NCBI GenBank assembly: GCA_007695095.1
Contig: REEL01000095.1
Coordinates: 1 to 32,316, forward strand
Source: Chitinophagaceae bacterium
GTDB lineage: Bacteria > Bacteroidota > Bacteroidia > Chitinophagales > REEL01
Reading direction: 5' to 3'
DNA length: 32,316 bases
Shown here: positions 1 to 32,316 of the stretch, one piece after another
Layout: each line of letters starts with the position of its first letter
Position numbering within the stretch: position 1 is the stretch's first letter
Translations under genes and position numbers: made by a program
Notes under the pieces: generated by a model
What the model saw: only the letters and a program-made list of their open reading frames with translations
What the model was told of the DNA's origin: nothing
Database searches by the model: none

Positions 1-21
1 TTAGCAGATAATAAAAGGTTT

Positions 22-46
22 GTGGTTGGTGATAACACGCAACCAC
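22..46 (+). repeat. REP-like bulged hairpin, copy 1
   Basis: An imperfect palindrome. A 7-bp outer stem (GTGGTTG at 22-28 with CAACCAC at 40-46) and a 3-bp inner stem (GTG at 29-31 with CAC at 36-38) close an ATAA loop, with one unpaired G at 39 on the 3' side. A second copy in reverse orientation lies at 251-273. Paired, oppositely oriented bulged hairpins in a gene-poor stretch resemble bacterial REP/BIME elements. The resemblance is my inference, and no RAYT transposase gene is in the window. Confidence 0.5.
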
Positions 47-112
47 GGCTAAAAAAAAGCGCTATCTATATTCAGAATGGGGTGAGTGCGTTTAACTAAC
101 CAAATAAACTTC

Positions 113-143
113 TTAAAAAACCAAACCTTCCTTTCCCACTTAA
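113..143 (+). repeat. Short direct repeat, copy 1 (partner at 303-333)
   Basis: A stretch of about 31 bases (TTAAAAA, then CCAAACC, then CTTTCCCACTTAA) recurs in the same orientation at 303-333 with about four differences in its 23-base core. Each copy follows one of the REP-like hairpins, so the left edge looks like two copies of a compound intergenic element. Apart from these repeats and the terminator at 357-393, I see nothing assignable in 1-404. Confidence 0.4.
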
Positions 144-250
144 ACCTGAATTAAACATTTGACTTTTAACTTAAAAAAAATTAAGTACTCTTACAACATA
201 ATCAAGTAATCAAAAAATCCTTTAAAATCAAGGTTAAGACATTTCACGCC

Positions 251-273
251 GTGGTTGGTGTTATCACGACCAC
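251..273 (-). repeat. REP-like bulged hairpin, copy 2 (inverted)
   Basis: A hairpin with a 5-bp outer stem (GTGGT at 251-255 with ACCAC at 269-273), a T-G wobble, a 3-bp inner stem (GTG at 258-260 with CAC at 265-267) and a TTAT loop. The unpaired G is at 257 on the 5' side. The sequence closely matches the reverse complement of the hairpin at 22-46, including the ten-base core GTGTTATCAC, so the two form an inverted pair about 200 bp apart. Confidence 0.5.
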
Positions 274-302
274 CTTAAAAAGTTAAATATCTCTAAAATG
301 TG

Positions 303-333
303 TTTAAAAACCAAACCGGTCTTTTCCACTTAA
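303..333 (+). repeat. Short direct repeat, copy 2 (partner at 113-143)
   Basis: The second copy of the direct repeat at 113-143. It has the same CCAAACC core and the same CTTTTCCACTTAA end, and it lies downstream of the hairpin at 251-273. No coding role is apparent. Confidence 0.4.
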
Positions 334-356
334 ATTGCAGAAAAATCCATACAAAC

Positions 357-393
357 AAAAAAAGGTTCCAAACGATTACCGTCTGAAACCTTT
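357..393 (-). terminator. Rho-independent terminator of tRNA-Val
   Basis: Read on the minus strand, AAAGGTT (387-393) pairs with AACCTTT (361-367). The stem continues through a T-G wobble into a 6-bp inner stem (380-385 with 369-374, one G-U pair), leaving a 5-base loop. A run of seven T follows directly. This makes a 14-bp intrinsic terminator 12 bases beyond the tRNA 3' end. Confidence 0.85.
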
Positions 394-404
394 ATCTTTT
401 ACTG

Positions 405-479
405 TGGGTCCTACTGGATTCGAACCAGTGACCCCCTGCTTGTAAGGCAGGTGCTCTAAACCAACTGAGCTAAGGACCC
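405..479 (-). tRNA. tRNA-Val (anticodon TAC)
   Basis: A 75-base cloverleaf on the minus strand. The 7-bp acceptor stem is GGGTCCT (479-473) with AGGACCC (412-406), and the discriminator is A at 405. The D-arm contains AGCTCAGTTGGTTTAGAGC. The anticodon stem CCTGC/GCAGG encloses the loop CTTACAA, giving anticodon TAC for GUA valine codons. The T-arm has the GGTTCGAATCC signature. The 3' CCA is not encoded and would be added after transcription. The gene stands alone with its own promoter (499-529) and terminator (357-393). Confidence 0.97.
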
Positions 480-498
480 GCTTTTCTGAATTGCTTGG

Positions 499-529
499 CA
501 AAGGTAAGATTATGATTAATTTCTTCAAA
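499..529 (-). promoter_or_regulatory. Bacteroidota-type promoter of tRNA-Val
   Basis: On the minus strand a TTTG -33 box (526-529) is followed after 19 bases by TACCTTTG (506-499), an exact match to the Bacteroidota TAnnTTTG -7 consensus. Transcription would begin near 493, about 14 bases before the mature tRNA 5' end. Confidence 0.75.
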
Positions 530-624
530 ACTTTTTGCAAATATTTTTTAAAACATATTTTAATGCCTGTTTTTTGCGTTTCATACTTTAGATTTTGAAT
601 ACAGTTGTTTAACTTAGTTACGGA

Positions 625-3156
625 ATGCACCTTTTTAAAAAAATAAGTCTTATTGTCTTAGGTCTGCTCACTGCACTGACTGTGCTCCTGGCAGGTGTCA
701 TTTTTTTTAAAGGTGATTACATAAAAGCACAGCTTGTCAGCGCTATTAATGATCAAATTGATACTGAAATTTATGTTAAAAAAGGTATTCACATTGAATT
801 TTGGTCTCACTTCCCCAATATAACCGTCAGTTTTAATGAAATTGAAATAAAAGAAAAAGCCCCCCTTGGCGACCGAAATTTCCTGAAAGCCGAAAAAGTA
901 GAGTTCGTCATAAACATCTGGGACATCTTCCGAACTGATTATATAGTCCGACGGGTCATTCTGGAAAATGGAAAATTTACTTTTGAACAGTTCTCTGACG
1001 GAAGTCTCAATTATGATATTCTTAAAAAACAGGAAACGGAACAGGAAACAGCCGGTGATTTTAATTTAGATATTCGAAAAATTGAACTGAATAATATAGA
1101 AATTGACTATAAAGACAACATAAACAATTTTTTCATATCCACCGCCTTTGAAAAAAGTACGGTTTCAGCCCGCATGGATCAAAAGGAGTTTACCGCCTTC
1201 ATAGATGCCGCTTGTTTGGTTAATCTGTTTGAAATAGATGAACACTCCTGGATAACAAGTGAAAACTTCAGCTTTAAAGGCGAAATCTTAATTAACACAG
1301 AGCTCAGAAAGTATCTCCTGAACGATATAAACATTCAATTTGCCGGTATAGATTTTAAGACGAGCGGAGAAATCTCTGCACCGACAGACAGCTGGTTTTT
1401 TGATATGAACATCTCTGCCGAAGCGGAAAAATTAGATGATTTGCAAAGCTATCTGCCCGAATATGTGCGTAATAACTTTGATGGCATAAACGGACACCTC
1501 AGCCTTGAATCAGTGATAAAAGGTGAGCTCAGCAGCGATAAAATCCCTGAAATAACGGCTGATTTTCGAGTTAAAGATGCCGCCTTTAAAAGCACCCTTT
1601 ACCGTCAAAATATTGAAAAAATCACTGCTAACGGCAAATTCACTTCCGGAACTGCTATTGATTGCTCTTCCTGTGAGTTAAACGTAAATGACATTTCTTT
1701 TCAATGGGAAAATCAACGCCTGAGCGGTGGAGTGCAGGTCAAAAACCTGAAAAAACCGGTTATACAGGCTAATGCAAACGGGCTTTTATCACTTGAAGTT
1801 ATCAATCACTTTGCCGACTTGCCTTACCAAACAAAGGGTAATTTAACTATTAGAGATTTTAAAATAACCGTACACCCTGAATTTTTAGCAACAAATATCG
1901 ACAGAGCAATTCCTCAACTTTCGGGAGGACTTGATTTTCAAAATCTTACTTTTCAAAACGGCAATGAGAAACTAACTGCCGGCACCGTTCAATTAGCACT
2001 TAACAACCGCCAAATTGAAATCAAAAAAATGGTACTTAAAGATGCCTATCAGGATTTGGAAATAAAGGGAAACACCAATAATCTGATTAGTTATTTTGCT
2101 GCTTTCAACCCGGAAAGTAAAATTGCTGCAAACCCTACCTTCAACCTGAACATCAGCGGTAAAAAGCTGGATATAGAAAAAATTGCCGACTTTTTTAATG
2201 CGAGCCCGGGAAGTCAATCAGAAAATCAGGATGTAGTAGAATTTGATTTGTATGACTTCCTGAACTTTAGCGGGAGTATAACTGCCAACTTAAACCAAAT
2301 CAAGTACGGAACCATCAACACTTCGGATTTTAAGGGAGATTTAAGAATGACATCACGACAGGCACGACTGAATAACTTTTCATTTAATGCTGCACGGGGA
2401 AGATTTACCGGAAATGCTGTTTTAAATGTCCGTAAAAACAATAATGTAGATATTGAAGGAAGTTTTCAGGCCAGAAATGTAAATATTCAACAACTTTTCA
2501 ATGAATGCTATAATTTTGGACAGGAATTTATCACCGGAAAACACATTTCCGGTCTATTAGATACAGATGTTACCATAGGAAATTACTGGCGAAACGGTGA
2601 GTATGATCTTGACAGATTGACTGTAATCGCCGATTTAAACCTGAAAAACGGCCGCCTGATAAACTTTGAACCAATGGAGGCTCTCTCTTCTTACATACAC
2701 ACAGAGGAGTTAAAAAACATACAATTCAGCAATTTAAGCAACCATATAGAAATAGGTAACAGCCGAGTTTTTATTCCAGGGATGAACATAAATACCAATG
2801 CTTTTAAAATACATCTGGAAGGTATACACACATTTGAAAATGAAATTGATTATAATGTACGGGTAAACCTTTCTCATATTTTAGCAAACAGATACAAAAG
2901 CCGCAGAGTTTCCAGAGATTACTGGGAAGACACCTCAGAAGGAATTACTCTATTCTTAAGCATGAAAGGCATGGCCGATAACCCGGACATTTCTTACAAT
3001 TCCAGAGCTGCCAGAGAAAAAATTGCCGAAGATTTCAGAAGACAGGGAGGCGAAGTTAGAAATGCTTTCAGAGGAGAACTGGAAGATTATGACCGTCGAC
3101 GTGAAAACAGAGATTGGGAAACTGAAGCCGAACCCGAGTTCATTGATTGGGATTAA
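625..3156 (+). CDS. AsmA-family protein
   Basis: An 843-residue protein with one N-terminal membrane anchor (about residues 7-29) and a long, mainly beta-strand remainder. The first 100 residues have the usual AsmA opening: a short cytoplasmic lead, one helix, then a segment on the fate of small beta motifs. The C-terminal part (about 560-800) resembles the AsmA-like C-terminal region. Known AsmA-family proteins are inner-membrane anchored and periplasmic, and are linked to outer-membrane assembly and lipid transport. The tail from about residue 800 is highly charged and rich in Arg, Asp and Glu. The ATG at 625 is used because the anchor starts within a few codons of it. The gene diverges from tRNA-Val and precedes the kinase gene by 95 bp. 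The family call is fairly secure, but the specific role is unknown. Confidence 0.75.
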   Translation: MHLFKKISLIVLGLLTALTVLLAGVIFFKGDYIKAQLVSAINDQIDTEIYVKKGIHIEFWSHFPNITVSFNEIEIKEKAPLGDRNFLKAEKVEFVINIWDIFRTDYIVRRVILENGKFTFEQFSDGSLNYDILKKQETEQETAGDFNLDIRKIELNNIEIDYKDNINNFFISTAFEKSTVSARMDQKEFTAFIDAACLVNLFEIDEHSWITSENFSFKGEILINTELRKYLLNDINIQFAGIDFKTSGEISAPTDSWFFDMNISAEAEKLDDLQSYLPEYVRNNFDGINGHLSLESVIKGELSSDKIPEITADFRVKDAAFKSTLYRQNIEKITANGKFTSGTAIDCSSCELNVNDISFQWENQRLSGGVQVKNLKKPVIQANANGLLSLEVINHFADLPYQTKGNLTIRDFKITVHPEFLATNIDRAIPQLSGGLDFQNLTFQNGNEKLTAGTVQLALNNRQIEIKKMVLKDAYQDLEIKGNTNNLISYFAAFNPESKIAANPTFNLNISGKKLDIEKIADFFNASPGSQSENQDVVEFDLYDFLNFSGSITANLNQIKYGTINTSDFKGDLRMTSRQARLNNFSFNAARGRFTGNAVLNVRKNNNVDIEGSFQARNVNIQQLFNECYNFGQEFITGKHISGLLDTDVTIGNYWRNGEYDLDRLTVIADLNLKNGRLINFEPMEALSSYIHTEELKNIQFSNLSNHIEIGNSRVFIPGMNINTNAFKIHLEGIHTFENEIDYNVRVNLSHILANRYKSRRVSRDYWEDTSEGITLFLSMKGMADNPDISYNSRAAREKIAEDFRRQGGEVRNAFRGELEDYDRRRENRDWETEAEPEFIDWD

Positions 3157-3215
3157 TCGAAATTTTCTAAACAAAATATAAATCGTTTAGTATAATCATT
3201 TAAAATTCAAAAGTG

Positions 3216-3239
3216 TAAATTTGCTATAACATTTATAGC
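3216..3239 (+). promoter_or_regulatory. Candidate -7 box and palindrome before the kinase-receptor pair
   Basis: TAAATTTG (3216-3223) fits the Bacteroidota -7 consensus. It overlaps by one base a perfect 7-bp inverted repeat with a 3-base centre, GCTATAA-CAT-TTATAGC (3223-3239), which would span the transcription start. The palindrome could be an operator or a hairpin at the mRNA 5' end. I found no well-spaced -33 box. The start codon is at 3252. Confidence 0.4.
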
Positions 3240-3251
3240 CGGCCTTTTTTA

Positions 3252-4409
3252 ATGGATATATACAAACAGAAATATAATTTTAAGCTATTCTTAATTTTTT
3301 GTGCCGCAGGAATTGTGGTGCTTTCCATTTGGTACACCAACAATTTGGCCGGGAAAATCGCCTATGAGGAAAGAAAAAAAGCTGAATTGCTTGCCAGCGC
3401 TTACAAACAGCTGAATCAGGCTGATGAAAACACAGATATATCTTTCCTTTTTGAAGTAATAAAAAACAACGAATCACTATCTGTCATTCTTACAGACGAA
3501 GATGAAAACATTATTACCTGGCGAAATTTTGACAGCACCCGCGTAGCTTCCAATCCGGACTATTTAAAAGATGAGTTAAAAAGGATGATAGAATCCGGCG
3601 ATCCCATTCAAATTGAAATTTCGCCCGGAATGTATAATTACATTTATTATAAAGACAGCTTTATATTAATTCAGTTACGCTACTTTCCTTACATACAGCT
3701 GGGAACCATCGCATTATTTCTTCTAATCAGCTACATTGCCTTCAGCAATACCCGTAAAGCAGAGCAAAACAAAGTTTGGGTAGGAATGGCAAAAGAGACA
3801 GCTCATCAGCTGGGCACTCCTATTTCGTCCCTTATGGCCTGGGTAGAATACTTAAAAAGTTTACCGGAAAGTGACCCAAATATGTACAATGAAATATCAA
3901 AAGATGTGGAAAGACTGGAGCTTATCAGTGAGCGCTTTTCAAAAATAGGATCCAAACCTGCATTCAAAGAAGTGCATCTTAGCTCCGGCATAGAAAATAT
4001 GGTTCAGTATTTCACTAACAGAACATCTGAACATGTAAAAATAATTTTCAATAAAGAAAATGCTTACGAAGGCAATCTGAAACTCATGCCTACACTTTTT
4101 GACTGGGTGTTGGAAAATCTTATTAAAAACGCCATAGATGCCATGGAAGGAAAAGGAACCATAGAAATCAGCTCGGGTGAGGAAGATAATATGGTTTGGA
4201 TTGAAATTAAAGATAGCGGCAAGGGACTACCCAGATCTAAGTTCAAAACTATCTTTGAACCGGGTTTCAGTACGAAAAAAAGAGGCTGGGGACTGGGGCT
4301 TTCCCTTTCCAAAAGAATCGTAGAAGAATATCATAAAGGAAAAATTTATGTTAAAAGTTCTATCTTAGGGGAAGGAACTACTTTTAGAATTAAACTAAAG
4401 AAAAATTGA
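3252..4409 (+). CDS. Sensor histidine kinase
   Basis: A 385-residue membrane histidine kinase. Two transmembrane helices (about 11-29 and 146-165) enclose a periplasmic sensor region of about 115 residues. The phospho-acceptor is His185 in AHQLGTP. The ATPase domain shows the N box (ENLIKNAIDAM, Asn293), a G1 box DSGKGLP (321-327), an F box around FEPGFSTKK and a G2 box GWGLGLSL (345-352), so all catalytic elements are intact. There is no HAMP or PAS domain that I can recognise between TM2 and the His. The stop TGA overlaps the next start in TGATG, so the TonB-dependent receptor is probably translationally coupled. No response regulator is adjacent. The stimulus and partner are unknown, though the coupling suggests a role tied to the receptor's substrate. 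Confidence 0.93.
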   Translation: MDIYKQKYNFKLFLIFCAAGIVVLSIWYTNNLAGKIAYEERKKAELLASAYKQLNQADENTDISFLFEVIKNNESLSVILTDEDENIITWRNFDSTRVASNPDYLKDELKRMIESGDPIQIEISPGMYNYIYYKDSFILIQLRYFPYIQLGTIALFLLISYIAFSNTRKAEQNKVWVGMAKETAHQLGTPISSLMAWVEYLKSLPESDPNMYNEISKDVERLELISERFSKIGSKPAFKEVHLSSGIENMVQYFTNRTSEHVKIIFNKENAYEGNLKLMPTLFDWVLENLIKNAIDAMEGKGTIEISSGEEDNMVWIEIKDSGKGLPRSKFKTIFEPGFSTKKRGWGLGLSLSKRIVEEYHKGKIYVKSSILGEGTTFRIKLKKN

Positions 4410-6898
4410 TGATTCGCATCCTGTTCTTTTTATTCTTTTTTCTTAACCTCACTTTGCTCAATTGTGTTTATGCAAGTGACACTTTAAAAATAGAAGTAAG
4501 GCAGGCAGGCAATAACCGTATCGTTGAAAATGCTTTTTTATATGCTCAAAACGGCAAAGTACAGGCTTTTTCAAATGAAAGCGGAGTGGCAAAACTACTT
4601 AACATTCAGCCCACAGATACAATTTTCTTCAGCCACCCTTCCTTCTATTCTGAAAGCATAAGTCAGGAAGAGCTTACCAAAACCGGGAACATTTTGTATG
4701 TATTAGAAAGAAATATTTTTCTGGATGAATTCATAGTAACCGCCGGAAAAAAAGACGAGCCGAGAGATTTAATTTCTAATGTTACCCGTATTCAATACAA
4801 TCAATCTTTTTCTTTACAAGGGCATAATCTGAGTACTGAAATAGTAAAACAAAGTGGGCAACACCGGATTTTATACAATTCTCCCGGTGAAATCGAGCTG
4901 AATATCAGAGGTTTTTCAGACCATCGTTTGCTTACCTTAGTTGATGGCACCCGCACGGCTCAACCTGGCAGACCACATCAGGCTTATAAACTGATAAACC
5001 CTTTGTTAGTAGATCGGATAGAAACTGTTTTCGGACCGGGCTCGCTAATTTATGGCAGTGATGCAATTGGGGGTGTCGTAAATGTGATTACGAAAAAACC
5101 ACGAATTCTATTAAATGACAAGCCTGAATTTAGTGGAGAGGCAATGATATCAGGTAATACCGCTAATCTGGAAAGTAATATCAGTGCCTTATTAAACAGC
5201 AGCTTCAAAAATACCGGATTGATAACGGCTTTTTCTTTTCAAAACTCTGAACAACACCAAAGTGGCAGCCGGCAAAATCCTTTTTATTCAGACTTTGGAA
5301 AAAATAATCAGTATATTTTCAGGCAAGACGACCGGGATTATATTGTAAATAACCCCTCCCCTTTTACATATCCAAACAGTAGTTTTCAGCAGTGGAACTT
5401 TGCACAAAAACTTAGGACTCAAATTTCTGTAAACCGCTTATTGGAAGCTTACTTTTATATTGCAGGTGAAGAAGAACACAATGCCTTAGGCCGCCTTCAG
5501 GAAAGATCTGAATCTCCTTTTAATCAGGACGGAGTATTGGAAGTTTTTGAAGATACCGGCTTTGTCAGCTATCCGGATACCAATGTGCAAAACCTTTATT
5601 TTGCTGAATTTTATCATAAGCCTACAGTTCAATGGATTGCCGGTATAAAATACGCAGACTCAGAGCCTTTTTTACCCGGGGATAATATGAACGTTCATAT
5701 CAGCTTTCGTAAATCAGAGAACAATCAGTTTTTTCGATTGCTTAACAGCCCGGACATACATGGTTTTGAAAGTCAATTTATGGCTTTGCAGGCAAACTTA
5801 GATATGGCTACAAGCTTGACAGAAAGCTCTGACTTTTCCTATGGCCTCGAAGCAGATATTAATTTTACAGAGTCAGAAACTATTTCTGAAAGTATTGATA
5901 ATACAGACATAGATGAGTTAAACTTTAGTTTCTATCCGGATGGGAAAAACCTGAAATACAGCCTTTCCGCATATATTCGCTACGATGTGGATTTGAGCTC
6001 AACACTCAGGCTCACTCAGGGGTTCAGATATAGTTTTATAAATTTTGAAAGCTTATACGATGAATACAGTATGCCTGTGTATAACAATAAAGAAATAGCT
6101 TACCGGCGTTCAGCATTTTCCGGAAGTTTTGGCATTTCTTACAGGCCTTCTTCAAACTGGAATTTTAATTTTACAGCCTCTTCCGGTTATCGTAGTCCAA
6201 ACATAGACGATATTGCTAAAACCCATAGCCCGGCAGCCGGCATACTGATGATTCCAAATCCAATTTTAAAGCCTGAATATGCCTATAATGTTGAAACACG
6301 TGTCTTATTTAAACTCAGCGATCAATTACGGGCAGAGGCATTTGTTTATAATACAATCTTAAAAAATGCTATAGTCGTTCAAAATGTATCTCCCAACAAT
6401 ACAGATTCACTGCCTTATCTTGACAAGTCACATAAATTAGTTTCAAACGTAAATATTGGCACTGCCTATGTTAGAGGGGGCGGATATTCTGTTGAAGCAG
6501 CATTAACCCGGGATTTATTTGTAGAGTCTTATGGAAATTTTGCTGTAGGTTTCGACAGTGATTTTAATGAGCGCTTGCCGGGGATACCTCCATTTTATGG
6601 TTTAACAAGGGTTAACTACCGTTATGAGAAGTTTAATTTTTCAATTCGCTGGAATGTTCAGGCATGGAAGCCGTCAAATGAGTTTTCACCATATTTTCAG
6701 GATAATTTAACCTATGCCACAGCAGAAGGGAGTCCTGCTTACCATGTGTTTGATTTTGATGTCCATCGTCAGATCAATGATAAGCTGCGGGTATATGCCG
6801 GGCTGCACAATATAGCCGATGCACATTACCGTCCATATGGCTCCTCTATTAGCGGTATCGGTAGAAACTTAAGGCTTGGTTTGTATCTGAATTATTGA
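4409..6898 (+). CDS. TonB-dependent receptor (heme/hemoglobin-type, inferred)
   Basis: An 829-residue outer-membrane receptor. The signal peptide (about 1-23, ending YAS) precedes a short carboxypeptidase-regulatory-like beta domain (about 25-95), a possible TonB box (DEFIVTAG), and a plug ending in the FGPGSLIYGSDAIGGVVN signature. A 22-stranded barrel should fill the rest, and the protein ends in aromatic Y. The NIADAHYRPYGS...GRNL tail resembles the heme/hemoglobin/transferrin receptor group, so iron or heme uptake is my inference. I chose the ATG at 4409 over an upstream in-frame TTG at 4406. The ATG overlaps the kinase stop and leads straight into the signal peptide. The 3' end overlaps the convergent TPR gene by 7 bp. 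Confidence 0.9.
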   Translation: MIRILFFLFFFLNLTLLNCVYASDTLKIEVRQAGNNRIVENAFLYAQNGKVQAFSNESGVAKLLNIQPTDTIFFSHPSFYSESISQEELTKTGNILYVLERNIFLDEFIVTAGKKDEPRDLISNVTRIQYNQSFSLQGHNLSTEIVKQSGQHRILYNSPGEIELNIRGFSDHRLLTLVDGTRTAQPGRPHQAYKLINPLLVDRIETVFGPGSLIYGSDAIGGVVNVITKKPRILLNDKPEFSGEAMISGNTANLESNISALLNSSFKNTGLITAFSFQNSEQHQSGSRQNPFYSDFGKNNQYIFRQDDRDYIVNNPSPFTYPNSSFQQWNFAQKLRTQISVNRLLEAYFYIAGEEEHNALGRLQERSESPFNQDGVLEVFEDTGFVSYPDTNVQNLYFAEFYHKPTVQWIAGIKYADSEPFLPGDNMNVHISFRKSENNQFFRLLNSPDIHGFESQFMALQANLDMATSLTESSDFSYGLEADINFTESETISESIDNTDIDELNFSFYPDGKNLKYSLSAYIRYDVDLSSTLRLTQGFRYSFINFESLYDEYSMPVYNNKEIAYRRSAFSGSFGISYRPSSNWNFNFTASSGYRSPNIDDIAKTHSPAAGILMIPNPILKPEYAYNVETRVLFKLSDQLRAEAFVYNTILKNAIVVQNVSPNNTDSLPYLDKSHKLVSNVNIGTAYVRGGGYSVEAALTRDLFVESYGNFAVGFDSDFNERLPGIPPFYGLTRVNYRYEKFNFSIRWNVQAWKPSNEFSPYFQDNLTYATAEGSPAYHVFDFDVHRQINDKLRVYAGLHNIADAHYRPYGSSISGIGRNLRLGLYLNY

Positions 6899-8094
6899 AG
6901 ATTTTCAATCTGCCGGATGGCTTCATCAATAATATCAAAAACGTAGTGATACTCATCTACACTTTTTTCAAAATAAGTTCTTGAAGTTTTAAAGTTTTTA
7001 AGGGCTTCCGTGCGGTCCTCCTTATGCAGATTGAATCTGGCTTCATGAAAATATAAATTTCCCAGAGCTTCATCATTTCTGCGATGCACCCTTTTATTTC
7101 TTCTAAAAAAACGATTTAATCTTCTATACTCCTCAACCTTTAGAAAAGCCTGCAAAATATCATTAGTCACTTGAGGTTCACTATAATTGGCTGCAAACAT
7201 ATCATTCGCCAAACGAAAAGCTCTCCTGTTTTGATTCAAAAGTAATTTTGTTTCCAAAAGTTGTATTTCCGTTAAATGAAAACCGGGGAAAATATCATTT
7301 GCTTTTTGAAGAACCTCTAAAGCTTCATTTAATTGATTCATTTGAAAAAAACCAATTCCCGCCATTCTGTATGCATCTGCTTTAAAAAAGGGATCATCCT
7401 GATAGCGGGCAGACCTGAGGGCATTTTCACTGATTAAGTCAAACCGTTCCATATAGAAATTAGCGGAGGCTTTATTATACCATAACTCAGGATTTTCAGG
7501 CTCCCTTTTCAAAGCCTCATCTATCCAATAAATAGATGTTGTAAACTCCCCGCTTAATAAATATACAAATCCCAGTTTACCACTGTACTTAAAGGGCTTT
7601 TCGCTCACTCCTGCATAAACCTGAAGGTGGTGTTTTGCCAGTTCAATGATATTATCTGCCGGAATTAACCACTCTTCTTCGTATAAATCATAAATCAAAT
7701 AATAAAATAAACCCAACCATTTGTGCAGCTCAAATTCTTCCGGATAATCTAAGAGTTTCTCTGCTAAAATATCATTAAAAGGAAAGTAAAATAACTTATA
7801 ATCTCCTTCCATTTCTTCAGCCCGAAGACTATCCAGCGTCATGTCTCCTTCCAGATTTGTAAAAATAAAATACTGATGCATGACTGTTTTGCTGTAATAT
7901 TCATAAGCTAATTCAGCTTTCCGAAGAACAAAATCTATGGAGTCGTTCCCCGGGTCATTTGTTTCAAGCATCATAAAAGCCTTCTCATATTGCCTTTCAT
8001 CTATAAGACTGTCAACTTCATCAATGATATTTTCTGAGGCAAAAAGAACAAGCGAATGTAATATTAACGCTATTATAAATACAATTTTCTGCAT
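6892..8094 (-). CDS. Secreted TPR-repeat protein
   Basis: A 400-residue protein with a signal peptide (about 1-20, ending FAS) and helical repeats throughout. The clearest TPR-like units run from about 165 to 280 (for example GFVYLLSGEF...A, WYNKASANFYMERF and GIGFFQMNQLNEALEVL), with another near 340-375. These units normally bind protein partners, here probably in the periplasm. It is the last gene of a tight minus-strand run and starts 15 bp after the pseudouridine synthase gene. It converges on the receptor gene with a 7-bp overlap. I cannot assign a specific function. Confidence 0.8.
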   Translation of the reverse strand: MQKIVFIIALILHSLVLFASENIIDEVDSLIDERQYEKAFMMLETNDPGNDSIDFVLRKAELAYEYYSKTVMHQYFIFTNLEGDMTLDSLRAEEMEGDYKLFYFPFNDILAEKLLDYPEEFELHKWLGLFYYLIYDLYEEEWLIPADNIIELAKHHLQVYAGVSEKPFKYSGKLGFVYLLSGEFTTSIYWIDEALKREPENPELWYNKASANFYMERFDLISENALRSARYQDDPFFKADAYRMAGIGFFQMNQLNEALEVLQKANDIFPGFHLTEIQLLETKLLLNQNRRAFRLANDMFAANYSEPQVTNDILQAFLKVEEYRRLNRFFRRNKRVHRRNDEALGNLYFHEARFNLHKEDRTEALKNFKTSRTYFEKSVDEYHYVFDIIDEAIRQIENLQ

Positions 8095-8109
8095 ATCTTT
8101 CCAAGCATA

Positions 8110-9171
8110 TCAACTCTGGTTAAGAGCAAACTTGTAGTAATTTTTCCATTTTTCAATTAACAATTGCATGTCATTTGGAATCTCTGATTCAAAAAACATA
8201 TCTTTCTTCAGTATTGGGTGATAAAAGCCTAAGGATTTTGCATGAAGTGCCTGGCGAGGACAAATTTTAAAACAGTTATCGATAAACTGCTTGTACTTAG
8301 AGTGAATCGTACCTTTTATAATCCGATCTCCACCATAGACCTCATCATTAAAAACCGGATTTCCCAGATATTTCATGTGAACCCGAATTTGATGGGTGCG
8401 CCCTGTTTCAAGCACACACTCAACAACACTAACATAGCCGATACTTTCCAGTAGTTTGTAGTTAGTTACTGCATATTTCCCTTCCTCTTCTTCGGTAAAA
8501 ACATCCATTTTTTTGCGAAATCGCTTATGCCTGCCGATATTTATTTCAACTTTACCTTCCGGTTCTGCGGGTTCTCCCCAAACCAATGCCTGATATGTTC
8601 TTTTAATCGTCCTGTCAAAGAATTGTTTTGCCAGATGACTCATGCAAAATTCATCTTTAGCTATGACCATTAACCCACTGGTATTTTTATCCAGACGATG
8701 CATAATTCCCGGTCTTTGATTTTGCGCAGACAAATCGGGCAGATTTCCAAAATGATGCATTAATGCATTGACCAAAGTACCGGTATAATTTCCTGAACCG
8801 GGATGCACAACTAATCCGGCTTGTTTGTTTAAAACCACCAAATACTGGTCTTCATAAACGATTTCAAGCGGAATATTTTCAGCTTCCATTGGGAACTCGC
8901 GGGAAGGCTTGTAAAGCACCACCGTAATTTTATCAAAAGGCTTTATCCGATAGTTCGTTTTAACAGGCGTTTCATTTACTAAAACCGACTCTGCTTTAAC
9001 TGCATTTTGGATTTTATTTCTACTTACCTTATCTAAACGGTTTAAAAGAAATTTATCTATTCTGAGTGGCTCTTGACCTTTATCTGCGACTATAGTAATT
9101 TCCTCATATAAGTCATCATCCTGAACCTGACCGGGTTCTAAATTTTCGTCTTGCAATTCAGTATCTGACAT
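8110..9171 (-). CDS. rluD: RluA-family rRNA pseudouridine synthase (RluD-like)
   Basis: A 353-residue enzyme that isomerises uridine to pseudouridine in 23S rRNA. An N-terminal S4 RNA-binding domain (about 37-90) precedes the catalytic domain. The family motif HRLDKNTSGLMVIAKD (158-173) contains the nucleophile Asp161, and a RTHQIRVHM motif follows later, as in RluA/RluC/RluD enzymes. The S4 domain and length favour RluC/RluD over RluA, and RluD is the best guess. The first 30 residues are acidic and probably disordered. It lies 17 bp after the small conserved gene and 15 bp before the TPR gene, inside one likely operon. Confidence 0.93.
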   Translation of the reverse strand: MSDTELQDENLEPGQVQDDDLYEEITIVADKGQEPLRIDKFLLNRLDKVSRNKIQNAVKAESVLVNETPVKTNYRIKPFDKITVVLYKPSREFPMEAENIPLEIVYEDQYLVVLNKQAGLVVHPGSGNYTGTLVNALMHHFGNLPDLSAQNQRPGIMHRLDKNTSGLMVIAKDEFCMSHLAKQFFDRTIKRTYQALVWGEPAEPEGKVEINIGRHKRFRKKMDVFTEEEEGKYAVTNYKLLESIGYVSVVECVLETGRTHQIRVHMKYLGNPVFNDEVYGGDRIIKGTIHSKYKQFIDNCFKICPRQALHAKSLGFYHPILKKDMFFESEIPNDMQLLIEKWKNYYKFALNQS

Positions 9172-9188
9172 ATTTTATTAGTATAAAT

Positions 9189-9593
9189 TTATTTAATTAA
9201 GATTCCTTTTTCATCAAGCAAAGGTAATTCGGTTAAATGTTTGTTTGTGATGCTTTCGGTTACGAAAACAAACTTCTTGTCGTACATGAAGTCATTTTCC
9301 CAAAAACTTACCCAAAATTCATTGGTCAGCGCCGTCAATTCATCATAAAGCAACTCTACTTCAACATAACTGCTTGCCTCAACTTTATCAAACATTTGGC
9401 GAAGGCGGGAAGTTTCTACACTTTTTTCATTTACTTTTCCATAGCCCTTAGAGTTAATAATTACTCCAAGAATCGGCTTTTTCTTTAAATTCATTAAATA
9501 TACTTTCCATGTTGGCTTGCCATCAATCTCATCCTGAGGGACAACCGCCATAGCAACATTATTAACTTTTTTAAAATCTATATCTTTTAGCAT
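9189..9593 (-). CDS. Small conserved protein of unknown function
   Basis: A 134-residue cytoplasmic protein with no signal peptide or membrane segment. It reads as an alpha/beta domain with recurring short strands (NVAMAVVPQD, WKVYLMNLKKKPILGVIIN, SYVEVELLY, KKFVFVTESI). From memory it resembles a small family widespread in Bacteroidota, some members of which carry a misleading phenylalanyl-tRNA synthetase label. No synthetase motif is visible. It lies between lipB (37 bp) and the pseudouridine synthase gene (17 bp). I do not assign a function. Confidence 0.8.
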   Translation of the reverse strand: MLKDIDFKKVNNVAMAVVPQDEIDGKPTWKVYLMNLKKKPILGVIINSKGYGKVNEKSVETSRLRQMFDKVEASSYVEVELLYDELTALTNEFWVSFWENDFMYDKKFVFVTESITNKHLTELPLLDEKGILIK

Positions 9594-9630
9594 TTAATTA
9601 GTTTGTTTAAATTAAAAACGACTTCATTCT

Positions 9631-10362
9631 TTATATATTACTCAAGTGGCTTTTGGCCATATCTGTAAAACGGGCTTCAAAAAGTTGTGAAAAGTGCTTT
9701 TTCAAATGTGCTGTAACTTCCGCTTCATCAACTTTATGACCAAGTTCTTTTTCCATTGAAGTCACTTGTTTATCTGTTATTCCACAGGGGATTATCATAT
9801 TAAAATAGTCCAGATTATTATTCACGTTAAATGCCCAGCCATGCATTGTAACCCAGCGGCTGCAACGAATACCCATTGCACATATTTTTCTTGCCCGAAA
9901 GGGATTATCAGAATCTAACCATACGCCTGTTGATCCTTTTAATCTGCCAGCTTCTATATCATATTCCTTCAAAGTAAGAATAATGGTTTCCTCTAATAAT
10001 CGAAGGTATTTATGAATGTCAGTAAAAAAATAATCGAGATCTAAAATCGGGTAACCAACAATCTGCCCGGGGCCATGGTGCGTAATATCCCCTCCCCTGT
10101 TTATATTGTAAACACTAATTCCTTTTTCAAGCAATTGTTCTTCATTGAGCAGCAGATGCTCTTGTTTTGCATTTTTCCCTAATGTAAATACAGGAGGATG
10201 GCTACAAAGTAGTAAATAATGATTTTGGGTAAGCTGTTCTTCCGGAGATAACTTCCGGTTAGCCACTTTGGTTTCAATGATTTTAGCAAAAATTCTTTCC
10301 TGTAAATCCCAGGCTTCTTTATAATCAATCAATCCTAATTCACAAGAAAAAACATCTGTCAT
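9631..10362 (-). CDS. lipB: Octanoyltransferase LipB
   Basis: A 243-residue enzyme that transfers octanoyl groups from acyl carrier protein to lipoyl domains, the first step of endogenous lipoate synthesis. The family signatures are all present: RGGDITHHGPGQ (89-100), the catalytic lysine in KICAMGI (Lys159), HGWAFNVNNNLDYF (174-187) and the catalytic cysteine in PCGI (Cys193). The length is typical. It lies 27 bp behind the isomerase gene. LipA, the partner sulfur-insertion enzyme, is not in this window. Confidence 0.97.
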   Translation of the reverse strand: MTDVFSCELGLIDYKEAWDLQERIFAKIIETKVANRKLSPEEQLTQNHYLLLCSHPPVFTLGKNAKQEHLLLNEEQLLEKGISVYNINRGGDITHHGPGQIVGYPILDLDYFFTDIHKYLRLLEETIILTLKEYDIEAGRLKGSTGVWLDSDNPFRARKICAMGIRCSRWVTMHGWAFNVNNNLDYFNMIIPCGITDKQVTSMEKELGHKVDEAEVTAHLKKHFSQLFEARFTDMAKSHLSNI

Positions 10363-10389
10363 ACATTCAAAATTATATACCGAACACTC

Positions 10390-11376
10390 TTATGATTTCG
10401 AAAGTTCACCTTTCAGAAAATCTATCACATCAACCTCTACTGCATCCCGGTTTCTCTTTTCAGCTAAAAAATAAGACACCCAGTCACCCAAATGAATCAG
10501 ATATAGCGATTGTTCCAGTAAGTTTTCTCCTTTGGAATAAACTTCCATCTGACGGCTTGTGTACTGTCCAATAATTTTTTTATTTATCTCTACTCTCTTT
10601 TGAATTCTTTCAAAATCATCGTTATTTCTAAAATATACCACTGCCAGATTTTCAGACTTATCTCTCCAACCGACCAATTCATTATGATTCATTTCTGGAA
10701 TCACATGATGCCAACATAGCATTTTACTGTTTTCATTAATTTGCTGTCTGAAACGAATAGCAACCGACTCCATGTGAGCAGATATATATATAACCGGACA
10801 GCTGTTGTATAAAAAGTCGCTTAATTCCTTTGCAGTTTTCTTTATTTCACTTTGCTTAGACTTAAGCATATCCACACTTTTCAACAAATTGTCTTTAAAA
10901 AGTCCGTTAAGTAAATCGATTTTTATCAAAATGAAAAGCTGTTGTACAAATGAATACCCTAAACAAGCTCTTGGAGGCATTCCTCCCGGAACTTCTATAT
11001 AATCGAGCTTATGTTGTCTTGCTTTTTCAATAACTTTTCCTCCGGAACTCACACAAATGATATGGCAACCTCTATCCAAAGCCAATTCCATAGCATTCAA
11101 AGTTTCTTCAGTATTGCCTGAATAAGAAGAAATGATAACCAATGTATTTTCATCTGCATAGTTCGGCAGAAAATAATCTTTATTGATAGAAAAAGGAACA
11201 GTAAGTTCATTTGAAGTAAGTTCCTGAACTAAATTTCCACCAATTCCTGAACCGCCTAAACCGGAAAGAACAATATTTTTTATCTTAATTTTTGGCTTGC
11301 GAATATTTGCATTAATGCCAATTTCAATAGCTTCTTCCAGTTGTTGAGGGAAATTCTCAATTAGTTTATCCATCAT
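10390..11376 (-). CDS. Bifunctional phosphoglucose/phosphomannose isomerase family protein
   Basis: A 328-residue SIS-domain isomerase, the first gene of a five-gene minus-strand run. Sugar-phosphate-binding motifs are GLGGSGIGG (39-47) and SSYSGNTEE (83-91). The PPRA segment (134-137), Glu215 in the INENSK region and His231 in EMNHNE match the catalytic positions expected of the PGI/PMI family. These enzymes interconvert glucose-6-P or mannose-6-P with fructose-6-P. The gene begins with two adjacent ATG codons, so the start could be 11376 or 11373. Whether it is the main cellular isomerase cannot be told from this window. Confidence 0.9.
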   Translation of the reverse strand: MMDKLIENFPQQLEEAIEIGINANIRKPKIKIKNIVLSGLGGSGIGGNLVQELTSNELTVPFSINKDYFLPNYADENTLVIISSYSGNTEETLNAMELALDRGCHIICVSSGGKVIEKARQHKLDYIEVPGGMPPRACLGYSFVQQLFILIKIDLLNGLFKDNLLKSVDMLKSKQSEIKKTAKELSDFLYNSCPVIYISAHMESVAIRFRQQINENSKMLCWHHVIPEMNHNELVGWRDKSENLAVVYFRNNDDFERIQKRVEINKKIIGQYTSRQMEVYSKGENLLEQSLYLIHLGDWVSYFLAEKRNRDAVEVDVIDFLKGELSKS

Positions 11377-11393
11377 AGTTTATTGATTTTTCA

Positions 11394-11401
11394 CAAATTT
11401 A
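11394..11401 (-). promoter_or_regulatory. Candidate -7 box for the isomerase-lipB run
   Basis: On the minus strand TAAATTTG fits the TAnnTTTG consensus and lies 18 bp upstream of the isomerase start. The -33 match is weak (TTCG at 11424-11427, spacer 22). Confidence 0.45.
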
Positions 11402-11492
11402 CGCATTGCTTTGCATTTTTTCACGAAAATTGCATTATAAGCTATTAAATTAAAGTGTTCTAAAAAAAATGATAAGTGAATGCAATGTGCTT

Positions 11493-11500
11493 TAATTTTG
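11493..11500 (+). promoter_or_regulatory. Candidate -7 box for the universal stress gene
   Basis: TAATTTTG fits the -7 consensus. The start would be near 11507, giving a leader of about 137 bases. The leader holds a possible hairpin (AAGCC/GGCTT, about 11523-11556) and a six-codon mini-ORF (11619-11639) that ends four bases before the gene. No clear -33 box is present. Confidence 0.35.
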
Positions 11501-11643
11501 CAGAAAAATATAATAACTTAGAAGCCAATAATAAAAACCGGCTTTTACTTACCTTTAAGATTATTTTTTTGTGGGCCTTAAATCTGCTTACTTAACATAA
11601 AATTGGAAAACTTGGGTAATGAAAACAGTAAAATATTAAACAG

Positions 11644-12480
11644 ATGAAAAAAATATTAGTACCAACAGACTTTTCAGAGTTCTCAGCAAATGCACTAAAC
11701 TTCGCTGTTCATATTGCCAAAAAAACAAATAGTCTGCTTGAAATTGTAAATATTCACTTCAGAGATGACCCTGCAATTAAAGATGAAACCAGACCTAAGT
11801 TAAAAGAATTTTTAGCCAATGCAACTCAGGCTTGTGATGTCGAATTAGTTGATATTGAGGAGCGAAAAGCAGTCAGCGGAGAAATTTCTTGTAAACTTAC
11901 CATTCGCCAGGGTTTCATAGTAGATGAAATTATCAGCTACTCCAATCAGGAATCGGTAGATTTGATAGTAATGGGTACAAGAGGTGCCGGAGTGATGAAA
12001 AAATACATTTTAGGTACAAACTCAGCAGATGTAATTAAAAAAGCAAACTGTCCGGTCTTAACAATCCCCGGCAGAGCCCGGTTTAACCAAATGAATAAAA
12101 TTATTTTCCCTGTAGAACTGAAAGAAAATGTTGGGAAAAAAGTACTGTATACTAAGAAACTTTTTAATCAGATTGGTGGGGAAGTCAGATTGTTGCACAT
12201 AAAAAATGAAGATAGCGCTAAAACTGATGAAAAAGTAAAAGCTTTGAGAAATAATTTAAGTGAAGTAGGTTTAGAAAATTGTGATATTCACGTAGTTGAC
12301 ATGATAGAAAATGTGAGTAAAAGTATTGAAAAATACAGTGCCGACCATAAACCGGACTTATTGGTACTGGCACCTTCTCATCACAATTTGTTTGAAAGAC
12401 TTTTTGGTAAAAGTGTTACCCTGCGATTAGCTTTTCACCTGAATATACCGATGCTTTCTCTTAGTGGAAAGTTTGACTAA
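11644..12480 (+). CDS. Tandem universal stress protein
   Basis: A 278-residue protein of two UspA-like alpha/beta domains. Domain 1 (about 1-145) opens with the typical KKILVPTDFSEFS and carries the ATP-binding pattern G-x2-G-x9-G-T in GTRGAGVMKKYILGT. Domain 2 (about 153-275) begins NKIIFPVELKENV. It lacks a clear copy of that nucleotide motif and has only DLLVLAPSHHN at the equivalent place, so it may be structural. Family members help cells survive starvation and stress, but the exact role is open. The gene is monocistronic. Its stop codon (12478-12480) abuts the stop of the convergent ligase gene (12481-12483) with no base between. Confidence 0.93.
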   Translation: MKKILVPTDFSEFSANALNFAVHIAKKTNSLLEIVNIHFRDDPAIKDETRPKLKEFLANATQACDVELVDIEERKAVSGEISCKLTIRQGFIVDEIISYSNQESVDLIVMGTRGAGVMKKYILGTNSADVIKKANCPVLTIPGRARFNQMNKIIFPVELKENVGKKVLYTKKLFNQIGGEVRLLHIKNEDSAKTDEKVKALRNNLSEVGLENCDIHVVDMIENVSKSIEKYSADHKPDLLVLAPSHHNLFERLFGKSVTLRLAFHLNIPMLSLSGKFD

Positions 12481-14079
12481 TCAGGAGAAGTATTTTTTAT
12501 GTATTTGTTTTAAAGCTTCCAAAGTATCAGCTTCAACCGCAGGCTTGTCTCTTCGCCACCTTGCAATCCTGGGGAATCGCAGTGCATAACCGGATTTGTG
12601 TCTGCCGGACTTTCTGATATTTTCAAAAGCAATTTCAAAAACCAATTCCGCTTTCACTTGCCTAACAGGTCCGAATTTATCTATCGCATTTTTACGGATA
12701 AATGAATTTACTTCCTTAAACTCTAAATCTGATAAACCGGAATATGCCTTAGCAACAGTAACCGGCATTCCTTCCTTATCCAGCAAAGCAAAAGTATAAT
12801 CAGTAAACAAATTAGCTCTCCGACCATGACCGCGCATGGCATACGTCAAAATCATATCAAGAGAAAAAGGTTTTGCTTTAAATTTCCACCAATTTCCTCT
12901 TTTTCGTCCTTGTTCATATCTGCTGTCCTTATGCTTAATCATGATACCTTCAGCTCCTTCATACCTTGCACGATTTCTGAGAATTTCAAAATCATCAGAA
13001 GTTTGTATGTCCAGACTTTCAGAAAATTGCAGTACTTCCTTTAAATCCGTGCTTTCAACTATTTTATGCAGGACATCTCTACGTTTTGTTAGTTTCTCCT
13101 GTCGAAAATCTTCTTGTTTGTATTCAAATATATCGTAAGCCTTGAATAAAACAGGATATTCTTCAATCATTTTTTTACTTACCTTTTTTCTGCCCAATCG
13201 CTTTTGCAATTCATTAAAAGTACCTGTTTTTCCATCTTTAAAAGGTAAAATCTCCCCATCCAACACACATGATACCGGAAGCCGGTCAATAAGCTTTTCA
13301 AATTCGGGAAACTGATCAGTTACCAGTTCCTCACCTCTTGACCAAACAAATAGTTTTTTATCTCTGTAGATTAATTGCCCTCTTATGCCATCCCACTTAA
13401 ACTCTGCTGTCCATTGATTGAATTCAGCTAAATCTGTTGCCGGATTTTCAATTGGATATGCCAGATAAAAAGGATATGGTTTGCTGAGGTCGTCATTTGA
13501 ATCTTTAGAAAAAATTAAATCCTCAAAAGTTGTGTTATGAGGTTCCCAATTCCCGGTTATGCGATGCGCTAAGGATTCTCTTTTTATGCCCGTAGCTTTT
13601 TCCAAAGATCTGAGTGTTAAACTCTGAGATATACCAATTCTGAAACCACCTGTGAGCAGTTTATTAAAAACAAACCGCTCTTTACGATTCATTTTTTGCC
13701 AGTACTTTTTCACATATTCTGACTTGAGTTCATCCGAAAGCTGAGTCAATTCTTTCAGCTCCTCCATAATGTGATGGAGGTTCTCTGATACAGATTCACC
13801 GTCAAAAGGCATTAAAAGTGCCATACACTCTGCCAAATCACCTGTAATATGATAGGACTCCTCAAACAGCCAGTTTGGAATTTCAGCAATTTCAGCAGCC
13901 CATAATCTTAGTAAAGATGTTTTAACCGGCCTTTTAGGTCTCCGACCTGTTAACAATGCTAAGGCCCAAATTTTATCCCTTTCATTTGCTGTTGCAAAAT
14001 ATTCAGCTAAAATTGAAATCTTTTTGTTGGTCTTAGCTGTCTCCCTAAGTTGATGTATAGCAGAAGCAAAATGCCTCAT
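12481..14079 (-). CDS. ATP-dependent DNA ligase (LigB / damage-response type)
   Basis: A 532-residue ligase with an N-terminal helical DNA-binding domain (about 1-190), an adenylation domain and a C-terminal OB-fold domain (about 405-532). The adenylated lysine is Lys228 in EFKWDGIRG. Further nucleotidyltransferase motifs are SRGEE, the VLDGEILPF segment, EGIMIK and WWKFK. The size and domain order match the bacterial ligase group described with a cisplatin or DNA-damage response. That group is usually encoded beside an exonuclease, a DEXH helicase and PdeM, none of which is next to this gene. It would seal nicks in repair and is not the replicative NAD-dependent LigA. It sits 94 bp behind trhO. 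Confidence 0.93.
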   Translation of the reverse strand: MRHFASAIHQLRETAKTNKKISILAEYFATANERDKIWALALLTGRRPKRPVKTSLLRLWAAEIAEIPNWLFEESYHITGDLAECMALLMPFDGESVSENLHHIMEELKELTQLSDELKSEYVKKYWQKMNRKERFVFNKLLTGGFRIGISQSLTLRSLEKATGIKRESLAHRITGNWEPHNTTFEDLIFSKDSNDDLSKPYPFYLAYPIENPATDLAEFNQWTAEFKWDGIRGQLIYRDKKLFVWSRGEELVTDQFPEFEKLIDRLPVSCVLDGEILPFKDGKTGTFNELQKRLGRKKVSKKMIEEYPVLFKAYDIFEYKQEDFRQEKLTKRRDVLHKIVESTDLKEVLQFSESLDIQTSDDFEILRNRARYEGAEGIMIKHKDSRYEQGRKRGNWWKFKAKPFSLDMILTYAMRGHGRRANLFTDYTFALLDKEGMPVTVAKAYSGLSDLEFKEVNSFIRKNAIDKFGPVRQVKAELVFEIAFENIRKSGRHKSGYALRFPRIARWRRDKPAVEADTLEALKQIHKKYFS

Positions 14080-14102
14080 AGGATTTATTTAGGCTTATAT
14101 AA

Positions 14103-14146
14103 CAGGTATTATCACCGAATAATGAGTATCTTTCTCATAACACCTG
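14103..14146. other. Imperfect inverted repeat between trhO and the ligase gene
   Basis: CAGGTATTAT (14103-14112) pairs with ATAACACCTG (14137-14146) at nine of ten positions, with a smaller TGAG/CTCA stem inside (14123-14126 and 14134-14137). There is no T run, so an intrinsic terminator is unlikely. An mRNA leader structure for the ligase or a processing site is possible. Confidence 0.35.
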
Positions 14147-14173
14147 AATGCTGTAAACGTTTAATTCTAAACC

Positions 14174-15205
14174 TTAGTCCTTAGAATTGATTTTCGGGCG
14201 TATTCTCCCTTTTTTATAAACCTGACGGCCTTTCATAATCCCTTTACGCTTTTCTTTTTGAACTTCTAAAGGCAATTGTATAAAGTCGCTACATTCGCTA
14301 CTGCAGCATGCGTTGTATTTTTGAGCACAATTCTCACACTGTATAAACAACAAATGACAGGCATCATTGGCACAATTGGTATGGGTATCACAGGGAGCAC
14401 CGCATTGATGACATTCACTGATAATTTCATTTCCTATACGCTCGCCAAGGCGCTCGTCAAACACAAAATTCTTTCCAATAAACTTGTTTTTTAATCCACT
14501 TTCCTTGACTTGTCTGGCATATTCAATAATACCTCCGTCAAGCTGATAAACCTTTTCAAAACCTTTATGCTTTAACCAGGCACTCGCTTTTTCACAACGT
14601 ATCCCACCGGTACAATACATAACAATTTTTTTATCTTTTTTATCTTCAAGCATATCAGCTATAATCGGCAATGAATCCCGAAAAGTGTCAACATCCGGAC
14701 AAATAGCTTTTTCAAAATGCCCGATTTCACTTTCGTAGTGATTACGCATATCAATCAAAACTGTATTTTCCTCATCCGTTAGTTTGTTAAACCCGGCCGC
14801 GTCAAGATGAACGCCTTTGGAAGTAACATCAAAAGTTTCATCATTCAGCCCGTCAGCGACTATTTTCTTACGAACTTTAATTTTTAACTTTAAAAAGGAG
14901 TCTTTCTTATCTTCTACAGCAAAATTTAAGCGCAGGTTTTCAAAGCCCGGCATGCTTTCAAAAAAAGTTTTTAAATCTTCCTGCTTATCGGCAGGTAAGC
15001 TAATCTGACCATTCACACCTTCATTGGCTACATAAATTCTACCCAACACGTTGATAGCACTTAATCTATTGTATAAAAAGTCTCTGAATTCAGCAGGGTT
15101 TTCAATCTTTACATAGCGATAAAATGAAAGCGTTTTTCTTTCATAATCCTCAGATTCGAGAAATTTTCTTAAAGTTTGCTTATCAAATTTATTATGCAGT
15201 ATCAT
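14174..15205 (-). CDS. trhO: tRNA uridine(34) hydroxylase TrhO (rhodanese family)
   Basis: A 343-residue enzyme that hydroxylates U34 of certain tRNAs in an oxygen-dependent reaction. The N-terminal part (FYRYVKI...GRIYVANEGVNGQIS) is the YceA/TrhO signature. A rhodanese domain follows with the active-site loop CTGGIRC, whose first cysteine is catalytic. The C-terminus has about ten cysteines, several as CxxC pairs, consistent with a metal-binding tail, and ends rich in Lys and Arg. I chose the ATG at 15205 because MILHNKF lines up with the MPVLHNRI start of E. coli TrhO. The upstream ATG at 15229 sits only 5-7 bases from a -7 box. The longer form would have 351 residues. Confidence 0.93.
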   Translation of the reverse strand: MILHNKFDKQTLRKFLESEDYERKTLSFYRYVKIENPAEFRDFLYNRLSAINVLGRIYVANEGVNGQISLPADKQEDLKTFFESMPGFENLRLNFAVEDKKDSFLKLKIKVRKKIVADGLNDETFDVTSKGVHLDAAGFNKLTDEENTVLIDMRNHYESEIGHFEKAICPDVDTFRDSLPIIADMLEDKKDKKIVMYCTGGIRCEKASAWLKHKGFEKVYQLDGGIIEYARQVKESGLKNKFIGKNFVFDERLGERIGNEIISECHQCGAPCDTHTNCANDACHLLFIQCENCAQKYNACCSSECSDFIQLPLEVQKEKRKGIMKGRQVYKKGRIRPKINSKD

Positions 15206-15233
15206 AAGCCTTGAATGATTTTTAAACATTATG

Positions 15234-15241
15234 CAAAATTA
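15234..15241 (-). promoter_or_regulatory. Candidate -7 box for trhO
   Basis: On the minus strand TAATTTTG (15241-15234) fits the consensus. Transcription would start close to 15228, at or beyond the upstream ATG (15229), which favours the internal start at 15205. Confidence 0.45.
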
Positions 15242-15298
15242 AAAAAAATAAAGCTAAATTAATTTTCCATTTTTTCATCTTTAAAAATAAAGGAGTTT

Positions 15299-16378
15299 TT
15301 AGTCATTCAAAAATACACTCCAACGCTTGGATTCATAGATTAATCTTCTGCGAGGAGCATCTAAAATATTGTCTACAAGCTCTATGTAGGCAGCTTCATT
15401 TGAAGGCACTTTACTGCCCACCCCTTTTAACTTCAAATCTAATTTACGCATGCAGTCAAAAATATATTCAATATCATCCACAGAGTATTTTGCAGCAGCT
15501 TGTTTGTATTGTTTTAAAAAGAAAGGAGGAATGCTTAACACGGAAGCCAATTGCTGATCATTATTGTAGCTTTTTTGCACATAATGCAAAGTGTATACTT
15601 TGTGAAAATACAAGAACAATAATGTCAGTGTAGAATAAATATTATTATTCTTCGGGTCTTTAGACATTTGCCAGGCTATTTTATAAGCCTTATCTTTTTG
15701 TCCGGCGCCTATGGCATTTTGAAGTTCAAAAGGGTTGTATTCCTTACTGATACCAATATTCTTTTCAATAACATCTTTATTAATTCGCTTATCGGTTACG
15801 TTGCTCAAAGTAAGTTTTGACAGTGCATTTGCCATTTGAGTAACATTCAGTCCAATATGATCCAAGAGTAGCTGCAAAGCATCATTTTCTATACTAAAGC
15901 CTTCTGTTTGCAGTTTTCGATTTACCCAATCAGTCATTTCAAAATCTTTGGTAAAAGCTTTTGACTCATAAAAAGCCACTAACTTAGAATCCCTTAGTTG
16001 TTTAAATATATTTTTACGCTTATCTATTTTGCTATTTTTGTAGGCTAAAAGCAGTATAGTAGTATCTACCGGCGACTTAATATAGGCCTCTAAATCACTT
16101 AAATCAGTTAATGATTGGGCTTCTTTAATAACAATGAGTTGTTTTTCACCCATCATAGGAAAGCCGCTTGCTAAATCTGTAATTTGTGAAGCAGTTATAT
16201 CCTTTCCATAAAAAATATGCTGATTGAAATCTTTTTCATGATCGGGGATAACCGTTTTACATAAAAAGTCAGTAACTAAATCAATGAAGTATTCCTCTTT
16301 GCCATACAGGAAATATACAGGCATTAAGCTGCCTGCTTTAATATTTTTCAATAACTCTTCATATTTTTTTACTTCCAT
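15299..16378 (-). CDS. holA: DNA polymerase III subunit delta
   Basis: A 359-residue protein. Delta opens the beta sliding clamp as part of the clamp-loader complex. The N-terminal AAA+-like domain shows the family pattern VYFLYGKEEYFID (about 21-33) and the clamp-contacting region FPMMGEKQLIVIKEAQ near residue 75. The helical middle contains LLLDHIGLNVTQMANALSKL and NPFELQNAIG, and the C-terminal collar domain follows. The length is normal. It starts 2 bp after the amn stop, so the two genes are almost certainly co-transcribed, and a 69-bp to 93-bp gap separates it from trhO. Confidence 0.95.
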   Translation of the reverse strand: MEVKKYEELLKNIKAGSLMPVYFLYGKEEYFIDLVTDFLCKTVIPDHEKDFNQHIFYGKDITASQITDLASGFPMMGEKQLIVIKEAQSLTDLSDLEAYIKSPVDTTILLLAYKNSKIDKRKNIFKQLRDSKLVAFYESKAFTKDFEMTDWVNRKLQTEGFSIENDALQLLLDHIGLNVTQMANALSKLTLSNVTDKRINKDVIEKNIGISKEYNPFELQNAIGAGQKDKAYKIAWQMSKDPKNNNIYSTLTLLFLYFHKVYTLHYVQKSYNNDQQLASVLSIPPFFLKQYKQAAAKYSVDDIEYIFDCMRKLDLKLKGVGSKVPSNEAAYIELVDNILDAPRRRLIYESKRWSVFLND

Positions 16379-16380
16379 AT

Positions 16381-17151
16381 CTAAAAACGAAGATGTTTTA
16401 CGGTATTCCCGTTATTAATCAATTGTTTTAGGGAATCTATCCCAATATTCAAATGCTTATCGGCAAAACCTTCTGTTACTTTTCTATCACTTTTTTCGGT
16501 TTTTACTCCTTCCAGAACCATTGGCTGATCAGAAACTAAAAGCAAAGCTCCGGCAGGAATTTTATTAGCAAAAGCAACTGAAAAAATGGTGGCTGTTTCC
16601 ATATCTATTCCCATCACGCGAATTTTTCTTAAATAAGACTTGAACTTTTTATCATGCTCCCACACTCTTCTGTTTGTTGTGTAAACTGTTCCTGTCCAAT
16701 AATCCTGCTGATGATCCCTTATTGTTGTCGAAATTGCCTTTTGTAAAGCAAAAGAAGGCAAAGCCGGAACTTCTGAAGGGAAATAATCATTAGATGTTCC
16801 CTCTCCTCTTATGCCGGCAATCGGTAAAATCAAATCGCCTAACTTATTTTTTTTCTTTAATCCGCCACACTTACCCAAAAACAAAATTGCTCTGGGTGAA
16901 ATAGCACTTAACAAGTCACAAATTGTAGCTGCATTTGCACTACCCATCCCAAAATTAATAAGCGTTATTCCATTTGCCGTTGCTGATGGCATTGCTCTGT
17001 CCAATCCGTTAATCGGAACATTGTGCTTTTTGGCAAAAACATTTAGATAATGGTTAAAATTGACCAGAATTATATATTTTCCAAAATCTTCTAACTTCGT
17101 ACCTGTATATCTGGGTAACCAATCGTTAACAATATCACTTTTATTCTCCAT
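16381..17151 (-). CDS. amn: AMP nucleosidase
   Basis: A 256-residue enzyme of the nucleoside phosphorylase/nucleosidase fold that would split AMP into adenine and ribose-5-phosphate. Typical features are the LPRYTG start, GMGSANAA (about 69-76), the ILFLGKCGGLK strand-loop, and MGIDMETATIF (179-189), which carries the purine and ribose-binding Met-Glu pair. It is much shorter than the E. coli enzyme because it lacks the N-terminal regulatory domain, as in the Bacteroidota form. It is the first gene of the amn-holA pair and diverges from the nuclease-like gene. A -7 box lies at 17185-17192. Confidence 0.92.
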   Translation of the reverse strand: MENKSDIVNDWLPRYTGTKLEDFGKYIILVNFNHYLNVFAKKHNVPINGLDRAMPSATANGITLINFGMGSANAATICDLLSAISPRAILFLGKCGGLKKKNKLGDLILPIAGIRGEGTSNDYFPSEVPALPSFALQKAISTTIRDHQQDYWTGTVYTTNRRVWEHDKKFKSYLRKIRVMGIDMETATIFSVAFANKIPAGALLLVSDQPMVLEGVKTEKSDRKVTEGFADKHLNIGIDSLKQLINNGNTVKHLRF

Positions 17152-17177
17152 ACCGTATTTTTTTTAAAATTAAACAT

Positions 17178-17194
17178 TAGATTGCAAATCTAAG
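17178..17194 (-). promoter_or_regulatory. -7 box and palindrome in the amn/nuclease divergent region
   Basis: On the minus strand TAGATTTG (17192-17185) fits the -7 consensus for amn, 34 bp from its start. It lies inside a perfect 7-bp inverted repeat with a 3-base centre, TTAGATT-GCA-AATCTAA (17178-17194). An operator that affects both divergent genes is possible. Such palindromes also arise by chance in AT-rich DNA. Confidence 0.4.
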
Positions 17195-17223
17195 TTAAAA
17201 TAAAAATAACATTAGATTATATA

Positions 17224-17688
17224 ATGATTGATTTTGCCATAAATATTACTCCTGATTTCAGTAAATTGAATATCAAACAAGCTGAAGGCAAGAAATATAT
17301 TTTTGATATCTTCAGAAAAAAATATATCCGCTTAAGTCCGGAAGAGTTTGTGAGACAGGCTTTTCTTCAGTATTTGCATTATAAAAAAGGGTACCCGAAA
17401 ACTTTAATTTCCATAGAAAAAATGGTAAAAAACACCAAAGGAAGATATGATGCTATGATTTATTCAAATTCCGGAGATCCGCTGATGTTGATAGAATGTA
17501 AAAATGCTGAGACTAAACTGAACACAAAAGTATTGGAACAAATAAGTCGCTATAATATTCAATATGGAATTCCTTACTGGGTAATTACAAATGGTGAAGA
17601 GAGTTATTGCTTATCGTTTAGCGAAAAGAAAAAGCCTGAGTATTTAAATGATATTCCCAATTATACGGAGCTGATAAAAGGCAAATAA
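17224..17688 (+). CDS. Type I restriction enzyme R N-terminal-like nuclease (HSDR_N_2)
   Basis: A 154-residue protein built around a PD-(D/E)xK nuclease core. The acidic pair Asp76 (RYDAMIY) and Glu91-x-Lys93 (IECKNAE) are in place, and QISRYN supplies the Q-x3-Y-like element seen in RecB-type nucleases. The upstream LSPEEFVRQ helix adds another conserved acidic spot. This matches the HSDR_N_2 domain at the start of type I restriction R subunits, but there is no helicase part and no HsdM or HsdS nearby. It is therefore unlikely to be a restriction enzyme. It diverges from amn-holA with 72 bp between starts, and related genes near holA are common in Bacteroidota as I recall. Its substrate is unknown. 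Confidence 0.85.
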   Translation: MIDFAINITPDFSKLNIKQAEGKKYIFDIFRKKYIRLSPEEFVRQAFLQYLHYKKGYPKTLISIEKMVKNTKGRYDAMIYSNSGDPLMLIECKNAETKLNTKVLEQISRYNIQYGIPYWVITNGEESYCLSFSEKKKPEYLNDIPNYTELIKGK

Positions 17689-17719
17689 AAAACCGGTGAA
17701 CAATATGAACACCGGTTTC
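17689..17719. terminator. Bidirectional rho-independent terminator
   Basis: A 9-bp perfect stem AAACCGGTG (17690-17698) with CACCGGTTT (17710-17718) and an 11-base loop. In the plus direction it is followed by CTTTTAAT. In the minus direction the reverse complement runs into TTTTTTATTT. It would end the nuclease-like transcript from the left and the ccm-gdh transcript from the right, matching the convergent gene layout. Confidence 0.85.
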
Positions 17720-17746
17720 TTTTAATCTCTCTAAATTATTTATAAA

Positions 17747-19162
17747 TCATGGAAAAACACCCATAGCCATATAAGCCACACCGATTTTATCAATTGCATT
17801 TACAAAACAAGCTGTACGTAAATCTTCGATATTTTTATTCTTTTTCCAAACTTCACGTGTTTGCCTGTATGCCTCTACCATGGTCTCTTCCAATCCTGAA
17901 CGTACCAAATCAATCTCATCGGCACCTCTTGACAGAAAAGCCAATTCTTTTTTATTAACTTTCTTACCGGTAAGGCGTTCGATTAATTCAATCATATTTT
18001 TATTGGAGTGCTCATCAAATCTTTTCTCTAACCTTCCAAAACGAACGTGAGAAAGATTTTTTAACCACTCAAAATAAGAAACAGTAACACCACCGGCATT
18101 TAAGAACATGTCAGGCACCATTAAAACACCTTTTTTAAGAAGTACCTCTTCTGCAGCAGGAGTTACCGGTCCATTCGCTGCTTCTCCAATAATTTTGGCT
18201 TTTATCTTATCTGCATTATCAATATTAATTTGATTTTCCAAAGCCGCCGGTATCAGAATATCACATTCATATTCCAGTAAATCTTTAGAGTTTTCAATAT
18301 TTTTTGCTCCCGGGAAATTCAATATACTTTTCGTATTTTTTCTATGTTGAAAAACTTTTTCAACATTTAATCCATTTGGATTATAAATTCCGCCTTCAAG
18401 TTCAGCAATGCCTGTAATAATTGCACCATGCTCTTCTAAAATTGTACCGGCATAATAACCAACATTACCCAAACCCTGAATAATGATTTTCTTACCCTCT
18501 ATACCGGGTTCAAGCCCCAGAGCTTTCATGTCTTTTGCATAGCTCACAACTTCTCTAAGACCATAGAAAACACCTCTACCGGTAGCTTCTTTTCTGCCTC
18601 TTATTCCATTTTGACTTACCGGTTTACCGGTAACACATCCGTAACCATCAATCTGGTCAGGATTGTAAGATAAAAATGTATCTAATATCCATGCCATTTC
18701 TCTTTCTCCGGTTCCATAATCAGGAGCCGGTACATCAATAGCAGGACCAATGAAATTCTTTTTCATCAATTCCACTGTATATCTTCGGGTTATTCTTTCT
18801 AATTGGGCAGTTGTTGCTTTTCGCGGACTGATTTTAATTCCACCTTTTGCTCCTCCAAAAGGAACATCCATAATAGCACACTTAAACGTCATTAATGATG
18901 CCAAAGCCATAACTTCATCCTTGTTTACGTGCATGCTGTAACGAATACCTCCTTTGGTTGGCAGTCTGTGATGGCTGTGCTGGGCACGATATGCCTCAAC
19001 AACAATGTACTCATTACCCATTTTTACGGGAAACTGCATCTCGTAAACGCTGTTACACACTTTAATTTGTTCAAGAAGACCTTTCGGCAATTTGGTATGC
19101 TTAGCCGCTTTATCAAAGCTTTTACATACATCATTAAAAAAACTATACTCATTTGTATTCAT
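17747..19162 (-). CDS. gdhA: Glutamate dehydrogenase (Glu/Leu/Phe/Val dehydrogenase family)
   Basis: A 471-residue enzyme that reversibly oxidises glutamate to 2-oxoglutarate and ammonia with NAD(P). The substrate domain carries PTKGGIRY (68-75), Lys94 in MTFKCAIMD and the catalytic lysine in GGAKGGIK (Lys106), with [12 protein letters not shown] after. The cofactor domain has GLGNVG (230-235) and the IGEAANGP segment, and the ending is typical. The dinucleotide loop alone does not settle NAD or NADP use. The gene starts 5 bp after ccmD, so it is probably the last gene of the ccm operon, an unusual pairing of cytochrome c maturation with nitrogen metabolism. Confidence 0.95.
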
Positions 19163-19167
19163 AGTGA

Positions 19168-19416
19168 TTAGGGTTTATTTTTTCTTTCCAGTTTAGAAAT
19201 TCTTCTGTCTATATATACTAAAAAAGCTATTATGCCTGTGAAAATTATCAACATTACTGCTAATACAGCGTAAATCCTGCCGTCTGCTCTAAGTTTGTCA
19301 GCCATTTCGATGGTAAAGCTTTCAGCCATCAAAGACGATGTGAAACTAAGAAGTAATATCAACAACAGAACTCCTTTTGCAATTAATTTATTGAAAAAAC
19401 TATTTTTAATCTTCAT
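19168..19416 (-). CDS. ccmD: CcmD-family protein
   Basis: An 82-residue membrane protein. A hydrophobic N-terminal segment (about 14-31, possibly a signal peptide ending MAES) is followed by a single transmembrane helix (about 47-68). A Lys/Arg-rich tail ([14 protein letters not shown]) points to the cytoplasm. This is the pattern of the short CcmD-like subunit that stabilises the heme exporter with CcmC in cytochrome c maturation. The call rests largely on context. Its start overlaps the ccmC stop by 11 bp, and gdh begins 5 bp after its stop. Confidence 0.75.
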
Positions 19417-20077
19417 CTTTTTCTTCGAGTAAATTTAATCTGATTAATAAAGTTGAAATCCACACACCTAAAACAATCCATCCTATAACAGCCGGATAAA
19501 ACACAACCCGCATTCTGCTGTCCAGGTCATAGACATTGAAGCCGGGATTTCCCCCGCTGCCGGGATGTAAAGAATCTGTCATTCGCGGAATCACATATAT
19601 AAAAGCTATGTACAAAACAAAGGCAAAAATACTGTATACTGCGGCAACTTTCGCTTTAGTATGTTCATCTTCTAGGGAACCTCTCAGTACAAAATAGGCT
19701 AAATATACCAGCAAACCAACCACAGCTCCGTTTAATTTAGGATCATTAACCCACCAGGCACCCCAAGTTGCTGCTGCCCAAAACATTCCTGTAATAAGGC
19801 CTAAAATGCCAAAAATCATGGCTGTAAAAGCGAAATTTTTAGCATATAAATCATGCTTGAGATTCGATCCGGAAAGATATTTAATACTGAAAGTAAAAGA
19901 AAAAATTAACATTACAACCATCCCAAACCACATGGGAACATGAAAATAAAGGTTGCGGATAGATTCATTTAATACCGGTAATCTGGGTACCGGCAACATT
20001 AAACCGGCTACAATAGAATATAAAATCAATACAACAGCTATTGACTTCCACCAGTTATTTTTTAAGAGAATATTCAT
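19406..20077 (-). CDS. ccmC: Heme exporter protein CcmC (cytochrome c biogenesis)
   Basis: A 223-residue multi-pass protein with about six transmembrane helices. It handles heme transfer to CcmE in system I cytochrome c maturation. The tryptophan-rich WGAWWVNDPKLN (about 109-120) between helices is the CcmC/CcsA heme-handling motif. His46 in YFHVPMW and the His in the SLHPGSGG loop are candidate heme ligands. It starts 6 bp after ccmB, and its stop overlaps ccmD. CcmE and CcmF are not in this window. Confidence 0.93.
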   Translation of the reverse strand: MNILLKNNWWKSIAVVLILYSIVAGLMLPVPRLPVLNESIRNLYFHVPMWFGMVVMLIFSFTFSIKYLSGSNLKHDLYAKNFAFTAMIFGILGLITGMFWAAATWGAWWVNDPKLNGAVVGLLVYLAYFVLRGSLEDEHTKAKVAAVYSIFAFVLYIAFIYVIPRMTDSLHPGSGGNPGFNVYDLDSRMRVVFYPAVIGWIVLGVWISTLLIRLNLLEEKDED

Positions 20078-20083
20078 TTTTTC

Positions 20084-20758
20084 TTATTCGCGCCAAAGAT
20101 ATGGAAATAAAATGATTGACATAGACAAAATTAAAACGTTCAAACTGATTAACATAATCCACAAGGAAATAGTATTTTCCATACCCGGCCCCTGAAGGTA
20201 AACCAGACTTGATAATCGAATTAAAACGACTAATAAAGGCAAAATTACAGGAAAACTTAAAATAGCCATCAAAGTAGTGTTATTTCCTGCTTTTGAAGCT
20301 ATAGAAGATATCATAGTAAAAATCAGCCCTAAACCACCGGCACCAAAAATGAGCAGCAAAAAGAACGATGTATTTTGAACTACAGGATTCCCAAACCATA
20401 TGCTAAAAAGCGACCAGCTCAATAACGCCAGCACAAACATGAAAATATAATTATAAAACATTTTGGAAATGATGACTGATTCCGGACTAAACAGAGTATA
20501 GAGATATAGCAACTTCTCTTGTGATTCCTGATAAAAGCTTTTTGCAATTGCATTTACAGAAACAAATAAAACGGATATCCAAAATAGTAAATTCCACCAG
20601 CCTGCATTCAGCTCATGTACCATATTTTCCTGCTCTAATACATTCAGAATTACAAAAACAGTTGCTACCATATACAAGATAATTCCGCCTATGGTATATT
20701 TATTCCGAAGCTCCAGTTTCCATTCCCGCTTTAAAAGCTGTATTATCTCATTTTTCAT
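20084..20758 (-). CDS. ccmB: Heme exporter permease CcmB
   Basis: A 224-residue permease with about six transmembrane helices and the FYQESQEKLLYLYTLFSPE segment of the CcmB family. It normally forms an ABC exporter with ATPase CcmA. No ccmA gene is adjacent, so that subunit must be elsewhere or supplied otherwise. It heads the ccmB-ccmC-ccmD-gdh run. A -7 box (TAATTTTG on the minus strand, 20776-20783) lies 18 bp upstream. Confidence 0.9.
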   Translation of the reverse strand: MKNEIIQLLKREWKLELRNKYTIGGIILYMVATVFVILNVLEQENMVHELNAGWWNLLFWISVLFVSVNAIAKSFYQESQEKLLYLYTLFSPESVIISKMFYNYIFMFVLALLSWSLFSIWFGNPVVQNTSFFLLLIFGAGGLGLIFTMISSIASKAGNNTTLMAILSFPVILPLLVVLIRLSSLVYLQGPGMENTISLWIMLISLNVLILSMSIILFPYLWRE

Positions 20759-20775
20759 AAAGGTGATTCCCCGCG

Positions 20776-20783
20776 CAAAATTA
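20776..20783 (-). promoter_or_regulatory. Candidate -7 box for the ccm-gdh run
   Basis: On the minus strand TAATTTTG fits the TAnnTTTG consensus and is followed by GCGCGGGG, with the ccmB start 18 bp later. A suitable -33 box was not found at the usual spacing (TTTG at 20815-20812 is too far away). Confidence 0.4.
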
Positions 20784-20903
20784 GCAATATTTATACAGAT
20801 GCCTCCACCTTCAAAAGATATTCTTTGTATTCAAGTCAAATACAAGATTGATTTAATTAAATTATTTAATTTTACGGCTCTTTAAAATTGAAAAGCTATC
20901 TCT

Positions 20904-22415
20904 ATGGAAAAAAAAATTGATAAAATCCTAATCGCTAACAGAGGTGAAATTGCCTTACGAATAATAAGATCTGCCCGTGAAATGAATATTAAAACAGTTG
21001 CTGTTTACTCAGAAGCAGACAGACTTTCACCACATGTTTTTTTAGCTGATGAATCTGTTTTTATAGGGAAAGCCGCTGCCTCAGAATCATATTTGAAGAT
21101 TGAAAAAATCATTGACGCAGCATTAAAAACAAATTCCGATGCCATACATCCCGGTTATGGATTCCTTTCTGAAAATGCTGTTTTCGCTAATGCGGTTGAA
21201 AAAGCCGGACTAATTTTTATAGGTCCGTCAGCTGCAGCTATTGAAATAATGGGCAGCAAACTCGCGGCTAAAGCTGCTGTATCTAAATATGAAACCCCTT
21301 TAGTTCCCGGTACAGACAAAGCTATAGAAAGTCCGGAAGAAGGAATTAACATTGCTGCTGAAATCGGGTATCCAATTTTAATAAAAGCCTCAGCAGGAGG
21401 TGGTGGTAAAGGAATGCGCATAGTCGATAAAATGGACGATTTTGAAGAACAAATGCTCACCGCTATAAGTGAAGCCAAGTCAGCTTTTGGAGATGGAGCC
21501 GTTTTTATTGAAAAGTATATAGCTTCTCCAAAACACATTGAAGTTCAGGTTTTGGGAGATAAATACGGAAACTATGTTTACCTCCACGAAAGAGAATGTT
21601 CCATTCAAAGGAGGCACCAAAAAGTTATAGAAGAAGCTCCTTCACCGGTTGTAGATGAAAAAATCCGCAAAAAACTCGGGGAAGCAGCTATAAACGCAGC
21701 TAAATCCTGTAAATATTACAATGCCGGTACTGTAGAATTCATTATGGATCGGGAGAAAAACTTTTACTTCCTGGAAATGAATACCAGATTGCAAGTTGAG
21801 CATCCCGTTACTGAAATGATAACGGGTATAGATTTGGTAAAAGAACAAATAAAAATTGCCCGTGGTGATAAGCTTTCATTTGAGCAACATGAAATACCTT
21901 TGAACGGACATTCAATAGAGCTCAGAGTTTACGCGGAAGATCCGGAAAATAACTTTCTGCCCGATACAGGCAAGCTTACCAATTATCAGATACCTGCCGG
22001 ATTCGGTGTAAGGGTAGATGACGGATTCAGAGAGGGTATGGATATTCCCGTTTACTACGATCCCATGATTGCGAAATTAATTGTTCATGGTTTAAACCGT
22101 GAAGAAGCTATTTCCAGAATGATTCGCGCTATTGAAGAATACAAAATTTCAGGTATTAAAAATACCTTGCAATTCGGTAAATTTGTTTTAGAACACCCTG
22201 CTTTTAAAGACGGTAGCTTTGATACGCATTTTGTAAAAAATTATTTTGAGCCGCAAAAGCTAAAAGAAAAGAATCTTAAAGATGATAAATTGGTTGCTGA
22301 AATTGCCTTAAGATTATTTCTAAATTTAAAAGAAGAAAAGGAAAAATCACTCAAACCTTTAAATGATAAAGCTTCTAAGTGGAGAGAAAAAAGAATTAAA
22401 CTCAGAGGTAATTAA
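20904..22415 (+). CDS. accC: Acetyl-CoA carboxylase biotin carboxylase subunit-like protein
   Basis: A 503-residue ATP-grasp enzyme that carboxylates the biotin cofactor of an acyl-CoA carboxylase. The N-domain has ANRGEIALR and the ATP-grasp loop AGGGGKGM (164-171). The catalytic block EMNTRLQVEHPVTE (291-304) carries Glu291, Asn293, Arg295 and Glu299. It is about 50 residues longer than E. coli AccC (449), with an added Lys-rich C-terminal helix (about 450-503). No biotin carrier or carboxyltransferase gene is adjacent, so it could serve acetyl-CoA or propionyl-CoA carboxylase. The 3' end overlaps the convergent dehydrogenase gene by 4 bp. Confidence 0.92.
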   Translation: MEKKIDKILIANRGEIALRIIRSAREMNIKTVAVYSEADRLSPHVFLADESVFIGKAAASESYLKIEKIIDAALKTNSDAIHPGYGFLSENAVFANAVEKAGLIFIGPSAAAIEIMGSKLAAKAAVSKYETPLVPGTDKAIESPEEGINIAAEIGYPILIKASAGGGGKGMRIVDKMDDFEEQMLTAISEAKSAFGDGAVFIEKYIASPKHIEVQVLGDKYGNYVYLHERECSIQRRHQKVIEEAPSPVVDEKIRKKLGEAAINAAKSCKYYNAGTVEFIMDREKNFYFLEMNTRLQVEHPVTEMITGIDLVKEQIKIARGDKLSFEQHEIPLNGHSIELRVYAEDPENNFLPDTGKLTNYQIPAGFGVRVDDGFREGMDIPVYYDPMIAKLIVHGLNREEAISRMIRAIEEYKISGIKNTLQFGKFVLEHPAFKDGSFDTHFVKNYFEPQKLKEKNLKDDKLVAEIALRLFLNLKEEKEKSLKPLNDKASKWREKRIKLRGN

Positions 22416-23395
22416 TATCCTGCTTCGGGCTTAACTTCATTTAAGATTTTTCCGCTTTTTAAATACTCCCGGACATTTAAAAATGTAGTTTTCCTGTTGT
22501 CATCTATGGCTTGTTTTGAGTGGGCTGCCTTGTGCGGCGACATTACAACATTTTTCAGGTCATGAAATGCAAATTTTGACGGTAGGCAAACTTCATCATT
22601 CGATTTTGGATATTGATACCAAACATCTATAGCTGCCCCTTTGATATCCTCTGACTCTAAAGCTTTGAAAAAAGCTTCCTCCTCAAAAACATCTCCCCTG
22701 CCTACATTTATGACATACTTGCCAGAGAGGAGTTTCATGTTTTTAGCATTAAATAAGTGTTTTGTTTGATTGGTTAAAGGCAAACAACAAAAAACAATCT
22801 CAGATTCTGAAATTGCTTCTTCTAAATTATTTGTCAGTTGAATATCCTCAGTTTGTTGCTGTATATTATTTTTTAGTCCTGTAAACGAATTTGTAAATGG
22901 TTTTAAAAATTGATGAATCTTCTTTCCAATACTTCCATAACCTAAAATGGAAACCTTTTTATTTTGCATACTTTCCCATAAGTCGTCACTATTATGCGTT
23001 CTATACCATTTTCCTTTTGACAATTCATTATGATAAAAAACGAGCTTTCCTAAAAGAGAAAAAGCCAAAGCAATAGAACGCTCAGCTGTTATAAAAGCAT
23101 TTCCATGTGCATTAGAAATTTTTATGTTTTTATCCTTTAACTGTTTCAAAGGCAATGAATTCACTCCGGCAAATGGGACAAAAAGGATTTTTAGCTTTTC
23201 TGCCAGCTCAATTTCCTTGTCAGTAATTCTTCCGGATACCAATACATCAGCATGTTTCATCTTTTCATTAAAACCTTCTTCGCTCCACTTTTCTTCCTTT
23301 ACATATTGATAATTAAATTCAGACATTTCAGCTTTAAGCTGCTCTAATTCTTTTTGCCAATTTTCATTCAAGGGGTGTCTGAATAAAATATTCAT
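22412..23395 (-). CDS. D-isomer 2-hydroxyacid dehydrogenase-like protein
   Basis: A 327-residue two-domain dehydrogenase. The NAD-binding glycine motif GYGSIG (152-157), the substrate-orienting arginine in NVGRGD (Arg233) and the catalytic histidine in SPHKAAHS (His288) are all present. In canonical members (DVxxxEP) a glutamate lies five residues after the Asp of the DV motif. Here the segment is IDVWYQYP, so that position is Tyr262 and the Glu is replaced. The substrate is unknown and activity may be altered or use another acid. The gene is monocistronic, with a 4-bp overlap with accC and a palindrome at its promoter. Confidence 0.88.
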   Translation of the reverse strand: MNILFRHPLNENWQKELEQLKAEMSEFNYQYVKEEKWSEEGFNEKMKHADVLVSGRITDKEIELAEKLKILFVPFAGVNSLPLKQLKDKNIKISNAHGNAFITAERSIALAFSLLGKLVFYHNELSKGKWYRTHNSDDLWESMQNKKVSILGYGSIGKKIHQFLKPFTNSFTGLKNNIQQQTEDIQLTNNLEEAISESEIVFCCLPLTNQTKHLFNAKNMKLLSGKYVINVGRGDVFEEEAFFKALESEDIKGAAIDVWYQYPKSNDEVCLPSKFAFHDLKNVVMSPHKAAHSKQAIDDNRKTTFLNVREYLKSGKILNEVKPEAGY

Positions 23396-23409
23396 GCTTT
23401 ATTTTTTAA

Positions 23410-23428
23410 GTAGTTTTATCAAAACTAC
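23410..23428 (-). promoter_or_regulatory. -7 box in a 19-bp palindrome before the dehydrogenase gene
   Basis: On the minus strand TAGTTTTG (23427-23420) fits the -7 consensus, 24 bp upstream of the start. It is embedded in a perfect 8-bp inverted repeat with a 3-base centre, GTAGTTTT-ATC-AAAACTAC (23410-23428). A repressor bound there would block the polymerase, but no partner is identified. Confidence 0.4.
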
Positions 23429-23521
23429 AGATTAAACTGCTTTTAAGTGTTTTCGTTTTCATAATTATAATGCTTTTACACAAAAAAAGTTAAGCTTAAT
23501 TTGCATTAATGATGGTAGCAA

Positions 23522-23551
23522 TTCGAAATTTAACGGCAATGTTTACCTTTG
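23522..23551 (+). promoter_or_regulatory. Promoter of the DMT transporter gene
   Basis: A TTCG -33-like box (23522-23525, one mismatch to TTTG), an 18-base spacer and an exact -7 box TACCTTTG (23544-23551). The gene's ATG is at 23555, only three bases after the box, so the transcript would be leaderless or the start lies nearly at the ATG. Confidence 0.5.
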
Positions 23552-23554
23552 CAT

Positions 23555-24418
23555 ATGCTAAAACACAATCCAGGGAAGGCAGCTCTTTTTATGATTATTG
23601 CCACTATTTCTGCTACTATCATGCAGGTTTGTGTAAAATTTTTAGCTCATATTCCGGTGGTTGAATTAATCTTTTTTCGCTCAATCATTTCTCTGTTGTT
23701 AAGTGGTAGCTATATTATCCGAAACCGAATTCCCGTTTGGGGTAATAACAAAAAACTACTGGTGATAAGAGCGCTTGCAGGAGTTTTTGCTCTAACACTT
23801 TTTTTTCTGACACTTCAGAAATTACCTCTTGCATCAGCTATTACGCTTCAATATTTATCTCCATTTTTTTCTGTTTTATTGGGCAGGTTCATACTCAAAG
23901 AAAAATTTAAGAAGCTGCAACTTTTCTTTTTTCTGATGGCTATTTTCGGCATTGCAATTATGGGTGCTTTTGATGAAAGAATTCCGTTTATTTATGCTGT
24001 AATGGGAGTGGTTGCTGCTTTTTTTGCCGGTTTAGCCTATAATTTTATACGCTTACTTGGAAAAACAGACCACCCGATGACGGCTGTTTTTTACTTTCCA
24101 CTACTGGCTACACCGGTTATGGCTATACCTACATATTTGCAATGGGTAACCCCTAGCCTTACAGATATTTTCTGGATAATTGGAATGGGGGTTTTTACTC
24201 AATTTCTGCAATATTATACCGCAAAATCTGTACAAAGTGATACCTTATCGCAGGTTACTATCATTAAATATCTGGGGATAGTATTTGGCATTACCGCAGG
24301 CTGGTTCATTTTTAATGAATCTTTATCCATGGAAAATATTGCAGGAATCACTATTGTAACCATTGCTGTTATTGGGAATTACTTTTTTGTAACTCAGAAA
24401 AAAATAAAGCCTGAATAA
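23555..24418 (+). CDS. DMT-superfamily (EamA) transporter
   Basis: A 287-residue protein with about ten transmembrane helices in two EamA halves (about 10-135 and 148-282). The first half begins FMIIATISATIMQVCVK and the second ends with a glycine-rich helix pair (GITIVTIAVIGNYF). These carriers export amino acids, nucleosides or other metabolites, but the substrate here is unknown. I chose the ATG at 23555 over a TTG at 23549 because the TTG lies within the -7 box. The TonB-dependent receptor gene follows 53 bp downstream from its own promoter. Confidence 0.9.
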   Translation: MLKHNPGKAALFMIIATISATIMQVCVKFLAHIPVVELIFFRSIISLLLSGSYIIRNRIPVWGNNKKLLVIRALAGVFALTLFFLTLQKLPLASAITLQYLSPFFSVLLGRFILKEKFKKLQLFFFLMAIFGIAIMGAFDERIPFIYAVMGVVAAFFAGLAYNFIRLLGKTDHPMTAVFYFPLLATPVMAIPTYLQWVTPSLTDIFWIIGMGVFTQFLQYYTAKSVQSDTLSQVTIIKYLGIVFGITAGWFIFNESLSMENIAGITIVTIAVIGNYFFVTQKKIKPE

Positions 24419-24431
24419 TTTTGCAACAACG

Positions 24432-24460
24432 TTGCATAAACTCAAATTTTTGTATCTTTG
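24432..24460 (+). promoter_or_regulatory. Promoter of the second TonB-dependent receptor gene
   Basis: TTG (24432-24434), an 18-base spacer and TATCTTTG (24453-24460) match the Bacteroidota -33 and -7 consensus. The start would fall near 24466, six bases before the ATG at 24472. An in-frame TTG at 24421 lies upstream of the whole promoter and cannot be the start on this transcript. Confidence 0.7.
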
Positions 24461-24471
24461 CATATCTAATT

Positions 24472-26886
24472 ATGCAGTCAATTTTCCATTTAAGATTTTT
24501 TCTAGTATTCGCTATAGCGGTACTCATACTTTTCAAGCCGGGTTTTTCTGAAAATCCGATTTTGGAAGAAGTTGATGTCAGTCAGCGCTTTAAATTAGAG
24601 GGCTATGTCTTTGATGTAGAAGGAGAACCACTTACAGGCGCACAAGTATACCTGCATGAAACTTTAAATGGAAGCATAACCGATCAAAACGGATTTTACA
24701 GTATTTCCAATATCAAACCGGGCTCTTACCATCTGCATATTAAGTTTCTAGGATTTGAAGCTCATGCTAAAACAATAGAAATAAAAAACCGTGATGTACA
24801 ATACAGCTTTAGCATGCGAAATACGGATTTGGAAATCTCGGAAGTTATCATTGAAAGTAATCTACTTAAAAGAAAAGCCAGGGAAAAATCTCTGAGTATA
24901 GAAGTTATAAGTGCTGAGCAAATCAGGGAAAAAGGCGGCAATACTTTAATTCATTCTTTAGAGCATATTCCGGGTGTAAATGCTATGTCTACCGGAACAA
25001 ATATCGTCAAACCTGTCATAAGGGGGCTTGGTTTTAACAGGGTATTGCTGAACGAAAACGGTATTAAACAAGAAGGTCAGCAATGGGGTGAAGAACATGG
25101 ACTGGAGATTGATCAGTTCGCTGTTGAAAGAGTTGAAGTTATCAAAGGTCCGGGCAGCTTACTTTATGGCTCAGATGCTTTGGGTGGTGTGATAAACATT
25201 TCACCTCAAAGATATCCTTCCGGAGATTTCATAAAAGGAGGTGTCGATTTTAATGCCCGCAGTAACAATGAATTGATTGGTTTGTCTGCCTATTCGCATT
25301 TTCAAAAAAACAGAAAGTTTATATATTTCAGAGCTTCAGCATTAGATTACGGTGACTTTAAGGTACCGGCTGATTCTTTTACCTACAATCGCTATATTTT
25401 GCCCATTGAAAATGAGCGCTTGAAAAACACAGCCGGTCGTGAATACGCTTTAACCGGCCGCATAGGCATACAAGGTGACAGAGGATCTTCCAACTTACAA
25501 ATCTCGAATATTGACCAAACCATTGGGTTTTTCCCCGGAGCTATTGGCATACCGAGAGCATATTTATTGGAAGATGATGGAGACAGCCGGAATATTGATA
25601 TTCCTAATCAGGAAATTAGTCATTTTAAAGTAATTTCAAACAATACATTACTTTTTCGTAAAAACTGGTTAGATATTGATCTGGGCTTTCAACAAAATGT
25701 ACGAAATGAAATCTCATTTCCTCACAGTCATGGATTTGGACCCAGACCGGAGGACAGTTTGGCTTTAGGACTAAACCTCAAAACATTTACAGCTAATATG
25801 AGATACTATTCCCGCTTAAATGAAAGCATTAACTTCATAACAGGAATCAATTCTCAGTACCAAATCAATGAAATTTCAGGTTTTGAATTTTTAATTCCCG
25901 AATACAGAAGCATACAGGCCGGGATTTTTCATTTTGCCGAGTGGGATGTTTCTGAAAGCCTGATTGTTAATGGAGGTATTCGTTTTGATTATGGCTATTT
26001 TGACATAGATGAATACTTAGAACCGCTTTACTCAGAGCCGGAAGTAATAAACGGTTTTTATGAGCGGGTTCCCGATACAGAAAGAAATTTTTACAATTTT
26101 TCAGCAGGCTTAGGCTTGTCTTATATGCCCAATGAAAACTGGAATTTTAAATTTAATTCAGGTCGCAGTTTTAAAATGCCGAATATTGCTGAATTAGGAG
26201 CTAATGGGGTGCATCACAGCACATTCCGCCACGAACAGGGCAATCCCGATTTAGACGTAGAAACCGGCTATCAGTTTGATGTTTCCATGACGTATCGCAC
26301 TTCAAATTTTCGAATTGCTCTTTCTCCGTTTTTTAACTACTTTGACAATCATATCTACCTGCAACCTTCAGGTACTTTTTCTTTTTTACCGCATACCGGG
26401 CAACTTTATAACTATGTGCAGGCCAATGCCGTACATTTTGGAGGAGAATGGCTTTTAGAGTATCATCCGGTTTCTTTTCTGCATTTAGAATGGAATACGG
26501 AATATGTGATGGGGCATAATATTGAAGAAAATTATCCGCTTCCTTTTATCCCTCCCCTCACCAATCGCTTTATTGTTGAATACAGACATAACAAAGACTA
26601 TGGCCCTTTAAATAATATACACTTGAATTTTCAGGCAAGGCATACTGCCAAACAAAGCCGAATCCAAAGAAATGAAAAAGCAACTGATGGCTACCTGCTT
26701 TTCAATGCAGGCATAGGCACGAGTATAGATGTAAAAAATCAATCTTTTTACCTGCAATTCCGGGTTGATAACATTTTAGATACCCGCTACAAAAATCATT
26801 TGAGTTATTACCGCTTACTGAATCTGCCGGAAGCCGGGAGAAATTTCACCCTCAGTATCAGCATTCCATTACATAAAGATTTGTAA
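24472..26886 (+). CDS. TonB-dependent receptor (metal uptake inferred)
   Basis: An 804-residue outer-membrane receptor. The signal peptide (about 1-26) precedes a carboxypeptidase-regulatory-like beta domain (about 42-118: GYVFDVEGEPLTGAQVYL...DQNGFYSISNI), a TonB-box-like EISEVIIES (about 119-127), and a plug with VEVIKGPGSLLYGSDALGGVIN (about 216-237). A 22-stranded barrel should follow to the C-terminus. The plug and barrel (QQWGEEHGLEIDQ, GANGVHHSTFRHEQGNPDL) resemble the zinc/copper-type receptors of the ZnuD group, so metal-ion uptake is my inference. It lies alone after the DMT gene, with its own promoter. The ATG at 24472 fits the signal peptide. Confidence 0.88.
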   Translation: MQSIFHLRFFLVFAIAVLILFKPGFSENPILEEVDVSQRFKLEGYVFDVEGEPLTGAQVYLHETLNGSITDQNGFYSISNIKPGSYHLHIKFLGFEAHAKTIEIKNRDVQYSFSMRNTDLEISEVIIESNLLKRKAREKSLSIEVISAEQIREKGGNTLIHSLEHIPGVNAMSTGTNIVKPVIRGLGFNRVLLNENGIKQEGQQWGEEHGLEIDQFAVERVEVIKGPGSLLYGSDALGGVINISPQRYPSGDFIKGGVDFNARSNNELIGLSAYSHFQKNRKFIYFRASALDYGDFKVPADSFTYNRYILPIENERLKNTAGREYALTGRIGIQGDRGSSNLQISNIDQTIGFFPGAIGIPRAYLLEDDGDSRNIDIPNQEISHFKVISNNTLLFRKNWLDIDLGFQQNVRNEISFPHSHGFGPRPEDSLALGLNLKTFTANMRYYSRLNESINFITGINSQYQINEISGFEFLIPEYRSIQAGIFHFAEWDVSESLIVNGGIRFDYGYFDIDEYLEPLYSEPEVINGFYERVPDTERNFYNFSAGLGLSYMPNENWNFKFNSGRSFKMPNIAELGANGVHHSTFRHEQGNPDLDVETGYQFDVSMTYRTSNFRIALSPFFNYFDNHIYLQPSGTFSFLPHTGQLYNYVQANAVHFGGEWLLEYHPVSFLHLEWNTEYVMGHNIEENYPLPFIPPLTNRFIVEYRHNKDYGPLNNIHLNFQARHTAKQSRIQRNEKATDGYLLFNAGIGTSIDVKNQSFYLQFRVDNILDTRYKNHLSYYRLLNLPEAGRNFTLSISIPLHKDL

Positions 26887-26928
26887 TTGATTAGTCAGTT
26901 CTAAAACAACAAGTTTTCTTTTTCCAAT

Positions 26929-27693
26929 TCAGTTTTTCACTTTGCTTTCAATTAAATGAAACGTATAAATCGTCTTGAGTTTATTTACGGAATATACTGT
27001 CATCAAATGACTGAGATCTGCTTTATTTGATGTGTTTAAAGACACGTAGCCAAATTGTAAATTATCTCCGGGCGGGTTTGATATTTCTGCTGAGATATAG
27101 GTAAAAGCTTCCATTTTCTCACCGGATGAAAGTGTATATTCATATTTTTCACGTTGGTACACAAAATAGATAAACAACTCATAGGGTGTGTGATTAACTA
27201 AGCTGATTTTATTTTGATGTATAGAAGCACATTCCATAATTTCCTGCACAAAAGTGGTATCTTCTTCTTGCACATCCGGTTCTAATTCATCATTTTCAGG
27301 TCCTGTTTCAACTATATATGTTTGAATGATACGTTCTCTCATATCATGTGAGCGAACTGTTTTATTTGTAATCTCTCCGTCGGGACTAAACTCAGTAGTG
27401 GACTTATACCATTGAATACCGGCATCCGGAGCTGTAGAATAATTAGCTGTTTTAACAGCTCCATTGGGGTGGTGCGAAAAATAAACAGAGGCATGCCCTG
27501 CAAAACTTCTGATTTCCTTTTGATAAATTATCTCCCCTTTTATGTTATACGCTATAGCCTTCCCAATCATACCGCTTTTAGTCTTCATCGTAGAAAGGTT
27601 TCCATTATCAAAAAAATGAATTTCGATAGTATCCATTTCAGCAAAAACAGCCGTATTCGATATGAAAAAAAGTAAAAGATATAGATATTTCAT
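26929..27693 (-). CDS. Secreted protein of unknown function
   Basis: A 254-residue protein with a signal peptide (about 1-18, ending VFA). Residues 20-130 hold short beta strands in a pattern like MORN-type or toxin-antitoxin MORN repeats (FFDNGNLSTMKTK, YFSHHPNGAVKTA, EFSPDGEITNK). The C-terminal half is beta-rich and unrecognised. It is the only gene between the receptor gene, which ends 42 bp away, and rtcB. An 8-bp inverted repeat (27696-27703 with 27716-27723) sits just upstream of the ATG. I do not recognise the family with confidence. Confidence 0.75.
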   Translation of the reverse strand: MKYLYLLLFFISNTAVFAEMDTIEIHFFDNGNLSTMKTKSGMIGKAIAYNIKGEIIYQKEIRSFAGHASVYFSHHPNGAVKTANYSTAPDAGIQWYKSTTEFSPDGEITNKTVRSHDMRERIIQTYIVETGPENDELEPDVQEEDTTFVQEIMECASIHQNKISLVNHTPYELFIYFVYQREKYEYTLSSGEKMEAFTYISAEISNPPGDNLQFGYVSLNTSNKADLSHLMTVYSVNKLKTIYTFHLIESKVKN

Positions 27694-27695
27694 AT

Positions 27696-27723
27696 TTCAG
27701 GCAAAACAAATATTATGCCTGAA
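27696..27723 (-). other. Inverted repeat beside the secreted-protein start
   Basis: TTCAGGCA (27696-27703) pairs perfectly with TGCCTGAA (27716-27723) over 8 bp with a 12-base loop, ending two bases before the ATG at 27693. It would hide the ribosome binding region if formed in mRNA, or serve as an operator. No consensus -7 box was found here. Confidence 0.35.
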
Positions 27724-27808
27724 TGATTTGATAGTATGGTTTAGGGAGGAGAATTTTCAATTTTATTTTTTAAATTAACATCACTTAAATATATTTCTTG
27801 AATTACTA

Positions 27809-27988
27809 TTAGAAATTTTTAAATTTGATACATTGCACTTTCCTAATTTCTATCATGCCGGCGCTATGAAGCATTTCAGGGTTAATGGAGAGACTTCATT
27901 CTTCAATACCAATCAGAGTACAACCGGGTTCTGAGAGCTCCCAATACATTTTCCATTTGACATCATAAATTTTCCATTTTCTTCCCTC
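27809..27988 (-). other. Intergenic stretch in the rtcB frame after its stop
   Basis: Directly after the rtcB TGA (27991-27989) the same frame continues open for 30 codons to another TGA (27898-27896), then for 28 codons to TAA (27811-27809). The first part encodes a tandem KWKIYDVKWKMYW-type repeat, from the AAATGGAAAAT nucleotide motif occurring twice. GC content is higher around 27850-27960 than on either side. A degenerate intergenic repeat is the simplest reading. I do not call it a gene. Confidence 0.3.
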
Positions 27989-29383
<1,395 letters not shown>

Positions 29384-29532
29384 TTAATATTTTTATTTCA
29401 GCTTTTGTTTTTTAAACTTTAAAATCACATATTAATCCATTAATTCGCGCTAAAAAAAAAGCATCACGCCTTTTATTAACGATGTAAAAAACAAATAATG
29501 TTATTTTCAAAAATATAAAAAATTGTTCATGA

Positions 29533-29796
29533 TTAAAAAAGAGAGTATCTCTTCCGGGAAACAGATTCATTGTCTATATTTAAATCGAAAAAACTATGAG
29601 CAGTTAAGCGAGCATATAAGAATAGCTCAGCCCATATGACCTTTTCCATCCTAAAATTAACATTCAAAATATCTTTACAAGCCTTTATTATTGGGAAAAC
29701 CTTTCCGGAAATAAATATACTTTTTCTTAAATAAATACGACCATTACTACCAATACACACATATATTAAATTTGCATTATTATTAAAGATTACCAT
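29533..29796 (-). CDS. Possible small protein (doubtful)
   Basis: An 87-codon reading frame with ATG at 29796. The protein has no motif I recognise, and no consensus promoter or ribosome site precedes it on the minus strand. A weak 6-bp hairpin (AAGAGA/TCTCTT, 29539-29553) followed by T bases covers its end and could be a terminator. The rest of 29384-29852 has no gene apart from the repeat-protein promoter. I give it low weight. Confidence 0.25.
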   Translation of the reverse strand: MVIFNNNANLIYVCIGSNGRIYLRKSIFISGKVFPIIKACKDILNVNFRMEKVIWAELFLYARLTAHSFFDLNIDNESVSRKRYSLF

Positions 29797-29797
29797 G

Positions 29798-29826
29798 TTG
29801 TTTTTTTCATTTTTTGCCTACCTTTG
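29798..29826 (+). promoter_or_regulatory. Promoter of the secreted repeat protein
   Basis: TTG (29798-29800), an 18-base spacer and TACCTTTG (29819-29826) match both Bacteroidota promoter boxes. The start would be near 29832, leaving a leader of about 20 bases before the ATG at 29853. Confidence 0.75.
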
Positions 29827-29852
29827 CTGCACTTTTTATTAACTCAACACTA

Positions 29853-32316
29853 ATGATTAAAAAATACTTTTTACTAACAAACTTTATCTTCCTAATAAGT
29901 TTATTTTGCCTCAACCTGCAAGCCCAATCCGTAACTATTGTCCAGCCAAATGGCGGGGAAACATTATATAGTTGTGAAGTTTATCCCATTACTTGGAATC
30001 AGTCGGGTTCTTTATCTAATTACTGGAATATTGATTATTCCTTAGATGGCGGAACAATTTGGGCATCTGTAGCCTCAAACTTCCAATCAACAACCGGAGA
30101 ATACCTGTGGACTGTACCCAATGTAAGTTCAACTACGGTTTTAATCCGTGTCAGGGATGCTCAAAATCTGTCCACACAAGACATAAGTGATAGTCTTTTC
30201 TCCATTAACTTTCCTATACAAATTACTTCCCCGGTCGGTGGCGAAGTATGGCAAGGACTCAGCACTCAACAAATTACCTGGGATGCGGGTGGAACTTCGA
30301 ACACATACCAAATCCACTATTCAAAAAACGGTGGGAATACATGGATTCCTATAGTTACCAACTACTCGTCACTTACAGGGACTTACGACTGGACAGTACC
30401 GAATGACCCGGGTTCAAATGTTATAGTCAGAGTTCGGGATGCAGCTCAATATTGCAAACAGGATATCAGTAATGTATTTGAAATCACCCCTGCCCAACCG
30501 GTTTTATTAACCCCTAACGGAGGAGAAGAATTATGGCCGGGATGTAGTTATCAAATCACCTGGGATCAGGAAACTTTTTATTCAAATGTAAGATTGGAAT
30601 ATTCAGATGACAACGGAGTCACCTGGAACACAGCCTTTAGTTCAACATCAAATAATGGCAGCAGAAACTGGACGCCACCTGCGAATATAATTCCCGGCAA
30701 TCAATACTTAATCAAAGCATCCAACACAGCAGATTTTAATGTGTTTGATGTGAGTGATGCACCTTTTACCATACTTGAACCCATTGAGATAATTAATCCA
30801 ATGGCCGGTGATACGGTATATGGATGTAATCTATTAGCAATAGAAATGATAAAATCAACTTGTATAGGTAATTTCAGGGTTTTGTATTCCTTAGATAACG
30901 GAGCAACATGGAGTACCATTATCACATCTTTATCGAACACTTCTAACAATAACCAGATATACGAAAACTGGACAATCCCAAATGGCATTACAACCGATGA
31001 AGCTATCATAAGAGTTGAGCGAGCTTTTGATAATACTGTTTTTGCAGAATCGGAAGTGTTTAGCATACGTCCAAGTAATGATATTACCGTAACCGCACCT
31101 ACTCCCGGAGAGTCAATCAATGCCTCAACAACTTATCAAATCACTTGGGACAACACACCTAATGTTTCCGGAGCTTATGACTTACATTATAAAACAGTGA
31201 GCAGCGGATGGACAACAATCGCAACGAACATTACAGGAAATGCCTATAATTGGAATGTCCCCAATATGAGTGCAAGTACTGTGCAAATAAGAGTAAGAGA
31301 CAGAAATAATACTTGTAAAGCAAATATTACGGAGAATTTTACAATAATACCGGATCAACCGATACTATTGGGACCAAACGGCGGGGAAGAATTTTGGCCG
31401 GGATGTTCTTACCCGATTACATGGGACGCCAGTACTTTTTATACGAATCCGACTATTCAATACTCTTCAGATAGTGGAAGTACATGGACAACAATATGGA
31501 GTACATCCACAAATAATGGCAGTAGAAACTGGGGCGTACCCATTGGTGCAACACCGGGCGATAATTATCTCATCAAAATTTTCAATAGCGGTAATTCCAC
31601 TTTACATGATGTGAGTGATGCACCTTTTACAATTAAAACTCCTCTTACAGTAATAGAACCTGATGAAACAGACACTTTAATTGGTTGTACAACATTCCCT
31701 ATACGATTTGAAACTTCGGGTTGTATAGGCAGCTTAAGAATTTCTTATTCTATCGATGGAGGTGACAACTGGACTGTCATTGTTTCATCTCTATCTAACT
31801 CTACTTCCGGAATGAGAACTTACAACTGGAGTGTACCTAATGGTATTAACACAGATGAAGCAAAAATAAGAGTTGAAAGAGCATTTGACAGCAGTGTTTT
31901 TCATGAATCAGAACTGTTTAGCATCAGGCCAAGCGATGAGATAGATGTTTTAACCCCAACTGCCGGAGAATCAGTTCCGGCTTTACAGCCTTATGAAATT
32001 ACCTGGAATCATACCCCTGTAGTATCTGAATTTGAAATTCACTATAGTATAAACGATGGAGGTGTATGGAATTTAATAGATAATAATGTATCCGGAACAA
32101 GTTTTACCTGGGAACCGCCAAACACCCCTACTTCAACTGCAAGAATAAGAGTCAGAGACCGTTTTAATTACTGCAGACACGAAGTAAGCGATGCTTTTAC
32201 AATTACCCCTGCCCAACCGGTTTTACTTACTCCCAACGGAGGAGAAGAACTATGGCCGGGCTGTAGTTATCAAATCACCTGGGATCAGGAAACTTTTTAT
32301 TCAAATGTAAGATTGG
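29853..32316 (+). CDS. Large secreted multi-domain repeat protein (3' end beyond window)
   Basis: An open frame from ATG 29853 to the window edge with no stop, 821 full codons. A signal peptide (about 1-25, ending QAQS) leads into tandem domains of 92-100 residues. Each typically has PNGGE near its start, an ITW strand, YSxDxGxTW and an RVRD-type C-terminal strand. This resembles the Kre9/KNH Ser-Thr-rich domain family and other Ig-like sandwiches of secreted Bacteroidota proteins. The PNGGE-equivalent residue of domains 1-9 falls at 33, 128, 222, 317, 417, 509, 604, 703 and 795. Domains 3-5 and 6-8 form an A-B-C pattern, and domain 9 restarts A. B domains lack the ITW motif, and cysteines occur at fixed spots. 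Surface adhesion or type IX secretion is plausible but unproven, because any C-terminal sorting domain lies outside. Confidence 0.9.
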   Translation, partial: MIKKYFLLTNFIFLISLFCLNLQAQSVTIVQPNGGETLYSCEVYPITWNQSGSLSNYWNIDYSLDGGTIWASVASNFQSTTGEYLWTVPNVSSTTVLIRVRDAQNLSTQDISDSLFSINFPIQITSPVGGEVWQGLSTQQITWDAGGTSNTYQIHYSKNGGNTWIPIVTNYSSLTGTYDWTVPNDPGSNVIVRVRDAAQYCKQDISNVFEITPAQPVLLTPNGGEELWPGCSYQITWDQETFYSNVRLEYSDDNGVTWNTAFSSTSNNGSRNWTPPANIIPGNQYLIKASNTADFNVFDVSDAPFTILEPIEIINPMAGDTVYGCNLLAIEMIKSTCIGNFRVLYSLDNGATWSTIITSLSNTSNNNQIYENWTIPNGITTDEAIIRVERAFDNTVFAESEVFSIRPSNDITVTAPTPGESINASTTYQITWDNTPNVSGAYDLHYKTVSSGWTTIATNITGNAYNWNVPNMSASTVQIRVRDRNNTCKANITENFTIIPDQPILLGPNGGEEFWPGCSYPITWDASTFYTNPTIQYSSDSGSTWTTIWSTSTNNGSRNWGVPIGATPGDNYLIKIFNSGNSTLHDVSDAPFTIKTPLTVIEPDETDTLIGCTTFPIRFETSGCIGSLRISYSIDGGDNWTVIVSSLSNSTSGMRTYNWSVPNGINTDEAKIRVERAFDSSVFHESELFSIRPSDEIDVLTPTAGESVPALQPYEITWNHTPVVSEFEIHYSINDGGVWNLIDNNVSGTSFTWEPPNTPTSTARIRVRDRFNYCRHEVSDAFTITPAQPVLLTPNGGEELWPGCSYQITWDQETFYSNVRL
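30484..32316 (+). repeat. Higher-order tandem repeat within the secreted protein
   Basis: Super-units begin at the A-domain PNGGEE codons at 30516, 31377 and 32235, giving periods of 861 and 858 bp (287 and 286 codons). Within each unit the spacing from A to B is 95 residues, from B to C 99-100, and from C to the next A 92. The copy starting at about 30484 and the one at about 32203 encode the same 38 residues with all differences synonymous, and the last 55 bases of the window match exactly. The middle copy (about 31345) is more diverged. Confidence 0.9.

Follow-up and report, generated by a model that had tools for sequence, protein, structure and literature searches.

A predicted PorY-type sensor kinase gene joined to the gene of a heme-receptor-like TonB-dependent receptor in a Chitinophagaceae bacterium

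The window analysed here is the whole of a single contig (C95; 32,316 bases) from a draft genome of 3.49 Mb. The genes and signals considered in this study lie in its first quarter, all on the same strand, and are as follows.

625 to 3156, + strand: gene of an AsmA-like envelope protein, 843 aa (Pfam AsmA, 57 bits, above the cut-off of 29.8)
3216 to 3223, + strand: TAAATTTG, which may be a Bacteroidota −7 box, between the AsmA-like gene and the kinase gene (pattern match; no −33 partner found)
3252 to 4409, + strand: gene of a sensor histidine kinase, predicted PorY ortholog, 385 aa (hydrophobic segments at about 8–30 and 144–166, His185, HATPase_c at 286–384)
4407 to 4411, + strand: TGATG, with one base common to the kinase stop and the receptor start
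4409 to 6898, + strand: gene of a TonB-dependent receptor, 829 aa, resembling heme receptors but scoring under the cut-off of that family (Plug and TonB-dependent barrel domains exceed their Pfam cut-offs)

The first-pass annotation had described an overlap of the kinase stop codon with the receptor ATG, and this is what the sequence contains: the TGA at 4407–4409 and the ATG at 4409–4411 have a single base in common. The list of open reading frames starts the receptor at a TTG (4406), and the ATG at 4409 is in the same frame. Taken alone the overlap is weak evidence, because another gene pair in the window overlaps as well (19168–19416 with 19406–20077). The gene after the receptor encodes a TPR protein on the opposite strand. 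A Pfam scan of the 26 distinct window ORFs found no response regulator, FecR, sigma factor or SusD; thus, the kinase has no adjacent regulator and the receptor has neither an anti-sigma/sigma pair nor a SusD neighbor, as had been noted from the sequence. A SusC/SusD arrangement was rejected, given that none of the 26 ORFs has a SusD-like match and the next gene is the TPR gene on the other strand. Genome-wide, Response_reg was found at 40 places, none of them on the contig of the kinase.

Several other window genes were recorded. A stand-alone HSDR_N_2 gene (type I restriction R-subunit N-terminal domain; 17224–17688, 154 aa, 103.6 bits) is situated between genes for nucleoside phosphorylase-like and glutamate dehydrogenase-like proteins. 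An ATP-dependent DNA ligase is encoded at 12481–14079 among the housekeeping genes of the window, and an RNA ligase of the RtcB family at 27989–29383 (121.7 bits). A large ORF of secreted appearance (29814–32315) contains nearly identical repeat units and is left incomplete by the contig end; the contig may therefore end in a repeat.

Candidate promoters were searched for using a motif with −33 and −7 boxes, which we take to be the Bacteroidota promoter pattern. The −7 box occurs 64 times in the window (47 expected), and the full pattern was matched three times vs 3.6 expected, that is, at chance level. An independent strong promoter within the 3' end of the kinase gene had been named in the first-pass annotation as evidence that would speak against coupling; no complete match to the Bacteroidota-type pattern is present on the + strand within the kinase. 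A σ70 scan of the window also gave chance-level results, and the Rfam scan yielded only the tRNA. The kinase and receptor genes are probably carried on one message, possibly together with the AsmA-like gene.

The kinase sequence agrees with the earlier remark on its H box and ATP lid. Its H box, MAKETAHQLGTP, is intact with H185 as the acceptor, and the HATPase_c domain, also intact, scores 80.4 bits (cut-off 26.4), whereas HisKA scores 21.9 bits, under its own Pfam cut-off of 26.9. The hydropathy profile has two hydrophobic segments (about residues 8–30 and 144–166) with about 115 aa between them in the periplasm, and in the predicted model the DHp and ATPase domains follow the membrane segments.

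For comparison with a characterized system we proceeded from the PorX of the window genome (518 aa, encoded on contig C127 while the kinase is on C95) to its solved relatives, among them the 7pv7 chain, and then to a genome encoding an identical PorX. This genome (G732) is a single contig of 2.4 Mb. Its name in this study is based on the organism of 7pv7, presumably of the Porphyromonas gingivalis type. The window kinase has exactly one match in it at E <1e-15, located 1.1 Mb from porX. In the reverse comparison the two proteins are 45% identical over 382 residues (E 1e-110) and are reciprocal best matches, the next among the fetched kinases of the window genome having E 1e-21. The matching ORF encodes 395 aa with His193, which is aligned with H185 of the window kinase, Ser241, Ser266, and hydrophobic segments at 14–36 and 149–173. 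Length, histidine, serine residues and membrane segments agree with the features of PorY given in the available text of PMC5005315 and PMC7712824. Together with the PorX identical to 7pv7, this agreement leads us to infer that the genome is of the P. gingivalis type. Judged from sequence, then, the window kinase is an ortholog of PorY (PGN_2001/PG0052 in P. gingivalis) rather than an exotic orphan, sharing with it identity, topology, acceptor histidine, an orphan location and a PorX in the same genome. It differs from P. gingivalis PorY in that its gene directly precedes a TonB-dependent receptor gene and follows an AsmA-like gene; a search of about 1.4 kb ahead of P. gingivalis porY revealed no gene of the latter kind. 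It is a known kind of kinase in a new gene arrangement.

In P. gingivalis, according to the available text of PMC4800418, porX and porY are far apart and form one two-component system, in which PorY autophosphorylates and passes the phosphate to PorX. The accessible parts of the literature further describe P. gingivalis PorX as acting together with SigP on genes of type IX secretion and as binding the PorL motor subunit. The regulator is missing beside the window kinase because PorX is normally encoded apart from PorY. Hence, the absence that had seemed unusual in the initial reading is the ordinary state of this kinase, which is an orphan by nature with PorX on another contig. The window genome also encodes at least 150 type IX sorting tails (TIGR04183), and the presence of type IX secretion was judged from these cargo tails alone rather than from apparatus genes.

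The first-pass annotation had proposed looking for an orphan regulator conserved along with the gene pair; PorX is present in all 59 same-order genomes searched. Here and below, "same-order" means Chitinophagales in the GTDB sense, as judged from the named tree rows among these genomes. Over a wider set, the kinase was found in 80 of 85 PorX-positive and 11 of 36 PorX-negative genomes (presence threshold E <1e-60; Fisher P 9e-13, for genomes that are not independent and, in the PorX-negative group, are in part incomplete). Of the PorX-positive genomes, those of two sub-samples were small picks (16 and 10) out of a larger number available, and the PorX-negative ones tested were 20 of 52 in one sample, divided 4 and 16 between the two sub-samples, and 20 of 23 in another. 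One sub-sample alone gave the kinase in 14/16 PorX-positive and 0/16 PorX-negative genomes. Five genomes have PorX with no kinase found (G006, G010, G021, G448 and G452). In one family, which the kinase matches suggest to be Bacteroidaceae, three members lacking PorX (G090, G130 and G194) also lack the kinase, and two PorX-bearing members have it. This fits the published account that porY was originally found through its absence from Bacteroides thetaiotaomicron (PMC5053529, available text).

It is quite unlikely that the main target of the kinase is a regulator other than PorX, possibly one that governs nutrient uptake through the receptor. Eleven of the 36 PorX-negative genomes keep the kinase, the window genome has about 40 receiver domains, and in P. 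gingivalis the loss of porX is stronger in effect than that of porY, so that the pair is not exclusive (PMC8050853, available text). Against these points stand the strong co-occurrence of kinase and PorX and the fact that the kinase is conserved together with the features published for PorY.

Among the same-order genomes, 56 of 59 contain the kinase ortholog, the window genome included; the three genomes that yielded no ortholog are G006, G010 and G021, and completeness exceeds 90% only for G010. It also occurs in Bacteroidales and other Bacteroidota (80 named loci were kept). The gene tree splits the same-order kinases from those of Bacteroidales and other Bacteroidota, as expected for a kinase that is probably inherited mostly vertically. 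In several same-order families (loci L060, L061, L064, L065, L068–L070, L072, L073, L075 and L076) the PorY ortholog is about 500 aa long and has extra N-terminal sequence ahead of the part common to all. In a fold search with the whole kinase the matches were taken up by the catalytic half, and the periplasmic domain folded alone gave a modest model (pLDDT 70). The best matches of the latter come from kinases and chemoreceptors and are sensor domains of their periplasmic parts, including KinD (4jgp; Z 7.2, rmsd 3.6, 92 aligned residues) and CusS (5ku5; Z 6.7, rmsd 2.8, 97 aligned); the best Foldseek E is 0.017. The model only suggests that the periplasmic domain of the window kinase is a PDC-like sensor.

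Linkage of kinase and receptor was counted over the 59 same-order genomes and the 80 named loci. Tight pairing, with the receptor on the same strand directly downstream, occurs in seven of the 59 genomes, belonging to 6 of 22 families, and is absent in the other 52. Apart from the window genome, it is found in 6 of 55 kinase-bearing same-order genomes, for which a rough binomial estimate of chance is 3e-8, under an assumption of independence that the genomes do not satisfy. It is the recurrence in relatives, not the overlap, that places the pairing above chance. Conservation of the pair, which the first-pass annotation had proposed to check, is partial: it is no one-off, since it recurs in six other genomes from five other families, but the kinase usually occurs without the receptor. 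The suggested translational coupling is likewise possible at this locus, whereas elsewhere a one-base overlap is seen only in G013 (TAATG), where the contig ends within the receptor gene and the assembly breaks the kinase gene. The other spacings range from about −44 to +38 bp: the genes overlap by about 44 bases in G030 and G043 if the first receptor start is used, and are separated by +4 bp in G009, +16 bp in G037 and +38 bp in G008. The adjacent receptor is the best match of the genome to the query in the six other paired genomes; in G013 the best match is a fragment from a different contig, probably the rest of the truncated gene. In one more genome (G001) the receptor lies about 2 kb downstream of the kinase. 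Only one of the 80 named loci (L117, from a Chitinophagales genome) has a receptor downstream, after a gap of 627 bp; the other 79, some with little downstream DNA, have no such receptor after the kinase. A private kinase–receptor system was rejected, as the kinase is the class-wide PorY and mostly occurs without this receptor.

On a quick tree of 32 receptors (arbitrary root; the second receptor of the window genome and the rows of G038, G006 and G021, being long or doubtful, were dropped before the count) the label "linked or near" requires 3 changes vs 7.9 for shuffled labels, with 0 of 500 shuffles as low. A single clade of linked and near receptors was rejected (AU p 5e-44), and the G008 receptor is placed among unlinked ones. 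One old pairing followed by losses and a few separate gains both fit these data.

The clustering of the label on this tree and the recurrence of the gene order with short spacing in six families argue against the view that the receptor is a bystander, sharing a message with porY and having no role in signaling from PorY to PorX. This view is plausible nevertheless and somewhat short of even odds, given that most genomes with PorY have no pairing, this receptor family is usually encoded elsewhere, gene overlaps are not rare, and the genes flanking PorY vary widely among loci.

The AsmA-like gene, which the first-pass annotation had passed over, is a class-wide neighbor of porY and a commoner one than the receptor. 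Among loci with sufficient upstream sequence, 20 of 41 from the order and 20 of the 70 named ones have it on the same strand no more than 1 kb ahead of the kinase gene, often a few bases from porY or overlapping it. The AsmA-like, kinase and receptor genes stand in a row in four of the seven tight pairs (the window, G008, G009 and G037). In the literature searched, judged largely by titles, we found no description of an AsmA-like or receptor neighbor of porY.

The best NCBIfam match of the receptor is the model of TonB-dependent heme receptors (TIGR01785), and its best solved relative is PhuR, with which it has the stretch YRSP...NPILKPE in common; among these receptors, which also include ShuA, it differs in scoring 182.7 bits, far under the cut-off of 316.85, and is therefore not assigned to the family. 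The window receptor alone has a histidine between the two boxes of the heme motif. Among the other 35 receptors inspected, 13 fit the motif pattern but lack this histidine, and 22, including all other linked ones, do not fit it. Accordingly, no conserved heme-motif histidine was found across these relatives. Nothing comparable to the receptor is encoded in the P. gingivalis-type genome (best E 3e-11), and since P. gingivalis is the model for PorY this counts against a part of the receptor in the PorY circuit. In some Bacteroidales outside the P. gingivalis family (G450, G065 and G190) the receptor is encoded away from the kinase. The window contains a second TonB-dependent receptor gene (24421–26886, in the region 23549–26886), which directly follows a gene for an EamA-type transporter and matches NCBIfam heme and zinc-piracy ZnuD models below cut-off.

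TonB-dependent receptors can signal via an anti-sigma/sigma pair, as in the FecA type, and the present locus resembles FecA/FecR/FecI in having an outer-membrane TonB-dependent receptor beside a regulatory gene. That the window receptor signals in this established way and adjoins the kinase by accident is nonetheless highly improbable. No STN domain was detected in it at E up to 5, the 26 window ORFs include no FecR-like or sigma gene, and the neighbor is a histidine kinase. By eye, its N-terminal 80 residues resemble a carboxypeptidase-regulatory-like sandwich, with no Pfam support at E up to 5.

Taken together, we favor, with a probability of roughly 0.6, the explanation that the kinase is a PorY ortholog relaying to PorX and that the receptor forms part of one envelope circuit with it. 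By analogy with P. gingivalis, PorY would read a periplasmic signal through its periplasmic domain, autophosphorylate and transfer the phosphate to PorX encoded elsewhere, so that no neighboring regulator is needed. The place of the receptor is the least certain step. It may supply or report a signal to PorY, or it may be a surface protein with an abundance coupled to the state of secretion. The specific version in which the receptor is the signal source of PorY, reporting ligand capture or transport across the periplasm, possibly aided by the AsmA-like protein, and thereby setting type IX secretion via PorX, is rather doubtful.

The activator of PorY is described as still to be determined, and a further factor is expected to connect PorY with the cell surface (the PorA paper, PMC7712824, available text). 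Hemin stimulates PorX-dependent genes, that is, the Por system responds to it, according to the accessible part of PMC8050853. For these two reasons the heme-receptor-like protein is a candidate link to PorY. The receptor, and even more so the AsmA-like gene, are candidate partners of PorY. Concrete candidates for the connection between the cell surface and this kinase are thus the heme-receptor-like gene that adjoins porY in several families and the class-wide AsmA-like gene. Even if the receptor is a bystander, orthology to PorY would explain a kinase that appears to have no partner. If one of these candidates is indeed the link, the question of the PorY input would become testable. In the doubtful case that the receptor is the signal source of PorY, the locus would represent a route by which a TonB-dependent receptor signals via a histidine kinase instead of a sigma/anti-sigma pair, and would supply what is missing between the cell surface and PorY.

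Follow-up and report, generated by a model that had tools for sequence, protein, structure and literature searches.

Predicted interdomain disulfides in the three-class super-repeat of a giant secreted Ig-like protein from a Chitinophagaceae bacterium

Locus and Reading Frame

The window, meaning the whole stretch of DNA analyzed, is the complete contig REEL01000095.1 (32316 bp) of a Chitinophagaceae bacterium. As a preliminary description made from the sequence had reported, a frame of 821 codons starts at the ATG in position 29853 and runs off the window without a stop codon, so that the end of the contig truncates a giant gene. The features of this region are:

24421-26886, forward strand: TonB-dependent receptor with a carboxypeptidase-regulatory-like N-terminal domain, an ordinary member of its kind
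27989-29383, reverse strand: RNA ligase gene of the RtcB family (PF01139, 121.7 bits), oriented divergently to the giant gene
29853-32315, forward strand: N-terminal 821 codons of the giant secreted tandem-Ig protein, open frame (Pfam PF10342, 48.6 bits; Reelin_subrepeat-B, 57.5 bits)
29853-29924, forward strand: signal peptide, residues 1-24, with predicted cleavage LQA/QSV (between A and Q) and Gln at +1, read by eye from the sequence

The contig ends in frame and no second fragment of the gene was found elsewhere in the same genome, even at E up to 10; therefore the interruption arose in the assembly, the gene being repetitive. The repeat at the contig end was also considered as an assembly overlap artefact and rejected, because its DNA identity is only 81-90%, which marks it as real sequence. 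The putative Sec-type signal peptide supports the secretion proposed in the description, and Gln at +1 fits the Q-rule of Bacteroidetes (PMC5837995). Eight proteins encoded upstream in the window, including the RtcB-family ligase, showed no match near the genes of the relatives described below; thus, the gene context gives no functional clue.

Domain Organization and the Three-Class Super-Repeat

Downstream of the signal peptide, the protein shows 8.3 Ig-like domains (eight full domains and 33 residues of a ninth), which start at residues 26, 121, 216, 310, 410, 503, 597, 696, and 789. Their positions, all on the forward strand, and their cysteines, named after the loop that holds them (AB or BC, before or after strand B; FG, after strand F), are:

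29928-30212: domain 1 (B slot); AB-loop Cys41 at 29973-29975
30213-30497: domain 2 (C); FG-loop Cys201 at 30453-30455, predicted partner of Cys41
30498-30779: domain 3 (A); AB-loop Cys231 at 30543-30545
30780-31079: domain 4 (B); AB-loop Cys325 at 30825-30827 and BC-loop Cys337 at 30861-30863; predicted pairs 231-337 and 325-488
31080-31358: domain 5 (C); FG-loop Cys488 at 31314-31316
31359-31640: domain 6 (A); AB-loop Cys518 at 31404-31406
31641-31937: domain 7 (B); AB-loop Cys612 at 31686-31688 and BC-loop Cys624 at 31722-31724; predicted pairs 518-624 and 612-774
31938-32216: domain 8 (C); FG-loop Cys774 at 32172-32174
32217-32315: domain 9 (A), first 33 residues only; AB-loop Cys804 at 32262-32264, predicted partner (BC loop of domain 10) beyond the contig

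HMM searches agreed with the proposed domain family, PF10342 (Kre9_KNH, Kre9/KNH-like Ig-like): the score of the whole protein, obtained over five stretches, lies above the gathering cut-off of 24.6 bits, and the best single domain scores 25.8 bits. Pfam matches to BNR/Asp-box families are sub-threshold and located on an S-x-D-x-G-x-x-W hairpin, and a match to Sortilin-Vps10 is also weak.

Comparison of domains 3 to 8 confirmed the existence of three domain classes: identity within classes is 59% (A3/A6), 54% (B4/B7) and 43% (C5/C8), vs. 24-33% between classes. The duplication of whole three-domain blocks was likewise borne out, by an A-to-A spacing of 287 and 286 codons, as first described, and by DNA repeats within the gene spaced 861, 858, and 1719 nt apart. 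Neither an absence of the classes nor an early stop, named beforehand as outcomes that would speak against the description, occurred within the window. Domain 2 is C-like, as had been noted. Domain 1 occupies a B slot by its position and its cysteine pattern; an assignment from sequence alone failed, with 34.6% identity to the internal B domains, 38.1% to C, and 36.9% to A. The signature ascribed to the B domains, loss of ITW and a conserved DEAxIRVERAF...FSIRPS end, holds in the lineage of the window but not across the family, in which 62 of 76 B-slot domains keep [IV]xW.

At the contig end, the partial A9 together with the end of C8 is 81% identical to A3/C2 over 185 nt, at a distance of 1719 nt. 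In an 89-nt core, A9 matches A3 at 90%, and A6 matches A3 at 71%.

Related Arrays, Array Length and Copying

About 30 related tandem arrays were found in other Bacteroidota genomes, the arrays being taken from genomes of the same order and from named Bacteroidota MAGs, including Flavobacteriales and Crocinitomicaceae. The preliminary description knew of no named family with this exact three-part architecture; the architecture is not unique, as it recurs in these proteins. Most of them read B-C-A from domain 1, and this is the register of the series, which was first described as A-B-C. When each of 214 domains from the regular members was matched to its closest counterpart in a different protein, the position class (modulo three) agreed in 210 cases, which indicates that the A/B/C classes are not due to chance.

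Nine long arrays contain exactly 21 domains, that is, seven triplets, and four more contain 24, corresponding to 21 plus three inserted B domains; other arrays have 28, 17, and 15 domains. The proteins with the seven-triplet length, or with seven plus three extra B domains (L036, L037, L049-L052, L060, L065-L067, L069, L073, and L075), are diverged from one another. Inner triplets are up to 95-100% identical at the DNA level in L049, L050, and L051, whose assemblies consist of one to three contigs, so that their domain counts are unlikely to result from assembly collapse. A fixed array length despite homogenization of the inner triplets suggests selection on length or reach. Triplets of L049 and L060 resemble the next but one more closely than their direct neighbors, which suggests that the copied unit spans two triplets (six domains), and the likeness of A9 to A3 in the window fits a duplication step of this kind.

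Structure Models and Fold Comparison

The fold check proposed in the preliminary description was run with AlphaFold2 and predicted all-beta sandwiches both for domains 1-6 (pLDDT 91.7, and a pTM of 0.61 that does not isolate the hinge) and for an A-B-C block (pLDDT 94.2, pTM 0.78). The best bacterial fold match among the matches listed was GhpA of Aureispira (9fly; Foldseek E 1.5e-15). Fibronectin 1fnf was matched with Z 11.4 and rmsd 9.8 over 348 aligned positions, while macroglobulin domains of complement C3/C5, S-layer and fibronectin fragments were tied at Z 9-10. These fold matches are rows of Ig/FnIII domains and none implies a function. Sequence relatives with solved structures show only short Asp-box or FnIII-like stretches.

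Cysteines at Domain Junctions

The mature protein of the window has 11 cysteines (residues 41, 201, 231, 325, 337, 488, 518, 612, 624, 774, and 804), and all of them are junction-loop cysteines: five pairs in adjacent domains, and Cys804 at the cut end. The modeled secondary structure agrees with these loop assignments (AB, BC, and FG). An Ig-type sandwich carries its AB loop at the C-terminal end, opposite the BC and FG loops, which are N-terminal; therefore, an AB-loop cysteine and its partner in the BC or FG loop of the following domain would meet at the junction. The two cysteines of a B domain are unlikely to pair with each other, because a strand of eight residues separates them in the model.

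Across the family, an AB-loop cysteine is found in domain i if, and only if, a BC- or FG-loop cysteine is found in domain i+1. Among the unique junctions, 197 have both cysteines, 176 have neither, none has the donor only and four have the acceptor only (Fisher P 1e-104, a value that ignores kinship, the junctions being related by descent and the events not independent). The four acceptor-only junctions belong to L073 and L075, at domains 17/18 and 18/19, and their extra cysteines can pair within the domain. The rule is lost when the partner is shifted by other domain offsets, and it also holds at the inserted B/B junctions of L065-L069.

The three kinds of junction of the regular members differ. 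Both cysteines are found at all 81 B/C junctions (B then C); at the A/B junctions (A then B), 35 have both, 28 neither and two the acceptor only; at the C/A junctions (C then A), which have no predicted staple, 67 have neither and two the acceptor only. Domain 1, which is not preceded by an A domain, has no BC-loop cysteine. At the A18/B19 junction, both partners (the AB-loop cysteine of A18 and the BC-loop cysteine of B19) are missing in every stapled member examined. On the best tree of the first three domains the A/B pair changes twice, one change being forced by well-supported branches. In an alignment of A-B-C blocks with 37-52% identity to the block of the window, 19 of 19 rows keep all four cysteines. 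On this sequence pattern, neighboring domains are very probably pinned to each other by predicted disulfides across the B/C junctions and, in most lineages, the A/B junctions.

Elsewhere in PF10342, junction cysteines were found neither in 21 proteins that mostly contain a single domain nor in the 17-domain array L038, and distant arrays of up to 52 domains from other classes of the phylum have almost none. The B/C rule is also obeyed by L079, which comes from a different family within the same class, at three junctions that were read by eye. Five junctions of distant arrays had appeared to be acceptor only. Three of them, in L079, were discarded as misregister: their donor cysteine is clearly visible, in QTQC. 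The remaining two, in L084 (domains 35/36) and L087 (domains 31/32), show instead an EF-region cysteine in the preceding domain, opposite a cysteine that follows strand B in the next one, and possibly represent an independent interdomain pair of different geometry. In the final domain of an array, an AB-loop cysteine needs its partner in the next, unrelated module; in L052, no cysteine was found at the start of that module. A second cysteine located in strand F (STTC-LVRV, for example in L049 domains) occurs in 217 of 403 domains of the relatives, where it is exchanged with Ala or Val, and is absent from the protein of the window. This cysteine is probably buried.

Export and Surface Fate

A type IX secretion (T9SS) C-terminal domain had been suggested. 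The C-terminus of the window protein itself lies beyond the contig end, but in the relatives the suggestion holds: TIGR04183, the T9SS type A sorting domain, scored above its cut-off of 23 bits in all six complete C-termini tested (35-51 bits), and the genome of the window has at least 150 TIGR04183 matches. Relatives also carry further Ig/PKD-like modules after the array. In L049, encoded by a gene of 2110 aa in a complete single-contig chromosome, no T9SS sorting domain is visible and the protein ends 75 residues after domain 21. Type A processing anchors T9SS cargo of this class to surface LPS. The analysis of the tandem-Ig protein identified no ligand-binding module.

Proposed Architecture and Alternative Explanations

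By analogy with its relatives, the complete gene of the window would encode about 21 domains in total, followed by additional modules of Ig/PKD-like type and, at the C-terminus, a T9SS sorting domain. The chain would fold in the oxidizing periplasm, with one disulfide formed at each stapled junction between the AB-loop cysteine at the far end of domain i and the BC- or FG-loop cysteine at the near end of domain i+1. B/C junctions would be stapled in all regular members, A/B junctions in the lineage of the window and most others, and C/A junctions never; each A-B-C block would then be a covalently locked, rigid strut about three domains long, and the C/A junctions would be the only hinges. The T9SS would export the folded rod, which the type A sorting domain would anchor on the surface as a stiff, extended stalk, most likely that of an adhesin. 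In this phylum, disulfides that join envelope proteins have a function and matter in T9SS and gliding (PMC12635249).

We consider it probable that the gene encodes such a T9SS-exported cell-surface filament, with Ig triplets locked by interdomain disulfides and hinges at the C/A junctions, most likely as the stalk of an adhesin. With somewhat less assurance, we favor a lineage-specific stiff filament of covalent three-domain struts, with a hinge at every third junction and a length held at seven triplets despite homogenization. Gain or loss of a triplet would leave no unpaired cysteine, so that duplication would naturally proceed by blocks of three domains, and from the cysteine pattern we infer that the junction cysteines may explain in physical terms why the unit is A-B-C.

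The cysteines might be incidental, reduced or only loosely paired, in an ordinary tandem-Ig adhesin whose triplets record nothing but gene copying. Block duplication does copy any pattern passively, and the long PF10342 arrays of other classes work with almost no junction cysteines. However, passive copying leaves unexplained the invariance of the four cysteines of the block at 37-52% identity, as well as their paired absence at A18/B19 and in lineages without the A/B pair, and we regard this explanation as unlikely. Bonds formed between chains, bundling parallel filaments or a ring as in oligomeric surface fibers, would use the same cysteines, and GhpA, the best bacterial fold match among those listed, is described as a T9SS-secreted protein that forms a heptamer (PMC11205867). 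The covariation, nevertheless, joins neighbors in the sequence in a fixed direction, including A18/B19 and the inserted B/B junctions of L065-L069, and pairing between chains would predict that direction only if the chains exchanged partners in register; this makes bundling quite improbable.

The array could also be no stalk but itself a binding or catalytic part, as in a glycan-binding Asp-box or a carbohydrate-active protein. The weak Pfam matches to BNR/Asp-box and Sortilin-Vps10, and the reelin subrepeats in solved structures, point in this direction, but the shared piece is the short hairpin described above, neither a catalytic domain nor a sialidase propeller was found in the Pfam search, and the fold matches are Ig/FnIII rods. 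We therefore give a binding or catalytic array little credence compared with a stapled stalk.

Comparison With Known Systems

Giant tandem-Ig proteins on the cell surface are already known, as are the domain family and the export route, and the new element is the predicted stapled triplet. Long tandem arrays of PF10342 occur elsewhere in Bacteroidota, but isolated domains of this family and almost all junctions of its distant arrays lack the paired cysteines, which in the family of the window accompany a three-class super-repeat. T9SS type A proteins share the TIGR04183 domain in which the six complete relatives end, and the window protein shows Gln at +1; the sorting domain tells the export route and says nothing of what the protein does. 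GhpA, the grappling hook of Aureispira (9fly), is also a giant T9SS-exported Ig-like protein of the same phylum, but its TM-score against the six-domain model is only 0.20, with 11% identity, which is no evidence of a common function. The profile-sequence comparison gave no match to GhpA at E up to 1, the part of GhpA available in the PDB being the base only.

Extenders of RTX adhesins (MpAFP/MpIBP and MhLap) are long rows of beta-sandwiches whose junctions are stiffened by linker calcium, so that the tip reaches out (PMC7493085). They differ from the family of the window, with its predicted disulfides and every third junction free, both in their calcium linkers and in their secretion route. 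RTX adhesins are marked by RTX nonapeptide repeats and type I secretion; complete relatives of the window protein carry T9SS domains instead. The giant adhesin of Mobiluncus mulieris has 51 Ig-like domains with ester, isopeptide, disulfide and thioester cross-links within domains and a flexible interdomain linker (PMC10619420); it is also a covalently hardened giant Ig array, but in the family of the window the cross-links are predicted between domains. No report of interdomain disulfides, one per junction, in bacterial tandem-Ig proteins was found in the open-access papers searched, which is not proof of their absence.

Long bacterial adhesins need stiff stalks, and the solutions described in the studies cited above are linker calcium or cross-links within domains. 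If the stapled triplet is real, a disulfide across junctions, with hinges at set positions, would add another way of stiffening and would explain why such genes grow by three domains at a time. The cysteine pattern also provides a simple test to recognize such proteins and to predict their domain pairing from sequence. Besides the window, the assemblies of L053, L055, L057, L061, L062, L071, and L074 are broken inside this gene, so that draft genomes contain it too rarely and in truncated form.
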